DNA of 64,000 nt, from NCBI RefSeq assembly GCF_017696075.1, contig NZ_JAAORI010000004.1, forward strand, positions 1-64,000, written 5' to 3'. Shown one piece after another: positions 1 to 64,000 of this stretch. Both the position numbers and the translations under genes were made by a program. Each line of letters starts with the position of its first letter. Position 1 is the stretch's first letter. The notes beneath the pieces are model-generated. The model was not told the origin of the DNA. It worked only from the letters and a program-made list of their open reading frames with translations, and did no database searches. This DNA comes from Prochlorococcus marinus XMU1411. Lineage in GTDB: Bacteria; Cyanobacteriota; Cyanobacteriia; PCC-6307; Cyanobiaceae.

Positions 1-453
1 TTCAATTAAAGAGATAGTACCAAAATACCTTTTACCTCTAAGAGGAGTTATTGACTCTACAGATATACCTCTAAATGTTGTAGAAGTAGCATTACCAGCA
101 TCAATTGAAATATCTAATGAATCTTCACCAGTGAAACTAGTGTTTAGATCAATTTGGAAACCATAGATAACACTGGTAGCTTCCTGACCATCAGTTGTAG
201 ATATAGTTAAACCTTGGCCATCAATAGCACCGATTGCCATATCAGCAGAGAATGATGCAGTTGTTGTTTCAGAGAAACTTCCAGCTTCAATGTTGTTTAA
301 TCTCGCTTCTAAGCCATCTACACGGCTGTTAGTTATAGCAAGCTGTTCTGCTGGAGTGAAATCACTAATAGTAATTTCATTTGCTGTAGCAGACATTGGG
401 GCTAGTAAGCCTAATGTTGCAGGAGCTACAAGCAAGCTTTTGAAAAGCTTCAT
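1..453 (-). CDS. Outer-membrane porin, N-terminal part (cut by window edge)
   Basis: The reading frame opens at the ATG complementary to 451-453 and runs off the left edge, giving the first 151 residues. It begins MKLFKSLLVAPATLGLLAP, a signal peptide ending near SATANE, followed by a short helical stretch (EQLAITNSRVDGLEARLNN) and then beta-strand-like Ser/Thr/Gly-rich sequence. This resembles the cyanobacterial Som/iron-uptake porin family of marine picocyanobacteria, which would form a trimeric outer-membrane channel. Only the N-terminus is visible, so the length and the presence of an SLH domain cannot be judged. It lies about 0.9 kb upstream of the tRNA-Pro, on the opposite strand. Confidence 0.75.
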   Translation of the reverse strand, partial: MKLFKSLLVAPATLGLLAPMSATANEITISDFTPAEQLAITNSRVDGLEARLNNIEAGSFSETTTASFSADMAIGAIDGQGLTISTTDGQEATSVIYGFQIDLNTSFTGEDSLDISIDAGNATSTTFRGISVESITPLRGKRYFGTISLIE

Positions 454-597
454 AAATTTCCTCACACGAAATTTAAAGTACACCTTAAAATAGTGTAATT
501 TCGCAATAAAAATCAAGTGTTATAGGCTACTTTTTTTAAAATAATGTGCCAGTTTAATATCTGAACGTTTTAATTTTTGTATTTTAACAAACAAATT

Positions 598-768
598 TTA
601 GTTTTTTTGTTTTTTAGAAATCGTAAAAGGAACCTCTTTTGTTTTATACTTTTTTCTTTTACTATTTCCTAAAGAATCTACGTACCAACCAGAAGCCAAT
701 CTAGTATCTATTTCTTCATAACTCGCGCTACAACTGAGTTTATTTAGTGATTTCTTTTTATAATCCAT
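598..768 (-). CDS. Hypothetical protein, 56 aa
   Basis: A 56-residue frame starting MDYKKKSLNKLSCSASYEEI and ending in a basic tail (SKKQKN). It is soluble-looking, Lys-rich, with a GWYVDSLG segment in the middle and no signal peptide or membrane segment. No family is recognised. It sits alone between the porin and a tiny plus-strand ORF. The frame and composition look coding, but no strong ribosome binding site was seen. Confidence 0.45.
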   Translation of the reverse strand: MDYKKKSLNKLSCSASYEEIDTRLASGWYVDSLGNSKRKKYKTKEVPFTISKKQKN

Positions 769-988
769 CTATAAATTAAAACTTTTCCTAAAATATAGCA
801 TTCATGAAAGTTTTTCTACAAATATTCACATATTATGTACAAAAACTAATTTAAAACAAGAGAAACCGTTTAAAAATAAAATTTTTCTAAATTCTTTAGA
901 AAAAAGAAAAATATATATAAATTTGTCTCAACTTAAAATTTTTTAAGTTAGATTTCCCGAAATATAAACCTGAGGAGCACAAGGTCAA

Positions 989-1093
989 ATGACTCAACTT
1001 AAACTTATCGTCAATTCTCTTCCTAGAGATTTAACTGAATTTACTTTTTTTCTAATTATTGGATTTACTGCAGGATCAATGGGCCTTATTTAA
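989..1093 (+). CDS. Small membrane peptide, 34 aa
   Basis: A 34-residue ORF (MTQLKLIVNSLPRDLTEFTF..., ending AGSMGLI) preceded by a purine-rich GAGGAG ribosome binding site about 13 bases upstream. A short hydrophilic N-terminus is followed by one hydrophobic segment (residues about 18-34). It could be a small photosynthesis-associated membrane subunit, a common class in picocyanobacteria, but no family is recognised. Confidence 0.45.
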   Translation: MTQLKLIVNSLPRDLTEFTFFLIIGFTAGSMGLI

Positions 1094-1387
1094 TTTCAAA
1101 AATACACTTTAATTTTTTTTATCAATTAATCCACAATATTACTATTTTAATTTTTTCGAGAAAACTACTCACAATTTGATTTTTTTTTAAATTCTATCCA
1201 AATAATTTGCTCGAAATTATTCATACCTTGAAATTTAAAATTTGGAAAAATTTGCAAAATTAAATTTAAAGAATTAAGAAAGAAATTTATTGAAAAAGAA
1301 CTTGTTTATGGATAAATAAATTTTTTTATAAAATTTTTAGCAATTTACTCTTTTATAGATGTCTCCTATGAACTAAGATCTTATAAG
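1094..1387. other. AT-rich spacer upstream of the tRNA
   Basis: About 290 bases of very AT-rich sequence without a convincing ORF. Its downstream end must carry the tRNA-Pro promoter. No repeat or hairpin stands out. Confidence 0.5.
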
Positions 1388-1461
1388 CGGGGCGTGGCGC
1401 AGCTTGGTAGCGCGGGTGCTTTGGGAGCACTAGGTCGCAGGTTCGAATCCTGTCGCCCCGA
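1388..1461 (+). tRNA. tRNA-Pro (anticodon TGG), intact; integration target
   Basis: The 74-nt gene folds as a cloverleaf: acceptor CGGGGCG (1388-1394) pairs with CGCCCCG (1454-1460), discriminator A1461; anticodon stem GGTGC/GCACT flanks the loop TTTGGGA with anticodon TGG at 1422-1424; the T-arm contains GGTTCGAATCC. CCA is not encoded. It is followed by a rho-independent terminator at 1485-1512. Its 3' half (from about 1412/1416 to 1461) is repeated nine times downstream over 22 kb, marking it as the attachment site of a family of integrating elements that preserve the tRNA on insertion. Confidence 0.97.
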
Positions 1462-1484
1462 CTCAATCAAATCCAAGTCATACT

Positions 1485-1512
1485 AGCGAGTTTCCCAGAC
1501 TCGCTTTTTTTT
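1485..1512 (+). terminator. Rho-independent terminator of tRNA-Pro
   Basis: GCGAG (1486-1490) pairs with CTCGC (1500-1504), followed by eight T (1505-1512). A near copy follows the tRNA fragment at 11414-11459, so the terminator appears to be carried by the left end of some modules. Confidence 0.85.
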
Positions 1513-1521
1513 GGAAATTTT

Positions 1522-1553
1522 TGTCCACGCCTTAAGTGGACAGATAGTGGACA
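1522..1553. repeat. Left arm-type repeats of module 1
   Basis: GTGGACA at 1536-1542 and again at 1547-1553 (11-bp period), with an inverted copy TGTCCAC at 1522-1528. The same pair occurs at the other end of the module (2556-2573). Interpreted as recombinase arm-binding sites. Confidence 0.7.
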
Positions 1554-1705
1554 ACTTCAATTCTGCTTAACGATAATTTTCTTGCTTTTTTCTTATATCT
1601 TCGTAAATATGCGTGTATAGGCTCTAATTTTCTCTAAATAGCTCTATTACTGGCTTATTTAGGCTTATTTTCCTCTAAAAAACATTCGCATAGGGGTTGA
1701 CGATT

Positions 1706-1984
1706 ATGCAAATTCCAGAAGAAATGTTGAAAGAAATTAGAGAAAGTGGATACGATCAAGAGCTTGTATTTACGCAAATAAGAAAGCTATTAGACAGCGA
1801 TAAACCAATTAACGAAAACGAGTACAATCTAGAGCTTATAGACAATTACTTATTAGACAAAGATCCACAAGAACTATCTAAAAATACTGCTGAGATAGTG
1901 ATGGCAGCAGAGCTTATAGACAATTACTTATTAGATAAAAGATTTATGAGAGAGCTTGAAGATGAAGAATATGATGCTGCATAA
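1706..1984 (+). CDS. Hypothetical acidic protein with internal repeat, 92 aa
   Basis: The ATG at 1706 (MQIPEEMLKEIRESGYDQEL) is preferred over an upstream in-frame TTG at 1697. The protein is acidic and predicted mostly helical. It contains a perfect internal duplication, ELIDNYLLDK, at about residues 48-57 and again near residues 70-80. No known domain is recognised. It is cargo of module 1 and is followed at 2020-2060 by the recurrent palindrome-plus-hairpin element, which in this orientation could act as its terminator. Confidence 0.6.
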   Translation: MQIPEEMLKEIRESGYDQELVFTQIRKLLDSDKPINENEYNLELIDNYLLDKDPQELSKNTAEIVMAAELIDNYLLDKRFMRELEDEEYDAA

Positions 1985-2019
1985 AAATAACTATTAAATA
2001 TAGATGTTTTCTTCCAGCC

Positions 2020-2060
2020 ATTGACAGTCGATCTAAATTGGGGAGCAGTTAGCTCCTTTT
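2020..2060 (+). promoter_or_regulatory. Recurrent GATYGACTGTCAATC-type palindrome with hairpin and T-run
   Basis: ATTGACAGTCGATC (2020-2033) is an imperfect inverted repeat. It is followed by the hairpin GGGAGCAGTTAGCTCC and a T-run. The same arrangement recurs at least seven more times in the island, usually immediately 5' of minus-strand genes. Here it follows a plus-strand gene and may simply terminate it. Confidence 0.5.
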
Positions 2061-2438
2061 TTAATAGCAAAGTACGCTATCCGCTTTAATTGATTCTTCA
2101 ACTAGGACATCGGGCATTACAAACTCTGCTGAATAACCATCTAGAAGCTTCTCATCGTAACCCCTAGATTTAGCAGACATACCTGAAACATATATGGTAA
2201 CTTTTGATTTCTTCAAATTTTGAAGATGTTCGTATAAATCTCCAGTACCTTGACCAACTATTTCACCAGCTTTTTTGCAATCTAATATTTGTACTCCGTC
2301 CCCTGCTAGAAAAAGAGTTACTTTATGATCGTTTTTTTCTGCAGTAAGGGCAACCAATAAACCTAAAGTTACTTTATTTTTGGATTCTAAACCGCTGTAA
2401 ATATGAACTAACACTGTATTGTCGGTAATGATAGACAT
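2061..2438 (-). CDS. DsrE/DsrF-like family protein
   Basis: A 125-residue single-domain protein (MSIITDNTVLVHIYSGLESK...) with the alternating beta/alpha layout of the DsrE/DsrF/YchN family: VLVHIYSG, then KVTLGLLVALTAEKNDHKVTLFLAGDGVQIL, and a C-terminal KVTIYVSGMSAKSRGY. The ALTAEKNDHKVTLFLAGDGV segment is the most family-like part. Family members relay sulfur or have unknown function; Cys residues occur at mid-protein (ILDCKK) and at the C-terminus (VLCY), not in the canonical DsrE position. It is cytoplasmic and is the main cargo of module 1. Function is inferred from fold only. Confidence 0.7.
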   Translation of the reverse strand: MSIITDNTVLVHIYSGLESKNKVTLGLLVALTAEKNDHKVTLFLAGDGVQILDCKKAGEIVGQGTGDLYEHLQNLKKSKVTIYVSGMSAKSRGYDEKLLDGYSAEFVMPDVLVEESIKADSVLCY

Positions 2439-2498
2439 TTTATACTCCCTAAATTTTTTTTATCTTAAATAAAATCTATTATCATTAGCTGTTTTTTT

Positions 2499-2522
2499 GT
2501 GAAACGATTACTACTTGCATAA
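2499..2522 (+). pseudogene. MKRLLLA-stop stub of a signal-peptide gene
   Basis: GTG at 2499 begins M-K-R-L-L-L-A followed by TAA at 2520-2522 and an A-run. This is the N-terminus shared by secreted-protein genes of modules 2 and 3 (MKRLLL...). Similar stubs lie at 2888-2908 (minus strand) and 15537-15557. Looks like the residual 5' end of a lost gene. Confidence 0.4.
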
Positions 2523-2555
2523 AAAAAAGCTAGGGCTGCACATGATTCTGAAAAA

Positions 2556-2573
2556 GTGGACAAATAGTGGACA
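2556..2573. repeat. Right arm-type repeats of module 1
   Basis: GTGGACA (2556-2562), AATA, GTGGACA (2567-2573), ending 91 bp before the tRNA fragment at 2665. Matches the left pair at 1536-1553. Confidence 0.7.
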
Positions 2574-2664
2574 AATGTTGCTTAAATTCTCAGGACAAAC
2601 TACACAGAACTAAGCAAAAAAATAGTCATAGCTTGAAAGCCTAGTGCTGCACTAGAGCTGTTAA

Positions 2665-2710
2665 GTGCTTTGGGAGCACTAGGTCGCAGGTTCGAATCCT
2701 GTCGCCCCGA
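2665..2710 (+). repeat. tRNA-Pro 3' fragment 1 (attachment site, perfect)
   Basis: A 46-bp exact copy of tRNA positions 1416-1461, from the anticodon stem to the discriminator base. It lacks the 5' half, so it is not a functional tRNA. It is the right boundary of module 1 and the left boundary of module 2. A CTAGTGC-TG-CACTAG inverted repeat lies just upstream (2641-2655). Confidence 0.92.
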
Positions 2711-2762
2711 TCAGTTATAGCAGTAAGTCTCAGCTAATAATATATTTACCCTAAAAAGTAGA

Positions 2763-2780
2763 GTGCCCAAAAAGTGCCCA
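2763..2780. repeat. Left arm-type repeats of module 2
   Basis: GTGCCCA at 2763-2769 and 2774-2780, 11-bp period with AAAA between. Identical to the right pair at 4225-4242. Confidence 0.7.
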
Positions 2781-2783
2781 AAA

Positions 2784-2889
2784 GTTATTTCCCCAGAATA
2801 ATTAGCATAACTTTAGAAGGAAGTTTGGTATTTGGTTCTGCCCGACTTATGGCGTAACTTTCTAGGGGTTTTCTGTCGCCACTTTTTTT
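2784..2889. repeat. 106-bp dispersed repeat, copy A
   Basis: Aligns without length change to 19061-19166, including GCATAACTTTAGAAG and AAGTTTGGTATTTGG and the T-rich end. One plus-strand frame reads HNFRRKFGIWF in this copy and HNFRRKFGIWL in the other, but this copy has a stop soon after. It may be a decayed coding remnant or a conserved end sequence or small RNA. The T-run tail would fit a terminator. Confidence 0.55.
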
Positions 2890-2907
2890 ATGCAAGTAGT
2901 AAGCATT

Positions 2908-3225
2908 TTATTTAATACCTATTCTTTGGCAAAAAGCTGCTGGTTGTTCTTGCGATTCAAGTGGTGGATATAAATTCAACTCTTTTTCTAATTCCAATTT
3001 TAATTTTTTGATATTTCTATTTAATTTATTAATGGCCTTTTCTAGATTTTTTTCTTCTCCTGAATCTTTGCTTATTAGGGCATAAGACTGCTCTTGAGAT
3101 AATACGTAATCCCTACATAAGTTATACAAATAAGCTTTTCTTGATATTGGAATTAATTGAACAGCAATTATAGAAGTGCTTAAAGCAATCACAAATAAAA
3201 GAGCTTTTTGTATTGAACTATTCAA
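2908..3225 (-). CDS. Small single-pass membrane protein, 105 aa
   Basis: MNSSIQKALLFVIALSTSII begins with one hydrophobic segment (residues about 7-26), followed by a Lys/Glu-rich probable coiled coil (KNLEKAINKLNRNIKKLKLE) and a Pro/Cys-containing tail. A comparable layout, an N-terminal membrane anchor followed by LCxxY-type sequence, is seen in the 76-aa protein at 35073-35303. It is last in the four-gene operon of module 2, 2 bases after the preceding gene. No family is recognised. Confidence 0.6.
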   Translation of the reverse strand: MNSSIQKALLFVIALSTSIIAVQLIPISRKAYLYNLCRDYVLSQEQSYALISKDSGEEKNLEKAINKLNRNIKKLKLELEKELNLYPPLESQEQPAAFCQRIGIK

Positions 3226-3227
3226 AA

Positions 3228-3662
3228 TCAGTACTTAAAGTATTTAAGAATCCTAAAATTACTGAATTTTTTATCATATAAAAGATCAGATGAATAATAA
3301 ATAATATCGTTTTTTATGGCTTTGACACCATAACCCAATATTTGCCTAGTTTCCCTTTCTTCTGTGCAATATCTCTTAAATTTAATTTGTTCAATAGATT
3401 CTAAATTTCTTTTTGCTAATCGTTTTTTTTCATTGTCCATGAAAAAAGTAGAGTCTTTAATTTTTTCATATTGTTTTTTTAACTTTGAATACTTTTTATT
3501 TTTATTAGAAGAATCAATAGAGGAGTAACTAATTAGATCATTCTTCCATTTATTACAAGCTTCCAAAGCTTCAGCTTTTGAATTGTATTTACCAAACCAA
3601 TTTGCTTCCACAGCAGCAGGTAAAGCGAAAGCTGCTAGTAGTGGGAGTAGTAAGCGTTTCAT
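3228..3662 (-). CDS. Secreted protein with MKRLLL signal peptide, 144 aa
   Basis: The N-terminus MKRLLLPLLAAFALPAAVEA is a clear signal peptide with likely cleavage after VEA. The mature part is Lys-rich and helical, with two Cys (EACNKWKNDL and KRYCTEERE) that could form a disulfide. EALEACNKWK is typical of small secreted picocyanobacterial proteins. Its start overlaps the end of the upstream gene by 4 bases, so translation is probably coupled. No function is recognised. Confidence 0.65.
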   Translation of the reverse strand: MKRLLLPLLAAFALPAAVEANWFGKYNSKAEALEACNKWKNDLISYSSIDSSNKNKKYSKLKKQYEKIKDSTFFMDNEKKRLAKRNLESIEQIKFKRYCTEERETRQILGYGVKAIKNDIIYYSSDLLYDKKFSNFRILKYFKY

Positions 3663-3859
3663 TTTAAGTACCCTTTATATCTACAAGTTCCGATCAATCC
3701 AGATCCACTTCCATATCTTCCACCCCTCATTCTCCACTTTGCTGTCGCTTGTTCTTCTGTATATCTTCCATCATAAAGTCTTTGGCAAATATCATCTTTT
3801 GTAGGGAAAAACCACCAAATCCCTGCAAATCCTATGATGATTCCAAAAAGAATTTTCAT
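3659..3859 (-). CDS. Small membrane protein, 66 aa
   Basis: One N-terminal membrane segment (MKILFGIIIGFAGIWWFF) followed by a polar domain with two Cys (DDICQRLYDGRYTEEQATAKW... and IGTCRYKGYLK). Overlaps both neighbours by 4 bases, the third gene from the end of a translationally coupled operon. No family is recognised. Confidence 0.6.
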   Translation of the reverse strand: MKILFGIIIGFAGIWWFFPTKDDICQRLYDGRYTEEQATAKWRMRGGRYGSGSGLIGTCRYKGYLK

Positions 3860-4161
3860 AGAGCTTTTTTAATAGCGTATATTGCTGCTATTGGTAATGG
3901 CATTCGCAATAAATGAAAAACTATTGTGTTTATACCTAAGGTTGTTGAAAGACCCTTTTTAGCTAACTCCTCATTCAGGCTGTCTTTAACCCCATCACTA
4001 CCAGTAAAAGTTACGTAAGCCCAAAAAGCTAGTAAAGCAATAACCCACCACGAAAAGAAACGTAAATTAAAGAAAATTATTCCAACATAAATGTAATTAG
4101 AAAAAGGTAGGAAAAAAGGTATTCCTAAAATAAAACCAATAATAAGTAGTAAAGGTCTCAA
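3856..4161 (-). CDS. Membrane protein, 101 aa, first gene of module 2 operon
   Basis: The frame opens at a TTG (complement of 4159-4161) and reads MRPLLLIIGFILGIPFFLPF, with about three hydrophobic segments. The start codon directly follows the hairpin and T-run of the recurrent leader element at 4162-4205. The TTG start is weakly supported; no better ATG is available near the N-terminus. No function is recognised. Confidence 0.55.
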   Translation of the reverse strand: MRPLLLIIGFILGIPFFLPFSNYIYVGIIFFNLRFFSWWVIALLAFWAYVTFTGSDGVKDSLNEELAKKGLSTTLGINTIVFHLLRMPLPIAAIYAIKKAL

Positions 4162-4205
4162 AAAAAAAGGAGCTAATTGCCCCTTATTTTAGATCGACTG
4201 TCAAT
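4162..4205 (-). promoter_or_regulatory. Palindrome, -10-like box and hairpin leader of module 2 operon
   Basis: Read on the minus strand: TTGACAGTCGATC, then TAAAATAAGG, then the hairpin GGGGCAATTAGCTCC, then eight T directly abutting the start codon. TAAAAT is a plausible -10 box, which would place the hairpin at the 5' end of the mRNA. The same arrangement occurs at 6166-6207 and 25321-25365. Confidence 0.55.
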
Positions 4206-4224
4206 AAAAAACTAAATAGACTAT

Positions 4225-4242
4225 GTGCCCAAAAAGTGCCCA
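4225..4242. repeat. Right arm-type repeats of module 2
   Basis: GTGCCCA at 4225-4231 and 4236-4242, 92 bp before tRNA fragment 2. Confidence 0.7.
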
Positions 4243-4334
4243 AAATCCAAGACATTAGTCCGAACTAGTCCATACTTGTTTCTCTAAACGGACTGTTATA
4301 GCTGTAAGTCTCAGTAATAGCCTTGTTGGTGCAA

Positions 4335-4380
4335 GTGCTTTGGGAGCACTAGGTCGCAGGTTCGAATCCTGTCGCCCCGA
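4335..4380 (+). repeat. tRNA-Pro 3' fragment 2 (attachment site, perfect)
   Basis: A 46-bp exact copy of the tRNA 3' half. Boundary of modules 2 and 3. GTTATAGC/CAGTAAGTCTCAG-type sequence flanks it on both sides. Confidence 0.92.
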
Positions 4381-4416
4381 TCAGTTATAGCAGTAAGTCT
4401 CAGCTAATACCTAATT

Positions 4417-4451
4417 CACGCAAATTATTGCTTCACGCAAAACTCACGCAA
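4417..4451. repeat. Left arm-type repeats of module 3
   Basis: CACGCAA at 4417-4423, 4434-4440 and 4445-4451; the last two have the 11-bp period. Confidence 0.7.
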
Positions 4452-4509
4452 AAGTAATATGAGAGCGACTAAATTCTCTAATTTCTTATTTACAAAAGCA
4501 ATCGCAGTT

Positions 4510-5094
4510 CTACCAGTCTTTTAATTTATATTTTCTTTTAAATTCTTCATCACCATATCTATCCTTAAACTCATATCCATAAAGTCTGCATAATTCATCC
4601 CTTGTATCTGCGCCACTTTCACCATGACCATAATAATCTTGCCCAATACCAAACTCTTCGACTTTGTTTAAATCAATAATATTATGTTTGCTCCTAACTT
4701 CCTCCATACCAGCGGTGTAATACCAAAGATAAAACTTAGGTTTTTCATAACCAGCTAGCTCTAATATTGGAACTAAAGTTCTTGCGTAAGCATCCCTTTT
4801 TTCTCTACTAATTGCGTTTAATCTTCTATGTTCTTTTCGTATAGATTTATAGGGTTCATCAACTACAGACCAATCCCAAAGTTTTTCTCCTCTAGCTTCA
4901 AATTTTTTTTGTTCTTCCTTAGCGGCAGGAAGCCAAACATTCATAGAATAATAAATACTTTTATTAGATGCTCTGAAGCTAACATCATAAGCAGTCTGAC
5001 TTTTTAAACATAAAATTTTTGGATCTCTTACTAACTCAGCAATTACTTGTGAATCAAATAGAAATAGAATAGTTAACAGAAGTAAGCGTTTCAT
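4510..5094 (-). CDS. Secreted protein with MKRLLL signal peptide, 194 aa
   Basis: MKRLLLLTILFLFDSQVIAE is a signal peptide. The mature region has Lys/Glu-rich helices with a YARTLVPILELAGYEKPKFY segment and an acidic, Gly-containing GQDYYGHGESGADTRDELC stretch. Three Cys in total. It is the last gene of the module 3 operon. No family is recognised; export to the periplasm or outside is inferred from the signal peptide. Confidence 0.65.
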   Translation of the reverse strand: MKRLLLLTILFLFDSQVIAELVRDPKILCLKSQTAYDVSFRASNKSIYYSMNVWLPAAKEEQKKFEARGEKLWDWSVVDEPYKSIRKEHRRLNAISREKRDAYARTLVPILELAGYEKPKFYLWYYTAGMEEVRSKHNIIDLNKVEEFGIGQDYYGHGESGADTRDELCRLYGYEFKDRYGDEEFKRKYKLKDW

Positions 5095-5117
5095 TTATAA
5101 ATCGTTCATCTTTTAAG

Positions 5118-5507
5118 TTATCTTACCCAACCATCTTTAGTACATTTTCCATATCCATGATCCCAAGAGCTGTATCGAGAATATGTAGCTATAGGGTTAG
5201 CTTTGTTTACTGCCTGTATATGCTCTTCTGAACAGTAATATCTTTCTGTCCCATATCTATTAACTTTGATGATATCTTTATTTATTATTTCTGCTTTTAC
5301 GTTGGTCTTTATCCAACAACCATTGGATCTAATATCACATCCGTCAGCAGATGCACTATCGGCTGAATTAGTGAACCAATAAAAATATCCTTCTGAATCA
5401 ATTATTCCTGACCAAGAACTTGGCGGTCTTTCAGTCGTATAAATCGTATATTTTTCTGCTAATACAGGACTAGAAAATAATATTATTGCAAATAGTAAGT
5501 TTTTCAT
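5118..5507 (-). CDS. Secreted protein, 129 aa
   Basis: The ATG at 5507 (MKNLLFAIILFSSPVLAEKY) gives a clean signal peptide and a TAATG overlap with the upstream stop, so it is preferred to an in-frame start six codons earlier. The mature protein is rich in Trp, Tyr, Ser and Gly with five Cys, including DGCDIRSNGCW, suggesting disulfides and a beta-rich fold. No family is recognised. Confidence 0.6.
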   Translation of the reverse strand: MKNLLFAIILFSSPVLAEKYTIYTTERPPSSWSGIIDSEGYFYWFTNSADSASADGCDIRSNGCWIKTNVKAEIINKDIIKVNRYGTERYYCSEEHIQAVNKANPIATYSRYSSWDHGYGKCTKDGWVR

Positions 5508-5887
5508 TAGTTCCACCCATAGCAACGTTTAATCCTTGTTTCAAAGCTACCTGAGTAACAAACGTCTTTTGCTTTTTTTATATAAAATTCTCTTTCTTTT
5601 TTAGTAAGTTCTCTTGAACTGCAATGAGTGCCCGCAGTACTTGGAAAGTACGAATATCGCTTATCAATTTTTTCAGGCCATAGAAAACTTTTTGGAAATT
5701 TATATTTTTCATCACCATCATCTTCAAATAACATCGCTCTTCCATTTTTAAAAAAAATTGCATGTCTTGGTTCTTCATCATCACATCGAATTTCTACACC
5801 ATTTTGATAGAAGGGATGATAATAAATACCTGCATTAGCTGAAGGAATTAAGCCTAAAAACAATGGTGCAAGTAATAAACGTTTCAT
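5507..5887 (-). CDS. Secreted protein with MKRLLLA signal peptide, 126 aa
   Basis: MKRLLLAPLFLGLIPSANAG is a signal peptide. The mature part contains IRCDDEEPRHAIFFKNGRAM, FPSTAGTHCSSRELTKKE and a Cys-rich C-terminus (DVCYSGSFETRIKRCYGW). It overlaps the upstream gene by 4 bases and the downstream one by 1, so it is translationally coupled. The N-terminal MKRLLLA matches the stubs at 2499 and 15537. Confidence 0.62.
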   Translation of the reverse strand: MKRLLLAPLFLGLIPSANAGIYYHPFYQNGVEIRCDDEEPRHAIFFKNGRAMLFEDDGDEKYKFPKSFLWPEKIDKRYSYFPSTAGTHCSSRELTKKEREFYIKKAKDVCYSGSFETRIKRCYGWN

Positions 5888-6165
5888 TCGTATCCTAAGT
5901 GATTACAAAATCTGTAAGCGTTGGCTTCGGCAACTTGTTTAAGTGTTATTTTGCTTTCTCCATCATCACCATAAGCGGGATTTACAGTAAATTCTTCAGT
6001 TAAGTTTCTTATACATTTATTTTTATACTTTGCTTCTTGTATAACTGGACTTAAGTACCAAGCAAACAAAATTAAAAAACCACCAAAAGTAACTACTCTT
6101 CTATGATTTCTCCACCATTCATAAGTATTTAAATTAAAAACTTTTTTCCAATCTTTTTTTGGCAT
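5884..6165 (-). CDS. Membrane-anchored protein, 93 aa, first gene of module 3 operon
   Basis: MPKKDWKKVFNLNTYEWWRN begins a basic cytoplasmic segment, followed by one membrane span (residues about 25-42) and a polar domain with two Cys (NKCIRNLTEE, YRFCNHLGYE). The ATG lies directly after the hairpin of the recurrent leader at 6166-6207. No family is recognised. Confidence 0.6.
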   Translation of the reverse strand: MPKKDWKKVFNLNTYEWWRNHRRVVTFGGFLILFAWYLSPVIQEAKYKNKCIRNLTEEFTVNPAYGDDGESKITLKQVAEANAYRFCNHLGYE

Positions 6166-6207
6166 AAGAAAGGAGCTAATTGACCCTTATTTTAGATCTA
6201 TTGTCAA
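6166..6207 (-). promoter_or_regulatory. Palindrome, -10-like box and hairpin leader of module 3 operon
   Basis: On the minus strand: TTGACAATAGATC, TAAAATAAGG, GGGTCAATTAGCTCC, CTTTCTT then ATG. Nearly identical in layout to the leader at 4162-4205. Confidence 0.55.
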
Positions 6208-6215
6208 ATAAATCT

Positions 6216-6233
6216 CACGCAAAACTCACGCAA
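6216..6233. repeat. Right arm-type repeats of module 3
   Basis: CACGCAA at 6216-6222 and 6227-6233, 91 bp before the tRNA fragment core. Confidence 0.7.
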
Positions 6234-6320
6234 ATCAGGACTAAATAGTCCGAATTAGGCTACACTTTTTTCTCTAAAAGCCCTGATATCAAAATAAGTC
6301 TCAGTTATAGCCTTGTTTCT

Positions 6321-6370
6321 GCGGGTGCTTTGGGAGCACTAGGTCGCAGGTTCGAATCCTGTCGCCCCGA
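6321..6370 (+). repeat. tRNA-Pro 3' fragment 3 (attachment site, perfect, 50 bp)
   Basis: An exact copy of tRNA 1412-1461, four bases longer at the 5' side than fragments 1 and 2. Boundary of modules 3 and 4. Confidence 0.92.
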
Positions 6371-6400
6371 TTGACTTCTCACGATTCTTAAATAGTCCTT

Positions 6401-6459
6401 GGGCGATCCCTGGGCGATCATTTGCTATACCTTGCATAGCTTTGCATACTGCATCGCCC
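6401..6459. repeat. Left arm-type repeats of module 4
   Basis: GGGCGAT at 6401-6407 and 6412-6418, then short TTGCATA-like repeats (CTTGCATAGCTTTGCATA), then an inverted ATCGCCC at 6453-6459. The left ends of modules 6 and 7 have the same plan with TAGCGAT and inverted ATCGCT. Confidence 0.7.
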
Positions 6460-6578
6460 GCTAAAACAACTAAATAAGCAATATTAAACAGACCATTGCT
6501 CCAATACTAAAAATTAAGATCTACCCTTGCGAGTTAATAGTCTTTCAAAATAATCATTTTTTCATTTTAAATAGGTTT

Positions 6579-6911
6579 TTATTTATTAAATTTAAAACCC
6601 GAACCACAAGAACTTTTTGTCGCGCCTTTTGGAGTACTAATCAAGAATCCTCCTCCGGATAAATCCTGATAATGATCAAGTGATAGTTCATCTAGTAAAC
6701 TTTTTTGAGATTCTGGAGCGTAGACAGTTAAGCCATCAGTTCTTGCAATCGGAATTCCTGATTTTTCCCAGGTATTAACTCTCAGAAACATCCATCCATC
6801 ATCAAGAATATCAGGTTGCAAATATAGGAATATTTCTCCAGGTGTACCACGATAAATTGATTGCCTGAGCAATTCATTTGAAGCAGCCTTGGTAATAGTT
6901 AAAGAACTCAA
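6579..6911 (-). CDS. HesB/IscA-like A-type carrier-fold protein
   Basis: A 110-residue protein starting MSSLTITKAASNELLRQSIY, the usual start of the HesB/IscA/ErpA fold (LTITxxAxxxL), with LLDELSLDHYQDLSGGGFLI before the C-terminal TKSSCGSGFKF. Family members bind Fe-S clusters using three Cys (one internal, CxC at the end); here only the single C-terminal Cys is visible, so iron-sulfur binding is doubtful and it may be a divergent member. It is transcribed away from the zinc-type operon of the same module. Confidence 0.65.
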   Translation of the reverse strand: MSSLTITKAASNELLRQSIYRGTPGEIFLYLQPDILDDGWMFLRVNTWEKSGIPIARTDGLTVYAPESQKSLLDELSLDHYQDLSGGGFLISTPKGATKSSCGSGFKFNK

Positions 6912-7055
6912 TTTTTAAATACACTTAGTACATAGATTAATTATTTTTTAATTCAATAACAAGCATTCCATAATGTTCTCACTTTATTAGCTGCGTAATT
7001 TCTCTGATTTTTTTTATTTCCTCTCATAAGAAATATCTAAAAACACAAACAAAAA

Positions 7056-7070
7056 TGATTTTCATTTTCA
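7056..7070 (+). promoter_or_regulatory. Putative Zur/Fur-family operator
   Basis: TGATTTTCATTTTCA lies 36 bases upstream of the COG0523-like gene. It is close to the cyanobacterial Zur consensus TGATAATNATTATCA and extends into further ATTTTCATTTT repeats. Together with a COG0523 GTPase downstream, zinc-dependent repression is a reasonable inference. Confidence 0.5.
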
Positions 7071-7105
7071 TTTTGGTGTAAATTTTATACATCAGGTAGT
7101 TTTTT

Positions 7106-7888
7106 ATGAGTCAAACTTGGATAATATCAGGGCCTCCAGGATGCGGTAAGACAAGTTGGATACTAAATACTTTTAAGAATCACTCTGGAAATTGTGGTTA
7201 TGTACGTCTTGGCGGATATTCAGAAATTAATTTAGAGCAAGCAATAAATTCAAAAATTGATTTTGCTTTTTTGAAAGATCAAATTCCTAATTTATTAGAT
7301 TTGTCAAGTTCAAAATTGCCCTTAGAGGTAGAGAAAGAGAATATTTTGATTATTATTGAATTTCCTCAATTTTTCATACCTAAATTTCAGGGTATTAGTG
7401 GTATTGATTTGAGAGTTATAAAAGAGCTTGAAATAAATAATCTTCAACCAAATAAATATTTGCATTTTGGCAGAGATCTAGAATTACCAATAAAGGATAC
7501 TTTAGATTTTAAAGCAATTGAATCATGTAGTATTGACCTCAAAAAAAATATTTGGGATCCTGCAAGTTTAAATACTTTTTGGTTCGAATTAGTGAACGGT
7601 GCTTATGGAGACGTATATAGAGCAAAAGCATTAATGAACTTACCAGATGGTCGTTATATCTTGTTTAACTGGATATTGACTCAGAAAGGTTCTCAATATC
7701 AAACCTTAAATCAAGTTGCTCCTCTTAATGGAAGACCAGAAAGACACTCTGAAATTGTCATACAGGGGAAAAACTTAAACTTCCAATTAATAAAATCAAC
7801 TATCAATAATTGCCTTCTTAGTGATGCTGTTCTAGAGCATCATCAAGCCACACTTAGAAATTCACAATTACAAACTTCTCGAAATTAA
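7106..7888 (+). CDS. COG0523/CobW-like P-loop GTPase, divergent
   Basis: 260 residues. Walker A GPPGCGKT at residues 9-16; the C-terminal part (GDVYRAKALMNLPDGRYILF, then GRPERHSEIVIQGKNL) matches the CobW C-terminal domain found in metallochaperone-like COG0523 proteins. The usual metal-binding CxCC motif after Walker A is not seen, and the protein is shorter than the typical 320-400 residues, so it is a reduced or divergent member. COG0523 proteins assist delivery of zinc or other metals, often under Zur control. First gene of an operon with two metallophosphatase-like genes (6 bases, then a 4-base overlap). Confidence 0.72.
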   Translation: MSQTWIISGPPGCGKTSWILNTFKNHSGNCGYVRLGGYSEINLEQAINSKIDFAFLKDQIPNLLDLSSSKLPLEVEKENILIIIEFPQFFIPKFQGISGIDLRVIKELEINNLQPNKYLHFGRDLELPIKDTLDFKAIESCSIDLKKNIWDPASLNTFWFELVNGAYGDVYRAKALMNLPDGRYILFNWILTQKGSQYQTLNQVAPLNGRPERHSEIVIQGKNLNFQLIKSTINNCLLSDAVLEHHQATLRNSQLQTSRN

Positions 7889-7894
7889 TTAAAA

Positions 7895-8710
7895 ATGAAT
7901 CAAGCTGTTATTTCATGTTTACATGCAAATCTACCTGCAGTAGAAGCCGTATTAAAAGATATTGAATTACAAGGGATTACGAATATTACCTGCCTTGGAG
8001 ATTTAGTAGGTTATGGTCCTCAACCTAATGAGGTTATTGAGTTAATCAAAGAGAAAAAAATTGCCACTTGTCAGGGTTGTTGGGACGAAGATGTAGTTGA
8101 TGGATTAGATGCCTGCGATTGTAGTTACCCTTCTCAGATCGCTGAAAGGAGAGGTCATTTCGCTCATCAATGGACTACGGAAAAATTAACAAAAGAAAAT
8201 AAGGATTTTTTAGCTAATTTACCCTACTCAATTCGTAAAGATAAATGTCTTTTTGTTCATGGTAGACCTAATAGTCAACATGAATATCTGCTGCCCGATA
8301 TGGATGCATTCGCAGCTCTTGAGAGAGTTGAAAATGCCAAAGCCGAGATTCTATTTTGTGGACATACTCATCAACCTTATATACGTGAACTAGCAAATGG
8401 TTCAATTGCCGTAAAGGTCAAAAACAGTGGTTCGAAAGATATTCAAAAGAAAGAAATGAATTTGCCGATGCGAAGAATAGTAAATGCAGGTTCAGTGGGA
8501 GAGCCACGGCATGGAGGAACTAAAGCTACTTATGTGGTTTATAACGACATCACTAATGACGTAAAAATTAGAGAAGTTGAATATGATATCGAACTTACCT
8601 GCAAAGCAATAATAAATGCTGGTCTTCCTCCGATTTTTGCATGGCGTTTAAAAAACGGATTTGAATTTGCCGAACGAGCTGAAGATGCTTCTCATGTTTG
8701 TGAAAGATGA
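7895..8710 (+). CDS. Metallophosphatase (calcineurin-like), 271 aa
   Basis: Calcineurin-type phosphoesterase motifs in order: SCLHAN (residues 7-12, in place of SDIHGN), LGDLVGYGP (about 35-43), GCWDEDV, LFVHGRPNS, LFCGHTHQPY (about 152-161) and NAGSVGEPRHG. It should bind two metal ions and hydrolyse a phosphoester; the substrate is unknown. Similar proteins are annotated as serine/threonine phosphatase-like or YfcE-type. It overlaps the next gene by 4 bases. Confidence 0.8.
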   Translation: MNQAVISCLHANLPAVEAVLKDIELQGITNITCLGDLVGYGPQPNEVIELIKEKKIATCQGCWDEDVVDGLDACDCSYPSQIAERRGHFAHQWTTEKLTKENKDFLANLPYSIRKDKCLFVHGRPNSQHEYLLPDMDAFAALERVENAKAEILFCGHTHQPYIRELANGSIAVKVKNSGSKDIQKKEMNLPMRRIVNAGSVGEPRHGGTKATYVVYNDITNDVKIREVEYDIELTCKAIINAGLPPIFAWRLKNGFEFAERAEDASHVCER

Positions 8711-9429
8711 TAGAACGCTGGGCACTTATAAGTGGGTTAAAAGGGGATCTAGATACTTATGAACTTATTCAAAAAGATTTAAAAAAAACTCCTGGGAACA
8801 TAACCCTCTTTGTTTTGGGGGATATGATAGGCCCTGAAAAAAACTGTAATAAACTTCTACACAGATTAATTAATCCAAAAAGTAATGATTTACAACCATG
8901 GTGCATATATGGTTGGTGGGAAGAACAAATCCTCTTAGAAAGTGGTTACCGTGGCAATCAAAGAGCTGAGGCTTTGAGAATAAATAAAGGTGAAGAAGTG
9001 GTCAAATCTCTAATAAATGCTGTTGATAAATCATTTCTTGATTGGATAGCAGCACTTCAATTTGGATTTGTTGAACTTGATTGTGGTTTAATTCACGGGA
9101 GCTCAAAAGATGTTGGCGACGATTTAACATTAGATACCCCGCCATTAACACTCCTGGATAGACTTACACGTCTTCAAGTAAACAGATTATTTACTGCGAG
9201 AAGTACACAACAATTTCATTTGGAATTAACAGAGGGGATTCTTAATTCGGAAGTACACGATTTAACCGGAAATCATAAGAAGGAGCAGAAGGTTCCTCAA
9301 AAAGCTGTCATTGGTGTTGGAGCAGGCAAAAATTATACTCTCTATGATGTAGGGACTGATAATACTCAATTCGTAAGGGCTGGATATCAATCAGTAAAGA
9401 AAAAAAATGGATTTGGATTACATTTTTAA
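8707..9429 (+). CDS. Degenerate metallophosphatase-like protein, 240 aa
   Basis: A paralogue-like partner of the upstream enzyme: ISGLKGDLDTYELI replaces the first metal motif, FVLGDMIGP and IYGWWEEQ match the second and third, and LIHGSS the fourth, but the terminal GHTH is not present. Catalytic activity is doubtful; it may be a regulatory or pseudoenzyme partner. Translationally coupled (ATGA) to the preceding gene. The same operon order suggests a shared role in metal-responsive physiology. Confidence 0.65.
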   Translation: MIERWALISGLKGDLDTYELIQKDLKKTPGNITLFVLGDMIGPEKNCNKLLHRLINPKSNDLQPWCIYGWWEEQILLESGYRGNQRAEALRINKGEEVVKSLINAVDKSFLDWIAALQFGFVELDCGLIHGSSKDVGDDLTLDTPPLTLLDRLTRLQVNRLFTARSTQQFHLELTEGILNSEVHDLTGNHKKEQKVPQKAVIGVGAGKNYTLYDVGTDNTQFVRAGYQSVKKKNGFGLHF

Positions 9430-9445
9430 ACACTAGGTCGCAAGC

Positions 9446-9463
9446 GGGCGATCCTCGGGCGAT
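9446..9463. repeat. Right arm-type repeats of module 4
   Basis: GGGCGAT at 9446-9452 and 9457-9463. CACTAGGTCGCA, a short tRNA-like match, sits just before (9431-9442). Confidence 0.7.
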
Positions 9464-9594
9464 CAAATGCTTAACTTTGCAACACTTTGCTGCATATAAG
9501 ACAATTCTTGAGACTCATTTTGATAACAAATATTTCAAACTAAAGTCATAGCCTCACTTCGTTCTCATGGGTGCTGTCGCATTTTGCTGATCGA

Positions 9595-9629
9595 GTGCTT
9601 TGGGAGCACTAGGTCGCAGGTTCGAATCC
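9595..9629 (+). repeat. tRNA-Pro 3' fragment 4 (truncated attachment site)
   Basis: A 35-bp exact match ending at TTCGAATCC (9629); the expected TGTCGCCCCGA is replaced by unrelated sequence. The left arm repeats expected for module 5 are also missing, so a deletion probably removed the end of this site together with the start of module 5. Confidence 0.85.
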
Positions 9630-9760
9630 GGGAAGCTTTTTCTTGTCTCCATGATCTCTTAATTATTAGCTTCAACTATAAAAATAAATAACTAACTGTT
9701 ACGGATCTGTATCAAGATTGCCTTAAAAGTACCGAAATACACATATTTTAAACCTTTTTC

Positions 9761-9801
9761 TTTACATTAGTTAATAAGAATGTTACGTTTGTTAACAATT
9801 A
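9761..9801 (+). promoter_or_regulatory. Conserved hli upstream region, island copy
   Basis: TTTACATTAGTTAATA, then AATGTTAC, then TTAACAATTA. It aligns with 61183-61222 upstream of the paralogous hli cluster, so the promoter was duplicated with the genes. It may contain the light- or stress-responsive hli promoter. Confidence 0.5.
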
Positions 9802-9814
9802 AATTCTTTAACTA

Positions 9815-10024
9815 ATGACTAATTCTTCATACATCACTACGGAATCAGGCGGAAGGCAAAATATTTTTCCAACTGAGCCTCGTCCTTATGTTGATCAATC
9901 TGTTTCTTATGATGGATATCCTCAAAACGCAGAAAAAGTTAATGGACGATGGGCAATGATTGGTTTGGTTGCACTTTTGGGAGCTTATGTAACTACAGGT
10001 CAAATAATTCCTGGTATTTTTTAA
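9815..10024 (+). CDS. hli: High-light-inducible protein (Hli), 69 aa
   Basis: Contains the chlorophyll-binding-fold helix of the HLIP family: AEKVNGRWAMIGLVALLGAY, with the E, N and R of the ExxNGR motif, and the typical GQIIPGIF end. A soluble N-terminal extension with SGGRQNIFPTEPRPYVD precedes it. Hlips are single-helix thylakoid proteins that dimerise and protect photosystems or carry chlorophyll during stress. Its TAA overlaps the next gene's ATG (ATAATG-type). Nearly identical to 61234-61440. Confidence 0.92.
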   Translation: MTNSSYITTESGGRQNIFPTEPRPYVDQSVSYDGYPQNAEKVNGRWAMIGLVALLGAYVTTGQIIPGIF

Positions 10025-10284
10025 TGTCGCCTCTTTCAGGCTTTCTAGCTGTAATCGTATTCTTAACAGCTATCCTCGTTGCTTATCTAACCAAGCAATT
10101 TCAAAACGAAAATTTAAACTATCTAACTTCAAATCCAATGACAAATTCAAACCCTAAAGTAAAAACAATCGAAAAAGAAAAAGTTGTTGCAGAAACTCTT
10201 AATGGCAGATTCGCAATGCTTGGATTAATTGCTGCTGTTGGAGCTTACTTAACAACAGGTCAAATAATTCCTGGTTTCGTTTAA
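10024..10284 (+). CDS. hli: High-light-inducible protein with extra N-terminal helix, 86 aa
   Basis: The start MSPLSGFLAVIVFLTAILVA (ATG at 10024, overlapping the previous stop by one base) gives an N-terminal hydrophobic helix, a polar linker (KVKTIEKEKVVAE) and the Hli helix AETLNGRFAMLGLIAAVGAY ending GQIIPGFV. So it is predicted to be two-helix rather than one-helix. An upstream in-frame start at 9949 is rejected because it lies inside the preceding hli gene. Closely matches 61440-61700. Confidence 0.9.
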   Translation: MSPLSGFLAVIVFLTAILVAYLTKQFQNENLNYLTSNPMTNSNPKVKTIEKEKVVAETLNGRFAMLGLIAAVGAYLTTGQIIPGFV

Positions 10285-10512
10285 ATGCTTTTACTCTCTG
10301 TACCATTCTACGATTTTCCATCTTCGCCCATACTCATAATTGGCGCGATAGGGATTGTTGTAGCACTAGCTGTATTTTTTCTCGCTTACAAAAAGTACTT
10401 CAATTCTCCATTTAACAAAGAACTTCAGTTAAAGAAAAAAGCTCTATTGAAGGAGAAAACAGAACTAAACAAAAAACTTGAAAAAATAGAGCAAGATTTA
10501 AAAAATTTATAG
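10285..10512 (+). CDS. Small membrane protein with coiled-coil tail, 75 aa
   Basis: Starts immediately after the preceding stop. One membrane segment (ILIIGAIGIVVALAVFFLAY) is followed by a charged coiled coil (KKKALLKEKTELNKKLEKIE). No family is recognised; its place in the hli operon suggests a thylakoid or membrane-stress role. The paralogous cluster at 61 kb lacks it. Confidence 0.6.
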   Translation: MLLLSVPFYDFPSSPILIIGAIGIVVALAVFFLAYKKYFNSPFNKELQLKKKALLKEKTELNKKLEKIEQDLKNL

Positions 10513-10521
10513 TAAAAACCA

Positions 10522-10611
10522 ATGAACATTGACATTTTCTTAATCTCTTTCTTTACTTATCTCTTAGTACCAGTAGTAATGATCGCTAAGGGGAAAAAAG
10601 CAACTAACTAA
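10522..10611 (+). CDS. Very small membrane peptide, 29 aa
   Basis: MNIDIFLISFFTYLLVPVVM is a single hydrophobic helix followed by IAKGKKATN, 9 bases after the previous gene and on the same strand. Resembles small photosystem-associated peptides in size and layout. Confidence 0.45.
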   Translation: MNIDIFLISFFTYLLVPVVMIAKGKKATN

Positions 10612-10615
10612 GAAA

Positions 10616-10657
10616 GATTTAGACTCCCAAAAATAAGAATTTAAACTCTATTCAATA
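10616..10657. repeat. 42-bp repeat, remnant of the CxxxC small gene 3' end
   Basis: Matches 16602-16643 with one mismatch. At 16602 this sequence is the last codons and stop of the twin-CxxxC gene, so here it is a leftover of a related gene. Confidence 0.6.
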
Positions 10658-10684
10658 CTTACAAGGTATTAATAATTTACGCAT

Positions 10685-10735
10685 TAAAAAAGAGGGTTTT
10701 ATCCCTCTATAATAAATTGACTGTCAATCGATATA
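10685..10735 (-). promoter_or_regulatory. Recurrent palindrome with strong hairpin-T terminator
   Basis: On the minus strand: ATTGACAGTCAAT (perfect palindrome arms), TTATTATA (a -10-like box), then GAGGGATAAAACCCTC and TTTTTT. No minus-strand gene follows, so it would yield at most a very short transcript or act as an attenuator remnant. Confidence 0.5.
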
Positions 10736-10809
10736 TATATGTAAAGAATTTAAGTTTTTAAATATTTCCAAAGATGTTAAATACTAAGCTGCATTGATTT
10801 AAACTAATT

Positions 10810-11022
10810 TTGAAACACATTATTTCTCTTATTCCTTTTCTTTCGATATCAATTCTTATATTCGGATGTTCAAATAAACCAGTAGAAAAAGAAATGAAAA
10901 TGCCAATGTTATTTAATACGAAAGAAGAGGCAGAAAAAGAGGCCTATAAATTTGAATGTGAAGGCGCTCATCAAATGGGTGATAAATGGATGCCATGCAG
11001 AATGCACAAACATGACCATTAA
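10810..11022 (+). CDS. DUF3721-like lipoprotein, 70 aa
   Basis: The frame opens at a TTG (10810) reading MKHIISLIPFLSISILIFGC, a lipoprotein-type signal with the lipobox Cys at residue 20. The mature part has the DUF3721 pattern: EEAEKEAYKFECEGAHQMGDKW followed by MPCRMHKHDH. The 73-aa protein at 35306-35527 has the same pattern (EEAEKRALEIGCEGIH...DKWMPC). The His/Met/Cys-rich end (MPCRMHKHDH) suggests metal binding, but this is inference. Confidence 0.7.
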   Translation: MKHIISLIPFLSISILIFGCSNKPVEKEMKMPMLFNTKEEAEKEAYKFECEGAHQMGDKWMPCRMHKHDH

Positions 11023-11026
11023 AAAA

Positions 11027-11066
11027 AATAGGGTTTTATTTCTCTATGTTAGATCGACTGTCAATC
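11027..11066 (-). promoter_or_regulatory. Recurrent palindrome with weak hairpin
   Basis: TTGATTGACAGTCGATC followed by TAACATAGAG and AAACCCTATTTTTT on the minus strand. Same design as 15557-15601. No gene follows on the minus strand. Confidence 0.4.
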
Positions 11067-11068
11067 AA

Positions 11069-11182
11069 TTAGTAATTAATTAATTTTCTATTTTCATCTC
11101 TTTTATTTATTCTTAACCCAATAAACAGCATCCATATAACTGCAAAGACAATTGGTAAGAAAACGATAGCAAGTTTCATCAT
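11069..11182 (-). CDS. Small membrane peptide, 37 aa
   Basis: MMKLAIVFLPIVFAVIWMLF is one membrane helix followed by a basic tail (RINKRDENRK). The recurrent palindrome at 11262-11296 lies about 100 bases upstream and could drive it. A decayed copy of this gene and its upstream region is at 19631-19773. No family is recognised. Confidence 0.5.
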   Translation of the reverse strand: MMKLAIVFLPIVFAVIWMLFIGLRINKRDENRKLINY

Positions 11183-11261
11183 TTTTTAAAAGTGTTATTT
11201 GCTGAAAATAATAACCTTTAAATAAAAAATTAAGGATAGGTACTTTATCTAAAAAAATGTA

Positions 11262-11296
11262 GCTAATTGCTCGATAGTTTAGATCGACTGTCAATC
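11262..11296 (-). promoter_or_regulatory. Recurrent palindrome upstream of the 37-aa gene
   Basis: TTGATTGACAGTCGATC then TAAACTATCG and GAGCAATTAGCTAC on the minus strand, matching the leader at 4162-4205. Confidence 0.45.
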
Positions 11297-11304
11297 AAAG
11301 AAAT

Positions 11305-11322
11305 TATGTCATATTTATGTCA
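11305..11322. repeat. Right arm-type repeats of module 5
   Basis: TATGTCA at 11305-11311 and 11316-11322 (11-bp period), 91 bp before tRNA fragment 5. Confidence 0.65.
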
Positions 11323-11413
11323 TAGGAGGGTTTATTTGTCAGGAGAAATAACGCACTAATGAGCAAGATATTAGAAATAGCTCGAGAACGTAATGCTGGC
11401 TTGTGGGCGTCGA

Positions 11414-11459
11414 GTGCTTTGGGAGCACTAGGTCGCAGGTTCGAATCCTGTCGCCCCGA
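11414..11459 (+). repeat. tRNA-Pro 3' fragment 5 (attachment site, perfect)
   Basis: A 46-bp exact copy, followed like the intact tRNA by CCAAGTCATACTAGCGAGT and a terminator hairpin (11484-11507). Confidence 0.92.
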
Positions 11460-11483
11460 CCATTTAAAAACCAAGTCATACTA

Positions 11484-11507
11484 GCGAGTCTCCCAACTCG
11501 CTTTTTT
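11484..11507 (+). terminator. Terminator carried by the left end of module 6
   Basis: GCGAGT pairs with ACTCGC and is followed by six T. Near copy of the tRNA-Pro terminator at 1485-1512. Confidence 0.75.
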
Positions 11508-11534
11508 ATTTCTCAGAAGTCTCAATAATTTAAA

Positions 11535-11552
11535 TAGCGATTAAATAGCGAT
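11535..11552. repeat. Left arm-type repeats of module 6
   Basis: TAGCGAT at 11535-11541 and 11546-11552. An inverted AATCGCTA follows about 35 bases later. Confidence 0.7.
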
Positions 11553-11743
11553 TATTTGTATAGCCTTGTATAACTTTGTCCAGTTAATCGCTAACCATCA
11601 CTAGGTTTATTAAACCTCTAAATAAATAAAATAATCAATAAAGTACCAATACTGAAAATTAAACTCCAACCCTGAGAATTAATTTTCAATTTAAAAATTA
11701 TTTATATGTAATGAGTAAAAAACCTAAATAGGTTAAAAACCAT

Positions 11744-12067
11744 TTATTCACAAGACCTTTTGCTTGATGATGACTGAATTAAATTACCCATCCAATTTTT
11801 AATATCTGATAATACTTCCAAATCTAATTTGTAGTAAACCCATCTACCTTCTTGTCTATCAGAGATAAGACCTGAATCCTTAAGGATTTTTATATGATAG
11901 GAAATTTTAGATTGAGATAATCCAGTTACTTTAACTATGTCGCAAACACATATCTCTCCACCCATCATTAATTCAAGAATATTTATTCTAATCGGATCTG
12001 AGAGGGACTCCATTATCCCAATAAATTGATCACTATCAATCTTTTTAAGTTGTTCTAACAAAATCAA
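11744..12067 (-). CDS. arsR: ArsR-family arsenic-responsive repressor
   Basis: 107 residues with a winged helix-turn-helix: SLSDPIRINILELMMGGEIC, then CVCDIVKVTGLSQSKISYHI and a wing with EGRWVYYKL. The ELMxGGEICVCD segment is the arsenite-binding motif, with vicinal Cys (CVC) at the start of the alpha-3 helix; a further Cys lies at the C-terminus (KRSCE). It should bind its operator until arsenite binds. Transcribed divergently from gap-arsJ, with a perfect inverted repeat between them at 12132-12151. Confidence 0.92.
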   Translation of the reverse strand: MILLEQLKKIDSDQFIGIMESLSDPIRINILELMMGGEICVCDIVKVTGLSQSKISYHIKILKDSGLISDRQEGRWVYYKLDLEVLSDIKNWMGNLIQSSSSKRSCE

Positions 12068-12131
12068 AAGATCATTAACTTTTTAAATACTAACCTAAAA
12101 AATTTAATTACACATATCAAGAATTATTGAT

Positions 12132-12151
12132 ATATCAATTATTTTTGATAT
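12132..12151. promoter_or_regulatory. Putative ArsR operator
   Basis: ATATCAA (12132-12138), six bases, TTGATAT (12145-12151): a perfect inverted repeat in the arsR-gap intergenic region, of the kind bound by ArsR/SmtB repressors. TTGATAT recurs just downstream and upstream of pstS. Confidence 0.65.
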
Positions 12152-12176
12152 ATATTATATTAGATTTGATATTTCT

Positions 12177-13205
12177 ATGAAAATTGGAATTAACGGATTT
12201 GGAAGAATTGGCAGGTTAGTTTTAAGAATTTTATGGGAAAGAAAAGATATTGAAATAACTCATATAAATGAAATTAATGGGGATTCTTTAACTGCATCTC
12301 ATTTACTAGAGTTTGATTCTGTTCATGGTAAATGGAATAAAAAAATAGCTTCGAATGACAACGAAATAATAATTGAAGATAAAAAAATTTCCTTTACATC
12401 AATAAAGAACTATCTTGATGTTCCATGGAATAAATCTTCGGTTGATCTTGTTTTAGAATGTACAGGTAAAAACAAAGCTCCTAAAGAATTAAATCCATAC
12501 TTTGATTCTCTTGGAATAAAAAAAGTAATAGTTGCTTGTCCTGTGAAAGGAATTGTGGGAGGGGAACAAGCACTTAATATTGTTTATGGAATTAATCAAG
12601 CCCTTTATAAACCTGAAAAACATAAATTAATTACAGCAGCATCCTGTACTACAAATTGCTTGGCTCCCATCGTAAAAGTTGTTAATGAAAATTTCTCAAT
12701 TAAACATGGGGTTATAACAACTATTCATGACGTTACAAATACACAATCTCCAGTAGATTTTTACAAAAGTGACTTAAGAAGAGCAAGAGGATGCATGCAA
12801 AGCTTAATACCTACTACAACTGGATCAGCTAATGCGATTGCTGAAATTTTCCCTGAATTAGAAGGAAAACTAAATGGTCATGCAGTAAGGGTTCCACTTC
12901 TAAACGCCTCATTAACCGATATAGTTTTTGAATTAAATAAGGAAGTAACTGAAGAGCAAGTAAATAATGAATTTAAAAAAGCATCTGAAACATACTTAAA
13001 AGGTATTCTTGGATACGAGGAGAGACCCTTAGTATCCGCTGATTACTTAAATGACTGTAGAAGTTCAATAATTGATGGGCTTTCAACGATGGTTGTAAAT
13101 TCTAATTTATTAAAGATTTATGCCTGGTATGACAATGAATGGGGTTATAGTTGCAGGCTTGCAGATCTTACTTCTTATGTAATTGAGAAAGAAAATAAAT
13201 TTTAG
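12177..13205 (+). CDS. gap: ArsJ-associated glyceraldehyde-3-phosphate dehydrogenase
   Basis: 342 residues. NAD-binding N-terminus [18 protein letters not shown], catalytic Cys in [13 protein letters not shown] (about residue 155), the His-containing [10 protein letters not shown], the phosphate/sugar motif [19 protein letters not shown] and the C-terminal [12 protein letters not shown]. It is not the photosynthetic Gap2: its place directly before arsJ and after arsR marks the arsenate-specific copy. It makes 1-arseno-3-phosphoglycerate from arsenate and glyceraldehyde-3-phosphate, which ArsJ exports. Five bases separate it from arsJ. Confidence 0.92.
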
Positions 13206-13210
13206 TTTTT

Positions 13211-14467
13211 ATGAAGTTATCTAGCCTTCAACAATATAGTGTCGTTACCGCAAACTATTGGGCATTTACTCTTACTGACGGTGCATTGAGAATACTAGTT
13301 GTTGGTCATTTTCATGAACTTGGTTATTCAACTCTGCAAATTGCTTTACTTTTTCTTTTCTATGAATTTTTTGGAATAATTACAAATCTTTTTGGAGGAT
13401 GGATAGGGGCAAGATATGGGTTGAGACTTACTTTATGGATAGGAACGATTCTGCAAATTCTTGCTCTTTTCATGCTGATTCCAGTCAAAGAGAATTGGTC
13501 AATAATCTTTAGCGTCTCATACGTTATGTTAGCCCAAGCACTTAGTGGGGTAGCAAAAGATTTAAATAAAATGAGTGCAAAAAGTGCCGTTAAATCAATA
13601 GTTCCAGATTCAGAAGAGAATAATCAAAATAGTCAAAAACAATTATTTAAGTGGGTTTCAATTTTAACAGGATCTAAAAATGCACTTAAGGGTGTTGGTT
13701 TCTTCCTAGGGGGTCTCTTATACAAGCTATTGGGCTTTAATAATGCAGTTGGAATAATGGGTTTAGGTCTATGCTTCGCATTCTTTTTAACTTTATGTCT
13801 TCCTAAAGATTCAGGGAAAATGAAAAGAAAGCCAATTTTTAAAGACCTTTATTCAAAGTCTAAAGGTATTAATATTCTTTCAAGTGCAAGGTTTTTCTTA
13901 TTTGGTGCAAGAGATGTCTGGTTTGTAGTAGCTCTTCCAGTATTTTTAGACATTTCTTTTGGATGGGATTATTTAGAAATAGGGCTGTTCTTGGGTGGAT
14001 GGATAATAATCTATGGTTTCTTTCAAGTATTAGCTCCATTACTAAGAAAAGTATGGGGGAAAAATAATAGCCCAACAAAAACTACCGTTCAATTTTGGGG
14101 ACTTATCTTGACGGTTATTCCTTTATTTATTGCAGGAGCATTAAACGGTGATAAATCATTAGGTCCTGTAATTGTTATTGGATTAATAATATTCGGCTTT
14201 ATTTTTGCAATGAATTCATCTACTCATTCCTACTTGATTTTGGCTTATTCAGATAATGAGAAAGTAAGTTTAAATGTTGGTTATTACTATATGGCTAATG
14301 CAGCAGGAAGATTATTTGGAACCCTACTATCGGGCTTATTATTTATGCTCGGTAAAAATGCCACTATTGGTATGCAGTATTGTTTATATACTTCATCTAT
14401 TTTGATTTTTATTGCTTGGCTTACTAGTTCTAAACTACCTTCCTATTCTTCCAACAGCTTCAATTGA
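13211..14467 (+). CDS. arsJ: ArsJ, organoarsenical (1-arseno-3-phosphoglycerate) efflux MFS permease
   Basis: 418 residues with about 12 membrane segments. The start MKLSSLQQYSVVTANYWAFT and LTDGALRILVVGHFHELGYS are characteristic of ArsJ; FGGWIGARYGLR is the MFS loop 2-3 motif. It exports the arsenate-phosphoglycerate adduct made by the adjacent GAPDH. The C-terminus overlaps the convergent pstS gene by 33 bases. Confidence 0.92.
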   Translation: MKLSSLQQYSVVTANYWAFTLTDGALRILVVGHFHELGYSTLQIALLFLFYEFFGIITNLFGGWIGARYGLRLTLWIGTILQILALFMLIPVKENWSIIFSVSYVMLAQALSGVAKDLNKMSAKSAVKSIVPDSEENNQNSQKQLFKWVSILTGSKNALKGVGFFLGGLLYKLLGFNNAVGIMGLGLCFAFFLTLCLPKDSGKMKRKPIFKDLYSKSKGINILSSARFFLFGARDVWFVVALPVFLDISFGWDYLEIGLFLGGWIIIYGFFQVLAPLLRKVWGKNNSPTKTTVQFWGLILTVIPLFIAGALNGDKSLGPVIVIGLIIFGFIFAMNSSTHSYLILAYSDNEKVSLNVGYYYMANAAGRLFGTLLSGLLFMLGKNATIGMQYCLYTSSILIFIAWLTSSKLPSYSSNSFN

Positions 14468-15406
14468 TTTTTTTAAAATTTCACCTTTCAAGGGAACGAA
14501 ACCCAAGGCAGGAGCTTTATCTTGGTATTCATCGCTGAGCAATTTATAGAATGTATCTTGAATTGCCTTAGTATTCCTTCCATTGCCTGTTTCATAAGCA
14601 AGTATCCAAGTTAAGGTTGCTATTGGATAAGCTCCTTTAGCAATGGGGTTTGGATTTTTACCAGCCAAGTTCTTATCAAGAGTTATTCCATTTAAAGCTA
14701 TCGCGCCTGATTCAGTATTAGGGGTAACGAATTCACCAGATAGGTTTTGAAGTGCAGCAGCTTTAACATTGCCTTTAATATATGACTGGTTTACATAACC
14801 GATTGCGCCAGGAGTGTTTTGAATAACACCTGCAACACCAGAATTCCCTTTTGCTCCAACTCCCGAAGGCCATTTAACAGATTTACCAGTACCTAGATTC
14901 CAGGTTTTAGAGAAAGCCTCCATAGAATTTGTAAAAGCTTTAGTCGTGCCTGAGCCATCAGAACGATGGGCCCAAGTTAATTTACCTGACTTACATCCTA
15001 ATTCCTTCCAATTTTTAATCATTCCCATTGCTACTTGAACAGCTTGTTCTTGTGTTAGTTTCAAGTCGCAATCGTAGTTATATCCAAACGCAATTGTTCC
15101 ACCTACCATCGGTATTTGAACAAGTCCTCTAGTAACTTTTTTTATATCAGAATCTTTCATTGGATCGTCAGAGGCTCCAAAATTAACAGTTTCATCTATG
15201 AAAGCTTTTCTTCCAGATCCAGAACCTACTGCTTGATAATTAACTCTAGGGCCTCCAGATTTAGCTAAGTCAAAAAACCACCTAGTATAAATCTTCGAAG
15301 GGAATGATGCACCAGCACCACTCAATCTTTTTGAAGCAATCGCAGATGGAGAAAGCATTAATGAAATTGCAGAAGATAAAATGAGAGTTTTTTTGAAAAT
15401 ACTCAT
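14435..15406 (-). CDS. pstS: Phosphate-binding periplasmic protein PstS
   Basis: 323 residues: signal peptide (MSIFKKTLILSSAISLMLSP...), then LSGAGASFPSKIYTRWF, the phosphate-binding SGSGRKAFIDETVNFGASDD and HRSDGSGTTKAF. It is the soluble substrate-binding part of the high-affinity Pst phosphate ABC transporter; pstCAB are not in the window. Placing it with arsenate resistance makes sense because phosphate-starved cells also import arsenate. The promoter region contains a TTGATATA-rich palindrome resembling the ArsR operator of the same module. Confidence 0.95.
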   Translation of the reverse strand: MSIFKKTLILSSAISLMLSPSAIASKRLSGAGASFPSKIYTRWFFDLAKSGGPRVNYQAVGSGSGRKAFIDETVNFGASDDPMKDSDIKKVTRGLVQIPMVGGTIAFGYNYDCDLKLTQEQAVQVAMGMIKNWKELGCKSGKLTWAHRSDGSGTTKAFTNSMEAFSKTWNLGTGKSVKWPSGVGAKGNSGVAGVIQNTPGAIGYVNQSYIKGNVKAAALQNLSGEFVTPNTESGAIALNGITLDKNLAGKNPNPIAKGAYPIATLTWILAYETGNGRNTKAIQDTFYKLLSDEYQDKAPALGFVPLKGEILKKSIEAVGRIGR

Positions 15407-15496
15407 TAGCCACTTAGATTGAAGACAATTTATTTATAGCATCAAACAAAAAGCGAAATACAAAGATTAAGAAATACATCAAAATATTTTGATATA

Positions 15497-15512
15497 ATCA
15501 ATAATTATTGAT
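15497..15512. promoter_or_regulatory. Palindrome upstream of pstS
   Basis: ATCAATAATTATTGAT is a perfect 16-bp palindrome, followed by ATATAC and preceded by TTTTGATATA. It shares TTGATAT with the arsR-gap operator. Could be an ArsR site or a different starvation regulator site; the PhoB consensus was not recognised. Confidence 0.45.
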
Positions 15513-15536
15513 ATATACGACCTGTTCGCTCTTTTT

Positions 15537-15557
15537 AAACGCTTATTACTTGCATAA
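15537..15557 (+). pseudogene. KRLLLA-stop stub
   Basis: AAACGCTTATTACTTGCATAA reads K-R-L-L-L-A-stop, followed by an A-run and the palindrome-hairpin element. Matches the stub at 2499-2522. Confidence 0.4.
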
Positions 15558-15601
15558 AAAAGAGGGTTTTATCCCTCTATGTTCGATCGACTGTCAATCA
15601 A
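15557..15601 (-). promoter_or_regulatory. Recurrent palindrome with strong hairpin-T
   Basis: Minus strand: TTGATTGACAGTCGATC, GAACATA, GAGGGATAAAACCCTC, TTTTTT. Close match to 10685-10735. No minus-strand gene follows except the KRLLLA stub on the other strand. Confidence 0.5.
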
Positions 15602-15638
15602 TGATATTTTACAGCTCCTAAAGCACTAGGTCTTTGTT

Positions 15639-15656
15639 TAGCGATTATTTAGCGAT
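15639..15656. repeat. Right arm-type repeats of module 6
   Basis: TAGCGAT at 15639-15645 and 15650-15656, 131 bp before the tRNA fragment core. AGCACTAGGTC precedes it (15622-15632). Confidence 0.7.
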
Positions 15657-15783
15657 TAATTGTATATCTAAGGATAATTTTGTATAACTTTGGCCTATTT
15701 TTAAGACTCGTAATTTTGTAGATATAGCAACTAACAAGCTATAGCCTGACTTGTTTATTTAACCCACTGTCTCAAATTGGAGG

Positions 15784-15833
15784 GCGGGTGCTTTGGGAGC
15801 ACTAGGTCGCAGGTTCGTATCCTGTCGCCCCGA
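15784..15833 (+). repeat. tRNA-Pro 3' fragment 6 (one mismatch)
   Basis: A 50-bp copy of tRNA 1412-1461 with one change in the T-loop (TTCGTAT for TTCGAAT). Boundary of modules 6 and 7. Confidence 0.9.
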
Positions 15834-15910
15834 CCATTTAAAAACCAATTCATACAAAAGATTTTTTTCGAGACTCTCTTTTCATTGCCAACTATAAGAA
15901 ATATAAGAAT

Positions 15911-15928
15911 TAGCAATTATATAGCGAT
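15911..15928. repeat. Left arm-type repeats of module 7
   Basis: TAGCAAT (15911-15917) and TAGCGAT (15922-15928), 11-bp period; inverted AATCGCTT follows at about 15961. Confidence 0.6.
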
Positions 15929-15983
15929 TATTTGCTACACCTTGCATAACCTTGCCACCTCAATCGCTTTTAATCAAAACTAT

Positions 15984-16154
15984 TTAGTAATGAAAAAAAG
16001 GTACTTCCTCTACTTGTTTTGGAGAATAATGACATATACCAAACTGCATACATTCCATTTGGTCATCACTTAATTTTCTTTCAAATGAAATCGCATAAAT
16101 AAAAGAATTAAAAGCATTTTGGAACTTATGTTTAATAGGATTTCCGCAAGCCAT
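15984..16154 (-). CDS. Small Cys-containing protein, 56 aa
   Basis: MACGNPIKHKFQNAFNSFIY continues with KLSDDQMECMQFGICHYSPK and ends VPFFHY. The start has a strong GGAGGTTAATT ribosome binding site. Three Cys, no signal peptide. No family is recognised. Confidence 0.6.
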   Translation of the reverse strand: MACGNPIKHKFQNAFNSFIYAISFERKLSDDQMECMQFGICHYSPKQVEEVPFFHY

Positions 16155-16341
16155 AATTAACCTCCTTTGATCTAGTAGTTATTTAGTATCACTTACTTTT
16201 AAAATCAAGAGTCCAAATACTTAAGAAAAAAAACCAATTAATCTATTTTTTATATTTCACTTTTCTAATAAAGAGTATTTTTGCTCTAGGAAATTTAAAT
16301 CATTGCATCTAATTTAGTTCCACTGATTGAGGTTTAACTTC

Positions 16342-16449
16342 ATGAGTACTTACAAAACAAAATACTTCAAAAATACCAAGAAGATCGATAACACTCTTTG
16401 GTTAGACAAATTAATTAATCAACTCGAGAAAAAAACAAAAGGAGTTTAA
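16342..16449 (+). CDS. Small WLDxLINQxE-family protein, 35 aa
   Basis: MSTYKTKYFKNTKKIDNTLW then LDKLINQLEKKTKGV. The WLDKLINQLE segment matches WLDELINQIE of the 47-aa protein at 34817-34960, so both belong to one unnamed family. It ends 2 bases before the next gene. Confidence 0.55.
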   Translation: MSTYKTKYFKNTKKIDNTLWLDKLINQLEKKTKGV

Positions 16450-16451
16450 TT

Positions 16452-16622
16452 ATGAATACTTTCAGGAATAAACAATTCAAAAACGAATTAGATCCTAAGT
16501 ATGCGTTTTATGATTGTCTCCGTAGTTGCGAACTTAAAAGTTCTTCTGAAAAAACTTTAGAAGAATGTGTAGACAGTTGTGATTGGGAATCCTTGTCAGA
16601 TGATTTAGATTCCCAAAAATAA
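16452..16622 (+). CDS. Twin-CxxxC small protein, 56 aa
   Basis: MNTFRNKQFKNELDPKYAFY is followed by D-CLRSC and, 12 residues later, CVDSC: two CxxxC motifs in a predicted helical hairpin. The 55-aa protein at 33956-34123 has the same layout (CITSC...CTTAC). Such twin CxxxC hairpins form two disulfides in other small proteins, but no family link was seen. RBS GGAG at the end of the preceding gene. Confidence 0.58.
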   Translation: MNTFRNKQFKNELDPKYAFYDCLRSCELKSSSEKTLEECVDSCDWESLSDDLDSQK

Positions 16623-16693
16623 GAATTTAAACTCTATTCAATATTGATTATTTCGTTATAGAGTTTTTTTATAAATTTAAGGAGGGTAATCTT

Positions 16694-16852
16694 ATGACCA
16701 ACCTTGCTATAGAGCTACTTGTATTAACTGTGGTTTTAATAAATTTCGGAGCAATTCTCACAGCTAATATTTATTCAAAATCATTAGAAGAAAATAAACG
16801 CAATAGATTATTTTGCGGAAAATCTTTGAGTAACCCTTATTGCATTATTTGA
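16694..16852 (+). CDS. Small membrane protein, 52 aa
   Basis: MTNLAIELLVLTVVLINFGA begins one membrane helix, followed by a basic, Cys-containing tail (RLFCGKSLSNPYCII). A strong GGAGGGTAATCTT ribosome binding site precedes the ATG. No family is recognised. Confidence 0.58.
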   Translation: MTNLAIELLVLTVVLINFGAILTANIYSKSLEENKRNRLFCGKSLSNPYCII

Positions 16853-16869
16853 TAAAAATTACTCCCTTG

Positions 16870-16905
16870 TAGCACTAGGTTTCAGCTCAGGAATTATTTA
16901 GCGAT
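16870..16905 (+). repeat. Decayed attachment/arm remnant inside module 7
   Basis: TAGCACTAGGTTTCAG (tRNA-like, compare GAGCACTAGGTCGCAG) followed by one TAGCGAT (16899-16905); the position 11 bp earlier reads CAGGAAT. Likely the former right end of a TAGCGAT-type element. Confidence 0.45.
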
Positions 16906-17149
16906 TATTTGCATATCTATGCCATGCATTGCTGAATATATGGAGGAGTTAGAGGGGAATAATTGCTTTAACTAACAAATAGAAATTAAAATAATTATTT
17001 TGTATCCATTAAATTCATCATCGAAGAGATTAAGTATTTAAGTATTTGAACTTCTTATTAAAAGTGTTTTCAAATTTTAATTTGTTAAGAAATTACAGTT
17101 GTAAATTTCAAGTTAATATATAATTTCAAAAAATTTAAATCTTAAAAAA

Positions 17150-18142
17150 GTGAAAAAAATAATCTTTCCACTCTTAGCTTTTATTGCATTACCCACATCT
17201 ATTCAAGCAAATATTGATCCTAAAGTTGCTGAGATTTGCATGAAAGCCGCTGACTTTAAAGGTTGCGTTGAAAGTATGTCTGGTCCAACAAATAAAAATA
17301 GTTCTCCGGTAAGTTCTAAATATGATGAGGCCTTAATTTTCTTTGAAGCAGGTGACACGTCCTCTGCAATGAAAAAGATTAATTCTTTTATTAAAGATAA
17401 TAATTCATCCAAAGAAGCTTATTTAGCTAGAGGAATCATTTATAGCTACGACTTGATGGAGAATGAAAAGGCCATGGAAGATTTTAATAAAGCTATCGAA
17501 ATAGATGATCAATATGCCATAGCTTATGCTCTTAGAGCAGATCACTTGTACTGGGAATTAGGGAACGCCTCACAAGCAAAAAAAGATATTGAGAAAGCCT
17601 ATAAATTATCTCCGCAAGATACCTATGTGAATCTCGCGAGAGGGAATATACTTCTTGATTATGCTTACGTATTAATAGATAAAAATAAAAATGATTTAGC
17701 TATTAGCAATGCAAAAAGTTCAATAACAAGTTTTGAAAAAGTAATTTCAGATAAAAACCCTGAAAAGAATTTAATAATAAAAAGATTGTTCCCCTTAGGT
17801 GTTACATATGAAGCTCACTCCTATCTAGGCGATGCAAATTTTGACATTTTATATATCGCTTACAAAAATAATGGTGACCGAAATGGTGCTAAGAAATATT
17901 TAAAAGATTCGATAAATCATTACACAAATGCAATCGCTATTGCTCCAAGCCAAGAAGAATCTGAAAAATACGAAATCGAAAGGGATTTTGATATGATCAC
18001 ACTTGCAGAACTTCATTTGTATAGAGGTAATGCCTACAGTTGGATAACAAAAGATTGGAAAAAAGCATGTAAAGATTGGAAAGTTTCCAGAAAGCTAGGA
18101 AACGAAGAAGCCGGCGTAAATGCAAGACAATGGAGATGCTAA
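17150..18142 (+). CDS. Exported TPR-repeat protein, 330 aa
   Basis: The GTG start gives the signal peptide MKKIIFPLLAFIALPTSIQA. After a Cys-containing linker come tetratricopeptide repeats: AYLARGIIYSYDLMENEKAM, MEDFNKAIEIDDQYAIAYAL and a following unit ending KKDIEKAYKLSPQDTY, and later ITSFEKVIS and INHYTNAIAIAPSQEE. The C-terminal CKDWKVSRKLGNEEA is the usual TPR end. It probably scaffolds protein interactions in the periplasm or at the membrane; no partner can be named. Confidence 0.82.
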   Translation: MKKIIFPLLAFIALPTSIQANIDPKVAEICMKAADFKGCVESMSGPTNKNSSPVSSKYDEALIFFEAGDTSSAMKKINSFIKDNNSSKEAYLARGIIYSYDLMENEKAMEDFNKAIEIDDQYAIAYALRADHLYWELGNASQAKKDIEKAYKLSPQDTYVNLARGNILLDYAYVLIDKNKNDLAISNAKSSITSFEKVISDKNPEKNLIIKRLFPLGVTYEAHSYLGDANFDILYIAYKNNGDRNGAKKYLKDSINHYTNAIAIAPSQEESEKYEIERDFDMITLAELHLYRGNAYSWITKDWKKACKDWKVSRKLGNEEAGVNARQWRC

Positions 18143-18156
18143 ATAAATTTTTCGAA

Positions 18157-18174
18157 GTGGACAAATAGTTGAAA
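18157..18174. repeat. Right arm-type repeats of module 7
   Basis: GTGGACA (18157-18163), AATA, GTTGAAA (18168-18174), 92 bp before fragment 7. The following AAAATATTGCTTGAT...CAGAACTAAG aligns with the right end of module 1. Confidence 0.65.
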
Positions 18175-18266
18175 AATATTGCTTGATTTTTCTAATTAAA
18201 CTGGGCAGAACTAAGAAAGAATTCAGACATAGCCTGGAACCACTAGTTCTTGCAATATGTGCTTAA

Positions 18267-18312
18267 GTGCTTTAGGAGCACTAGGTCGCAGGTTCGAATC
18301 CTGTCGACCCGA
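18267..18312 (+). repeat. tRNA-Pro 3' fragment 7 (two mismatches)
   Basis: A 46-bp copy with changes in the anticodon loop (TTTAGGA) and acceptor (CGACCCGA). Boundary of modules 7 and 8. Confidence 0.88.
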
Positions 18313-18321
18313 CTCTAATAA

Positions 18322-18921
18322 TCAAAATCTAACTCTTAATCCTATTGTTCCATTTGAATAGTTTCCATTATTTATTATGACTGTTGAGTTATTAACAGTA
18401 GCAAAGGTAAGTTCTGGTATTACAATTGTTTGACCCTTGAAAAAAACTTCTACTTGATCGGATGTTTTATAACTTACACCATAACCAATCCCGTAAGAGG
18501 ATCCCGAATCAGAAGCACCATCAAAGTCAACATTAGTAGCTCCTAAAGACGCTCCAATAAATGGACTCCATTGTTTGTCTTCTCTAAAATCGTAATAAAC
18601 CGAACCCATAATAGAATCGATTGTCGAATCAGCTTTAACAGTGTATCCAAGCCATGAAGTCTTATCGGATTGTCCTCTAACCCAGGTCCCTTCGACACGA
18701 ACTTTACCAAAATCATATCCATAGCCTAAATCCAGACCTAAGCCCGTTTCAAATTCAATATCGGAACTTACTCCTGATACATCAATATCTCCTATTTGAC
18801 TACCACCGATACTTCCTGTTAAGTATGACCCTTTAGTTGAATATTCATTCGCATATATTGGAGCACTTAATAAAGATAATCCAGTGAAAGTAGCTGAAAT
18901 TAACTTTTTTAATTTTTTCAT
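18322..18921 (-). CDS. Outer-membrane beta-barrel protein (OmpA/opacity-like), 199 aa
   Basis: ATG at 18921 (MKKLKKLISATFTGLSLLSA) is preferred to a TTG two codons earlier; it begins a signal peptide ending near IYANE. The mature protein alternates polar and apolar residues with many Gly/Tyr (GLDLGYGYDFGKVRVEGTWV, WSPFIGASLGATNVDF) and ends in GLRVRF, a C-terminal Phe typical of outer-membrane barrels. Fits an eight-stranded barrel of the OMP_b-brl type. Function unknown. Confidence 0.75.
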   Translation of the reverse strand: MKKLKKLISATFTGLSLLSAPIYANEYSTKGSYLTGSIGGSQIGDIDVSGVSSDIEFETGLGLDLGYGYDFGKVRVEGTWVRGQSDKTSWLGYTVKADSTIDSIMGSVYYDFREDKQWSPFIGASLGATNVDFDGASDSGSSYGIGYGVSYKTSDQVEVFFKGQTIVIPELTFATVNNSTVIINNGNYSNGTIGLRVRF

Positions 18922-19060
18922 AATCAAATTTAATTATTTTGCCAATACTTATACAATGGATTTACAAGAAATTATCTTACATGTCAGTATTTAAAGATAG
19001 AACAACTCGCTTTATACAATGTTAATAATAAATTGAACACAAAAAAAGTTACACCCAAAA

Positions 19061-19166
19061 GTTATATTCTCCAAAATATTTGGCATAACTTTAGAAGAAA
19101 GTTTGGTATTTGGTTATGCCAGACTTATGGCGCAACTATCAAGGGATTTCTGTCGATCCTTTTTTT
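19061..19166. repeat. 106-bp dispersed repeat, copy B
   Basis: Pairs with 2784-2889 without gaps. This copy keeps a longer open frame (HNFRRKFGIWLCQTYGATIK) than copy A. Confidence 0.55.
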
Positions 19167-19234
19167 GTCTAAATATTGAAGTGTTTGCATAATTTCCTAA
19201 CTCTGTTAATTTTAGTGGACTTGAATAAGTTCAA

Positions 19235-19450
19235 ATGCAAGATCAAAGAATTGAAAAGATAGCATCTGTTGCAGTAAACATAACTAAGGTGCTGGTAATA
19301 ACTTATCTAGGCTTCGTAGAAGTATTTAAAATTGGCAAATTACTTAAAGAGAAGTTAGATGGTGAATTTGATATTTCTAGAAAATGGGCTTCACAAGCTT
19401 ATTTGATTCTAAAAAAACGAGAAGCGGAACGAAAAGTAGCGGGAGTTTAA
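19235..19450 (+). CDS. Hypothetical protein with amphipathic helices, 71 aa
   Basis: MQDQRIEKIASVAVNITKVL then VITYLGFVEVFKIGKLLKEK and a basic C-terminus (YLILKKREAERKVAGV). The central VLVITYLGFVEVFK is moderately hydrophobic and may be a membrane segment. No family is recognised. Confidence 0.5.
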   Translation: MQDQRIEKIASVAVNITKVLVITYLGFVEVFKIGKLLKEKLDGEFDISRKWASQAYLILKKREAERKVAGV

Positions 19451-19821
19451 AAATTTTTGCTATAAATTAATTGAGGCCAAACCTCATCAGCACACTCTGC
19501 GTTTGCTGCAAGACATAGATTGATTCAATATAGTTGCGAGTCAATTTAATAACCCTTTCAGTAGTTGGAATTTCTGGGAGGGTTTCTTGTTTAATACCCA
19601 ATTAATAATTAAATTTTTTATTTAATTTATTTATATTTAGCCCAATGAACAGCAACTATATAATTAGCAAAGACTATTAGTAAGAAACTATAGTAAGTTT
19701 AATCATTTTTAAATAGTGTTATTTGCTAAAAATAATAACCTTTAAATAAATAACTAGGATAGGTACTTTACCTAATATTTTTCGTTAGCTGTAGAAGGAA
19801 TCAATTTATTATAAGTATTAA
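19451..19821. other. Non-coding stretch with decayed copy of the 11.1-kb small gene
   Basis: 19631-19773 aligns with 11107-11250, the 37-aa gene and its upstream leader, but carries substitutions that break the frame. Before it, GAGGCCAAACCTC (19472-19484) forms a small hairpin. No intact gene was found. Confidence 0.5.
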
Positions 19822-20136
19822 TTAGCTTCTTCTTACCCAATCAGGAGACCCACTAAACCAATCAGCAATATCATCATTTTTAGGATCAAAATGACTTTCA
19901 GTTTCTAAACCATCAAGTCCAAGTGATTGGATCAGTCCATTTATTCCATCTGAATTTTGTTTCCCATATCTTCTTAAGCTGTTAGCTTTCTTTAACCATG
20001 TCCATATAGTTGAATTATGTTTTGCAAACTTTTCCACATAAATCCTTTCCTCCAATGAGACTGGCTCATCTATTGAAATCCTCTTAACGATATCCTTAAT
20101 TTTTAAACGAGTCTTGTTTGTTAGAAACATAATCAT
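19822..20136 (-). CDS. Hypothetical protein, 104 aa
   Basis: MIMFLTNKTRLKIKDIVKRI then PVSLEERIYVEKFAKHNSTI and WTWLKKANSLRRYGKQNSDG, ending DDIADWFSGSPDWVRRS. Soluble, helical, with a Trp-containing acidic C-terminus. The EERIYVEKFAKHNSTIWTWLKKA segment looks like a helix pair. No family assigned; no neighbouring operon partner. Confidence 0.6.
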   Translation of the reverse strand: MIMFLTNKTRLKIKDIVKRISIDEPVSLEERIYVEKFAKHNSTIWTWLKKANSLRRYGKQNSDGINGLIQSLGLDGLETESHFDPKNDDIADWFSGSPDWVRRS

Positions 20137-20418
20137 AAAAGAAGTTAATGTTTTATAGAAGTTTTTTTTATGAATGTCTTGTCAATCTTTATTTCAAGAA
20201 AAAGTTTGTTTTAGGGTGTTTTCGTACGCAAAAATATTCATTTCAAAATACACAAACTTATTTGGTAATATCTGCTACTTAAGATGATTTGAATAACTTA
20301 TGCACAATCAATAAATATATAAGGTTCTCTAAAAAATTTATTATTTTTTAAAGATTCAAGAAAATCAACTTTTCTTGGTTTACTTAACAGGCCTTACTTA
20401 TAACAACTTTTATAAAAA

Positions 20419-20425
20419 GTGGACA
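20419..20425. repeat. Lone GTGGACA, remnant of a right end
   Basis: GTGGACA followed by AATATTGCTTGAATTATCAG, which aligns with the right-end sequence of modules 1 and 7. The second heptamer and the tRNA fragment are not recognisable. Confidence 0.45.
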
Positions 20426-20468
20426 AATATTGCTTGAATTATCAGGATAAATTTCGGACAAAAGATGC

Positions 20469-20882
20469 TTAGTTGAAAGGCGAAGTGTTATTAGTAGGAG
20501 CTATTAGAAGGATTTCAAAAACTATCCCAGTTAAGGCAATTGGTAAAACCCAAATACCAATAAATCTATGATCAAAAAATCTTAAATGATCTTCACCACT
20601 AAAAACACTTCGTAAAGAAGTAAATAAGGTTTCTGGTTGCTTATAAGATGGCCCATTTTTAGAAGGAGAATATGGCTTAACAAAGGCGGAAGAAGCAGAA
20701 AACTTTACAATTTTTCTTAAAAAATAAATAGGTAAAACCCATATAGCAACAAATCTTCCACCAAGCCACTGTCTTGCATTAGGCAGTGCATACTCTTTGA
20801 TAGATTTATTCTCTGGCATTCCAGATTCTAAATTCTTATAAATTTTTTCTAATGTAGAATCATTACTTGATTTATTGATCAT
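20469..20882 (-). CDS. Membrane protein with duplicated RF-x-x-IWVLPI motif, 137 aa
   Basis: Two hydrophobic segments share a near-identical motif: RFVAIWVLPIYFLRK (about residues 43-57) and RFIGIWVLPIALTG (about 106-119). The intervening loop is polar (SPSKNGPSYKQPETLF). This suggests internal duplication of a helix unit. No chlorophyll-binding ExxNxR motif is visible, and no family is recognised. Confidence 0.55.
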   Translation of the reverse strand: MINKSSNDSTLEKIYKNLESGMPENKSIKEYALPNARQWLGGRFVAIWVLPIYFLRKIVKFSASSAFVKPYSPSKNGPSYKQPETLFTSLRSVFSGEDHLRFFDHRFIGIWVLPIALTGIVFEILLIAPTNNTSPFN

Positions 20883-21336
20883 TTGTTTTTAAGAAAAAAT
20901 TAACCTTAAAATAAAAATATTCCTAACTACTAAAATAACTAAAACGTAGTTAAGAATATTTTCGTTGGCTAGGTTCATAAAGACGGAATCTATACCGTTG
21001 CAGATTCGCCAAATATCTACATATTATTTATAAATAAAAAACTCTTTTTTAAAAAGTAAATAATATACATAAGAAGGAATAATATTTAATAATTTAGGGT
21101 TGAAATTAAAAATTTAATTTAATATTCATTGCTATTAAAAAATATTTAAACCTCATTTTCTAAGATTGCGAAAAAGAAAATGAGGTCAAAGGGAGGTTCT
21201 CATTACGAACCGCTTTATCAAAGCTAGCGGTTAGTAGATTGCCCTAATATCTACTTATATATTTATATAATGAGTTTCAAAAAACAGGAAGATTAATTTT
21301 ATACAATTAAGTGTTTAATATTTATGTGATTATTGT
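20883..21336. other. AT-rich non-coding stretch with one long inverted repeat
   Basis: CCTCATTTTC (21151-21160) and GAAAATGAGG (21176-21185) form a 10-bp stem without a T-run. Nothing else is recognised; no ORF over 40 codons looks convincing. Confidence 0.4.
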
Positions 21337-21435
21337 TTATGAAAAGCTAATTAATGAGCTTACTATGGTCATTGAAAGATAAAAAAATGCATAAATAGAA
21401 ACTGCAAAAAATAAATACTGTTCTATGGGAATCAT
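21337..21435 (-). CDS. Small membrane peptide, 32 aa
   Basis: MIPIEQYLFFAVSIYAFFYL then SMTIVSSLISFS is one hydrophobic helix. No clear ribosome binding site. Single-helix photosystem-type peptide is possible, unproven. Confidence 0.38.
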   Translation of the reverse strand: MIPIEQYLFFAVSIYAFFYLSMTIVSSLISFS

Positions 21436-21664
21436 GGCAAGGTATTAAATTAAGAGTAAGAAAAATTTGATTATTATTTTGTCTTTTTTACTTAATTAAA
21501 TGATTTGATCATTAACTTATATTTAAAGAAAAACCCTAAATAACATTGATTCTAATCATTAGTAACATCAAGAAATGATTAATTGATTTACTTAAAGTAT
21601 ATTTTTTGAATTGCGATATTTAAGATATTTTTTTGATGTAAATTTTAGTTTATTAGAAAAAAAT

Positions 21665-22033
21665 ATGGAAACCTTTAGATTTTTACTTTTTGGTTTTGCA
21701 GGAGTTAGTGTAGTTTTTTGGGTAGCCATAATCGCTTTATGGCATGCATACATGTTTCCAAGATTCTTCAATGAGGATAAAGGTCTAAATTCAGTAATTA
21801 ATGAAGAAATTAGTTATCCCAAAAAACCAATCTTAGGTAGTTTAGTTAAGAGCAATAATTTCAAAAATAGAGATAAATATTCAATGAAAAGTTTTGTTAT
21901 TGCTGACTTTTCATCTGCAAGTAATAATTTCAAACTAAATAAACTCTACACAACAGTAATGATTGGAGTTACTTTTGCAAGCTTTATTTTTCTCACTTAT
22001 GGATTAAGCAGTTCAATAACAACAGTAAGTTAA
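21665..22033 (+). CDS. Two-helix membrane protein, 122 aa
   Basis: ATG at 21665 (METFRFLLFGFAGVSVVFWV) is chosen over an upstream TTG at 21611 because the signal/anchor-like helix begins directly after it. A second helix lies at the C-terminus (VMIGVTFASFIFLTYGL). The middle is polar, Lys/Asn/Ser-rich. It directly abuts a 27-aa membrane peptide gene. No family is recognised. Confidence 0.58.
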   Translation: METFRFLLFGFAGVSVVFWVAIIALWHAYMFPRFFNEDKGLNSVINEEISYPKKPILGSLVKSNNFKNRDKYSMKSFVIADFSSASNNFKLNKLYTTVMIGVTFASFIFLTYGLSSSITTVS

Positions 22034-22117
22034 ATGGAATCTATATATGTAATTGTTTTTATCACTTGCTTCGCTTATTTAATTTTTGACTCATTCAAAA
22101 ATATAAATATTAAATAG
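22034..22117 (+). CDS. Very small membrane peptide, 27 aa
   Basis: MESIYVIVFITCFAYLIFDS then FKNINIK. Starts immediately after the previous stop codon, so likely co-translated. Confidence 0.45.
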   Translation: MESIYVIVFITCFAYLIFDSFKNINIK

Positions 22118-22121
22118 ATTG

Positions 22122-22283
22122 CTAATGTTTTTTGCCAGCTAATAAAATTTTTCTTCTTATATAAAAGAATACTAATGTAGTTGTTATCATTACGGGTGGA
22201 TGAAATGATATTGAATTTAGATATTCGAAGTAATTAAATGATTCCAAAATTTTTGATCGTAATTTCCTAAAACTATATTTCAT
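22122..22283 (-). CDS. Small membrane-associated protein, 53 aa
   Basis: MKYSFRKLRSKILESFNYFE then a hydrophobic stretch (PPVMITTTLVFFYIRRK) and a basic C-terminus. Convergent with the plus-strand pair ending at 22117. No family is recognised. Confidence 0.45.
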   Translation of the reverse strand: MKYSFRKLRSKILESFNYFEYLNSISFHPPVMITTTLVFFYIRRKILLAGKKH

Positions 22284-22360
22284 CTCTCAAATTTTTATTG
22301 ATTTAAATAGATCAACATCTTGTATAAAATGCTATTTAAATTTTTCTCAACTATGATTTT

Positions 22361-22378
22361 GCGTACAAACTGCGCACA
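22361..22378. repeat. Right arm-type repeats of module 8
   Basis: GCGTACA (22361-22367), AACT, GCGCACA (22372-22378): 11-bp period and 92 bp before fragment 8. The following sequence (CAGAACCAAGCAAAAAAT) aligns with other right ends. Confidence 0.6.
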
Positions 22379-22470
22379 AATATTACTTTATTTGTCACGA
22401 TAACCCTCTCAGAACCAAGCAAAAAATTTGATATAGATTGAAAACCTAGTGCGGCACTTTGCCTATTAAG

Positions 22471-22516
22471 TACTTTGGGAACACCAGGTCGAAGGTTCTA
22501 ATCCTGTCGCCCCAAA
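22471..22516 (+). repeat. tRNA-Pro 3' fragment 8 (strongly degenerate)
   Basis: GTACTTTGGGAACACCAGGT then CGAAGGTTCTAATCCTGTCG and CCCCAA: alignable over 46 bp with several substitutions. Boundary of modules 8 and 9. Confidence 0.82.
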
Positions 22517-22562
22517 CAGTTATAGCAGCAAGTCTCAACTAAAACAAAATTTATCCTAAAAA

Positions 22563-22569
22563 GTGCCCA
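22563..22569. repeat. Left arm-type repeat of module 9 (one copy left)
   Basis: A single GTGCCCA. Alignment with module 2 (CCTAAAAAGTAGAGTGCCCA) shows that the other copy was deleted. Confidence 0.55.
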
Positions 22570-22630
22570 AGCATATTTCTAAATATCCCCTTAATAGAAA
22601 ATAAAGTTATGAATTTTTTTTCAATTACAA

Positions 22631-23620
22631 TCAGTAACTAAATTTAGTATTGATTGAAAAACCTAATTCAGGGCTTACCTGATTGGTTTCTCTAACAAAA
22701 AAAACTGGAATAATTTTTAATTTATCTGAAATATTTATCTCACTCCAACCCTCGTAACCAATTTTTTCCTCTGAATTATATGTACCAACTGCAATACCAA
22801 TTTTTTTGTTCTGGAGACCTTGTTGTAATGCAAAAACCCAATTTTTTATTGTTTTACCTGAATCCATATCCTTGTATTCAATAGATGCACTTATTGAAGG
22901 AAAGTTCTTTGGTTTATAGAAAGTTGCAATACCATAAGCCTCAAAATCATTATTCAGATTAGTTGTGATGGTTCCCCCAAAAGTTTTCTTTATTAATCCA
23001 ATTTGATTAATAAAGTGTATTGATTCATTGTCAATTTGAGAGCTATCTGAAGCAATTTTAAAAGAGGCATTTAATCCATTCTTTTTCCTATTAGATATCC
23101 CAATACCTGGACCAATTCCAGATGATGTTGTGAAATTACTTCCATCTAAAATTGCAATCCTTTCATTGTAAGCAGTAGATTTTCCTGCTAAACCATGGTA
23201 ACCAAACATCTTAGGTCCAATTATTACTTCAAATTCATCATCCAACTGAAATCTATACAAAAGGGTTGAGATTTTAAGGTTATCCCCTTTTTTACTTTGT
23301 AAATCAAGCATCAAGGGGCTATCTAATGCATTCCCTGATTCAAAAACCGTCAATAAATTATCTGTTCCTTTGAAACTAGTATTTAATCTAATTTTATTCT
23401 CATACGTAAAGTGTAAAGACTCACTTGAAGTGGACTCCGATAGTGCTCCTAAAGTAAAAAATAAACTACCTTTAACATTTGTAGTGGGGAAATATTTTTT
23501 TTCTAATTTATCTTTCAAATTTATTTTTTCATCAACTTTTTTCGATGATCCGTAGGCATCTAAAAAGAAAAACTGAAAGACAAAAAAAATAAATACTGAT
23601 AAATTCTTCTTTTTAATCAC
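22631..23620 (-). CDS. Porin-like outer-membrane beta-barrel protein, 329 aa
   Basis: A GTG at 23620 is chosen because it begins a proper signal peptide (MIKKKNLSVFIFFVFQFFFL...AYGSS); the longer frame starts at a TTG. The mature protein is rich in alternating beta-strand segments (FEVIIGPKMFGYHGLAGKST, GSNFTTSSGIGPGIGISN, NDFEAYGIATFYKPKNF) and ends NTKFSY with an aromatic last residue. The GPKM...TAYNERIAI region recalls the barrel of the cyanobacterial iron-uptake porin/OprB group, but the SLH domain is absent, so it is a truncated or distinct relative. Sole cargo gene of module 9. Confidence 0.68.
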   Translation of the reverse strand: MIKKKNLSVFIFFVFQFFFLDAYGSSKKVDEKINLKDKLEKKYFPTTNVKGSLFFTLGALSESTSSESLHFTYENKIRLNTSFKGTDNLLTVFESGNALDSPLMLDLQSKKGDNLKISTLLYRFQLDDEFEVIIGPKMFGYHGLAGKSTAYNERIAILDGSNFTTSSGIGPGIGISNRKKNGLNASFKIASDSSQIDNESIHFINQIGLIKKTFGGTITTNLNNDFEAYGIATFYKPKNFPSISASIEYKDMDSGKTIKNWVFALQQGLQNKKIGIAVGTYNSEEKIGYEGWSEINISDKLKIIPVFFVRETNQVSPELGFSINTKFSY

Positions 23621-23756
23621 TGGTAAAATCCATAACGATAAAGGGGTTTGCAAAAGTCAATATTTACTAGCTTAAATAATGAAAAAATAATTAGCTTGAT
23701 TTTTTGTTCAAGAAATTGAAAAGATTCCAAATTTAAATCAAAATGTGAAGATAACA

Positions 23757-23774
23757 GTGCCCAAAAAGTGCCCA
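23757..23774. repeat. Right arm-type repeats of module 9
   Basis: GTGCCCA at 23757-23763 and 23768-23774. Confidence 0.68.
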
Positions 23775-23860
23775 AAGCTGTGAAAATAATTTTATTTTTT
23801 TTAATAATCTTTCTCTAAAACTATTGAAAAAGATTAAGTCTTTAAAAATCAATATAAATT

Positions 23861-23910
23861 GCGGGCGCTTTGAAAGCACTAGATCACAAGTTCGAATCCT
23901 GTCGCCCCGA
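23861..23910 (+). repeat. tRNA-Pro 3' fragment 9 (degenerate)
   Basis: GCGGGCGCTTTGAAAGCACT then AGATCACAAGTTCGAATCCT and GTCGCCCCGA: 50 bp with about five to six changes. The most distal recognisable fragment. Confidence 0.85.
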
Positions 23911-23946
23911 CCTCTTATGGCAGTAAGTCACAGCTAATACATAATT

Positions 23947-23964
23947 CGCGCAAAACCCACGCAA
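23947..23964. repeat. Left arm-type repeats of module 10
   Basis: CGCGCAA (23947-23953), AACC, CACGCAA (23958-23964); 36 bp after the tRNA fragment, the same distance as the extra CACGCAA of module 3. Confidence 0.62.
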
Positions 23965-24028
23965 AGCACATTTTTATAGTCTGATGCCAAACAAAAATAT
24001 TCTTTCTTCATTTATATATAATTTATAA

Positions 24029-24154
24029 ATGGAAGAATTAATAGAATTTACTAAAGAGCTTTTGCATAATCAACCAAATACAGTGTTTGGTGTATGTGTA
24101 GTAACATTAGTTTTATTGGTAATTTATATAAAATTACTCGATATATATCAGTAG
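24029..24154 (+). CDS. Small membrane protein, 41 aa
   Basis: MEELIEFTKELLHNQPNTVF then GVCVVTLVLLVIYIKLLDIY, an acidic N-terminus followed by one membrane helix. No family is recognised. Confidence 0.5.
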   Translation: MEELIEFTKELLHNQPNTVFGVCVVTLVLLVIYIKLLDIYQ

Positions 24155-24221
24155 TATTTTTAATCTTTTGGGCTCTTTTAACAGAGAAAAAAATATTTAT
24201 AATTTTAATTTCAAAAATTAA

Positions 24222-24560
24222 TTAACTTGTGAATCCCATTTTCTGTTCTGCTGCCATTAATGAACCAACAAGCTTATGCTCTACAACTTTTTCATCGTCA
24301 GTCATAACTGGCTTGATGTCAAAATCTATATCAAACTTAACTTTCCAGGGAGCAAAGTGTTCAGTCATTTTTATGCTTGCTGAAGCTTGGACAATAATAT
24401 AAACATTATTTGAATAAGAGGCATGATACCTTCCCAAAACCTTGAATCCTTCAAACTCATCATTCAAAGTTCCATCTTCAATAACCTTTAAAAAAAGATC
24501 GTACGCAGCACCCATTAGAGCAACATTTTTAAAAGTTGCAGTAACTAAATAAGTATTCAT
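24222..24560 (-). CDS. DUF3303-like protein, 112 aa
   Basis: ATG at 24560 (MNTYLVTATFKNVALMGAAY) is chosen over a TTG-type extension. Contains DEFEGFKVLGRYHASYSNNV and HFAPWKVKFDIDFDIKPVMT, matching the layout of the 102-aa protein at 33021-33329 (DEFDGFKVLNRVV..., VEIEVTPVLTDKEF). The family has a ferredoxin-like alpha/beta fold of unknown function. Confidence 0.65.
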   Translation of the reverse strand: MNTYLVTATFKNVALMGAAYDLFLKVIEDGTLNDEFEGFKVLGRYHASYSNNVYIIVQASASIKMTEHFAPWKVKFDIDFDIKPVMTDDEKVVEHKLVGSLMAAEQKMGFTS

Positions 24561-24649
24561 TTGATTAATAAATCTATAAATCTTTATAGGACATCGCATT
24601 TAAAATTGAGTTAAGAATCTTGAAATGAATACTTCTGCTGAAGGAATTA

Positions 24650-24667
24650 TTTTAGATTAACTGTCAA
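24650..24667 (-). promoter_or_regulatory. Recurrent palindrome upstream of the DUF3303-like gene
   Basis: TTGATTGACAGTTAATC then TAAAATAAT on the minus strand, about 90 bases upstream of the ATG. Confidence 0.4.
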
Positions 24668-24711
24668 TCAATATCAAACTACATCATGTTTTGGCAATCA
24701 AAATTAGTTTT

Positions 24712-24801
24712 TTACTTTGCTGCCTTATGCAATAGTCCAACAGCTTCTTCTCTTCCAGTAGCTTGTAGCTCCTGAAGCTGTTCGATAAAAAGAAGCTCTT
24801 T
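24712..24801 (-). pseudogene. Remnant of a GRKE-family small gene
   Basis: The minus-strand frame reads QLQELQATGREEAVGLLHKA and ends AK-stop, matching AVGRKEVVSLLKKAA of 37907-38041 and STGRKESLSLIKQATK of 59147-59284. The 5' end with a start codon is missing. Confidence 0.45.
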
Positions 24802-24824
24802 TTATTATTCGAAACAGGAGAAGA

Positions 24825-25010
24825 TTAAACCTCCCAATCTATCTCGTAATCGTCATTAATATCTTTTTCATAACCCCTTGCAAGTTCTCTTAGTAAGGTT
24901 TTTACTTCCATATCTGTAGCACCAGATTAAGCTTGGAACATGGTAAAAATTGTCTTAAGTTGGTCATAAGCTTGTTCTAGCAGTATTGTTTTTTGATCTG
25001 GATTTGCCAT
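24825..25010 (-). pseudogene. Small gene with an in-frame stop
   Basis: The frame starts MANPDQKTILLEQAYDQLKT, IFTMFQA, then TAA at 24927-24929, and continues SGATDMEVKTLLRELARGYE to a natural stop. One nonsense change splits a 61-codon helical protein. Either a pseudogene or a truncated 27-aa product. Confidence 0.5.
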
Positions 25011-25014
25011 TTAA

Positions 25015-25320
25015 TTAATCACAACAACTATCCTTTGTTAATGAAGCAGTCCAAGATGATTCCTCCATTGTTGATAAGTCAACTCTATGAGTTGCCATCC
25101 ATTCAGCATTGGCTTCCACAAACTTTTGAACATTCCCTTCTGGAGCTTGATGAATTACAATTATTTTTTGAGGATCTTCCTTGCTTACTCCTCTGAAAAG
25201 TGGCTTTATATTAAATTCTGAATGCCTTTTATCTGCTTCTGTACTATCAAATATTGCAGTCCATTCATCGAAAGTGCTTTCAATTTTAAAAGTAAATACG
25301 GAGGTAACTGAACAAGACAT
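25015..25320 (-). CDS. DUF3764-family protein, 101 aa
   Basis: MSCSVTSVFTFKIESTFDEW, then FDSTEADKRHSEFNIKPLFR, a predicted alpha/beta domain with KEDPQKIIVIHQAPEGNVQK and a Cys-rich end (KDSCCD). The protein at 41592-41873 has the same plan (DDPQRATVIFQGPENVLYDI). Cytoplasmic, function unknown. The ATG is immediately preceded by the recurrent leader element at 25321-25365. Confidence 0.72.
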   Translation of the reverse strand: MSCSVTSVFTFKIESTFDEWTAIFDSTEADKRHSEFNIKPLFRGVSKEDPQKIIVIHQAPEGNVQKFVEANAEWMATHRVDLSTMEESSWTASLTKDSCCD

Positions 25321-25365
25321 AAAAAAGGAAGTAAGTTTATCCTTATTTTAGATCGACTGTCAATC
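25321..25365 (-). promoter_or_regulatory. Palindrome, -10-like box and T-run leader
   Basis: Minus strand: TTGATTGACAGTCGATC, TAAAATAAGG, ATAAACTTACTTCC, TTTTTT, ATG. Same order as 4162-4205; the stem is weaker here. Confidence 0.5.
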
Positions 25366-25375
25366 AATATAAATT

Positions 25376-25525
25376 TTAATTCTCATCAACTACTTTTCCA
25401 CCATATTCTCTTGCTATTACATCTAAACACCTAAGAATATCTTTGTTTTTTAATAGATCTGTTTGCTCTAAATAATTAAGAAGAGTTCTTATTTGTTCAA
25501 TAGTATTTTCTTCTAATTCCTTCAT
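25376..25525 (-). CDS. Hypothetical helical protein, 49 aa
   Basis: MKELEENTIEQIRTLLNYLE then QTDLLKNKDILRCLDVIARE and YGGKVVDEN. Its ATG overlaps by one base the stop codon of a glyoxalase remnant. No family is recognised. Confidence 0.48.
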   Translation of the reverse strand: MKELEENTIEQIRTLLNYLEQTDLLKNKDILRCLDVIAREYGGKVVDEN

Positions 25526-25587
25526 TAATTTCTTTCTATTAACTCTATCTTATATCCATCAGGATCTTCTGCGAACGCTAAGAATAT
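25525..25587 (-). pseudogene. C-terminal remnant of lactoylglutathione lyase (gloA)
   Basis: The frame reads FLAFAEDPDGYKIELIERN then stop, which is the conserved C-terminal end of glyoxalase I, including the metal-ligand Glu of DGYKIELIE. The rest of the gene is absent. Confidence 0.65.
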
Positions 25588-25767
25588 TTATCTTGTTGCA
25601 TTAGTTTTTTTCTTTAGTCTTTCATATTCAACGTGTAGAACACCTAAACGCCAAGCATCTTTCAATCCTTTTACACCTCCCATGAGTAACTTTGCATCAG
25701 CAAGAGAATGTGACTTCATGTTCAAGAAATCTTTTTGCCAAGATTTATCATTCCATTTATTAGTCAT
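25588..25767 (-). CDS. Hypothetical protein, 59 aa
   Basis: MTNKWNDKSWQKDFLNMKSH then SLADAKLLMGGVKGLKDAWR and LGVLHVEYERLKKKTNATR. Overlaps the upstream gene by 4 bases (ATGA), so probably co-translated. No family is recognised. Confidence 0.52.
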   Translation of the reverse strand: MTNKWNDKSWQKDFLNMKSHSLADAKLLMGGVKGLKDAWRLGVLHVEYERLKKKTNATR

Positions 25768-26027
25768 TCAACCAGCTCAAGTTTATAAACTATATCTTTA
25801 CAGTTATTCGCTTTATCCCATTCCCTAGCCCATTCAGTATCTAAAATCTCTGTAAATTCTTCCAAGCTTGAAACTGTATAAAAGGAATGAGACTTGTGAT
25901 CATTGATTTTTACTAATTCATAATCAATTACAATTCCATCTCCTTGTTCTTTTACCCACTGCTTAACAGTCTCTTCATAATATTGAAAAGAGCAATCAAA
26001 GGTACAAATGATAAATAACTTTTCCAT
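25764..26027 (-). CDS. Hypothetical protein, 87 aa
   Basis: MEKLFIICTFDCSFQYYEET, VKQWVKEQGDGIVIDYELVK, SFYTVSSLEEFTEILDTEWA, ending DIVYKLELVE: an alpha/beta protein, probably with a ferredoxin-like fold. A decayed second copy is at 27663-27900. A degenerate GATCTACCTTCAAAT motif lies just upstream. Confidence 0.6.
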   Translation of the reverse strand: MEKLFIICTFDCSFQYYEETVKQWVKEQGDGIVIDYELVKINDHKSHSFYTVSSLEEFTEILDTEWAREWDKANNCKDIVYKLELVE

Positions 26028-26080
26028 AAATAAAGAGTGTTTTATCCTTTCGATTTTAGATCTACCTTCAAATTAAATCT

Positions 26081-26098
26081 CACGAAAAACTCACGCAA
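26081..26098. repeat. Right arm-type repeats of module 10
   Basis: CACGAAA (26081-26087), AACT, CACGCAA (26092-26098). Same heptamer family and spacer as module 3. Confidence 0.58.
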
Positions 26099-26153
26099 AA
26101 AATAATTTTGCATAAATTTAATTTTATTAAAATAGCAAGCTTTCACTTCATTT

Positions 26154-26405
26154 TTAATAACTTGCAAAACTATTCCAATCATTAATAGCATCATTAGCAG
26201 CTTCAATATGTTCAGAAGCTTGATCATTCATTTCATCAACGAAATCCTCAATACACTGTTTAAAATTATCTACATCATATCGATCACTCTTATCCCATGG
26301 TTCTGAACAACTATGAGATGGAGAAAAATAATCTGCCCTAAGAGATGGTAATAAAAATAACCATAATAAAAGGAACAATAAATACTGTGGATATTTAAAG
26401 CTCAT
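26154..26405 (-). CDS. Secreted acidic protein, 83 aa
   Basis: ATG at 26405 (MSFKYPQYLLFLLLWLFLLP) gives a signal peptide ending near LRADY. The mature part is acidic with two Cys (HSCSEPWDKSDRY and FKQCIEDFVDEM). A TTG two codons upstream is possible. No family is recognised. Confidence 0.5.
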   Translation of the reverse strand: MSFKYPQYLLFLLLWLFLLPSLRADYFSPSHSCSEPWDKSDRYDVDNFKQCIEDFVDEMNDQASEHIEAANDAINDWNSFASY

Positions 26406-26458
26406 AAACAAAACATCTGAAGATATTACTTAAATCTAGCAAAATTCAATTCATCTAA

Positions 26459-26490
26459 AACTAAGCAAAAAATTAGATATAATTTTGCCC
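26459..26490. repeat. Right-end-like remnant
   Basis: AACTAAGCAAAAAATTAGAT matches the CAGAACTAAGCAAAAAA block that precedes tRNA fragments 1 and 8. No tRNA fragment follows. Probably the outermost trace of the array. Confidence 0.35.
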
Positions 26491-26615
26491 TAGATGACTA
26501 AGTAGTTCCTAGGCAATAGTCAGAAAAAGATAAAATATATTGTTTATGAAATACTTTTTTAACCTAATTACCCTTTTTAGTTTTTAAGATATAACAAAAC
26601 CAAATTTTTATAAAA

Positions 26616-26870
26616 ATGATTGAAAAAAAAGAAGACAATATTCGAAGCGAAAGCTATTACCCAGATAGTAATTATTATCTTGATCAGGACAATAATCCTA
26701 AAGAGACTCCACTTTCAGAAGATCAATTTTCTAATAAGACCAAATTTGAATGGCCAAATAGCTATTGGTTTATCGCAGAAAGAACAAATGGAAGGCTCGC
26801 AATGATAGGCTTCATGGCTGTCATTATTAATTACACCTTATTTGGATGGATAGCATATCCAATCCTTTAA
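26616..26870 (+). CDS. hli: High-light-inducible protein (Hli), 84 aa
   Basis: A polar N-terminal region of about 50 residues (SESYYPDSNYYLDQDNNPKE) precedes the Hli helix: AERTNGRLAMIGFMAVIINY and LFGWIAYPIL. Closest in the window to the short Hli at 61736-61864 (AERTNGRMAMMGLF...LFGWIIPGIF), with an added N-terminal extension. Thylakoid photoprotective function by family. Confidence 0.85.
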   Translation: MIEKKEDNIRSESYYPDSNYYLDQDNNPKETPLSEDQFSNKTKFEWPNSYWFIAERTNGRLAMIGFMAVIINYTLFGWIAYPIL

Positions 26871-27098
26871 ATTGGTAATCCAAATTTTGACAAAAATGTT
26901 TTAGACAACTCTGGAACGCATTGGTTTCAATATTCTGTGTTTGTTTGAACTGCATTTGCTATTTATTTTGTTTGGGCATTTTTCAATGATGTTAATTTTC
27001 ATCATTTCGCTGTAAAAATATTCAATTTCTGGAATTGCAAAGGATATAACCCTTTAAATTATTGTGTGATACGTTGGAAAGTAAACTTCTATCCTTAA
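26871..27098 (+). pseudogene. Decayed ORF after hli
   Basis: In frame with the hli gene beyond its stop: IGNPNFDKNVLDNSGTHWFQ then YSVFV, TGA at 26946-26948, then TAFAIYFVWAFFNDVNFHHF and on to TAA at 27096-27098. Open apart from one stop, with membrane-like content. Could be a degraded membrane-protein gene or chance. Confidence 0.3.
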
Positions 27099-27343
27099 AA
27101 ATAACTCCTAAAAATACTGGTCTTTTTCCAACCTTCCTCTAGTAATCGTTTATATTCTTTCCTTGCTGCTTCGATAGTTTCAACTCTACTTCCTTTCATA
27201 ACTGGTTTACTACTTTTCTTATAAACACATCCATAACTAATCATCATTGCATTAATAGATGGTGTAGGTCTGGAAACATCTTCAAATGGTTCAAAGACTT
27301 TAATTCTGCTTCTATTTTTATTTATAAGAGTAAATTTCTTCAT
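27095..27343 (-). CDS. DUF1651-like protein, 82 aa
   Basis: MKKFTLINKNRSRIKVFEPF, INAMMISYGCVYKKSSKPVM, KGSRVETIEAARKEYKRLLE, EGWKKT. Close paralogue of 33626-33886; both have the RVExIExxRxxYKxLLEEGWKK end typical of this cyanobacterial family of unknown function. Overlaps the upstream gene stop/start by one base. Confidence 0.68.
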   Translation of the reverse strand: MKKFTLINKNRSRIKVFEPFEDVSRPTPSINAMMISYGCVYKKSSKPVMKGSRVETIEAARKEYKRLLEEGWKKTSIFRSYF

Positions 27344-27594
27344 TACTTGCCTTTAGATAAAAGATAATTTAGAAAAATACCTCCAGAAACTATTAAACCG
27401 CCCATAGCTATAAATCCAAGTAAATCAATTATTGATTTATCAGTATTTATTTTTAGAAAAGTTAAGATAAAAGTTATTAGAGGGAGTAATAATATTGTTT
27501 TTGGTATTAGTGCTTGATTCCATTTCTTTATATTAGTATCTTCTTCATTTAGTTCTCGATACATATTTTCTAACTTTTTTCTTTCTTCTTCCAT
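27343..27594 (-). CDS. Two-helix membrane protein, 83 aa
   Basis: ATG at 27594 (MEEERKKLENMYRELNEEDT) begins an acidic coiled coil, followed by two membrane helices (ILLLPLITFILTFLKI and LLGFIAMGGLIVSGGIFL). Overlaps the DUF1651 gene by one base (TAATG). No family is recognised. Confidence 0.58.
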   Translation of the reverse strand: MEEERKKLENMYRELNEEDTNIKKWNQALIPKTILLLPLITFILTFLKINTDKSIIDLLGFIAMGGLIVSGGIFLNYLLSKGK

Positions 27595-27662
27595 TAAACA
27601 AGAAATAATCAAATAATTGCTTAAATATTAAAGATTAAGCTTCACCTTTGCGAGTTAATAGT

Positions 27663-27900
27663 CATTCAAATAATTCAAGTTTATAAAAAATAACATTAGA
27701 ATTATTAGCCTTATCCCATTCAGTATCTAACATCTCTGTAAAGTCTTCCAAGCTTGAAACTCTATAAAAGGAATGAGACTTGTGATCATTGATTTTTACT
27801 AAATCATAATCAAGTAAAATTCCATCTCCTTGTTCTTTTACCCACTGTTAAACCGTCTCTTCATAATATTGAAAAGGGCAATAAAAGCAATAAAAATAGT
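27663..27900 (-). pseudogene. Decayed copy of the 87-aa gene at 25764
   Basis: Long nucleotide similarity to 25764-26027 (for example CATTCAGTATCTAA, AGGAATGAGACTTGTGATCA, CCATCTCCTTGTTC). The copy has a premature stop (the codon for K in VKQW is replaced by TAA-type sequence at about 27850) and small deletions. Confidence 0.65.
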
Positions 27901-27917
27901 GTTTTTCATCCCTAAAT

Positions 27918-28163
27918 ATGATCATAAAAATCTATCTATCAATAACACAAATATCAGAATTAAGTATTTTCTACGTTGTTTTAATTTTAAATACTGTTTT
28001 GAATAAGAGAAGCCATAGATATTCTTATGAAAACAACATTTCTGAATTTTATTTATTGGATATTAGTGAAGTCTGCAGAGAGTTACTATGGCGACTCAAT
28101 GAAAACAGAAGTTCCATATACTCCTTATTTTTAATTTTCAGACACTATTATTTGAGTAAGTAG
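27918..28163 (+). CDS. Possible hypothetical protein, 81 aa
   Basis: MIIKIYLSITQISELSIFYV, then VLILNTVLNKRSHRYSYENN and EVCRELLWRLNENRSS. No family and no ribosome binding site is seen. It lies in a pseudogene-rich stretch and could be a chance frame. Confidence 0.25.
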   Translation: MIIKIYLSITQISELSIFYVVLILNTVLNKRSHRYSYENNISEFYLLDISEVCRELLWRLNENRSSIYSLFLIFRHYYLSK

Positions 28164-28172
28164 TTTTGGTTT

Positions 28173-28208
28173 CACTTATTCCCAAGCTTTCACTTATTCC
28201 CAAGCTTT
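28173..28208. repeat. 18-bp tandem duplication
   Basis: CACTTATTCCCAAGCTTT occurs twice in a row (28173-28190, 28191-28208). It lies at the end of a decayed minus-strand frame reading WMQRSQGTADMKVKAWE-stop. Confidence 0.6.
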
Positions 28209-28354
28209 CACTTTCATATCAGCAGTTCCTTGTGATCTTTGCATCCAAGAATATATCTACGCACCATTTTCATTTTTAAATATGCACGTATAAGTTGAAA
28301 AATTTCTATTTTAATTTCCTTTATAACCAAAGATTTCATTTAAAGTAAAAAAGT

Positions 28355-30109
28355 TTACTCAAGCAGTTTATTCCTAATATCTTCTTCTCTATTTGCATTT
28401 GAAACTATTTTTTTTTGTTCTTGATTTAATTCTTTTAAGGGTAGTTTAGATATTTTTAAATTACCGTTATTATCCATACTTACTTTACAATTAAAATTAC
28501 ATCCAGAGTCAAGTATTGGGAAATCACTTCTTTGATGTGCACCCCTACTCTCATTTCTTTGGAGTGCCGAAAAAATTGTCGCTTTTGCACTAAAAAGAGA
28601 AGATTGCAACTCAAAAATCAAAGCTAGATCTTCGCAATTATATTTATCGATTCTTACGTCAATATCAATAAGTTTATCTTTGATCGTTTCAATTTTTGAT
28701 AATCCCTCTAAAAGTAATGTTTCGTTTTTAATCACACCGCAATATTTCCACATTATTGATCGCAATTCATTTTGCAGGGGCCTCACTAATTCATTTCCAT
28801 TTTTAATAAATTTATTAATATTTTCATGAGCAATAGCGATGGCTTTATTTGATCTTAATTGGCGATCAATGTTTTTTGAATATTCTGAAGCTGCAATGCC
28901 CGCACGTCTACCAAAAATAATTATTTCTGCTAAAGAATTCCCCCCCAAACGATTTGCTCCATGAAGTCCTCCTGCTACCTCCCCAGCAGCAAAAAGACCC
29001 TTTACAGAAGTTGCCAAATTTTTTGGATTTACTAAGATTCCACCCATAGAATAATGGGCAGTCGGGGCAACCTCCATTGGTGATTTTGAAATATCAAGCA
29101 TTTGTGCCTCAAGAAACTGTCTATAAATGCTTGGCAATTTTTCAACAATGAACTCCTTACTTTTATGGCTTATATCAAGAAAAACACCTCCATTTTCTGT
29201 TCCTCTGCCTTCTATTATTTCTGTATAATTAGCAATCGCCACTCTATCTCTTGTTGATAATTCCATCCTTTTCGGATCATACTTTTTCATGAATCTTTCT
29301 CCTTTGCTATTTATTAACTTTCCACCCTCACCTCTTACAGCTTCAGTAACCAAAGTGCCTTCAAAATCTTCAGGTAAAACCATCCCAGAAGGGTGGAATT
29401 GAACCATTTCCATATCTATTAGTTCACATCCTCCTTTTAGAGCCAAATAATAACCATCGCCTGTATTTTCATTTTTTCTAGATGAGCTTTTTTTCCATAA
29501 TCTTGTATGCCCTCCTGTACATAAAACAACCGCATCTGCAAAATATACAGTCCTCTCTGAAGATGACATATTAAATGTCATTGCTCCAAAGCAAGTATTT
29601 TCTCGAATTAATAATTCAGTGACGTATTGATTATCATAAATAGGAATTTTTAACTCATCTGATTTTTTTAAAAGAGTTTTTAAAATTGACAATCCAGTAT
29701 AATCTCCTGAATAACAAGTTCTACGATATTTATGGGCACCAAAAAATCTTTGATCTAGTTTGCCATTTTTCAACTTTGCAAAATTTGCTCCCCATTTATC
29801 TATTTCTTTTACTAGTGATGGGGATTCTTTAGCCATAATTTCAGCCTTTAAAGGATCCCCAATGCCATACCCCTCTAGATAAGTATCAATAAAATGTTGT
29901 TCCCATGAGTCTTCTTTATCTAAATTCCCTAAAGCAGCATTGATCCCTCCTGCTGCTAAGACCGTATGAGCGTCAGTCTTTGGTCTTTTTCCAAGAATAC
30001 ATACATCAAGACCAGATTTTTTTATTTCAATAGCAGATCTTAAACCAGCCCCTCCACAACCAATTACGAGAACATTTGTTATTTGAGTGAGGTGTTCTTT
30101 AAAAAGCAA
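28355..30109 (-). CDS. Succinate dehydrogenase/fumarate reductase-type flavoprotein
   Basis: 584 residues. FAD-binding NVLVIGCGGAGLRSAIEIKK, then HTVLAAGGINAALGN, the covalent-flavin/substrate region (GAHKYRRTCYSGDYTG), FHPSGMVLPEDFEG, VTEAVRGEGGKLINSKGERF, STRDRVAIA, HYSMGGILVNPK and GLFAAGEVAGGLHGANRLGG. This is the SdhA/FrdA family; L-aspartate oxidase (NadB) is the main alternative, but HPSGM and HYSMGGI with a long C-terminal domain fit SdhA better. It would oxidise succinate or reduce fumarate. An iron-sulfur subunit is not adjacent, so its partner is elsewhere or absent. Confidence 0.82.
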   Translation of the reverse strand: MLFKEHLTQITNVLVIGCGGAGLRSAIEIKKSGLDVCILGKRPKTDAHTVLAAGGINAALGNLDKEDSWEQHFIDTYLEGYGIGDPLKAEIMAKESPSLVKEIDKWGANFAKLKNGKLDQRFFGAHKYRRTCYSGDYTGLSILKTLLKKSDELKIPIYDNQYVTELLIRENTCFGAMTFNMSSSERTVYFADAVVLCTGGHTRLWKKSSSRKNENTGDGYYLALKGGCELIDMEMVQFHPSGMVLPEDFEGTLVTEAVRGEGGKLINSKGERFMKKYDPKRMELSTRDRVAIANYTEIIEGRGTENGGVFLDISHKSKEFIVEKLPSIYRQFLEAQMLDISKSPMEVAPTAHYSMGGILVNPKNLATSVKGLFAAGEVAGGLHGANRLGGNSLAEIIIFGRRAGIAASEYSKNIDRQLRSNKAIAIAHENINKFIKNGNELVRPLQNELRSIMWKYCGVIKNETLLLEGLSKIETIKDKLIDIDVRIDKYNCEDLALIFELQSSLFSAKATIFSALQRNESRGAHQRSDFPILDSGCNFNCKVSMDNNGNLKISKLPLKELNQEQKKIVSNANREEDIRNKLLE

Positions 30110-30180
30110 TGTTTTTAATTTAGTAATTTAATATTAACTCTTTAGTGTCAGGAAAAATAAGTACTTTGAATCTTTTAGAT

Positions 30181-30306
30181 ATGAATATAAGCATTGAATT
30201 CATGGACGTTTTTTTGAGTCTTATTTATTATCAAGAAAATACTGCCCGCGACGAAAGCATGCAAACAGCTGACGAGTCTAGTCATATTAAGTTAACTAAT
30301 AAGTGA
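30181..30306 (+). CDS. Possible small protein, 41 aa
   Basis: MNISIEFMDVFLSLIYYQEN then TARDESMQTADESSHIKLTN. Lies between two convergently placed larger genes. No ribosome binding site or family; may be chance. Confidence 0.3.
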   Translation: MNISIEFMDVFLSLIYYQENTARDESMQTADESSHIKLTNK

Positions 30307-30314
30307 ATTTTTAA

Positions 30315-31037
30315 TTACTCAAATGTTTTTGAGGAGTTTTCTAGTAAATTATTTAATTCTAATAGTTCTGCTTTGGTAATCTCTCGATATTTGCCTGTTG
30401 GTAAGTCTAACTTAATATTCATAATTCTTACACGCTTTAATGATTGCACTCTGTAGCCCAAGGAATCGCACATTCTTCTAATCTGACGGTTAAGTCCTTG
30501 AGTAAGTATGATTTTAAATTTTTTTGGACCCAATTTTTGCACGAAACATTTCTTAGTAGTGGAGCCTAATATTTCAACTCCATTACTCATCCTTTGAATA
30601 AAGTCTCTACTAATAAAACGATTTACACTTACAATATATTCTTTTTCATGATTGTTTCTTGCCCTAAGTATTTTATTTACGATATCTCCATCATTAGTTA
30701 AAAAAATTAATCCCTCACTAAGTTTATCCAATCTCCCAATAGGGAAAATTCTTGTTGGATATTCGATGTAATCTATAATATTGTTGGGTTCAACTCTTGT
30801 ATCAGTTGTGCAAACAATTCCAATAGGTTTATTAAAGGCTAAATAAATATTTTTTTGTTTCGTTGATTTTTTTACTATTTGGCCTTCAACTTCTACCTGA
30901 TCACCCACCTCAACCTTAGCGCCCATTTCAGGAATTTCCCCATTTATGGTTACTTTCCCTTCTTTAATAAGTTTATCTGCTTCTCTTCTAGAACAGTAAC
31001 TCACTTCACTTAAATATTTATTTATTCTTATAGCCAT
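30315..31037 (-). CDS. rluF: 23S rRNA pseudouridine synthase, RluF/RsuA family
   Basis: 240 residues: S4 RNA-binding domain (MAIRINKYLSEVSYCSRREA, residues 1-60) and a pseudouridine synthase domain with catalytic Asp in IFPIGRLDKLSEGLIFLTND, then NNHEKEYIVSV and LTQGLNRQIRRMCDSLGY. The AKILRARNNHEKEY-type and GLNRQIRRMC signatures fit RluF (23S U2604-type) better than RluB/RsuA. Modifies ribosomal RNA in the cytoplasm. Confidence 0.85.
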   Translation of the reverse strand: MAIRINKYLSEVSYCSRREADKLIKEGKVTINGEIPEMGAKVEVGDQVEVEGQIVKKSTKQKNIYLAFNKPIGIVCTTDTRVEPNNIIDYIEYPTRIFPIGRLDKLSEGLIFLTNDGDIVNKILRARNNHEKEYIVSVNRFISRDFIQRMSNGVEILGSTTKKCFVQKLGPKKFKIILTQGLNRQIRRMCDSLGYRVQSLKRVRIMNIKLDLPTGKYREITKAELLELNNLLENSSKTFE

Positions 31038-31133
31038 GTTGTCAAAGTTACCCTATTGTTTATCTTAAATTTATTTGCATTCAAAAAAAAAATAATTATA
31101 TTTATTGAGCAGTTTTGGTTGTAAAAATTTCAC

Positions 31134-31772
31134 TTAAAACAAACTCATTTGATCAGCTTTTTTATTCTTTAAATCTTCTACTAACCATCCATCGGGTTTC
31201 CAACTCATCATAATTGGAAACAAACCTTTTAGTTCATCAGCATCTTTTACTTGCTCTGTCCATTGCTCCTCATATCCATTAGGCACAATAACTGGCATGC
31301 GGTGATGTAAAGGTTTAACTAGTTCATTTGGTTCAGTTGTTAAAACGCAGCAACTCTCAAGTTCTGCCCCATCTGGTGATGCCCACTTACTCCAAATCCC
31401 TCCCAACCAAAAAGTTTCATAATTCGCTTTTCGAACAAGATATTTTTTTTCAAAAAAACCACTTGCAGGTATTAGGCACCTTTTATGTTTCCAACTTCCA
31501 CTAAATAGTATTTTTTCTTCCACAGTTTCTGATCTTGCATTAAATGGTCTTGGTTTCTTTTCATCAAATGGGTCTTTCGCCCAAGGCGAAATAAAGCCCC
31601 ATGTCATAAAAGTAGTTTTAATTCTTCCTTCGTTTTTTATTACAAGCACAGGATCATTAGGCCTTATTAGATTTTGAGTCTCATATTTAGAATCAAGTCC
31701 ATTTGGATAGTCTTGTTTTAAAACCTTTGGCAACTTATCAAATTTAGTTTTCAGCTCAAATCTTCCGCACAT
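31134..31772 (-). CDS. SRAP/HMCES-type abasic-site protein
   Basis: 212 residues beginning MCGRFEL, with the catalytic Cys2 exposed after Met removal. Other family motifs: ETQNLIRPNDPVLVI, TTFMTWGFISPWAKDPF, FNARSETVEEK, RCLIPASGFFEKK and LHHRMPVIVP with the conserved His. SRAP proteins (YedK/HMCES) form a covalent crosslink with abasic sites in single-stranded DNA and protect them. A degenerate GATCTACTTTC element lies upstream. Confidence 0.92.
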   Translation of the reverse strand: MCGRFELKTKFDKLPKVLKQDYPNGLDSKYETQNLIRPNDPVLVIKNEGRIKTTFMTWGFISPWAKDPFDEKKPRPFNARSETVEEKILFSGSWKHKRCLIPASGFFEKKYLVRKANYETFWLGGIWSKWASPDGAELESCCVLTTEPNELVKPLHHRMPVIVPNGYEEQWTEQVKDADELKGLFPIMMSWKPDGWLVEDLKNKKADQMSLF

Positions 31773-31963
31773 TGATTTTTAAAATATTTTTAAAACTCAC
31801 TTTTGAAAAGCAGCAAATTTTCCTTATTTTAGATCTACTTTCAGTTTTCTCAAGTAAAAAACAATTTTTTGATGGTAGAAAGTTTCTTATATAAATAATT
31901 AAAAGATAATTTAGATATTAGAAAGATTCCTCAAATTTAATTTGAATGTTTCAAACTTAAGTT

Positions 31964-32110
31964 ATGACAGATCCAATTCTTTACTTATCTATGTTACTTG
32001 GACTTGGAGGAGTTTATGTATTAATCTCCTCTTTCAATGATGATGACGATGGTGATGATGATGGAGAAAAATATATTTATAATCTCGAACACACTAATTT
32101 AGCTAGATAA
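31964..32110 (+). CDS. Small membrane protein with acidic tract, 48 aa
   Basis: MTDPILYLSMLLGLGGVYVL is one membrane helix, followed by an Asp run (NDDDDGDDDGE) and KYIYNLEHTNLAR. The Asp tract could bind cations. No family is recognised. Confidence 0.52.
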   Translation: MTDPILYLSMLLGLGGVYVLISSFNDDDDGDDDGEKYIYNLEHTNLAR

Positions 32111-32361
32111 TTTAATATGTTTATAAAGCAATATTTTTAAGAAAAAGATGCTTTTAAAAACTGGTTACTATTTAGAAAAAATAATATAGGATTAACGGAA
32201 TTATTATTTCTTTCAAAATAATTTACAAAAACATTATATTCATTTTTAAATTTAATTGTTGGTCCTCTATCCGTATATTTTTGTGCCTTAAACCGTACAT
32301 TTTTATTAGTCGGTTGATCAGCATGCTTAGTTAGAACTTAGTTGTTATAGAAATAAATAAA
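32111..32361. other. AT-rich spacer
   Basis: Nothing recognised; no convincing ORF or hairpin-terminator in about 250 bases. Confidence 0.4.
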
Positions 32362-32547
32362 ATGCCTTCAACACCGATCAAATCTTGTAATAAATATGTG
32401 TTGAGTTACAAAGATTCATCAAATAAGACACATGAAGTTGGCTTCTACGCACGCGATGCATACGATTGCCTAATGCTTGCGAGAGAATTCAACTCTTACG
32501 TACACAACAATCCAGGTTCTGTAATCAGAATCCAGCAAAAATTTTGA
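32362..32547 (+). CDS. Hypothetical protein, 61 aa
   Basis: MPSTPIKSCNKYVLSYKDSS then HEVGFYARDAYDCLMLAREF, NSYVHNNPGSVIRIQQKF. A compact alpha/beta protein, common in length and pattern among picocyanobacterial conserved hypotheticals (YVLSYKD...EVGFYARDAYDC). Twelve bases separate it from the next gene. Confidence 0.62.
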   Translation: MPSTPIKSCNKYVLSYKDSSNKTHEVGFYARDAYDCLMLAREFNSYVHNNPGSVIRIQQKF

Positions 32548-32558
32548 GGAAATTAATC

Positions 32559-32723
32559 ATGAATTTTAAAAGACAACCATTCGCAATTCAAGATAAAATT
32601 GCAAGAGATCTTGATAATGCAAAAGATTATCCAACAAACGCAGATCTAATGAAAGCACAGAAAGTTCAACAAAATGAAGGAAATACAGTTCACCATCGTA
32701 GAGATTTAGACTCTCTCGGTTAG
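32559..32723 (+). CDS. Hypothetical protein, 54 aa
   Basis: MNFKRQPFAIQDKIARDLDN then AKDYPTNADLMKAQKVQQNE and GNTVHHRRDLDSLG. The ATG at 32559 has a GAGGAAATTAATC ribosome binding site and replaces a longer frame that would overlap the preceding gene. Hydrophilic, no signal. Confidence 0.58.
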   Translation: MNFKRQPFAIQDKIARDLDNAKDYPTNADLMKAQKVQQNEGNTVHHRRDLDSLG

Positions 32724-32791
32724 TCTACGAGGATGGCGATTTACTAATTTTTAAAAATTAAAGATCATGATGAATGCTATTTGCATCTCAA

Positions 32792-32959
32792 TCATAAGAA
32801 AATATTTTCTTCCTCAAGTTTTTTTTTAAGCTCTATAGGCATATATACAATATCTTTCTTTATTGCATTAATGGCATCTCTATACTTTTCAGGTTCAGCT
32901 AAAAGCATTTTTATTAAATTGTATTGAATTTCAATTTCTTTAGAAGAAAATTTTCCCAT
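32792..32959 (-). CDS. Hypothetical helical protein, 55 aa
   Basis: MGKFSSKEIEIQYNLIKMLL then AEPEKYRDAINAIKKDIVYM and PIELKKKLEEENIFL. Predicted helical, no family. Confidence 0.5.
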   Translation of the reverse strand: MGKFSSKEIEIQYNLIKMLLAEPEKYRDAINAIKKDIVYMPIELKKKLEEENIFL

Positions 32960-33020
32960 AAAACAGCTACTCCCCTCTTATTTGTGAACAACAGCCAAAC
33001 ATTCAAAAGGTCAACTATTA

Positions 33021-33329
33021 TTAAGATGCTGCTGCAATTTCTTTATGGACGGAAAGAAATTCCTTATCCGTTAAAACTGGTGTAACTTCAATTTCTACTC
33101 CAAAATTATCGACCCAGATACTACTCCATTTCCAAATGTTCTGATGGTTTGAAGATTCAACTATTGCCCAACCATTAGCTCCCTCAGGATTTACTACTCG
33201 ATTAAGAACTTTAAACCCATCAAATTCATCACCTTCGCATCCTCCTTCTACAAAACCCGCAAAAGCTTCGGCCCCTTGCATATGACTCTCTTGATCTGGA
33301 AATTGCCAGTGCACTATGTAAGTTTGCAT
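33021..33329 (-). CDS. DUF3303-family protein, 102 aa
   Basis: MQTYIVHWQFPDQESHMQGA, then CEGDEFDGFKVLNRVVNPEG, ANGWAIVESSNHQNIWKWSS, WVDNFGVEIEVTPVLTDKEF. This is the DUF3303 pattern of a dimeric alpha+beta-barrel-type fold (W/GWAIVES and F-x-V-x-PVLTD). Function unknown. Related to 24222-24560. Confidence 0.75.
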   Translation of the reverse strand: MQTYIVHWQFPDQESHMQGAEAFAGFVEGGCEGDEFDGFKVLNRVVNPEGANGWAIVESSNHQNIWKWSSIWVDNFGVEIEVTPVLTDKEFLSVHKEIAAAS

Positions 33330-33454
33330 GAATAAAATTACTTTTTTTTAAATTATTAATTATCGAATTTAAAAATTAAATAAAAAGTCTTTAAACACTA
33401 ATTAAAAACTCATAAACCCAAAGGCAAAAAAACAAAAAAAAAGACTCTTACGAG

Positions 33455-33625
33455 CCTAGGTGATGGGGACTCCTATAATGACAAATTAAACAGAAACAAA
33501 CAACCCCATCAATAGGTAATTTTAAATACTTACAAACACCATATGTAGTGCTAAGATTTTAAAAAGGCTGGGTGATGGGGATTATCACGCTTTTTTATTG
33601 GGGCAAAGCTAACGCCCTTTTTTTT
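33455..33625 (+). promoter_or_regulatory. Three-hairpin leader or small RNA before DUF1651 gene
   Basis: Hairpin 1: CCTAGGTGATGGGG (33455-33468) pairs with CCCCATCAATAGG (33504-33516). Hairpin 2: GTGAT (33572-33576) with ATCAC (33584-33588), then GC and six T. Hairpin 3: GGGC (33601-33604) with GCCC (33614-33617), then eight T ending at the ATG (33626). GGTGATGGGGA occurs in both hairpins 1 and 2. May be a regulatory leader or an independent RNA. Confidence 0.5.
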
Positions 33626-33886
33626 ATGGAAAAATTTACTTTAATCAATAAAGCCAGATCGAGGATTAAAGTATTTGAAACTTTTGAAGATAGTTCTAAG
33701 AACTCTTCTATAATTAATGCAATTTTCATATCTTATGATTGTGTTTTTAAGCGATCATGTAAGCCAGTTATGAAAGGCTCTAGAGTTGAATCTATCGAAG
33801 AAGAAAGACATAAATATAAAAAACTATTAGAGGAAGGGTGGAAAAAAGCTACAGGTACAATATTTTTTTCTAAAAATGGTGATTAG
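33626..33886 (+). CDS. DUF1651-like protein, 86 aa
   Basis: MEKFTLINKARSRIKVFETF, then KGSRVESIEEERHKYKKLLE and EGWKKATGTIFFSKNGD. ATG at 33626 is chosen because it matches the start of the paralogue at 27095-27343; a frame extension to 33572 runs through a terminator hairpin. No ribosome binding site: the T-run of hairpin 3 abuts the ATG. Confidence 0.68.
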   Translation: MEKFTLINKARSRIKVFETFEDSSKNSSIINAIFISYDCVFKRSCKPVMKGSRVESIEEERHKYKKLLEEGWKKATGTIFFSKNGD

Positions 33887-33955
33887 GTACTTTACCTAAA
33901 ATTTGACATTATTAAATATTAATTGCTAGATAAGCTTCGGAATTGGTAATTGATA

Positions 33956-34123
33956 ATGAAAAAAGACATTTATTCAAATATTAAAGATTCAGATGCTTTG
34001 GAAAGCTTTTTTGAATGTATAACTTCTTGTAGCATAAATAGTGAGGGAGTAGATTGCACAACAGCATGTTACGTAAAACATTTAGAACCATACAATATCG
34101 ATTATCCTTTAAAATTTTCTTAA
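33956..34123 (+). CDS. Twin-CxxxC small protein, 55 aa
   Basis: MKKDIYSNIKDSDALESFFE-CITSC, eight residues, CTTAC, then a short tail. Same design as 16452-16622 but little other identity. Likely a disulfide-linked helical hairpin if oxidised. Confidence 0.55.
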   Translation: MKKDIYSNIKDSDALESFFECITSCSINSEGVDCTTACYVKHLEPYNIDYPLKFS

Positions 34124-34156
34124 GCAAAGCTTATTGATAATTGTTATATTCTATTG

Positions 34157-34270
34157 ATGTTATTTCCTCCTCCTCAAGTTATTTTTGGTCTATTGCTTTT
34201 ATCTATAGCAGTAGTTCTAATCTGGGATATTAGATACAATCCTTTTGGAGAAGACGAAGACGGAATTTAA
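34157..34270 (+). CDS. Small membrane protein, 37 aa
   Basis: MLFPPPQVIFGLLLLSIAVV then LIWDIRYNPFGEDEDGI: one helix and an acidic end. Confidence 0.48.
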   Translation: MLFPPPQVIFGLLLLSIAVVLIWDIRYNPFGEDEDGI

Positions 34271-34273
34271 TCT

Positions 34274-34390
34274 TCAACTAGGAAGCTGATTTGTAGGTGG
34301 TGCGTGAAATTGTCTTTTCTTTCTTTTGAGTCTTTTGTAAGCAACTAAACAGCCTAATAGTAACAATGTAATAGCTATTGAGTTAATCAT
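34274..34390 (-). CDS. Small membrane protein, 38 aa
   Basis: MINSIAITLLLLGCLVAYKR then LKRKKRQFHAPPTNQLPS: one helix with a strongly basic cytoplasmic tail. Ends 3 bases from the convergent gene. Confidence 0.45.
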   Translation of the reverse strand: MINSIAITLLLLGCLVAYKRLKRKKRQFHAPPTNQLPS

Positions 34391-34567
34391 ATCGGGTAGT
34401 TTTATATATATAAAAACAAATATGTTCTAAATATCAATGGCTAAAGTTATTTTTTCAAAAGTAGTTAATTATGGACTAAGTTTTAATATTTAGCTTTTTC
34501 ATTAGGTACCTAAAACAACCAAGAGAAAATACTTATCTGACCAAAAGTCATTGCTATGCAATAAGAA

Positions 34568-34672
34568 TCACTTTTTCTTATTTCTCATTTGATATTGCAG
34601 AACAGCTTTTAAATGTTGTACTTCTTTTTCTAAAGTCTCAATTCTTTTTTCTAGTTCTTCATTAGTTGCCAT
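34568..34672 (-). CDS. Small coiled-coil protein, 34 aa
   Basis: MATNEELEKRIETLEKEVQH then LKAVLQYQMRNKKK, a heptad-like leucine pattern. No family. Confidence 0.42.
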   Translation of the reverse strand: MATNEELEKRIETLEKEVQHLKAVLQYQMRNKKK

Positions 34673-34816
34673 ATTTTATAAAGATAAATTCATTCATATT
34701 TATACTATTAAAAAAAGACTTTTTACTCATAGTAAATGTTTAATAAGTAATAGAACCTATTGATGTACCTAATCTCTCTAGATAAATTATGCAGAGTATA
34801 AATTTAGGGGTAATTT

Positions 34817-34960
34817 ATGAGTGGAGATTATGAGACACTAGAAATAAATCAACCTAAAATTAAATATCTTAAGAAAAGATCCGAAAATAATACAGAATGG
34901 TTAGATGAATTAATCAACCAAATTGAAGATATGAAAAACAATATATCCAAATCTGCTTAA
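34817..34960 (+). CDS. Small WLDxLINQxE-family protein, 47 aa
   Basis: MSGDYETLEINQPKIKYLKK, then TEWLDELINQIEDMKNNISK. Shares WLDxLINQxE with 16342-16449. The stop overlaps the next ATG by one base (TAATG), starting a run of coupled genes. Confidence 0.52.
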   Translation: MSGDYETLEINQPKIKYLKKRSENNTEWLDELINQIEDMKNNISKSA

Positions 34961-35076
34961 TGACAGAAAAAGAGTTGAAGGAATTAGAGAAATTTGTAAA
35001 AGAAAATGGATACAATGACGAGCTAAAAGATATATATTTAAGGGAAGTTATTGACAGAGATAAAGAATACGAATGA
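34960..35076 (+). CDS. Hypothetical acidic protein, 38 aa
   Basis: MTEKELKELEKFVKENGYND then ELKDIYLREVIDRDKEYE. Overlaps neighbours on both sides (1 and 4 bases). Charged, helical. Similar in flavour to the 92-aa protein at 1706-1984 (EIRESGYDQEL...). Confidence 0.5.
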   Translation: MTEKELKELEKFVKENGYNDELKDIYLREVIDRDKEYE

Positions 35077-35303
35077 GATCTAATTTTCGACCAAACATTA
35101 GACTTGCTACAAACATTCTTTTAGTTATTGGTACTTTTGCAATTGCTTTAAAGATTACTCCAATAGCTAAGGTATATAAGGAAAAAAATTTATGTATTAA
35201 ATATTTAAAACATCAAATAGATCGAGACAAACTTATCAAAAGACTAAAAATAGTTAAACAAGCAAACCCATCTAGTATTTGTGACTCTATCCTCAAAAGT
35301 TAA
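35073..35303 (+). CDS. Membrane-anchored small protein, 76 aa
   Basis: MRSNFRPNIRLATNILLVIG then a membrane helix and a polar part LCIKYLKHQIDRDKLIKRLK, ending NPSSICDSILKS. Shape resembles 2908-3225 and 38440-38670: N-terminal anchor, basic helix, two Cys. Confidence 0.55.
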   Translation: MRSNFRPNIRLATNILLVIGTFAIALKITPIAKVYKEKNLCIKYLKHQIDRDKLIKRLKIVKQANPSSICDSILKS

Positions 35304-35305
35304 AA

Positions 35306-35527
35306 ATGCGTATTATTCTTAGAAATTTTAAATTTTTTATTTTTTTATTTTTCCTATCTCTAAATTTCAATAATTATTCTCTTGCACATATGAGGGGTAC
35401 ATTTCTTTCTGAGGAGGAAGCTGAAAAAAGGGCTTTAGAAATTGGTTGCGAAGGAATACATAAGAATCAAGATAAATGGATGCCATGCAAAAACGAAAAA
35501 GAATTACATATCTATTTGAGGAAATAG
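35306..35527 (+). CDS. DUF3721-like exported protein, 73 aa
   Basis: Signal peptide MRIILRNFKFFIFLFFLSLN...SLA, then HMRGTFLSEEEAEKRALEIG, CEGIHKNQDKWMPCKNEKEL. The CEGxHxxxDKWMPC motif is shared with 10810-11022. His and Cys could bind a metal; function unknown. Two bases after the previous gene and immediately before the next. Confidence 0.68.
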   Translation: MRIILRNFKFFIFLFFLSLNFNNYSLAHMRGTFLSEEEAEKRALEIGCEGIHKNQDKWMPCKNEKELHIYLRK

Positions 35528-35788
35528 ATGGAAAAATTAAAAACAAATCAAAGAAAAATTCACAGAAAAATAACCGCAATTTCAGCAATCCCCTTACTAA
35601 TTACTATTGTATCTGGGACTATTTATAGTATTCTTCAACCATTAGGAGTAGATGCTTTTTGGTTAATAAAATGGCATACGGGTAATTTTGGCATTATTAA
35701 TTTGCAACCTTTTTACTCGATATTTCTTGGTATAGCTTCAATAATCTCAATAATATCTGGCGTTAAACTATTACAAAAAAAATCTTAG
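35528..35788 (+). CDS. PepSY-TM-like membrane protein, 86 aa
   Basis: MEKLKTNQRKIHRKITAISA, IPLLITIVSGTIYSILQPLG, WLIKWHTGNFGIINLQPFYS and a last helix IFLGIASIISIISGVKLL. The HRKxxxxxxxPLLxxxxSG and WHTG pattern recalls the PepSY-associated transmembrane helix family, whose two His can be heme ligands. Starts directly after the previous stop; last gene of a five-gene run. Confidence 0.6.
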   Translation: MEKLKTNQRKIHRKITAISAIPLLITIVSGTIYSILQPLGVDAFWLIKWHTGNFGIINLQPFYSIFLGIASIISIISGVKLLQKKS

Positions 35789-35815
35789 ATATATTCTAAG
35801 CCAAGCAAAATCTAA

Positions 35816-36013
35816 CTAATTAATACTATTTGCGCCCCCACTTACTAAGAAAATTATCGCTCCTATTGCCATTGTTGCTACACCCATGTAAGGGTATTTC
35901 TTAATTTTTGATTTAGTAATTGGAAGCCATGAAAGGTATCTATCAGATTTATTTAATTCATTTTTTTGTCTAGGTGGCAATCCTAATTCTTCTCTTCTTT
36001 TAGCTTCGCCCAT
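35816..36013 (-). CDS. DUF2839-family protein, 65 aa
   Basis: MGEAKRREELGLPPRQKNEL is the signature N-terminus of this cyanobacterial family, followed by a membrane helix (YMGVATMAIGAIIFLVSGG). A second member is at 38222-38437. Function unknown. Confidence 0.78.
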   Translation of the reverse strand: MGEAKRREELGLPPRQKNELNKSDRYLSWLPITKSKIKKYPYMGVATMAIGAIIFLVSGGANSIN

Positions 36014-36119
36014 AATCTTAAATTTGTTTATGTATCAATATTAAAAATTATGTTCTACACCTGCGAGTTAACTTTATTAAAAACAGAGATTCTTTATAGA
36101 TAAACAAATTATTTTAAAT

Positions 36120-36239
36120 TTATTTAGCCTTCTTTAAATATAGATTCTTTGTATTTGCCTGATCCGATGTAAATAACAAAATTAAAATAGTTCCAACTAG
36201 AAATGAAAAAATCATTGTCAAACCAACAACTTCAACCAT
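36120..36239 (-). CDS. Small membrane protein, 39 aa
   Basis: MVEVVGLTMIFSFLVGTILI then LLFTSDQANTKNLYLKKAK. One helix. Confidence 0.45.
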   Translation of the reverse strand: MVEVVGLTMIFSFLVGTILILLFTSDQANTKNLYLKKAK

Positions 36240-36421
36240 TTCACTAGGCAGATAATTTAGAAACATTAATAAATAGATCTCTTATCTTAAACTTAGCAAT
36301 TGTATTTTTTATGTAAAGTAAGTATTCCTCCTTAAATTTCGAAAAGAACTTTCAGAGACTTTTTAATCTTTATTTATTTTTATTTGCGGGATAAATCTAG
36401 TTCTAGCTGATCACAATTTTC

Positions 36422-36712
36422 TTACTTAGCTATTCCTATTTTCTTAAGCAATTTAAGGTAAGGCAAGGCCCAATTACCAAAGGTAAAAGAGATTGTCGTA
36501 TTTTTTGTAGTTGGAAATAATGTTTTAGAACGTGTAGAGGCTAATTTAGAAAATATCTTAATAGTCTCTGCTTCTAGGTTATCCATATACAATTTTTTTT
36601 GAACACCTCGATCTCTCTTTTGGGGCAAATAATTTTCTATAAACCATAAAACTTGATCTAAATTTGATTTATTGGGTACAGTTTTAATTTGTTTATTTTT
36701 CTTTTTAAACAT
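36422..36712 (-). CDS. Hypothetical basic protein, 96 aa
   Basis: MFKKKNKQIKTVPNKSNLDQ, VLWFIENYLPQKRDRGVQKK, then TRSKTLFPTTKNTTISFTFG. Basic, soluble, no family recognised. No operon partner. Confidence 0.58.
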   Translation of the reverse strand: MFKKKNKQIKTVPNKSNLDQVLWFIENYLPQKRDRGVQKKLYMDNLEAETIKIFSKLASTRSKTLFPTTKNTTISFTFGNWALPYLKLLKKIGIAK

Positions 36713-36903
36713 ATTTATTTACCTCTTAATTACTGAATTAAATTTGCCATTTATATAATTTAAATCAATAGTAAAAGCATCAAAATTATTTTCTTTTTAA
36801 TAATCGATAATCAAAAAAAAAATTAATAATTACGTTGTTTTTATAAAAAGAAAAAAAGAGAGGGATAAAACCCCCTCTTAATTGATCAGTTTCAAAAAAG
36901 AAT

Positions 36904-37074
36904 TTAATTTTTTGAGTCTTTCAATTTCATTTCTTTTTGTGTTTTCCTGATTCTTTCTTCAAAGACGGATCTTCTGTATGGAGTAACTTCTCCACTTTTA
37001 GTTGCCAAAAGTTGAGCTTCATATAGCCTATTGGCTTTTTTGATTTTTTCTCTTATTTGTAAGAGGTTATTCAT
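36904..37074 (-). CDS. Hypothetical helical protein, 56 aa
   Basis: MNNLLQIREKIKKANRLYEA, QLLATKSGEVTPYRRSVFEE, RIRKTQKEMKLKDSKN. Basic, helical hairpin-like. No family. Confidence 0.52.
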   Translation of the reverse strand: MNNLLQIREKIKKANRLYEAQLLATKSGEVTPYRRSVFEERIRKTQKEMKLKDSKN

Positions 37075-37263
37075 GGTCTTTTGCAGTTAATGAGAATCCC
37101 GTTCCCTAATCCCATTTCATGCGTCCAGAGATATAAACTTGGATGAACGTAAATGAACAATAACATCTTTAAAAAAATTCTGCGAGAGTAATTTTTACTA
37201 AATTTTTCTCAAAAAAATAAATATTGAATAGATAGTGTAAATAAGGTTTTAATATTTCCTAAA

Positions 37264-37539
37264 TTAGGATAAGAAAATTGTTTGCGACCCATCATTATTA
37301 TCCTGAATCACTATTTTTTTATTAGGGAAAATATCTGATAATATTCTTTTCAAATTTGAATTATCTGAATGAATTATATTACTCATATTTTTTGAATTAA
37401 TTTTCCAATTTTCATCTACAAATAGTTCTTTATCATCGCCTTTTTCATTCTCCAGTGATGTCTTATTTAGAATCTTAAGTAACAGTTCTGAATCATAATC
37501 TTTAAATTCTTCAGGGCCCTCTTTAAAATTTTTAATCAT
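37264..37539 (-). CDS. Hypothetical acidic protein, 91 aa
   Basis: MIKNFKEGPEEFKDYDSELL, LKILNKTSLENEKGDDKELF, SDNSNLKRILSDIFPNKKIV, IQDNNDGSQTIFLS. Acidic and soluble. No family recognised. Confidence 0.5.
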   Translation of the reverse strand: MIKNFKEGPEEFKDYDSELLLKILNKTSLENEKGDDKELFVDENWKINSKNMSNIIHSDNSNLKRILSDIFPNKKIVIQDNNDGSQTIFLS

Positions 37540-37765
37540 TATTTAGAAATCTAATGTTTCTAAATCTTGCATAATAAATTTGAAGAATACAAGGTATTAA
37601 TTACCTAAAAATTTCTCTTAAGATAAAAAATCCAGATGCAATTAAAATAATTTTCTTTAGAAAATTTAATTCCAAAATAGCTAAAGAATGATATTTAAAA
37701 AGATTAATTAATCATTTACACCATTTATTTACTTGTTAGTTTGCAATTAAGGGAATCAGAAAAAG

Positions 37766-37897
37766 ATGCCAAGAGTAATTAACAAAAAAATTAGACTTTT
37801 AAGATGGTTAAACTCAGGCATGATACTACCATTTATCATTATGGCTGCATCATCATCAATCATTCTTTATGGTGTTTTATTTATCCTAATAAAATAG
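37766..37897 (+). CDS. Small membrane protein, 43 aa
   Basis: MPRVINKKIRLLRWLNSGMI, LPFIIMAASSSIILYGVLFI, LIK: basic N-terminus and one long helix. Confidence 0.45.
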   Translation: MPRVINKKIRLLRWLNSGMILPFIIMAASSSIILYGVLFILIK

Positions 37898-37906
37898 TTT
37901 TTTAAT

Positions 37907-38041
37907 TTAAGCAGCTAAGTTTTCCTCAGATTTAGACATAATTATTGCAGCTTTTTTTAATAAACTAACTACTTCTTTTCTTCCAACTGCATTATCAGCT
38001 TGACGCATTATTTCATAATATTTTTTATTTATTTTCTTCAT
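37907..38041 (-). CDS. GRKE-family small protein, 44 aa
   Basis: MKKINKKYYEIMRQADNAVG then RKEVVSLLKKAAIIMSKSEE. Shares A-x-x-A/S-x-GRKE-x-x-SL-K with 59147-59284 and with the remnant at 24712. Small amphipathic protein, unknown function. Confidence 0.52.
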   Translation of the reverse strand: MKKINKKYYEIMRQADNAVGRKEVVSLLKKAAIIMSKSEENLAA

Positions 38042-38221
38042 AAATAGTTTTAATTTAATCTAAAATTACAACACCATATCATGGTGTCAACTGTAAATAA
38101 TTCTCATATATTATTTCTTTGATTATTTTTGCACAATAAAAATTGCTTATTCATTATCCTTCAAGTTTTTTAATTGATGATGCCAAAAATTCATAAATAT
38201 CAAAATTAATAATCCTTTTAA

Positions 38222-38437
38222 TTAAGCTATATGGAAGGATTTGAAAACATAAAATAAACCTCCTATTAGGATCAATATCGCAGCTCCATAAAAAAGAAAA
38301 GGGATAATTGGATATTTATACAATGTAGTCCTGACTTTTTGTTGTATGGCTTTTTTATCAAGTTGAGGTAACTTTATATCTTTAGTTTTTTCTCTAGGCG
38401 GAATACCTAAATTTTTTCTTCTCTTTGCCTCTCCCAT
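38222..38437 (-). CDS. DUF2839-family protein, 71 aa
   Basis: ATG at 38437 gives MGEAKRRKNLGIPPREKTKD, the family N-terminus; a longer frame would overlap the upstream gene. One membrane helix (IPFLFYGAAILILIGGLFYV). Follows the upstream gene by 2 bases. Paralogue of 35816-36013. Confidence 0.75.
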   Translation of the reverse strand: MGEAKRRKNLGIPPREKTKDIKLPQLDKKAIQQKVRTTLYKYPIIPFLFYGAAILILIGGLFYVFKSFHIA

Positions 38438-38439
38438 AA

Positions 38440-38670
38440 TTAATACTGAGGAATTCCCATACATTTTAAATAATTTTTATCAGCTAAATCTAAAATTTTA
38501 TTCCATTCTTCATGAGATGTTTCCAAATTATTTTTAAAATCTTTTTCGAATTTAAGAATACATCTTTTTTCTATATTTTCTGGAGAATTATAGTTTCTTA
38601 AAAAAGTAAAACTCAAATACGATAATGATGAAAAAACTATAAGTACTTTAGCGATTCTAAAATTATTCAT
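38440..38670 (-). CDS. Membrane-anchored small protein, 76 aa
   Basis: MNNFRIAKVLIVFSSLSYLS is an N-terminal anchor, followed by IEKRCILKFEKDFKNNLETS and LADKNYLKCMGIPQY with two Cys. Co-transcribed with the DUF2839 gene. No family. Confidence 0.52.
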   Translation of the reverse strand: MNNFRIAKVLIVFSSLSYLSFTFLRNYNSPENIEKRCILKFEKDFKNNLETSHEEWNKILDLADKNYLKCMGIPQY

Positions 38671-38752
38671 ATCTTAGATCCTATTTCCTTATAAATAAAT
38701 AAATTACTTTATGGTTCTATAATTAATTTAATCTATTTTAAAAAATTATCAA

Positions 38753-38950
38753 ATGATAAATTCGGTAAATTTTAACCATTTGCCTATTCAGGATTTGGTT
38801 GTTTCAGGGTTAATAATCTTTATAATGTCGACGATTATTGCCAATATTTATGACCCATTATTGGGAATAACTTATGCATTTGGGAATATACTTACTCTTA
38901 CTTTTTTGAGTTGGTTATACAAAGAGACTTGGAGTGATCCAAAGAAATAA
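38753..38950 (+). CDS. Small two-helix membrane protein, 65 aa
   Basis: MINSVNFNHLPIQDLVVSGL, IIFIMSTIIANIYDPLLGIT, YAFGNILTLTFLSWLYKETW. Likely two helices; no family. Confidence 0.52.
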   Translation: MINSVNFNHLPIQDLVVSGLIIFIMSTIIANIYDPLLGITYAFGNILTLTFLSWLYKETWSDPKK

Positions 38951-38979
38951 ATCAAATTCAAAAAAGATAAATAAAAAAA

Positions 38980-39087
38980 CTACTTCTGTATTTTTAACTT
39001 TGAAGAATACTTTAAATTAACAATGTAAGTTGCAACAAGAGATAGTATCAAAAAAAATAATAAGCTCTCTAGAGTAGATTGAGGCAT
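38980..39087 (-). CDS. Small membrane peptide, 35 aa
   Basis: MPQSTLESLLFFLILSLVAT then YIVNLKYSSKLKIQK. One helix. Confidence 0.42.
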   Translation of the reverse strand: MPQSTLESLLFFLILSLVATYIVNLKYSSKLKIQK

Positions 39088-39174
39088 AACCATAATAAGT
39101 ACCAAAAATAATACATTTCTACAAAAACGAATTCTGAAGAAAAATCAACCCTTTAATTATTTTTTATTTTGAAA

Positions 39175-40479
39175 TTAATAAATCCCAATCCCAAAAAATG
39201 AATGTGCAATAAACAATAAACTAAATAATGTTAAGAAAATTAATCCTATCCAGCTTATTGTTTTTAGAAAAAATCCATATCTATTTTTAATTGGTACTAA
39301 TTTGCTATTTATAGTATCCATTGCCATCCATGCAAATAACGGTGCAGTTAGAAAACTTCCAGTCATTGCAGCAAATACAAAATCTTTTACTCCTATACCT
39401 CCTGACCTTGCAATCAGCAAAGCTATTAATGATGCAAAGATATGTACAATCATCCAAATTTGAAATCTATTGCGCTCTGCTTTGGAATCCAGGTGTCCAA
39501 AATCAGTGCCTCTCAATAAACCTTGAATAGCAGAAATACTTCTTGGATATGCATCTAGACAAGTAATTGTAGTACTAAACATTGCAGCAAATGCTGCAGG
39601 TATTATGATCCATTTAGCCCAATTGCCGATGGATTTAGTGTAAAGGAGTATTAACTTTTGAGCAAAGGAGACTCCACTTCCGGAAAGCATTCCATCGCCA
39701 GTACCATACATTGTTATTGCGCCAAGAGTAAGGAAGAAAATAGCCGTAACAACAGTTATTAAGTAACCGAGATTAAAATCAAATTCTGCTTCACTGATAT
39801 TTGGCTTATAATTTGAATCTTTCGCTCGAGAAAACATCCATAAAGAAGGCCAAACACATAACTCTACTGGGCAAGGCATCCATCCCATTAAAGGGATCAA
39901 AAAAGCTAAATTTGTTAACTTCCATGGACTGATTTCTGGTTCAAAAAAACTCATATTTAAGGGCTCATTTATTGACCCTTTGAACAAAAGCGATAAAACT
40001 GCAAATAATGTTAATAAAGTTAGTAGAGATACTAAAAATTTTGAAATTCTATCAAGGGCTTTATATTTACCAAGAATTAATATCATTCCAGAAACAATCA
40101 GGATTCCTATCGACAAATCCATGGCTGGAAAACTTGAGAAAAAGGGAATATTAGTTAAAAGGACACCAGAGACAAAACTTACAGCAGCTATTGTGAAAGT
40201 ACCTGTAATTAGACTAACTATTAGAAATAAAGGAAGATATAAAGAATTCCTCTCTTTAAAACCTTCTAATAATGATTTACCAGTAGAGGCTGTAAATCTA
40301 GTCCCAACCAACAAGAATGGATATTTCAAAAGATTAGTAAGAAGGATTAGGCCAACTAATGAAAATCCAAACTTCGCACCAGCAGTAGTGGATGATAATA
40401 AATGAGAACCCCCAATTGCCGCTCCAGCTAGGACAATTCCTGGACCTAAACTTTTTTGTATTCCTTTTGTTAAATTCAT
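39175..40479 (-). CDS. NRAMP-related divalent metal transporter, 434 aa
   Basis: About 11 membrane helices. The N-terminus SLGPGIVLAGAAIGGSHLLS is the NRAMP TM1 region, but the canonical metal-binding DPGN is replaced by GAAIGGSH; in TM6 the usual MPH is replaced by MPCPVELCVW. Both substitutions mark it as a divergent NRAMP-related transporter, in the manner of NRMT-type magnesium transporters, so Mn2+/Fe2+ transport should not be assumed. Inner membrane. No operon partner. Confidence 0.75.
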   Translation of the reverse strand: MNLTKGIQKSLGPGIVLAGAAIGGSHLLSSTTAGAKFGFSLVGLILLTNLLKYPFLLVGTRFTASTGKSLLEGFKERNSLYLPLFLIVSLITGTFTIAAVSFVSGVLLTNIPFFSSFPAMDLSIGILIVSGMILILGKYKALDRISKFLVSLLTLLTLFAVLSLLFKGSINEPLNMSFFEPEISPWKLTNLAFLIPLMGWMPCPVELCVWPSLWMFSRAKDSNYKPNISEAEFDFNLGYLITVVTAIFFLTLGAITMYGTGDGMLSGSGVSFAQKLILLYTKSIGNWAKWIIIPAAFAAMFSTTITCLDAYPRSISAIQGLLRGTDFGHLDSKAERNRFQIWMIVHIFASLIALLIARSGGIGVKDFVFAAMTGSFLTAPLFAWMAMDTINSKLVPIKNRYGFFLKTISWIGLIFLTLFSLLFIAHSFFGIGIY

Positions 40480-40530
40480 GTTTTAATCTAATGATTTAAT
40501 TTACTTTTTGAGCTCTTCTAAATTTATTTT

Positions 40531-40611
40531 TTAATACTCTTTTTTTAACCCAAAAACACATAATGAATCAAAAATAAAAAGTATAATTAGGAATCCTATT
40601 CGAAGTTTCAT
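40531..40611 (-). CDS. Very small membrane peptide, 26 aa
   Basis: MKLRIGFLIILFIFDSLCVF then GLKKEY, with a strong GAAGGAGATATCTT ribosome binding site. Confidence 0.48.
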   Translation of the reverse strand: MKLRIGFLIILFIFDSLCVFGLKKEY

Positions 40612-40635
40612 AAGATATCTCCTTCAAATATGCTT

Positions 40636-40755
40636 TTATAAGATATTTATTTTGTATTCAACCTCTTTTCTCCATAAAATCCTCAAAAACCTATCTAAAA
40701 CATCTAATTCTTTTTTTTTAACCTTTTTTAGATTTTTATTATTTTGTTTTTGCAT
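40636..40755 (-). CDS. Small basic protein, 39 aa
   Basis: MQKQNNKNLKKVKKKELDVL then DRFLRILWRKEVEYKINIL. Strongly basic. Unrecognised. Confidence 0.38.
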   Translation of the reverse strand: MQKQNNKNLKKVKKKELDVLDRFLRILWRKEVEYKINIL

Positions 40756-40841
40756 AAATTATTGCTTAAGTATTTCAAATTTAAACTAAGCTAAAAAAAA
40801 CACAATAAGTAATACTTCTTAAAATTTTTTGTATTTTTTTT

Positions 40842-41198
40842 TTAATTTGATATGTATTTTTCTGCCCTTCTTAATGCTTTTATTGCTCCTCTGTAATCAT
40901 GATTTTTTAATTTTTCCTTACTTTTACGTTCCAACATTTGTACTATTTCATTTCTCTTTATTTCATCAATTTTAAGCTTATGATCAAATATAAGATCGAA
41001 TTTTGAAGAGTACAAACTAGATAATTCTTCTCTATATTTTTCAATAATTTTTTCATCACAAGATTTAGATTTCAATATCTCATTAGCTTTAATTTTGTCT
41101 TCTAAAGCTCCTTTAAAATTTCCAATTTTAAATTTCTTTTCACTTGATCGGGTTAGCTTAATAATATTTCCCAATATCAATCGCCCAGAATCTTCCAT
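40842..41198 (-). CDS. Hypothetical helical protein, 118 aa
   Basis: MEDSGRLILGNIIKLTRSSE, KKFKIGNFKGALEDKIKANE and ERKSKEKLKNHDYRGAIKAL, RRAEKYISN. Two segments (KIGNFKGALEDxxKANEI and KNHDYRGAIKALRRAEKY) look like single TPR-type helices. Soluble. Function unknown. Confidence 0.55.
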   Translation of the reverse strand: MEDSGRLILGNIIKLTRSSEKKFKIGNFKGALEDKIKANEILKSKSCDEKIIEKYREELSSLYSSKFDLIFDHKLKIDEIKRNEIVQMLERKSKEKLKNHDYRGAIKALRRAEKYISN

Positions 41199-41275
41199 TT
41201 TTATTTTTTTCTAAATTCAAGATAATCTTATCAGCATAAATAAAAAACAACTTAATTTTTTTAATACTTAAATAA

Positions 41276-41575
41276 TTAACCAATAACAAGTCCTTTTTCA
41301 AGAAGTAAATCAAAAACCTCCACACTTTTCGTTTTCCCAAATTGGGGGGGCTTATGTAAATCTAATAATTGAGCAAGGCACATAATCCAATAAGTATCTT
41401 TTTTTAAATTTAGCCCTTCGCAAACATGGGAGGGGGCCGATTTAAAACAGCCAAAATTTGTAGATATATTAATATTCATGATTTGAGTTTCAAGTTCTAG
41501 ATTTAAGAGTTCTATTTCTTGCTCAGAAAGAGATGACCCAAGAGAATATGATTCAATTAAAAGTTGGTAATTCAT
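41276..41575 (-). CDS. Hypothetical protein, 99 aa (paralogue of 59398)
   Basis: ATG at 41575 (MNYQLLIESYSLGSSLSEQE) is chosen because a longer frame runs into the next gene. Contains FGCFKSAPSHVCEGLNLKKD, TYWIMCLAQLLDLHKPPQFG and a C-terminal FDLLLEKG. The plan (I-x-x-PxxxCxxLxL...CWxLCxAxxLDxxxPP) is shared with 59398-59688, defining a small Cys-containing family of unknown function. Confidence 0.6.
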   Translation of the reverse strand: MNYQLLIESYSLGSSLSEQEIELLNLELETQIMNINISTNFGCFKSAPSHVCEGLNLKKDTYWIMCLAQLLDLHKPPQFGKTKSVEVFDLLLEKGLVIG

Positions 41576-41591
41576 AAAAAGAATTATTTTT

Positions 41592-41873
41592 TTAAGAAAT
41601 CCAGCGAGTGATTTTTGTCCCCGCGTAAATATGTCCTGAAGCTTCAACTATAGGTTTTGTTTCAGGATTCATAAAAATATCATATAAAACATTTTCTGGT
41701 CCTTGAAAAATTACAGTTGCCCTTTGAGGATCATCTAATGATTTACCAATATAAAATGTTTTAACTCCCATTTCTTTAAACATCGTCTGCTGTTCTTTTG
41801 CATTCATATGTGATTCATACTCCTCATAGGTATTACTTAGTTGAAAATCTAAAATAGTCGTTTCAATAGTCAT
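41592..41873 (-). CDS. DUF3764-family protein, 93 aa
   Basis: MTIETTILDFQLSNTYEEYE, SHMNAKEQQTMFKEMGVKTF, YIGKSLDDPQRATVIFQGPE, GHIYAGTKITRWIS. Same plan as 25015-25320. Alpha/beta, cytoplasmic, function unknown. Confidence 0.7.
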   Translation of the reverse strand: MTIETTILDFQLSNTYEEYESHMNAKEQQTMFKEMGVKTFYIGKSLDDPQRATVIFQGPENVLYDIFMNPETKPIVEASGHIYAGTKITRWIS

Positions 41874-42000
41874 AAGAATAATTAAACTTTTTTAAGTCTA
41901 AATCTTTATAAAAAAATTAATCTAAAAAAATTAGTTTTTATTAAGCAAAGTGTTAACTAATTTTCATTTATGAGTTATAAATCAACTATAAAAAACGATT

Positions 42001-43350
42001 TTGATTTTGGACTCAAAAATTTCTCAGAGAGAACAATGGACTAGTAAGCTAGGATTCATTCTCGCAGCTGCTGGTAGTGCAGTAGGTCTAGGCAACCTTT
42101 GGGGTTTTGCTTACAGAGCATCTCAGGGTGGAGGTGCGGCGTTTGTACTTTTATATATATTGATCGTTTTAATTGTATGTCTTCCTGTATTTGTTGCTGA
42201 AATGGCTCTAGGGAGAAACGCTATGGCAAGCACATTGCTTGCTCCTGTAAAGCTGGCAGGGAAGAATTGGTATCCATTAGGAATTCTTTTCTTCATAGCT
42301 CCTTTAGGAATAGCATCATATTATTCAGTGATAATGGGATGGACTGCAGATACCTTGTTCCATTCTTTATTTTTTGGATTACCAAAGAATTTAACTGAAG
42401 CAGAAACCTTCTTTGGCTCGATTAGTAGTGGCAGCAGTGTTTTGTTGGGCCACCTATTAAGTCTTGTACTTACAGCAATAATAGTTTCATCAGGTATAAA
42501 AAAAGGTATAGAAAAGGTTACTAGATATTTTATGCCAATCCTTTTCATAATTATTGTGATTCTTGCTATTTGGGCCACTTCACTTTCAGGTGCATGGGAA
42601 GGATATAAAACATTTCTACTTAAGTTTGACTTTAATGAATTGAGAAATCCTCAAACAATAAGAAACGCTTTTACACAAGCATTCTTTTCATTAAGCTTGG
42701 GGATTGGAATTATGGTTACCTACGCATCCTATTTAAATAAAAAAAGTAATCTTCCAAAACTAAGTGTAGGAGTTGCATCATTAGATACTTTGGTTGGACT
42801 AATGGCTGGATTTATAACTTTCCCAATAGTTTTAACATTCGGTTTAAGTGACGCTATTTCTGAATCCACTGTTGGTGCTTTATTTATCTCAATTCCAACA
42901 GGTTTAGGTTCATATGGTGCGGCAGGAAGAATTGTAGCTGTTGCATTTTTTGCACTAGCTTATATCGCAGCCATAACTTCATCTGTTTCATTATTGGAGG
43001 TTCCAGTTTCCTCTTTAATGGATAAATTCGGCTTTAAAAGAGAAAAATCGGTTTGGTTGATAACTCTATTCTTGTTTTTAGCAGGCATTCCTTCTGCATT
43101 AAATTTAAATATTCTTGGAACTGTTGATTCGATTTTTGGTGGCGTATTACTGATCTTTGGTGGATTCTTGGTTACTTTCTTTATGGGATGGGTAGTCCCT
43201 GGAAAATTTAATGAAGAACTTAGTGATTCAAAAGTTGGAATCAAAACGACGCGTTATTTGAAATTCATGACAAGATGGATTGCACCCCCAATTATTGGTT
43301 TTGGACTATTTATTAGTGTGTTTGATTTGCTGAAAGGCTGGGTTAGTTAA
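42001..43350 (+). CDS. Neurotransmitter:sodium symporter (NSS) family transporter
   Basis: 449 residues, TTG start at 42001 (no nearby in-frame ATG). TM1 has the family signature WTSKLGFILAAAGSAVGLGN-LWGF, and TM6 contains AFFSLSLGIGIMVTYASYL. Bacterial NSS proteins (LeuT, MhsT) take up amino acids with Na+; at 449 residues this is near the short, 11-helix MhsT type. Substrate cannot be told from sequence; an amino acid is the best guess. Confidence 0.88.
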   Translation: MILDSKISQREQWTSKLGFILAAAGSAVGLGNLWGFAYRASQGGGAAFVLLYILIVLIVCLPVFVAEMALGRNAMASTLLAPVKLAGKNWYPLGILFFIAPLGIASYYSVIMGWTADTLFHSLFFGLPKNLTEAETFFGSISSGSSVLLGHLLSLVLTAIIVSSGIKKGIEKVTRYFMPILFIIIVILAIWATSLSGAWEGYKTFLLKFDFNELRNPQTIRNAFTQAFFSLSLGIGIMVTYASYLNKKSNLPKLSVGVASLDTLVGLMAGFITFPIVLTFGLSDAISESTVGALFISIPTGLGSYGAAGRIVAVAFFALAYIAAITSSVSLLEVPVSSLMDKFGFKREKSVWLITLFLFLAGIPSALNLNILGTVDSIFGGVLLIFGGFLVTFFMGWVVPGKFNEELSDSKVGIKTTRYLKFMTRWIAPPIIGFGLFISVFDLLKGWVS

Positions 43351-43516
43351 ACAATATTTTACTGCGGAACCTTTTTTTAAGTAAATATTAAATTTTAACT
43401 TCTATTAAATCTCAAAAATAACGACAGAAAACATCCCTGAAAAAAAATATATAAGATATATCTAGATGTTGAATTTAAAGAAATTACAACGCAATCAACA
43501 ATAGATTAAAAATTTA

Positions 43517-45220
43517 ATGTCAACCAAGTCCAATTCATTAAAAGAAAAGCTTACGGAAAATTTTTCTGAATTTTCTCAATTATCCGACTATTCTTTTATG
43601 AATTCTCTTAAAGCAGATCCTCAATCAACAAAAGATGGAAATGATCATAAGCCGCGTTCAGTATATTCAGGTCATTACGTACCAGTTGTTCCAACTGCTA
43701 TTCCAGAACCAGAATATATTTCCCATAGCAACAAACTTTTTAAAGAACTAAGGCTAAGCTCAAATCTTACTAAAGACCAGAATTTTTGTCGTTTTTTCTC
43801 AGGTGATATTTCTGTTGCTAATTATCCAATGAGTCCTGTTGGTTGGGCAACAGGTTATGCATTATCTATTTACGGGACTGAATATACCCAACAATGTCCC
43901 TTTGGCACTGGTAATGGTTATGGCGATGGCAGAGCAATTTCTGTTTTTGAAGGTTTATTCAATGGGAAAAGAATGGAAATGCAACTTAAAGGAGGAGGTC
44001 CAACTCCCTACTGTCGTGGAGCAGATGGTAGAGCTGTCTTAAGATCTAGCGTACGAGAATTTCTTGCACAGGAATTAATGGATGCATTAGGAATCCCTAC
44101 CTCAAGATCTTTAACACTTTATGTCTCACGTTCAGAAATAGTTAGAAGACCGTGGTACTCCAAAGGGTCTAGGTATTTTGAACCTGACATCATGATTGAT
44201 AATCAAGCGGCAATTACTACGAGAGTTGCTCCATCTTTTTTACGTGTAGGCCAGATTGAACTTTTTGCAAGACGAGTTCGTAATAATGCACATGATGAGG
44301 CCCTCAATGAACTAAAGATGATAGTTAAACATCTTATTGATAGAAATTATAAAGATGAAATTGATTATGAGATTTCAATTGAAAGTAAGGTAATAAAACT
44401 GGCATCTTTATACAGATCAAGACTGATATCACTTATAGCCAACTGGATGCGAGTCGGTTATTGCCAGGGTAACTTCAATAGTGATAATTGTGCTGCTGGA
44501 GGTTATACCTTGGATTATGGCCCCTTTGGATTCTGTGAATTATTTGATCCAAGATTTCAACCATGGACAGGTGGAGGTGAACATTTCTCATTTTTCAACC
44601 AACCTTCTGCTGCGGCAATCAACTTTAAAACATTCTGTTCCTCTCTTAGTCCGTTACTTTCAGGAAACAAACAAGATCAAGAAAAGTTAGATCAAATCGA
44701 AAAGGATTTTTCAGAATTAATGAACAAAGAGTTGAAGAAAATGTGGGCAAACAAACTTGGTTTAGAACATTACAACGAAACTCTAATAAATGAATTTTTT
44801 AATCTCATGGTCATTTCAAAAGCAGACTATACAATTTTGTTCCGTAAACTCTCTGAAATACCTGATAACTTATATTCTTTAAAAGACAGTTTCTATTTTC
44901 CAATTGATTATGAGCTCAATAATAGATGGGAAGTATGGCTTAAAAACTGGCAATCAATCTTGAAGAAAGAGGGAAATATTAAAGCGAAATCAGCCTCAAT
45001 GAAATCCCTTAATCCAGTCTATACTTGGCGCGAATGGATGGTCGTTCCCGCATATGAAGAAGCTGAAAAAGGAAATTACAAAAAAATAAAAGAGTTACAG
45101 GATGTCTTTAGCCATCCATATATAGAACAACCCTCAGAAATAGATCAAAAATATAATCGACTAAAGCCAAGCCAATATTTTAATTATGGAGGCGTATCTC
45201 ACTACAGCTGTTCCTCATAA
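43517..45220 (+). CDS. selO: SelO/YdiU-family protein AMPylator
   Basis: 567 residues. Motifs in order: FCRFFSGDISVANYPMSPVG, SIYGTEYTQQCPFGTGNGYG, DGRAISVFEGLFNGKRMEMQ, KGGGPTPYCRGADGRAVLRS, SVREFLAQELMDALGIPTSR and the active-site NSDNCAAGGYTLDYGPFGFC. It is a pseudokinase-fold enzyme that transfers AMP to Ser/Thr/Tyr of target proteins, linked to redox stress. Bacterial members lack the C-terminal selenocysteine; the end here is SHYSCSS. Confidence 0.92.
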   Translation: MSTKSNSLKEKLTENFSEFSQLSDYSFMNSLKADPQSTKDGNDHKPRSVYSGHYVPVVPTAIPEPEYISHSNKLFKELRLSSNLTKDQNFCRFFSGDISVANYPMSPVGWATGYALSIYGTEYTQQCPFGTGNGYGDGRAISVFEGLFNGKRMEMQLKGGGPTPYCRGADGRAVLRSSVREFLAQELMDALGIPTSRSLTLYVSRSEIVRRPWYSKGSRYFEPDIMIDNQAAITTRVAPSFLRVGQIELFARRVRNNAHDEALNELKMIVKHLIDRNYKDEIDYEISIESKVIKLASLYRSRLISLIANWMRVGYCQGNFNSDNCAAGGYTLDYGPFGFCELFDPRFQPWTGGGEHFSFFNQPSAAAINFKTFCSSLSPLLSGNKQDQEKLDQIEKDFSELMNKELKKMWANKLGLEHYNETLINEFFNLMVISKADYTILFRKLSEIPDNLYSLKDSFYFPIDYELNNRWEVWLKNWQSILKKEGNIKAKSASMKSLNPVYTWREWMVVPAYEEAEKGNYKKIKELQDVFSHPYIEQPSEIDQKYNRLKPSQYFNYGGVSHYSCSS

Positions 45221-45262
45221 AAGTTTAGTCCTCATCCAGATTGAATAACTTTGAGAAAAATC

Positions 45263-45703
45263 TTATTTATTAATGGCCGTAGGAATTCCAACTACTGATA
45301 CAACTCCCACATGAAGTATAGCCGGCTTCTTCCCAACATTTTTCACATAGTGGGGTCCCCCATTATTACTCTCTATAAATGCATCACCCGCTTTAAAGAA
45401 ATTAATTTCTTCACCCCTCACATGCTTTAATCTTCCTCTGGTGACATGAATCAACATTGGGGAAGGATGAGTATGAATTGGAGTTTTCAAGCCAACCGGA
45501 ATTTTTACTTTTAAGAGTCTTAATTCAGGCTTACCCTCGAGATAATTAAAATTTTTACCACTAAGCCCTTTTGAACTTTGAATAAGGGGTATAACTTCAA
45601 TCTTTTCTTCAGCAAAAGAAGTTTCTGGTAAAGCTAAAGTCCCAATAAAAAGAAAGCAAAATGGAATAATTTTTTTTAATTTCATTAGATATTTGATTTT
45701 CAC
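45263..45703 (-). CDS. Exported cupin-domain protein, 146 aa
   Basis: The N-terminus (MKIKYLMKLKKIIPFCFLFI...TSFAEE) is a signal peptide; an internal ATG at 45685 is an alternative start. The cupin fold is seen as VGLKTPIHTHPSPMLIHVTR (HxH metal ligands), GRLKHVRGEEINFFKAGDAF, IESNNGGPHYVKNVGKKPAI. Probably binds a metal in the periplasm; substrate unknown. Confidence 0.8.
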   Translation of the reverse strand: MKIKYLMKLKKIIPFCFLFIGTLALPETSFAEEKIEVIPLIQSSKGLSGKNFNYLEGKPELRLLKVKIPVGLKTPIHTHPSPMLIHVTRGRLKHVRGEEINFFKAGDAFIESNNGGPHYVKNVGKKPAILHVGVVSVVGIPTAINK

Positions 45704-45737
45704 TAATAATAGGTATTTTGCAAAAAAAATAACTAAT

Positions 45738-45899
45738 TTATTTTTTATATAACTTTTCTAATTGCTTGATTTCCTCTCTTAAATCCTTACCTCTATTATT
45801 TAATTTATTATTCTTAATAACTATTGGGATAATCCACCAAGCTTGAATACCTAAAAAGATAAATAGTAGGATCAATAATTCAAAAGTACCAGGCTGCAT
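45738..45899 (-). CDS. Small membrane protein with coiled-coil tail, 53 aa
   Basis: MQPGTFELLILLFIFLGIQA, WWIIPIVIKNNKLNNRGKDL, REEIKQLEKLYKK. One helix then a charged coiled coil. Confidence 0.52.
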   Translation of the reverse strand: MQPGTFELLILLFIFLGIQAWWIIPIVIKNNKLNNRGKDLREEIKQLEKLYKK

Positions 45900-45972
45900 T
45901 TGATAAATAACCCTTATTTGTTAATAACATTATTCTAAAAGTTATTAAACATTCATGAGATATTCAATATTT

Positions 45973-46155
45973 CTAGGCTGCCTCTAATTCAATGTTAAGT
46001 TCAATTCCCTTTGAAATAATTGCTTGTTTAAATTCAATAAGTTTGGAAATTATTCTTTGCTTCTCAGGATCAGTTTTATGGATATCATCTACAACTTCCT
46101 GCATTGCAAGTGTTACTTTTTGTAGTTTGATTTCTAGATCTTCCCTGTAATTCAT
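45973..46155 (-). CDS. Hypothetical helical protein, 60 aa
   Basis: MNYREDLEIKLQKVTLAMQE, VVDDIHKTDPEKQRIISKLI, EFKQAIISKGIELNIELEAA. Helical, charged; no family. Confidence 0.52.
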   Translation of the reverse strand: MNYREDLEIKLQKVTLAMQEVVDDIHKTDPEKQRIISKLIEFKQAIISKGIELNIELEAA

Positions 46156-46304
46156 AAGCTTAAAGAAATTATCTTATTTATTAAAAAACAAAATAATTAT
46201 TAGTAAATAAGTACTTAACCTTAAAAGGATTGACAGCAAAACAAGGAGGATATATTTTATAGTACAAATATACTAATAATCAACCAGTCAATTAAAGGTA
46301 AAGT

Positions 46305-46574
46305 ATGGAGCCTAAGTACTCATTTGGTTGTAGCACGAGCAAACCCAACGGATGCCTACTAAATCCCGAAGGCAGCAGAATTATCTTTTTCGAAGAATGC
46401 AAAAATTCTCCTATAACTAATTCAAAAATTCATGCTCATCTTTTCTATACAAATCACCTTGGCGAACCTGGAGGGTACAAATCCTCTGAAAAACTCAACA
46501 TAGACTCAGCCTGGGAAAAGTGGAACGAACTTCACCAAAAAGGGTGGACAGAAGTATCGCACAATTACGGATAA
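46305..46574 (+). CDS. DUF1651-like protein, 89 aa
   Basis: MEPKYSFGCSTSKPNGCLLN, PEGSRIIFFEECKNSPITNS, then LNIDSAWEKWNELHQKGWTE. The SAWEKWNELHQKGW end is the DUF1651 hallmark; the N-terminus differs from the paralogues at 27 and 33 kb. It marks the left flank of the nitrate cluster. Confidence 0.62.
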   Translation: MEPKYSFGCSTSKPNGCLLNPEGSRIIFFEECKNSPITNSKIHAHLFYTNHLGEPGGYKSSEKLNIDSAWEKWNELHQKGWTEVSHNYG

Positions 46575-46676
46575 GGGATCCGGACAAGAAAAAGCCTTTA
46601 TGTTTTTATAAGCTTAAGAGTTTCCTAAAATATGGAATTCGGTGTCAAAAATAAATAATCAATATTTATTGACATT

Positions 46677-46692
46677 TGTATATGAGAAAACA
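46677..46692 (+). promoter_or_regulatory. Possible NtcA site upstream of nirA
   Basis: TGT (46677-46679), ten bases, ACA (46690-46692); the GTA-N8-TAC core is imperfect (GTA-N8-AAC). TATAAA at 46711-46716 is a candidate -10 box. Weaker than the boxes at 56322 and 56436. Confidence 0.35.
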
Positions 46693-46737
46693 TTAAATTG
46701 TCTAAAATCTTATAAAAGTAAATAAATAAAAATTAAT

Positions 46738-48261
46738 ATGCAATATTATTTAAATGATAAAAAATTAAATAAGATTGAAAAGCAAAAGGCGGAGAAAGAT
46801 GGTCTGAAAATTTTTGAAGAATTAGATGATTATGCTCTTAAAGGCTGGGAAGAGATGGATGAAGTAGATTTGCAAATGCGCTTAAAGTGGTATGGCCTTT
46901 TTTGGAGACCAAAAACTCCTGGAAGATTTATGATGAGGCTTAGAGTTCCCAATGGAATTTTAAACTCTAATCAGTTGAGAGTAATCGCTTCAATAGTTGC
47001 TAGATACGGAGAAGACGGTTCTGCAGATATAACAACTAGGCAAAATATTCAATTAAGGGGGGTTTTGATAAATGATCTACCAGATATTATTAAAAGACTT
47101 AGAGAGGTTGATATCACATCCGTTCAGTCTGGAATGGATAATCCAAGAAATGTTACTGGCAATCCACTAGCGGGAATTGATCCTGAAGAAATTATTGATA
47201 CAAGAAAATATACTTCTGAATTAGAAGATTACTTAACAAATTCTGGTAATGGTAACCCCGAATTCTCCAATTTACCGAGGAAGTGGAATACTGCAGTTGC
47301 TGGAGCAAAAGATAATTTTCTTCTACATAATGATCTTATCTTTCATCCTGTTTTTAAAAATGGAATATTAGGCTTTGGTGTTTGGGTTGGAGGAATTTTA
47401 TCAGCAACTTTAAATGCTTATGCTATACCTCTAGATGTCTGGGTAGAAGAAAAAGATATATGTAAAATAACTGGAATTATTACTTCCCTTTGGCGAGATA
47501 ATGGAGATAGATTTCTAAGAAATAAAGGAAGATTTAGATATTATTTAAACTCTATAGGTATTGAAAAATTTAGAGAACTTGTAGAAGAAAAATTTGGAAC
47601 TTTGTCGAACGATCCAGGCTCAATTTTCAATGAAAAACAAAGAAGTTTATTTGGGATTAATAAACAAAAACAAAACAATCTTTACTTTGCTGGATTACAT
47701 ATTCCTGTAGGAAGATTATGTGTAGAAGATATACAAGAAATTGCAAGATTAAGTGAAAAATATGGCCAAAGTGAAGTAAGACTAACCGAAGATCAAAATC
47801 TAATTATTGTTGGCCTGAAAGATAGCATTTTAGAAGAATTTGGTAATGAAGAAATTATTAATAAATTCAAATTAAATCCATCCCATTTTTCAGCGAGTAC
47901 CGTTTCATGTACAGGGAGTAGTTATTGTAGCTTTGCTCTTGCAAATACCAAAGATATAGCAAGGAATATTTCTGAAAAATTAGATCGAGAACTTGAATTA
48001 TCAGAGGAGGTTAAAATCCATTGGACAGGATGTCCAAATAATTGTGGGCAAGCTCATATGGGTGGTATTGGCATGACCGGCACAAAGGTAAAAAAAGAGG
48101 GAGGTGGAACTGAGGATGGATATAATGTCAGTATTGGAGGCAGACAAGATCACCTGCAAACTTTAGGTGAAACCGAATTTAAAAAAGTTAGTAAACATGA
48201 AATTTATAATTTAATCAAAGAAATTTTAATCAACAAATTTAATGCAAAGTTAAAAACCTAA
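46738..48261 (+). CDS. nirA: Ferredoxin-nitrite reductase
   Basis: 507 residues, the usual length for cyanobacterial NirA. Two nitrite/sulfite reductase repeats: GRFMMRLRVPNGILNSNQLR, ADITTRQNIQLRGVLINDLP, later HIPVGRLCVEDIQEIARLSE. The siroheme-[4Fe-4S] ligands are in VSCTGSSYCSFALANTK (C-x5-C) and HWTGCPNNCGQAHMGGIG (C-x3-C). Reduces nitrite to ammonium using six electrons from ferredoxin. First gene of the nitrate cluster, followed 10 bases later by a HEAT-like gene. Confidence 0.95.
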   Translation: MQYYLNDKKLNKIEKQKAEKDGLKIFEELDDYALKGWEEMDEVDLQMRLKWYGLFWRPKTPGRFMMRLRVPNGILNSNQLRVIASIVARYGEDGSADITTRQNIQLRGVLINDLPDIIKRLREVDITSVQSGMDNPRNVTGNPLAGIDPEEIIDTRKYTSELEDYLTNSGNGNPEFSNLPRKWNTAVAGAKDNFLLHNDLIFHPVFKNGILGFGVWVGGILSATLNAYAIPLDVWVEEKDICKITGIITSLWRDNGDRFLRNKGRFRYYLNSIGIEKFRELVEEKFGTLSNDPGSIFNEKQRSLFGINKQKQNNLYFAGLHIPVGRLCVEDIQEIARLSEKYGQSEVRLTEDQNLIIVGLKDSILEEFGNEEIINKFKLNPSHFSASTVSCTGSSYCSFALANTKDIARNISEKLDRELELSEEVKIHWTGCPNNCGQAHMGGIGMTGTKVKKEGGGTEDGYNVSIGGRQDHLQTLGETEFKKVSKHEIYNLIKEILINKFNAKLKT

Positions 48262-48271
48262 AAACATATTA

Positions 48272-49000
48272 ATGAGCAAAAGTGAATCTGAAATATTAGA
48301 AGTTTTAAATGGATTAGGTTCAAAAAAATTAGATCTTGATATTCTATTTTCCTACTATTCATTGGAATTATCTTTTGAGATTCGTAAAGTTATTGCGGAA
48401 AAGATAGGTATGCAAGAAAGGAAAGGATATTTTTTACTTGAAAAGATGATAAAAAAATTTGGCCTTAAAGTTGAATTAATTGAGGCCCTTAAATTAACAA
48501 ATGAAAAAAATGCAAAAGATCTTTTACTAAAAAATCTTTATCAAAATAATAAGTTAAATATTCATATAATTAATGCTTTAGAGCCCTGGGGAGGAGAAAT
48601 TGAACTTCAATTAATAAGAGAAATATTCGATATTTGCGAAATAGATTTTTGGATTGCAGGCCTTAATATTCTCCATTTCAAAGCTCATCAATTAACTGAT
48701 GAAAAATTATTATATTTTATTGATCAAATAAAAATTTACGATAATTTCAAAATCAACTACAAGATAATCTCTATCTTAAAAAGAAGAGAAAGCGAAATAG
48801 TTTGTAAATTGCTCTATAAATATTCTTTAAATAAAGAATTAGAAATCGCTAAATATGCAATTTTTTCTTTAGGGAGTATTTGGAATGATAATAGTTTTGA
48901 ACAATTATCAAAATTAGAAAATGAAATAAAAGATCCTTCTCTACTTAAATGCATAAAAAATCAAAAAGTAATCTCAAATCAATTTCTAATAAATAAATAA
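48272..49000 (+). CDS. HEAT-like helical repeat protein next to nirA
   Basis: 242 residues made almost entirely of helix pairs: LSFEIRKVIAEKIGMQERKG, LLEKMIKKFGLKVELIEALK, AKYAIFSLGSIWNDNSFEQL. The last matches a HEAT/PBS-lyase repeat. It follows nirA by 10 bases on the same strand, the position of the unknown gene nirX in other marine picocyanobacterial nitrite clusters; whether it is nirX cannot be decided here. A role in NirA maturation or regulation is inference. Confidence 0.65.
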   Translation: MSKSESEILEVLNGLGSKKLDLDILFSYYSLELSFEIRKVIAEKIGMQERKGYFLLEKMIKKFGLKVELIEALKLTNEKNAKDLLLKNLYQNNKLNIHIINALEPWGGEIELQLIREIFDICEIDFWIAGLNILHFKAHQLTDEKLLYFIDQIKIYDNFKINYKIISILKRRESEIVCKLLYKYSLNKELEIAKYAIFSLGSIWNDNSFEQLSKLENEIKDPSLLKCIKNQKVISNQFLINK

Positions 49001-49009
49001 ACTAGAAAA

Positions 49010-49504
49010 TTATTGTTTTAGCTTATCAATGAGATTTATTAAATTACAAGGTTTTGTATTTTCATTAAGTTGATAAGAAATTATATCTTGCCAACCTGTC
49101 ATCACAGCATCCTTAGATCCAGGCAAAACGAATAAAAACTTACCATTTGCAGACCCCGCAATACACCTACTTTGTAAAGTACTTGTTCCTATCTTTTTAA
49201 ATGATAAAAATCTAAAAGTTTCCCCAAAACCATCAATCTCTTTATCTAATAAAGGTCTAACAGCTTCAGGAGTAACGTCCCTAGCTGTAATTCCTGTACC
49301 ACCTGTTGTAATAATCACATCAACATTTGGATCTGAGATCCAATCGCTTATATATTTTCTAATTAAATAAATATCATCTTTGCAAATTATCTTATTAAAG
49401 ATATTGTGTCCTGATTTCTCAGCCTCTTGAAGTAGATAATTTCCACTCTCATCATTTTTTGTGTTACGAGTATCAGAAACAGTAAGCAAAGCTATAGAAA
49501 CCAC
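49010..49504 (-). CDS. moaB: MoaB/MogA-type molybdopterin biosynthesis protein
   Basis: 164 residues: VSIALLTVSDTRNTKNDESG at the start, the molybdopterin-binding PNVDVIITTGGTGITARDVT, PEAVRPLLDKEIDGFGETFR and KFLFVLPGSKDAVMTGWQDI. It binds molybdopterin and probably adenylates it before molybdate insertion by MoeA. Convergent with the HEAT-like gene (10-base gap). Confidence 0.92.
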   Translation of the reverse strand: MVSIALLTVSDTRNTKNDESGNYLLQEAEKSGHNIFNKIICKDDIYLIRKYISDWISDPNVDVIITTGGTGITARDVTPEAVRPLLDKEIDGFGETFRFLSFKKIGTSTLQSRCIAGSANGKFLFVLPGSKDAVMTGWQDIISYQLNENTKPCNLINLIDKLKQ

Positions 49505-49539
49505 TTAAAATTAAACCATTAGTTACTAGATCACTATAG

Positions 49540-49791
49540 ATGGAAAGTGAAAAATCTAACAAAATTAAGGTGGTTTTATTATCTAGTATCGCTGAAGATC
49601 TAGGATGGAATGAAAAATTTCTTACAATTGAAGGCTCTCAAATGAAGGTTTTTTCTGTATGGAAATTAATTAATTCTAATTTACCTAAAGATAATATTAT
49701 CGTTTCTATTAATCAAGAAATTACAGATATGGATGCGAAGATTAATCCAGATGATGAGGTGGCATTTATGCCAATGTTTACCGGTGGATAA
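49540..49791 (+). CDS. moaD: Molybdopterin synthase sulfur-carrier subunit MoaD
   Basis: 83 residues with a ubiquitin-like fold (KVVLLSSIAEDLGWNEKFLT... VSINQEITDMDAKINPDDEV) and the required C-terminal Gly-Gly (FMPMFTGG), which is thiocarboxylated. Overlaps moaE by 8 bases. Confidence 0.93.
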   Translation: MESEKSNKIKVVLLSSIAEDLGWNEKFLTIEGSQMKVFSVWKLINSNLPKDNIIVSINQEITDMDAKINPDDEVAFMPMFTGG

Positions 49792-50236
49792 TTTAAGAAT
49801 ACAATTTAAAATCCTAGAAGAAACTTTTAATCCTTATAAAGAATTCGAACTTTGGGAGAAGGTCAATAAGAATTCAGCAAACTCTCTTTTTATTGGAAGA
49901 GTAAGGCCTTTTGATCAATTTGGAAATGATTTAAAGAAACTAGAAATTGTTCATTATAAAGGAATGACCGAAAATTATATTAAAAGATATTTAATGAAAA
50001 TTTCTGAAAAACAGGATGATTTATGTATTTTTCTCTTACACAGGATAGGTTTCATTTACCCTAATGAACCTATTATTTTAATAGCAGTAAGTGCAAATCA
50101 TAGAGGCATTGCAAATAAATATCTCCAAGAAATACTTGAATTTACAAAATACAAAGTTCCTTTTTGGAAAAAAGAATGGACTTTCAAAGGATCCTCATGG
50201 GTAAAAAAGAATACTGAATTAGGCTTTGAATTATAA
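49784..50236 (+). CDS. moaE: Molybdopterin synthase catalytic subunit MoaE
   Basis: A GTG at 49784 gives 150 residues, the normal MoaE length, and an overlap with the moaD stop; a longer frame from 49733 lies inside moaD and is rejected. Motifs: SANSLFIGRVRPFDQFGNDL, KKLEIVHYKGMTENYIKRYL, LLHRIGFIYPNEPIILIAVS, YKVPFWKKEWTFKGSSWVKK with the catalytic Lys residues. Forms the MoaD2-MoaE2 complex that converts cPMP to molybdopterin. Confidence 0.92.
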   Translation: MDNLRIQFKILEETFNPYKEFELWEKVNKNSANSLFIGRVRPFDQFGNDLKKLEIVHYKGMTENYIKRYLMKISEKQDDLCIFLLHRIGFIYPNEPIILIAVSANHRGIANKYLQEILEFTKYKVPFWKKEWTFKGSSWVKKNTELGFEL

Positions 50237-51493
50237 AAAATTATTTTTTAAAAGTTGTGCCCATAATAAATTTCCTTTTTGACAAAAATCAATTTCAGAA
50301 GGTATTTCTATTAATAAATCTGAATTAGATATTGAACTAATCTTTGATGAGGATTGTTCTTCAGAAATATCTGCAATTAATTCACCTTCTTCATTAACGA
50401 TAAGTTTTCCTCTAAGCAATTCAGGTCTCCCTTTTCTTCTTTTCAAATCAGAATTCAGCTTAACCTTAATCCTAAGAGGGAATTCAATATTAGTAATTCC
50501 TTCAAGTTTCTGAAGTGCGGGCCAAACAAGTTGGATAAAAGTAATAGCTGCTGAAACGGGATTCCCAGGTAATCCAAAATAAGGAATTTTTTTGTTTATC
50601 AATCCAAAAGCAAAGGGTTTTCCTGGCTTTAAAAATAGTTTCCAAAATTTAATCTCTCCTATCTCGTTAATAATATCTTTTAAAAAATCTTTTTTACCCA
50701 CTGATATCCCGCCAACTGAAATAACCACATCATTAAATTCAGAAATATTTCTAAGAGAATTTTTTATATTTTGATAATTATCTTTTTCTATATGAATTTC
50801 ATTAATTTCAAATCCAAGATTTTTTGCAATTGATTTTATCAAAATACTATTACTTTCCCATATTTCTCCTTTCTTTCTTACAGTTCCTGATTTGATAAGT
50901 TCATCTCCAGTAATTAGTAAACCTAATTTAGAAGTTTTACTAACTTTTATAGTTTTTATCCCACAACTTGCTAATTTACTTAAAATCCCAGGTGTAATCT
51001 TTACCCCCTTCTTAATTAATATTTCACCTTTAAATACTTGATCATTTTTTTCTCTAATCCAAGAGTTATTAGATGATGTTTCTTTTTTAATAATATACTC
51101 ATTTCCTTTTAATAATTCTAAAGAAACTTGTTCTTGAGGAATCACAGAAAAACAATTATCTGGCACAAATGAACCTGTGCTAATAGTTACAGCTTCACCT
51201 TTTTTAAGAAGATCATTAAATGGCTTTCCGGGAAAAGACTCTCCGACAATTTTCCATTTATTCCCTTTAGTTGATTCTCCTAACGCATATCCATCCATAA
51301 CTGATGATCTATAACCTGGCATATCTTCCTCAGATAAGATTTCCTCCATAGAAACTTTTCCAAGTGCTTCGTCTAAATTTATCTCTTCCTTATGTAAAAT
51401 TTCATTATTCACCATTAAAGTATCCATCTCTTCTAAGATTTTTTTAATAGCATCGTTTAAATAAAGACCCTGATTATTGATATCAATTCCCAT
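50231..51493 (-). CDS. moeA: Molybdopterin molybdenumtransferase MoeA
   Basis: 420 residues. EDMPGYRSSVMDGYALGEST (substrate loop), AVTISTGSFVPDNCFSVIPQ, the central KLGLLITGDELIKSG and NDVVISVGGISVGKKDFLKD, LFLKPGKPFAFGLI, YFGLPGNPVSAAITFIQLV, and C-terminal domain IV. Inserts molybdate into adenylated molybdopterin. Its end overlaps the convergent moaE by 6 bases; moaC is 12 bases upstream in the same operon. Confidence 0.95.
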   Translation of the reverse strand: MGIDINNQGLYLNDAIKKILEEMDTLMVNNEILHKEEINLDEALGKVSMEEILSEEDMPGYRSSVMDGYALGESTKGNKWKIVGESFPGKPFNDLLKKGEAVTISTGSFVPDNCFSVIPQEQVSLELLKGNEYIIKKETSSNNSWIREKNDQVFKGEILIKKGVKITPGILSKLASCGIKTIKVSKTSKLGLLITGDELIKSGTVRKKGEIWESNSILIKSIAKNLGFEINEIHIEKDNYQNIKNSLRNISEFNDVVISVGGISVGKKDFLKDIINEIGEIKFWKLFLKPGKPFAFGLINKKIPYFGLPGNPVSAAITFIQLVWPALQKLEGITNIEFPLRIKVKLNSDLKRRKGRPELLRGKLIVNEEGELIADISEEQSSSKISSISNSDLLIEIPSEIDFCQKGNLLWAQLLKNNFL

Positions 51494-51505
51494 TATTGTG
51501 AGTAC

Positions 51506-51991
51506 TTAACTTCTTTTTAATATTCCATTTTTACCACCTTTTTTTTCTAAAAGGCGAATATTATCAATAGTCATAAAAGGATCTAAAGCTTTGAGCATGT
51601 CATATAGAGTGAGAAGACCAATTGAAACTGATGTAAGAGCCTCCATCTCAACACCTGTTTTAGAATGAGATTTGCAAAAAGCAATAATTTTAATTGCTTT
51701 CATTGATTCACAAATTTCAAAATCAATTGTGATTTTATTCAATGATAAATTATGACAGAGAGGAATAAGTTCTGAGGTTTTTTTTGCACCATTTATTGCA
51801 GAAAATCTAGCCGCTGCAAAAATATCACCTTTTTTAATTTTTTCATTTTTTATTTTTTCTAATATTTCTTTGTTTAAATTAATATATCCTTCTGCTAAAG
51901 CCTCTCTTCTAGTTTCTACTTTATCTGAAATATCAACTATGTTCATTTCTCCCCTTTCATTAATATGAGTTAAAGATTTATCCATTTCCAT
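51506..51991 (-). CDS. moaC: Cyclic pyranopterin monophosphate synthase MoaC
   Basis: 161 residues: LTHINERGEMNIVDISDKVE, TRREALAEGYINLNKEILEK, AARFSAINGAKKTSELIPLC, HNLSLNKITIDFEICESMKA, KTGVEMEALTSVSIGLLTLY, DMLKALDPFMTIDNIRLLEK. All family motifs are present. Converts the MoaA product to cPMP. Divergent from narM across about 100 bases. Confidence 0.95.
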   Translation of the reverse strand: MEMDKSLTHINERGEMNIVDISDKVETRREALAEGYINLNKEILEKIKNEKIKKGDIFAAARFSAINGAKKTSELIPLCHNLSLNKITIDFEICESMKAIKIIAFCKSHSKTGVEMEALTSVSIGLLTLYDMLKALDPFMTIDNIRLLEKKGGKNGILKRS

Positions 51992-52092
51992 TTAGCAATT
52001 TATTCAATAATACAAAAAATAAAATTTTTAATAAAGCTAATATCAATTTTTTATACTTAGCATTAATTTATTAATAAAATATCAATTTAATT

Positions 52093-52554
52093 TTGGTTAA
52101 TAGTCAATCAAATCATTATTTTAATTTCGAGGATGATTTTATTAAAGACTTAAGATGCATTCCTCTATGTGTTAGAAGGAAACTTGATTTAATTGGAATA
52201 AAATTAAAACTTACTCATTGGCAAGATTTTAATTTAATTGAAAAAAATAAGATAGTAGATTGGCCAGATTCAAAAAAAGATCTCATTGATTTAAAAACTT
52301 TTTTAAAAGAAATTACATCTAATTCAAAATATGGAGAAGCAAAAGAAATAGAAATTTCAATTAATCAACCTTGGCAAAATAAAAATAAAGTTCCTGACCA
52401 AGTTTTAAAATCGGCACTAGCAAGGGGAATTAATATTTCAGTTGAAAAATGGAGAAATTTAAACGAATTAGATAGATTTGCTTTTTGCAAATTAGTTAGA
52501 CCAAGCCATGAACACAACAATTTGGATAAAGCATTTGATGAGATTCTGAAATAA
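52093..52554 (+). CDS. narM: Nitrate reductase-associated protein NarM
   Basis: 153 residues from a TTG start (VNSQSNHYFNFEDDFIKDLR...). The segment FNFEDDFIKDLRCIPLCVRR, KLDLIGIKLKLTHWQDFNLI is the NarM signature. NarM is needed for activity of the cyanobacterial ferredoxin-dependent nitrate reductase NarB. It is convergent with narB (9-base gap). Confidence 0.9.
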   Translation: MVNSQSNHYFNFEDDFIKDLRCIPLCVRRKLDLIGIKLKLTHWQDFNLIEKNKIVDWPDSKKDLIDLKTFLKEITSNSKYGEAKEIEISINQPWQNKNKVPDQVLKSALARGINISVEKWRNLNELDRFAFCKLVRPSHEHNNLDKAFDEILK

Positions 52555-52563
52555 GATTATTGA

Positions 52564-54675
52564 CTAGTTTGGAACAATTATTACTGAGCATGCTTTTAAT
52601 TCCGGTTGTTTTGATATCGGGCATGACTTTTCATGCATCAAAGAGTTTACTTCACACATATTTTTTTGACTAAAACCCCAATGCATTGGTAAAAAAACTG
52701 TACCTGCTTTAATTTTGTCAGTAATCTGAACTTTTGCTTGAACTTCCCCTCTTTTGGATTTAATTTTTACTATTTCATCATTTTTGATTTTTAAAGATAA
52801 AGCATCTTTAGAATTAATTTCCAATAACGGTTCTGGATTCTTTTTTGTAAGTTTTGGAACTTTAGAAGTTCTTGTCATTGTATGCCATTGACTTAGATAT
52901 CTTCCAATTGTCAAAATTAGTGGGTACTCATCTGAAGGAGGTTCAGCCAACCCAATAGGATCATCAATACAAAAATTTGCTTTGCCAGTCTCAGTTGGGA
53001 AATAACCATCTTCATATAATCTTTTTGAAGATGTACTAGGTAAGCTGCCTTTAGGATAAGGCCATTGTTGAGGACCATGATTTTTTAATAATTGATATGA
53101 TAATCCGCTCATATCGCATAATCTTTTTGTGGTAGTTTTTAAAAATTCATCATAAACTTCCGATGAAGATTCATATTCAAATTGTTTGAAATAACCTATC
53201 TTCTGTCCTAATTCAGCAAATATTTGCCAATCTGGTTTTGAATTTTTATTCGATTCTCTGAAAGATGGGCAAAGTGTTACTCTTCTTTCTGAATTTGTCA
53301 TAACACCATCTTTTTCGCTCCATTGAGCTGCGGGCAATACTAGATGAGCATATTTAATTGATTCACTTTGTTCATAAGATTCGTTGAGGATAATCAAAGG
53401 ACATTTTAAAAGTGCTTTTTTTACAAAGTTTAAATTAGGCATGCTAACCAAAGGGTTAGTAGCTGCAATCCACCAAATTTTCACAGATCCTTTTTTTATA
53501 GCTTCTATTTGTTCAAATGCAGATAGACCCTGTTTTGCAGATATCTTTCCCTCAGGGAACCCCCATATTTTTTCAATTTCATTCCTATCTATTTTATTTT
53601 TTACAAATCTATATCCTGGAAGGAGGTGCGATAGTCCTCCTGCTTCTCTCCCACCCATAGCGTTTGGTTGGCCAGTTAAGGAAAAAGGACCAGAACCTTC
53701 TTTGCCTATTTGGCCGGTCATTAAATGAAGATTTATTAGCCCATTTACTGCTGCTGTACCCTCTTGCCTTTGATTCAAACCCATCGACCAAAGACTTAGA
53801 ACATTTTTACTTTCTCCCCATAATTTTGCAATATCAATAATTGTTTTCTCGGATATATTGCAAATTTCACTTATTTTTTTTAAATCCCATTTTTGTATAT
53901 GTTTTACAAAATCAAAAAAGCTTTCGGTCGACTTATCAATGAAATTTTGATCAGTTAATTGATTCTTATAAAGATAATTCGCAATCCCAATAAATAAAAA
54001 TAGATCTGTTCCAGAAGAAATTTGTAAATAAAAATCTGCTATGGATGAAGTTTCAGTTTCTCTTGGGTCAATTACTATTACTTTTAAATTATCATTTACG
54101 TTTCTTTTACGTTTTTTAATTCGATCAAAAAGAACGGGATGACATTCTGCAGTATTTGTCCCTATTAATAAAATTAAAGAGCAATGATCAATATCTTCAT
54201 AACAACAAGGTGGGCCATCAGAGCCAAAACTTCTGTTATATCCAGCTACTGCTGAGCTCATACATAGTCTTGAATTAGCATCAAAATTATTTGTGCCTAT
54301 TGCTCCCTTGAGAAGCTTTTGGGCTACGTAATAATCTTCAGTATGAAATTGACCTGAGCCATACATAGCTATTGAATCAGGTCCATAATTTTTTATAGAA
54401 CTCAAAATATTCTCTTTCAGAATTTCGTATGATTCGTCCCAGGAAATTTCTTTAAATTCTTCATTTAAATTTTCCCTGTAAAGTGGTTCTTTTAATCTCC
54501 CATCTTTTAAGGTCTCACATACTGTTGCTCCTTTTACGCACAATTTACCTTGAGTTGAAGGACTATCCCTATCTCCACTGACTAACCATTTATCATCAGA
54601 AACCGAACTTTTAGGCTTCATTTTTAAACCACAGCCAACACCGCAATATGGGCATTGACTTTTAGTAAAATTCAT
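52564..54675 (-). CDS. narB: Ferredoxin-nitrate reductase NarB
   Basis: 703 residues of the DMSO-reductase family. [4Fe-4S] ligands in CPYCGVGCGL (Cys 8, 11, 15) and GKLCVKG; then the Mo-bisMGD domain: SIAMYGSGQFHTEDYYVAQK, NANSRLCMSSAVAGY-like sequence, IGTNTAECHPVLFDRI, NGLINLHLMTGQIGKEGSGP, FSLTGQPNAMGGREAGGLSH and the C-terminal LTIGRYLSQWHTMTRT. Reduces nitrate to nitrite in the cytoplasm with reduced ferredoxin. Downstream of napA (35 bases), presumably one transcript under the NtcA box at 56322. Confidence 0.96.
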   Translation of the reverse strand: MNFTKSQCPYCGVGCGLKMKPKSSVSDDKWLVSGDRDSPSTQGKLCVKGATVCETLKDGRLKEPLYRENLNEEFKEISWDESYEILKENILSSIKNYGPDSIAMYGSGQFHTEDYYVAQKLLKGAIGTNNFDANSRLCMSSAVAGYNRSFGSDGPPCCYEDIDHCSLILLIGTNTAECHPVLFDRIKKRKRNVNDNLKVIVIDPRETETSSIADFYLQISSGTDLFLFIGIANYLYKNQLTDQNFIDKSTESFFDFVKHIQKWDLKKISEICNISEKTIIDIAKLWGESKNVLSLWSMGLNQRQEGTAAVNGLINLHLMTGQIGKEGSGPFSLTGQPNAMGGREAGGLSHLLPGYRFVKNKIDRNEIEKIWGFPEGKISAKQGLSAFEQIEAIKKGSVKIWWIAATNPLVSMPNLNFVKKALLKCPLIILNESYEQSESIKYAHLVLPAAQWSEKDGVMTNSERRVTLCPSFRESNKNSKPDWQIFAELGQKIGYFKQFEYESSSEVYDEFLKTTTKRLCDMSGLSYQLLKNHGPQQWPYPKGSLPSTSSKRLYEDGYFPTETGKANFCIDDPIGLAEPPSDEYPLILTIGRYLSQWHTMTRTSKVPKLTKKNPEPLLEINSKDALSLKIKNDEIVKIKSKRGEVQAKVQITDKIKAGTVFLPMHWGFSQKNMCEVNSLMHEKSCPISKQPELKACSVIIVPN

Positions 54676-54710
54676 AAAATTTCTTTTATAAATATCTCAA
54701 TAGTTGTTGG

Positions 54711-56264
54711 TTAAACGTAATTTTCAGCTTTTTCGCCTTCATAAGCATCCGCGAATGATCCTTGAGGTTCCTTTAAAAAGAAATAACAGAAGAATCCAAC
54801 TATTAATCCTGCTATACCTAAGACTTGGAAGAAGGCACTATTTGAAGCAGCAATTATTTCTGGAGAAGGATCTTTACCTCCACCCATCCATAAAGGTAAA
54901 AGGCTATAAATATTTAGATAAGTTACTGCACCAACATTTCCATAAGCCCCAACCAACCCAGCTATTTGTCCTGTTACTCTTTTTTTAACTAAGGGAACTA
55001 AAGCAAAAGTTGAACCTTCTCCTGATTGAACAAAAAATGAACAAAGCATAGTTAAAAATACAGCCATAAGAATTCCTGCTGATCCTGTGAAAGTTCCAGG
55101 TTTTATTAAAGACATCAATAGATATCCAAACCCTAATCCCATAGTTAGGAATCCCATTGTGTTTTTTCTATTGCCTGTTCTGTCAGATATCAATCCTCCG
55201 GCAGGTCTAGCTATTAAATTCACAAATGCATAACATGATGCAAGAATTCCGGCTACAGCTTTAGGTAAATCAAATGTAAATTCAAAGAAACTAGGAAGCA
55301 TTGAAACTACTGCCAATTCTGATCCAAAATTTACAATGTAAGTTAATTCCAAAATAGCTACTTGTTTGAATTCATATCTATCTTCTTTAGGGTAAATTTT
55401 AGTTCCATTTAATAATTCAATATTCGTTCTTATAATTCCCCAAGTTTGGAAAATAAACCACGCTAAAACTGCGATTAAGGCTATTGGATAAGTAGATGAA
55501 GTAAGGAAACCTACTTTTTGAAGTCTCCAACATAGGACTGAAAGAATTGCTGCGAATGGGACATTCATCCCAATTAAACCCCAAAAATCTCTTATACTCG
55601 TTACTTCTAAACCAGCTGTTTTTGCAGGCCTTTGATAAGGTTTTCCTGGAGGTGTATCAGTCACACTAAAGAAATAAATAATTCCATAAACGAAAGAAAT
55701 AATTCCTGTAAGAGCAATAGCTCCCCTCCAATTAAGTACAGCTCCAGTTGGCAACTCAAACCCTCCTGAAAAAGACAAAAATCCAGCTACGGCAACAAGA
55801 GAAAGGGCAGAAAAAGCAGATCCAAAATTTCCCCATCCTCCATATATTCCCTCAGCCAAACCAATTTCTTTGGGAGGGAACCACTCAGATACCATTCTTA
55901 TTCCGATAACAAAACCTGCTCCTACTATTGACAAAAGCAATCTCGCAATAACAAGTTGATTGAAGTCTTGAGCACTAGCAAATAATAAACATGGGACGAC
56001 AGAAAATATCAAGATTGTTGAGTAAGTTTTTCTTGGGCCAAATTTATCCAATAACATTCCAATCAAAACTCTTGCAGGGATAGTCAAAGCAACATTACAT
56101 ATTGCTACCGTTCTAATTTGAGCAACAGATAAACCTAAATCGGCTTTAACAGTAGTTGCAAGAGGTGCGAGGTTAAACCAAACAACAAAAGTAAGGAAAA
56201 AGGCAAACCAGGTGAGGTGAAGAGTTCTATATCTGCCATTTAAAGACCAAACATCACTTAACAT
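54711..56264 (-). CDS. napA: Nitrate/nitrite permease NapA (NrtP), MFS family
   Basis: 517 residues, 12 membrane helices of the nitrate/nitrite porter family: LHLTWFAFFLTFVVWFNLAP, VLIGMLLDKFGPRKTYSTIL, ISDRTGNRKNTMGFLTMGLG and the nitrate signatures GAGFVIGIRMVSEWFPPKEI with GLAEGIYGGWGNFGSAFSAL. Takes up nitrate and nitrite. Typical of marine picocyanobacteria in place of the NrtABCD ABC system. Confidence 0.95.
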   Translation of the reverse strand: MLSDVWSLNGRYRTLHLTWFAFFLTFVVWFNLAPLATTVKADLGLSVAQIRTVAICNVALTIPARVLIGMLLDKFGPRKTYSTILIFSVVPCLLFASAQDFNQLVIARLLLSIVGAGFVIGIRMVSEWFPPKEIGLAEGIYGGWGNFGSAFSALSLVAVAGFLSFSGGFELPTGAVLNWRGAIALTGIISFVYGIIYFFSVTDTPPGKPYQRPAKTAGLEVTSIRDFWGLIGMNVPFAAILSVLCWRLQKVGFLTSSTYPIALIAVLAWFIFQTWGIIRTNIELLNGTKIYPKEDRYEFKQVAILELTYIVNFGSELAVVSMLPSFFEFTFDLPKAVAGILASCYAFVNLIARPAGGLISDRTGNRKNTMGFLTMGLGFGYLLMSLIKPGTFTGSAGILMAVFLTMLCSFFVQSGEGSTFALVPLVKKRVTGQIAGLVGAYGNVGAVTYLNIYSLLPLWMGGGKDPSPEIIAASNSAFFQVLGIAGLIVGFFCYFFLKEPQGSFADAYEGEKAENYV

Positions 56265-56321
56265 AAAATTTTTTCGAGATTAATTTTTAAGCAATTTATA
56301 TTTCGATCAATGCATTGATTT

Positions 56322-56335
56322 GTATTATTTAATAC
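56322..56335 (-). promoter_or_regulatory. NtcA box upstream of napA
   Basis: GTATTATTTAATAC is a perfect GTA-N8-TAC, 58 bases upstream of the napA ATG. On the minus strand a TATAAA box (complement of 56295-56300) lies 21 bases after it, the standard spacing of class II NtcA-activated promoters. Confidence 0.75.
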
Positions 56336-56435
56336 GAAATCTGGTTTTTAAGAAATACAACTTTTTTAAAAGACTAGAATGAATAGTCAGCACTAATAAA
56401 ATCAAAATTGGGAGAAATTAGTAATCTGATTATTG

Positions 56436-56449
56436 GTATTATCCGATAC
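56436..56449 (+). promoter_or_regulatory. NtcA box upstream of mobA-moaA
   Basis: GTATTATCCGATAC is a second perfect GTA-N8-TAC. The ATG of mobA is only 33 bases downstream, so the -10 box would fall at about 56470 and the transcript would be leaderless or nearly so. Confidence 0.65.
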
Positions 56450-56482
56450 ATAAAATACTCGTGGGAAAATATTACCTAAGTT

Positions 56483-57088
56483 ATGGAAATAAAACATAAA
56501 AAATTTAAAGCATTCATTTTGTCTGGTGGCAAGAGTTCAAGGATGGGATCTGATAAAGCACTAATTAAACATCATGAAGGAGGCAATTGGCTGACTCACA
56601 AAATAAAAATATTAAATAACCTGAATTTAGAGACTTTTGTAATATCAAATTATACTTCTCATTCAAAGGAGGTTGATAAAAGGAATAATGTTGAGTTTAT
56701 TTCAGATGCCCAACCCTTTGATGGACCCTTAACTTGTATAGAACAAATTTTTTCATCTTTTAAAAAAACTACTAAAAATATCTTAATTATCCCAGTCGAT
56801 ATGCCTAATTTGAATACAAAATTAATTTATTCACTTTTTAAATCATGGGAAGAAAACCAAAATTTTGCGGTAATATCCCATGATGGAATTCTTGCACAAC
56901 CATTATTCGGAATTTATCCCATCAATGAAGAAAATCATTTTAAATTAAAAAAAAAGTTATCCTCTGGGAAGAAAAATTTTCTCGGATGGGTTGATCAAAT
57001 TCCCCATAAATATTTCTATGCAAACAATGGAGATTTGATTAATATAAATTCCAAGAGAGAATTCTTAAATATGAATAATGGGATTTAA
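56483..57088 (+). CDS. mobA: Molybdenum cofactor guanylyltransferase MobA
   Basis: 201 residues: KAFILSGGKSSRMGSDKALI (nucleotide-binding LxGGxSxRMGxDK), FISDAQPFDGPLTCIEQIFS, NILIIPVDMPNLNTKLIYSL. Attaches GMP to molybdopterin to make the bis-MGD cofactor used by NarB. Overlaps moaA by 11 bases. Confidence 0.92.
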   Translation: MEIKHKKFKAFILSGGKSSRMGSDKALIKHHEGGNWLTHKIKILNNLNLETFVISNYTSHSKEVDKRNNVEFISDAQPFDGPLTCIEQIFSSFKKTTKNILIIPVDMPNLNTKLIYSLFKSWEENQNFAVISHDGILAQPLFGIYPINEENHFKLKKKLSSGKKNFLGWVDQIPHKYFYANNGDLININSKREFLNMNNGI

Positions 57089-58139
57089 GCAATTGGAGGA
57101 TAATAGAAAAAGAAAGTTAAAAGTTTTAAGGTTATCTCTTAAACAAAATTGCAATTTTTCGTGTATCTACTGTAAGCCTGAGAACTATAGTTTGGATGTT
57201 TTAAATATTGAACAATTTAAAAAGTTAATTTTAGTCAGTTGTCGATTAGGGGTAAATTCTTTAAGAATCACTGGAGGAGAACCTTTATTGAGTCCTCAAT
57301 TAGATGAACTTCTTTATGAAATTAAATCGCAAAGATTAGAAGAATCAAATCCAGTAGCTAATTTACAGGATATTTCTCTAACCACAAATGGATATTTGCT
57401 CTCTAAGAAAAAAGCTAATGAGCTTTTTAAAAATGGTTTAGACCGCATAACAGTCAGTTTAGATGCGATTGATCCTGATATTTTTTCAAACATGATTGGA
57501 GAGGAAAATAAAATTATTGGCAAAGAAAAATTATTTACTGTCCTTGAAGGAATAGATCATGCAATTAATGCTGGATTTAATCCAAAGGCGGGAAAATTAA
57601 AAATAAATGCAGTTATAAAAAAAGAGATTAATGATAATCAAATTTTTGAATTAGTTGATTTTGCAAAAAAAAGGTCTATAGAAATTCGTTTCATTGAATA
57701 TATGGACGTAGGGATATCTAATAATTGGCAACCGTCAGATGTTTTTTTCTCCGAAAGAATTATTAGGCTATTAAAGAAGAAACATCGATTAAAAGAATAC
57801 GGAAGAAAGGAGGGTCAAACTGCTAATAGATGGTACATGAGTGATTCAAATAGTTTTGTAAGTACAATCTCTTCAATAAGTAATCCTTTTTGTTCAGATT
57901 GTAATAGATTGAGGATAACTAGCGATGGTTATGCTTATACATGTCTTTTTTCTAATGAAGGTATAAATCTAAACCCATGGTTGTCTCTACCAATTAATCT
58001 CCATGAATTGGAAAATAAAATCAAGAGCATTTGGGAAGCTAGAGAAGATAATTATAGTGAAGATCGATTTAAAGTATTAGAGAAAATAACTGACAAAAAT
58101 CAAAAAATTCATCCATCAATGTCATATCTTGGGGGATAA
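57078..58139 (+). CDS. moaA: GTP 3',8-cyclase MoaA
   Basis: 353 residues. Radical-SAM cluster C25-x3-C29-x2-C32 in QNCNFSCIYCKPEN, SLRITGGEPLLSPQLDELLY, SLTTNGYLL, DRITVSLDAIDPDIFSNMI, and the second [4Fe-4S] site in NPFCSDCNRLRITSDGYAYT-CLF. The C-terminal Gly-Gly needed for activity is present (SYLGG). With MoaC it makes cPMP from GTP. Last gene of the nitrate/molybdopterin cluster. Confidence 0.95.
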   Translation: MGFKQLEDNRKRKLKVLRLSLKQNCNFSCIYCKPENYSLDVLNIEQFKKLILVSCRLGVNSLRITGGEPLLSPQLDELLYEIKSQRLEESNPVANLQDISLTTNGYLLSKKKANELFKNGLDRITVSLDAIDPDIFSNMIGEENKIIGKEKLFTVLEGIDHAINAGFNPKAGKLKINAVIKKEINDNQIFELVDFAKKRSIEIRFIEYMDVGISNNWQPSDVFFSERIIRLLKKKHRLKEYGRKEGQTANRWYMSDSNSFVSTISSISNPFCSDCNRLRITSDGYAYTCLFSNEGINLNPWLSLPINLHELENKIKSIWEAREDNYSEDRFKVLEKITDKNQKIHPSMSYLGG

Positions 58140-58214
58140 AAAATTATTTAGTATAAATAACAACATCATATATTCTTAATTCGAGGGAAATTAATTTCAA
58201 ATTTATATACTTGG

Positions 58215-58355
58215 ATGCGTTTAGCGATCTTACTTGGTTTTATTTTTGGGGTAACTCACGGAACTGTTGTTTCCGAAAGTTATTCTGCAAACAATTATCA
58301 AAATAATCAATTATTTTTTACTCAAAAAAATTCAAATATATTTTCTTCACTTTAA
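58215..58355 (+). CDS. Small exported protein, 46 aa
   Basis: MRLAILLGFIFGVTHGTVVS then ESYSANNYQNNQLFFTQKNS. Short signal-peptide-like N-terminus and an Asn/Gln-rich tail. Confidence 0.45.
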   Translation: MRLAILLGFIFGVTHGTVVSESYSANNYQNNQLFFTQKNSNIFSSL

Positions 58356-58516
58356 AATTTAATTTCTTATTTTTTAATAAGTTTTTGTATTGCCATTAAC
58401 ATCTTGTAAATTAAATTGTACTTATAGTTAAAATGTAGCGTAGACTACATAAACGTTCATCTCGTTTTACGAGCCGCATTAAGATTGAAGCCAAGGAACG
58501 GGGACTTCAGTCAAAA

Positions 58517-58846
58517 ATGAAATTTAGTCACATAACTATTATGTCTAATAACGTATCTACCTCAGTAAGTAGTAACAATATTACTGCTGTATTTGCAGGC
58601 TTTCTTGGAGCATTTATTGTTGGTTCTCTTGGAGTCCAACTTGTAAGAACCCAAAAGCCCTCTTTTCAATCTCAACCATTAAAAGTTCAACCAGTTATCG
58701 CTCATCAATCAACTTTATGGGCAGCTTTAGGAGAACAAGATACTCCTATTGTTAAAAATAAAGTTTCTAATTCAAAAACTACAGGGATTGTCCCTGTTAT
58801 AGGTTCTGAAGCAACTCTTTGGGCTCCTCTAGGTTTAGGTAATTAG
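58517..58846 (+). CDS. Membrane-anchored protein with duplicated TLWAxLG motif, about 101-109 aa
   Basis: One membrane helix (VFAGFLGAFIVGSLGVQLV) then PVIAHQSTLWAALGEQD and, after a linker, PVIGSEATLWAPLGLGN: a duplicated PVI-x4-TLWAxLG motif. The start is uncertain: ATG at 58517 or 58541. The frame stays open upstream (RRLHKRSSRFTSRIKIEAKE) to a TAG at 58436, without an ATG. A strong terminator follows at 58873. Confidence 0.62.
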   Translation: MKFSHITIMSNNVSTSVSSNNITAVFAGFLGAFIVGSLGVQLVRTQKPSFQSQPLKVQPVIAHQSTLWAALGEQDTPIVKNKVSNSKTTGIVPVIGSEATLWAPLGLGN

Positions 58847-58872
58847 TAAATTAGGTCTTTTAATAAACCGAA

Positions 58873-58897
58873 GGGGGGTTTAACCCCCTTTTTTTTA
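58873..58897 (+). terminator. Rho-independent terminator
   Basis: GGGGGGTTTAACCCCC followed by eight or more T. Confidence 0.88.
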
Positions 58898-59146
58898 TTA
58901 ATTGCATTAAAAAGAAAATTGAAATTTTTAATCCAATTTATGGATAACTATAAATTAAATCAGGGTTTGAAAACAATGTAATCGTAGATACAAACAGCTT
59001 TTTTATTAATTGATTATAAATTAAAAATACGAGTTAACCCGTTCCAATTTGTTGACTCTGAGGTTTTAACCGTTGATTCCTTATCTACTTCTAGTTGTTA
59101 CTCGCTAGTTGAAAGATTCAAAAACGGTACTTAAATACTTTAAATC

Positions 59147-59284
59147 ATGGAAAAAAAAATCGCAAAGAAATACGCTGATCTTATAGTCCAGGCTAATAAT
59201 TCAACTGGCAGAAAAGAATCTTTGTCATTAATTAAACAAGCAACAAAATTAAAAACCAAACTTGATCAATACGAAATGATGTAG
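59147..59284 (+). CDS. GRKE-family small protein, 45 aa
   Basis: MEKKIAKKYADLIVQANNST then GRKESLSLIKQATKLKTKLD and QYEMM. Related to 37907-38041. Followed by a hairpin ending GCTCCTTTTTTTT (about 59300-59340), a probable terminator. Confidence 0.58.
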   Translation: MEKKIAKKYADLIVQANNSTGRKESLSLIKQATKLKTKLDQYEMM

Positions 59285-59299
59285 TTTCTTAATTATCGA

Positions 59300-59340
59300 T
59301 AGGAGTTTCAAAATGAGGTAGAAACTAGCTCCTTTTTTTT
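59300..59340 (+). terminator. Probable terminator
   Basis: AGGAGTTTC pairs imperfectly with GAAACTAGCTCCT and is followed by eight T. Confidence 0.6.
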
Positions 59341-59397
59341 TATCTTGCTATACAAATACTAAGAGATGATTTAACTTCTCTGCTTCAATAAAATATC

Positions 59398-59688
59398 GTG
59401 GAATTAACTGAGCTAATTAAGGATTACGTCGCTACAGAATTATTATCAAGTATTGAAATTGACTTTCTAGAAGGAGAATTATGGGAAACTACTCAACATA
59501 TTGCAGAAATAAATACAGTTATCAAAGCTCCAAAAAATATATGTAAGAAATTAGGACTAGATGAAAATTCTTGTTGGCAATTATGTTGTGCAGCCGTTCT
59601 TGACTCCTCAAGACCATTAAAGAATGGACAAAATAGAGTAGATGATTTTAAAAGATTAATTAATCGATATGAAATTAACTACATATAA
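59398..59688 (+). CDS. Hypothetical protein, 96 aa (paralogue of 41276)
   Basis: GTG start: MELTELIKDYVATELLSSIE, VIKAPKNICKKLGLDENSCW, QLCCAAVLDSSRPLKNGQNR, VDDFKRLINRY. Shares the APxxxCxxLxLxxxxxWxxCxAxxLDxxxP layout with 41276-41575. Cys-rich, cytoplasmic, function unknown. Confidence 0.62.
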   Translation: MELTELIKDYVATELLSSIEIDFLEGELWETTQHIAEINTVIKAPKNICKKLGLDENSCWQLCCAAVLDSSRPLKNGQNRVDDFKRLINRYEINYI

Positions 59689-59701
59689 ACCAAAAGACTC
59701 A

Positions 59702-59998
59702 ATGATACGTTTACTTATTGCATCAATTCTTTTTTTTATTCCACTAGGAGGTTTTGCTGATGAAAAGCAAAGAGAAATTGAGAATGAAGCTTTAAATCTT
59801 GTTATTAAAAAATATGGAAAAGGCTTAGAAAATAGTTTAAAAGGAACGGGAGTAACTCCCAGTTATCGAAGTTGGTATGAAAATGATTGTTTTGTAAGTA
59901 TTGCAGCAGGTACTTACCAAGAAGATACTTGGTCGGCAATGAAGTGGTTTAGTGTTAATGTCTGTTCTGAATCAGCTGAAATAATGGAAAGTGAATGA
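59702..59998 (+). CDS. Secreted protein, 98 aa
   Basis: ATG at 59702 gives the signal peptide MIRLLIASILFFIPLGGFAD; an upstream in-frame ATG lies inside the previous gene. Mature part: EIENEALNLVIKKYGKGLEN, TPSYRSWYENDCFVSIAAGT, WFSVNVCSESAEIMES. Two Cys. Overlaps the next gene by 4 bases. Confidence 0.58.
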   Translation: MIRLLIASILFFIPLGGFADEKQREIENEALNLVIKKYGKGLENSLKGTGVTPSYRSWYENDCFVSIAAGTYQEDTWSAMKWFSVNVCSESAEIMESE

Positions 59999-60777
59999 AG
60001 GCAATAAGACGCCTATTAGTTTTGCAGCATTTAGAAATAGAGGGGCCAGGTCTTTTTGAACAATTTGCTAAAGAAAGAAATTTAAAAATCGAAATTATTC
60101 GTTTAGATAATAAAAATGCTCTGCCGCAAACAAAAAAAGGTGACTTGATTTTAATTATGGGTGGACCAATGGGAGTTAAAGATATTGGTAGCGAAAGATA
60201 TCCCTGGCTCAAGTTAGAAAGAGATTTTATAAAAAAAGAATTAGAAAATGAAAGACCTATAATCGGTATTTGCTTAGGGGCTCAGTTGCTTGCGAGTGCT
60301 GCTGGAGGAGATGTAGAAATTCTTAAATATGGATCACCTCCAAAAGCATTGCCAGAAATTGGATGGTCTCAGATTTTTATAGACAAATCGAATAAAGACT
60401 TTAAAGCACTGTTTGAAGAACCTTTTCATGTACTGCATTGGCATGGAGATAGGATTTTATTACCTAATAAAGCAGTACTCATTGCTAGTAGTGCACGCTG
60501 TAAGGAACAGTTTTTTAGGATTGGTAATTTTGCTTACGGATTACAATTCCATATAGAGACAACGGGAGGAATGATAAATAAGTGGATTAAAGAAGATAAA
60601 GAATTTGTCTTTAAAGGATTGGGCTCAAATGGTCAGGAAATTTTAAAAGAAGAGAATAAAAAATATATTGATAAAACTTTTTTCAAAAGAAAGCTTTTAA
60701 TAAATAAATTATTTGAATTATTAGATAATCAAAAAGGGAATAATAATCCAGCAAAAAAGGGCTTGATAAAGCCCTGA
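59995..60777 (+). CDS. Class I glutamine amidotransferase-like protein
   Basis: 260 residues. LILIMGGPMGVKDIGSERYP, PIIGICLGAQLLASAAGGDV with the nucleophile Cys in GICLGAQ, GWSQI, HVLHWHGDRILLPNKAVLIA, and FAYGLQFHIETTGGMI with the catalytic His. A stand-alone GMP-synthase-like amidotransferase domain; the usual final Glu of the triad is represented by HIE. Substrate unknown. Translationally coupled to the secreted protein before it. Confidence 0.85.
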   Translation: MKAIRRLLVLQHLEIEGPGLFEQFAKERNLKIEIIRLDNKNALPQTKKGDLILIMGGPMGVKDIGSERYPWLKLERDFIKKELENERPIIGICLGAQLLASAAGGDVEILKYGSPPKALPEIGWSQIFIDKSNKDFKALFEEPFHVLHWHGDRILLPNKAVLIASSARCKEQFFRIGNFAYGLQFHIETTGGMINKWIKEDKEFVFKGLGSNGQEILKEENKKYIDKTFFKRKLLINKLFELLDNQKGNNNPAKKGLIKP

Positions 60778-60799
60778 AAAGATTTAAAAAGGATTTTTA

Positions 60800-60928
60800 C
60801 TAGAAAATACCTGGAAGAATTTGACCAGTAAAATAATAAGCTCCCACAAGAGCAAACATTCCAAGCATCGCTGCTTTACCATTAAGCTTTTCAGCTTTTT
60901 CGGTCATGATTTTTTTTGCGAATTCCAT
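60800..60928 (-). CDS. hli: High-light-inducible protein (Hli), 42 aa
   Basis: MEFAKKIMTEKAEKLNGKAA, MLGMFALVGAYYFTGQILPG, IF. The Hli helix has EKLNGKAAMLG (usual ExxNGRxAMxG with K for R) and the GQILPGIF end. Thylakoid photoprotection by family. Confidence 0.85.
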   Translation of the reverse strand: MEFAKKIMTEKAEKLNGKAAMLGMFALVGAYYFTGQILPGIF

Positions 60929-61182
60929 AATAAAGTGAAATAAATTATATCTAAAAACTAATTATTCAAATTTCACAATGATGTAGTATTATCTACCAAA
61001 TTGATATCTTTCTAAAGATTTAAAAGTAAATACTTAAACAACCAATTTAACTCTTAATATTTTTCGAGCCAATCTGTTAATCATAGAAAGCTTAAAAAAA
61101 TAACTATTTAAATATGCATTTCACGAATATGTTACATTTATGTAGCAAATATCTTGAAAATAACTTAATTTCTGCTTATTAC

Positions 61183-61222
61183 TTTACATTTGTTAATAGT
61201 AATGTTACATTATTTAACAATT
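61183..61222 (+). promoter_or_regulatory. Conserved hli upstream region, second copy
   Basis: TTTACATTTGTTAATA, AATGTTAC, TTAACAATTA; aligns with 9761-9801. Confidence 0.5.
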
Positions 61223-61233
61223 ACATAACTTCA

Positions 61234-61440
61234 ATGGCTAATTCAAACGTTACTACTGAATCAGGCGGCAGACAGAATATGTTTCCTACTGAGACACGTC
61301 CTTACATAGATGAGTCTGTTTCTTACGACAGCTACCCACAAAATGCGGAAAAAGTTAATGGTCGTTGGGCAATGATCGGCCTTGTTGCGTTAGTAGGTGC
61401 TTACGTTTCAACCGGACAAATTATTCCAGGCATTTTTTAA
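61234..61440 (+). CDS. hli: High-light-inducible protein (Hli), 68 aa
   Basis: ATG at 61234 (MANSNVTTESGGRQNMFPTE) matches the start of the island paralogue at 9815; a frame extension to 61114 would run through the conserved promoter. Hli helix: AEKVNGRWAMIGLVALVGAY, ending GQIIPGIF. Overlaps the next gene by one base. Confidence 0.92.
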   Translation: MANSNVTTESGGRQNMFPTETRPYIDESVSYDSYPQNAEKVNGRWAMIGLVALVGAYVSTGQIIPGIF

Positions 61441-61700
61441 TGAGTCCACTTTCAGGTTTCTTAGCCGTAATTGTATTCTTTACAGCCATCCTCGTTGCTT
61501 ATCTAACCAAGCAATTTCAAAAAGAAAATTTAAACTATTCATCTTTTAATCAAATGAAAAACACAAACACAAAAGTCAAGACAATCGAAAAAGAAAAAGT
61601 TGTTGCTGAAACTCTTAACGGCAGATTCGCAATGCTTGGACTAATTGCTGCTGTTGGAGCATATCTAACAACAGGTCAAATAATTCCTGGTTTCGTTTAA
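61440..61700 (+). CDS. hli: High-light-inducible protein with extra N-terminal helix, 86 aa
   Basis: MSPLSGFLAVIVFFTAILVA, linker, AETLNGRFAMLGLIAAVGAY, GQIIPGFV. Nearly identical to 10024-10284. Second gene of a four-gene run (hli, hli, hli, 59-aa protein). Confidence 0.9.
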   Translation: MSPLSGFLAVIVFFTAILVAYLTKQFQKENLNYSSFNQMKNTNTKVKTIEKEKVVAETLNGRFAMLGLIAAVGAYLTTGQIIPGFV

Positions 61701-61735
61701 AACTAACTATTTTATAAACCTACAACTCAGTAAAA

Positions 61736-61864
61736 ATGGAAAATTCAAAATCAACTTATTGGCAAAACGCCGAGAGAACTAATGGAAGAATGGCAATGAT
61801 GGGCTTATTTGCATTAGTTGTAAATTATGGCTTATTCGGATGGATAATACCAGGAATTTTTTAA
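61736..61864 (+). CDS. hli: High-light-inducible protein (Hli), 42 aa
   Basis: MENSKSTYWQNAERTNGRMA, MMGLFALVVNYGLFGWIIPG, IF. Compact single-helix Hli with ERTNGRMAMMG. Closest relative here is 26616-26870. Confidence 0.9.
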   Translation: MENSKSTYWQNAERTNGRMAMMGLFALVVNYGLFGWIIPGIF

Positions 61865-61865
61865 A

Positions 61866-62045
61866 ATGAATTTAGGATTACTTTTTCTTAAAGTAAATAC
61901 TTTGGGAGTTATAACTCTTTCTGAACTTGATTGGATAACAAACCATCAATCTGAATTTTCAAGATTAGATATGGCTTTAGTTATTAAAATCGGCCGTCTT
62001 ATGGATTCTGGAGTAGTGGAAATCGATAATAGATTACCTGTCTAA
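61866..62045 (+). CDS. Conserved hypothetical protein, 59 aa
   Basis: MNLGLLFLKVNTLGVITLSE, LDWITNHQSEFSRLDMALVI, KIGRLMDSGVVEIDNRLPV. One base after the hli stop, soluble, helical. Likely a member of the hli operon; function unknown. A terminator follows. Confidence 0.62.
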   Translation: MNLGLLFLKVNTLGVITLSELDWITNHQSEFSRLDMALVIKIGRLMDSGVVEIDNRLPV

Positions 62046-62064
62046 TTTTAAAAATTGATCGTCA

Positions 62065-62103
62065 TGAGTGTTTGTCAATAGGGATACTGACAGGCACTTT
62101 TTT
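62065..62103 (+). terminator. Terminator of the hli operon
   Basis: GTGTTTGTCA pairs with TGACAGGCAC, followed by seven T. Confidence 0.78.
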
Positions 62104-62250
62104 TATGAGAAAAAATATAAAAAAAAAGAGATTGTTTCTTAGCTAAAAACAATCTCTCAATTACCTAATTCTTACATGAAAATTTCAAGTAAGCTCACAG
62201 ATTTTAACTGATTTTTTTTTATAGTAAATACGCAAAAATACTTTTGTTAT

Positions 62251-62466
62251 TTATCTTTTTAAACCACCTCTTTTTATCCATAGGAACCATGTAACCCAGA
62301 TAGGAGGAAGGAATCTGATTAAAAAAGAAATTTTATATATATAAAATGGGGCATTTTCACTTTGAAAAAAATTCATCAAAAAGGAAGATATAGTTACCCA
62401 AAGTAAAATTATTAATATATTTGCTCCCAACAAAGCGAACTTATTTTGTTTGAATATTTTTGGCAT
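62251..62466 (-). CDS. Small two-helix membrane protein, 71 aa
   Basis: MPKIFKQNKFALLGANILII, LLWVTISSFLMNFFQSENAP, then FLIRFLPPIWVTWFLWIKRG. Basic ends, two helices. No family. Confidence 0.55.
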   Translation of the reverse strand: MPKIFKQNKFALLGANILIILLWVTISSFLMNFFQSENAPFYIYKISFLIRFLPPIWVTWFLWIKRGGLKR

Positions 62467-62525
62467 AAGGTAGATTTATTCGTATTCTTAATTTTAAATA
62501 ATCTCCGTCTATAAATTAATAATCT

Positions 62526-62777
62526 TCAAAAAAACTTTAAATTTAAAATCCATATCCAAATAAAAAAAGTACTAAATTTTAATCCCTCTCCAAATAACAA
62601 TCCAAAAGCGATAGGAGGAGAAAGTATTAAAAAAAGAATAGAGAATAAACTAAATAACGCAAATGAGCCTCTTAGAAAAAAATTCTTTCTTTTTGTTCTT
62701 CTTAGATTTTTTAAAGTATTCCACTCCCATTTGATAAACCTATAGAACTTTTCTGATAATAAAAATAAATACTTCAT
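62526..62777 (-). CDS. Small membrane protein, 83 aa
   Basis: MKYLFLLSEKFYRFIKWEWN, basic middle (LRRTKRKNFFLRG) and a hydrophobic helix pair toward the C-terminus. No family. Confidence 0.52.
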   Translation of the reverse strand: MKYLFLLSEKFYRFIKWEWNTLKNLRRTKRKNFFLRGSFALFSLFSILFLILSPPIAFGLLFGEGLKFSTFFIWIWILNLKFF

Positions 62778-62830
62778 TAATATTATTAATTTCTATCGAC
62801 TTTTCTTATTTATAAAATTAATTTCACCAG

Positions 62831-63115
62831 TTAGCAATAAACCTTATCCCCTTCTTCCGAAATATAGTAAATTTTATTTTCTGAACTTACGAAGAAAGTT
62901 AATCCCTTATATTGTGATCTTTTAAATTTATCTAATCTAAGTTTGTGTAAATCCCAATTCTCAGTACTTATGTCAGGATTAAATTCTTGTTCTTTTAAGA
63001 AAGGAATATAAGTTGGACTAGATTTTGTCTTTTTGGATAGCCTTTTAATTCGTTTTGAATAAAAAAATAATAAAAATAAAAGTACAAAAAAAAGAATTAA
63101 TAATATATTTTTCAT
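62831..63115 (-). CDS. Membrane-anchored protein, 94 aa
   Basis: ATG at 63115 (MKNILLILFFVLLFLLFFYS) is preferred to a TTG two codons earlier. One anchor helix, then a basic segment (KRIKRLSKKTKSS) and a polar domain ending FVSSENKIYYISEEGDKVYC. No family. Confidence 0.58.
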   Translation of the reverse strand: MKNILLILFFVLLFLLFFYSKRIKRLSKKTKSSPTYIPFLKEQEFNPDISTENWDLHKLRLDKFKRSQYKGLTFFVSSENKIYYISEEGDKVYC

Positions 63116-63259
63116 TGTCAATTTTTCTAATTTGAAAAAACTTTATTTTGGAGAATCAAGAACTTTTTACAATAAATTTCTTAGTAAGTAAAAAATCCTA
63201 TTTTTATATTCTTGTATTTTTGAATACTTATCAAGGGTTTACCTAAATCAGATTATAAA

Positions 63260-63421
63260 ATGAGTCGCACTTTCAACATGACTCAAAATTCCATGAATAC
63301 TCCTTATGCAAAAAGAGTAGCTGAAAAATTTAGAGAGGCTCAAAACTATTTAAAAACAAATGGTTTTAGTAGATCAACTAAACATTTACTGGAAGATATT
63401 GAAAATTCTGTTGAAAAATAA
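63260..63421 (+). CDS. Hypothetical protein, 53 aa
   Basis: MSRTFNMTQNSMNTPYAKRV, AEKFREAQNYLKTNGFSRST, KHLLEDIENSVEK. Helical and charged. Its stop overlaps the next ATG (TAATG). Confidence 0.55.
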   Translation: MSRTFNMTQNSMNTPYAKRVAEKFREAQNYLKTNGFSRSTKHLLEDIENSVEK

Positions 63422-63579
63422 TGCCAATACCCCCTCACTTACCACAATTACAATATGGCTACGATGATGGCTTTACAACCATTGTTTTTGGGTTAATAGG
63501 AAGTTGCTTAGGATGTATCTTGATTTTGTTAATTTCATTTTTTGAATTTAAATTCAAAAAGCAAAATAGTAAGCCTTAA
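63421..63579 (+). CDS. Small membrane protein, 52 aa
   Basis: MPIPPHLPQLQYGYDDGFTT, IVFGLIGSCLGCILILLISF, FEFKFKKQNSKP. One helix. Coupled to the previous gene. Confidence 0.52.
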   Translation: MPIPPHLPQLQYGYDDGFTTIVFGLIGSCLGCILILLISFFEFKFKKQNSKP

Positions 63580-63587
63580 GAGATTTA

Positions 63588-64000
63588 CTAAACATTAAAT
63601 AAGAACTCCATTACATCACCTTCATTAACAATATATTCCTTACCTTCACTTCTTAAAAGACCTTTGTTTTTTGCATTGGCAATTGAACCTGAATCAATTA
63701 AATTTTGATACGAAATAGTCTGAGCTCTTATGAATCCTTTTTCAAAATCAGTATGAATAACTCCTGCTGCCTGTGGCGCAGTCATCCCATCTTTTATGGT
63801 CCATGCTTTTGTCTCCTTTTCTCCGGTAGTGAAATAAGTTTTTAATCCCAATAATTTATATGTTGATCTAATTAAAGAACTTAATCCCCCTTCTTCTACT
63901 CCTAAACCAATAAGGTAGTCTTTTTTATCTTCTGGTTCTAACTCTATTAATTCAGATTCTACTTGCGCTGATATTTTTATACATTCTGTATTTTCATTGC
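63588..64000 (-). CDS. ychF: YchF-family redox-regulated ATPase, C-terminal part (cut by window edge)
   Basis: The open frame continues to the right edge. The visible 137 residues contain the YchF C-terminal TGS domain: GLGVEEGGLSSLIRSTYKLL, GLKTYFTTGEKETKAWTIKD, GMTAPQAAGVIHTDFEKGFI, RAQTISYQNLIDSG, RSEGKEYIVNEGDVMEFLFN-V. YchF/OLA1 proteins are ribosome-associated ATPases of the Obg group. The P-loop lies outside the window. Confidence 0.95.
   Translation of the reverse strand, partial: NENTECIKISAQVESELIELEPEDKKDYLIGLGVEEGGLSSLIRSTYKLLGLKTYFTTGEKETKAWTIKDGMTAPQAAGVIHTDFEKGFIRAQTISYQNLIDSGSIANAKNKGLLRSEGKEYIVNEGDVMEFLFNV

Follow-up and report, generated by a model that had tools for sequence, protein, structure and literature searches.

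The accessible parts of earlier reports describe Prochlorococcus as having very few regulatory proteins (PMC2518516) and strain MED4 as having five sigma factors (PMC2663038), and PMM1697 (rpoD4) cycles over the day (PMC2663038) and, at a single time point, had a lower level under UV (PMC2921402). Among the small RNAs of these organisms, Yfr103 is, like the family described below, multi-copy, structured and picocyanobacterial: the available sections of its description give it seven paralogues in Synechococcus CC9605 (55.2% of the mdRNA-Seq reads of that strain), rank it as the most abundant ncRNA in MIT9313 cultures, place homologues in marine Synechococcus and low-light Prochlorococcus, and call its function 'enigmatic' (PMC5069720). 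In MED4, the Yfr8/Yfr9 and Yfr6/Yfr14 pairs are likewise two complementary RNAs from one locus, but in the portions of PMC2518516 at hand they lie at other positions and contain peptide frames. Yfr1 and Yfr2-5 share with it the general design of a small cyanobacterial RNA with a short conserved motif, and PMM1697 is entered among the six Yfr1 targets of one available table (PMC3142192), but the Yfr1 motif ACUCCUCACAC, as printed in the accessible part of PMC2518516, differs from the element's UCCCCAUCACC. Cyano-1 RNA (RF01701) is a separate family without a match to the element. Sequence comparison led us to reject identity with Yfr8, 9, 10, 11, 14, 15 or 16 (Yfr8, Yfr9 and Yfr14 versus the element: no significant similarity, best E 1.7). 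We also observed a Cyano-1 RNA just 3' of two low-light copies of the family, on the same strand (L154:1394-1461(-) and L155:1394-1460(-)).

The element of about 195 bp studied here lies in the window (the whole 64,000-nucleotide stretch of DNA that was analysed), where it adjoins a DUF3303 gene and a DUF1651-like ORF (Table 1). Judged by its sequence and its relatives, it is one copy of a dispersed small-RNA gene family present in most Prochlorococcus genomes searched and in relatives. We favour, at a probability of roughly two in three, the reading that its minus strand would encode a trans-acting sRNA of a multi-copy picocyanobacterial family that blocks translation of rpoD4.

Table 1. Positions of the element, its neighbours and its predicted parts (window coordinates unless another contig is named)
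Feature	Position	Strand	Remark
Whole conserved element	33432..33626	.	sharp ends, unrelated neighbourhoods; many second copies align only there
Predicted minus-strand small RNA	33434..33600	-	predicted extent; 3' end = U-run complementary to 33434-33442
H1, intrinsic terminator hairpin AGGCUC-GUAA-GAGUCU	33442..33457	-	followed by U-run 33434-33441
3' anti-sigma box UCCCCAUCACC	33459..33469	-	exact 11-mer
TATAAT, possible -10 of a plus-strand RNA (predicted)	33474..33479	+	TATCAT in many copies
UGAUGGGG, may pair with either box (possible auto-mask)	33504..33511	-	GGGG nearly invariant in alignment A4
Imperfect palindrome CACUACAUAUGGUG, hairpin or protein site	33537..33550	-	strand-wise pairing
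H2, terminator hairpin with U-tail	33561..33596	+	holds complement of 5' box; strand-wise folding
5' anti-sigma box UCCCCAUCACC	33571..33581	-	within AUCCCCAUCACCC, 13 nt complementary to rpoD4 start
H3, terminator GGGGC..GCCC + T8	33600..33625	+	three cells changed on both sides
DUF3303 gene, neighbour outside the unit	33021..33329	-	Pfam 2.4e-21
DUF1651-like ORF, outside the unit	33626..33886	+	ATG abuts H3 T-run
TCCCCATCACC occurrences	33459-33469; 33571-33581; 619464 (second copy); C6:170105-170115	.	exact search, own genome
GGGTGATGGGGATC sites (mismatches)	rpoD4 start (0); window copy (1); C3 copy (2); site without overlapping 50-aa ORF (2)

A search of 200 congeneric genomes with positions 33400-33640 returned matches in 173, including 66 of the 67 of good quality, and many genomes held two or three matches, with only three candidates scored per genome. 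For many second copies the alignment is confined to about 33432-33630 and stops abruptly, in at least three unrelated neighbourhoods; outside the window context the neighbours are an ABM-domain gene or unnamed small genes, and two contexts have minus-strand genes on both sides. The genome itself carries a second, shorter copy (L101, contig C3:619320-619505). The strain names that we give to the compared genomes (MED4, MIT9313, SS120, CC9605, CC9902, MIT9515, MIT9215, AS9601, MIT9301) are those that we take the assemblies to represent. For MED4 the assignment is backed by the Yfr10 motif at 346668 (published 346661..346738) and by both rpoD4 primers, and a copy at 348775-348967 lies between Yfr10 and Yfr11, which the accessible part of PMC2518516 assigns to genomic island 1; the MED4 copies, which also include 772355-772535 and 936646-936837, are absent from Table 1 of that paper. 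Inverted pairs of copies some 15-17 kb apart are common (G050, G193, G321, G322, G277) and possibly flank variable regions.

The first-pass annotation had read the locus as a riboswitch or attenuator leader of a DUF1651 gene, with a long stem, two terminator-like hairpins and a strand able to pair with either of two repeats. Its description of the parts was borne out: the stem arms CCTAGGTGATGGGG (33455-33468) and CCCCATCAATAGG (33504-33516) are where it put them, GGTGATGGGGA occurs twice (33459-33469 and 33571-33581), GGGG, located between the boxes, can pair with one copy or the other, and T-runs follow the hairpins at 33561-33596 and 33600-33625. A regulatory RNA with terminators is indeed what the family and H1, H2 and H3 point to, but the neighbourhoods of the copies are too varied for a leader of the DUF1651-like gene. 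A constant same-strand position upstream of one gene or pathway, as expected of an attenuator, was not found: the element also occurs in other contexts, the DUF1651-like ORF is gone in 3 of the first 30 window-context loci (L004, L015, L019), where the element remains 96-97% identical, several other window-context loci have a shorter ORF next to an element at least 95% identical, and the strands of the downstream genes are mixed. Neither does the ORF at 33626 itself match Pfam DUF1651 at E<=10, although of the two relatives tried one does (1.4e-11; the other reached 20.1 versus a cut-off of 22 bits). The alternative pairing and the two plus-strand terminators directly 5' of the ATG are what speaks for such a leader; the main covarying terminator is on the opposite strand and a search with Rfam covariance models gave no match in the element at E<=10. 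We therefore rejected a cis leader of this gene, which we regard as highly improbable. The ATG (33626-33629) touches the T-run of H3 and leaves no room for a Shine-Dalgarno sequence, and TATGG seems to be part of the element's end in two contexts.

Folding each hairpin on both strands, with no pairs chosen beforehand and thus more fairly than with fold-chosen pair sets, revealed two strand-specific terminators. H1, a minus-strand terminator (stem 33457-33442, then a U-run) that the first-pass annotation had missed, folds better on the minus strand in 17 of 19 distinct sequences (33440-33460; means -7.04 versus -2.79 kcal/mol on plus), whereas H2 folds better on plus in all 37 (-12.74 versus -3.82 kcal/mol). 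The two hairpins face outwards and end in T-runs, so that each strand would have its own terminator. Neither the H3 stem (14 versus 15) nor the palindrome (minus favoured by only 5 of 8 distinct sequences) has a clear strand preference; one pair of the palindrome is U.G on minus and C.A on plus in 29 of 40. In H2 and H3 taken together, 83 cells pair only on plus and none only on minus, with pairs taken from the plus fold. H1 is also the hairpin that covaries. Across 26 aligned copies all 127 scorable cells pair, three of the five pairs vary (GU 13, GC 9, AU 4; CG 18, UG 6, UA 2; CG 19, UA 4), and six cells are doubly changed, a number that, like the covariation score, was reached by none of 500 shuffles; two of the five measures, how many pairs are doubly changed and how many pair types occur, are unexceptional (148 and 401 of 500 shuffles). 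The covariation that the earlier annotation had proposed to look for thus appeared in H1, but its long stem, although present, fared poorly on both strands: on plus the outer three pairs are broken in 6, 7 and 8 of 40 with one double change, and the covariation score is reached by 144 of 500 shuffles; on minus, 6, 9 and 11 of the 40 sequences disrupt three of its pairs, and two double changes were counted. Outside H1, alifold gives a weak consensus. By itself the plus strand folds only a little more stably than its shuffles (z -1.53; 14 of 200 fold as well), so one sequence leaves the structure unproven and it is conservation that supplies the proof.

These hairpins bear on two further readings. 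One is a minus-strand cis leader, that is, an attenuator before the gene on the left (DUF3303, the ABM protein or others). A same-strand small gene follows H1 in the high-light contexts A, B and C and in MIT9515, and in MED4 (L037) the ABM ORF starts directly at the end of the element on the RNA's strand; the downstream genes are nonetheless unrelated, and of 27 more distant copies, 12 have their nearest ORF downstream of the minus RNA on the same strand, 14 have it on the opposite strand and 1 has none, which makes this reading very improbable. An ABM-like protein gene also lies 3' of the RNA, on the same strand, in L132 (G207, a low-light-type genome), so this neighbourhood, found in MED4 and one low-light-type genome, may be old; the Pfam test of the ABM protein covered the high-light protein. 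The other reading is a plus-strand decoy, in which two GGUGAUGGGGA copies would mimic the rpoD4 start, absorb a protein or sRNA and raise RpoD4 in a CsrB-like fashion. The plus-strand terminators are as good and as strand-specific as H1, as the H2 folds and the plus-only pairs above attest, a TATAAT lies upstream on that strand, and hairpins with T-runs resembling H3 were seen by eye in many low-light and Synechococcus copies. What makes the decoy unlikely in our judgement is H1, retained and covarying in distant copies yet minus-specific, together with two copies (L101 and MED4 936646) that keep the box and H1 but in which no right-hand plus-strand terminator was visible by eye in the stretch read. 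A short RNA of 45-50 nt starting at the box was dropped as a candidate: a -10-like TANNNT stood at the best plausible offset before only 5 of 72 box-plus-terminator units, versus 0 of 115 other boxes. This want of a clear promoter also counts against the favoured sRNA reading.

The deepest conserved feature of the family is CCCCATCA within UCCCCAUCACC(C), the box of the minus-strand RNA and the complement of the repeated GGTGATGGGGA. Most copies read have two boxes, the 5' box is missing from some distant copies, and CCCCATCA of the 3' box is invariant in alignments A4-A6, a conservation that is partly built in since the box is part of the models used to find the copies. An exact search of the own genome found TCCCCATCACC four times (reversed control: 0), three times in two family copies and once elsewhere, at C6:170105-170115, where the 11-mer is antisense to GGTGATGGGGA in AGGAGGCCAGGGTGATGGGGATCCC, a segment that comprises the start of a sigma factor gene and its Shine-Dalgarno sequence. 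The encoded protein scores 395.1 bits against TIGR02997 (cut-off 384.5) and has Pfam sigma-70 regions 1.2, 2, 3 and 4. Its MED4 orthologue, whose start carries the motif, contains exactly both qPCR primers for PMM1697/rpoD4 given in the available part of PMC2921402, although the published primer positions are 60 nt larger than those counted from the start codon used here, and the peptides encoded by the primers occur in 0 of 10 paralogue loci. The predicted target gene is thus RpoD4/PMM1697, a group-2 sigma factor.

The complementarity at this start stands out from controls. Against the rpoD4 start the RNA has an exact complement of up to 13 nt. Among 572 control windows, taken where 411 predicted genes begin (in 400 kb of genome plus the window), the maximum was 12, reached once, and none of 2000 shuffled RNAs reached 13 nt. 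Up to two mismatches to the 14-mer GGGTGATGGGGATC yielded four sites in the own genome (Table 1); up to three yielded 52, with 26 for the reversed control, which leaves the weaker sites unremarkable. By duplex energy the rpoD4 start ranks first of 576 with the core RNA, with a thin lead (-40.4 versus -40.0 for the best control), third with a longer RNA that has both boxes (behind two element windows), and 30th with the plus-strand RNA; the duplex of the window copy stops short of the Shine-Dalgarno sequence. The 11-mer also occurs four times each in MED4, MIT9515, MIT9215, AS9601 and MIT9301 (reversed control 0, in MED4 1), and in all five one site is near the chromosome end, the place of the sigma gene, as read in MED4 and MIT9515. 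In five genomes besides the own one the 11-mer is also present elsewhere; 13 of these places were read and none was at a sigma start.

The target site is conserved as well. All 21 marine-type genomes read (a label that is inferred for part of them) have GGTGATGGGGATC where rpoD4 begins, so that conserved complementarity to a distant mRNA start (13 nt; 21/21) accompanies an intrinsic terminator of the RNA's own (H1), as expected of a trans-acting sRNA. In 20 of the 21 rows, leaving out G322 (codon 4 CCG), codons 2, 3 and 5 (GGG, ATC, CTG) are identical throughout and CCT is found in 18, whereas codons 8-12 differ between rows. The reading frame is closed by a stop 15-48 nt upstream, and the sole alternative start, in 19 of 20, is a GTG at -3. 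The motif was absent from three sigma paralogue loci and was not recognisable in one rpoD4 orthologue (G215; 1/20). Among six distant genomes with a readable rpoD4 start, four have GGGGAC (genera g9 and g14), and the site reads GGTCATGGGGAT (GGTCATGGGG) in genus g11 and GGTGATGAGT in genus g13. Correspondingly, the inverted box of Cyanobium-like loci is GATGGGGAC in 35 of 41 and GATGGGGAT in none of the 41, which were hand-picked among the TGATCCCCATCACCCGGCC matches listed, and 179 of 244 distinct marine-type box segments have the A matching GGGGAT. This is suggestive of a parallel change of the Cyanobium box and the distant rpoD4 start; because the genome sets differ, Cyanobium box 1 keeps GATCCCC and the base is variable in marine 3' boxes, it does not amount to a test of covariation.

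Related copies extend across the picocyanobacteria. Model R1 matched 120 of 271 family genomes in 14 of 34 genera, and model R2 matched 114 of 222 at E<=0.001 with 1-10 copies per genome, the high numbers (up to 10) including low-light Prochlorococcus and Synechococcus; the genomes that we take to be MIT9313, SS120 and MED4 had 3, 4 and 3 copies, those of MIT9313 including 1082997-1083203 and 1102824-1103023. With model R3 all 24 genomes matched, 22 of them preselected by R2 and two (G209, G219) not, these having only weak partial matches. Scanning named genomes with TGATCCCCATCACCCGGCC gave at least 120 stretches; among the 80 matches listed, 71 are cyanobacterial (Prochlorococcus, Synechococcus, Cyanobium, Aphanothece and similar), the nine in other bacteria are likely due to chance, and R2 fits named Prochlorococcus and Synechococcus single-cell genomes among the matches. 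H1, its loop arm lengthened, is still present in more distant copies, whose right side has decayed; in Cyanobium and kin the form is rearranged, with box 1 followed by an inverted box-plus-terminator. The CC9605 genome also has solitary box-plus-terminator units from which the rest of the element is missing (L343 and L344), and the ORF 3' of L343 resembles a trpD gene by eye. By eye, TTATCCACA/TGTGGATAA-like motifs, which we take to be DnaA-box-like, were seen in or beside Synechococcus copies L165, L166, L168, L170, L172, L176 and L182. No Rfam 15 family matched within the element at its gathering score, none at E<=10 overlapped 33432-33626, and none at E<=1 overlapped ten low-light copies.

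Multiple dispersed copies, often in inverted pairs about 15 kb apart, and the fact that no retained reading frame was seen among the copies could also mark a mobile or spacer-like repeat with bidirectional terminators, derived from a copied rpoD4 start and without a regulatory role. We consider this improbable, as the box is kept from high-light Prochlorococcus to Synechococcus while the remainder diverges to a mean column identity of 47-48%, a hairpin covaries, and the rpoD4 start is itself kept at the nucleotide level. Two other candidates were rejected: a conserved small peptide, since a shared reading frame was not seen by eye, and viral carriage, since the window element matched none of 50,697 phage records and shared no exact 21-mer with viral contigs, 20 of which have one box by pattern and in which the family model gave only two box-long matches (E 0.02).

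Under the trans-acting sRNA reading, a minus-strand RNA from the window copy, if transcribed as predicted, would end at H1 and carry the box (A)UCCCCAUCACC(C) twice, both times antisense to the site where translation of rpoD4 mRNA begins. In the window copy the box would span the start codon, the bases that separate it from the Shine-Dalgarno sequence, and roughly eight bases of coding sequence. As the most conserved part of the RNA is the complement of a sigma gene start, the RNA probably turns its translation down: a bound box would keep ribosomes from entering and reduce RpoD4. Until the target displaces it, an internal GAUGGGG may mask one box at a time. The plus strand, complementary to the sRNA and with two target-like GGTGATGGGGA copies at its disposal plus terminators of its own, could yield an antisense RNA or sponge, or itself be a functional decoy. 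The accessible literature on Yfr103, rpoD4 and PMM1697 contains no report of the element's RNA acting on rpoD4. A widespread multi-copy RNA aimed at one sigma factor would be a main control knob of a very numerous photosynthetic cell.

Is this family Yfr103? We compared the two by the published description of Yfr103 rather than by sequence, and the agreement is circumstantial. The strains named for Yfr103 that we take our SS120, MIT9313 and CC9902 genomes to be all carry the family. For CC9605, seven Yfr103 paralogues compare with eight R3 matches (E<=0.001) at seven loci (299530-299663, 517358, 534561, 833670, 1030591, 1082134 and 1438557), four full and three partial and weak, so that the numbers agree only when the three weak ones are included; the length of 290-328 nt compares with 236-280 nt between the outer runs of the four full copies, a span that leaves the 5' part uncounted, and such spans and the palindromes did not fix the start of Yfr103. 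The family is also present in high-light strains, none of which the available sections of the Yfr103 paper name (PMC5069720). We therefore regard it as likely, though not proven, that the family is Yfr103, the element perhaps being its high-light version; if so, an enigmatic abundant RNA would gain a specific, testable target and extend to high-light strains. More tentatively, as a proposal that we give roughly one chance in three, the element, its low-light and Synechococcus relatives and Yfr103 might form one RpoD4-control family in which the minus strand silences via two boxes and the plus strand is a two-site sponge. If true, the reportedly most abundant marine picocyanobacterial ncRNA would be a global sigma-factor brake, whose strength gene copy number (1 to 10) would set from ecotype to ecotype.

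Elsewhere in the window, Rfam models matched two Glutamine-II riboswitches (58451-58510 on plus and 37090-37152 on minus), Yfr13 (19473-19570) and Yfr19 (62114-62194, minus).
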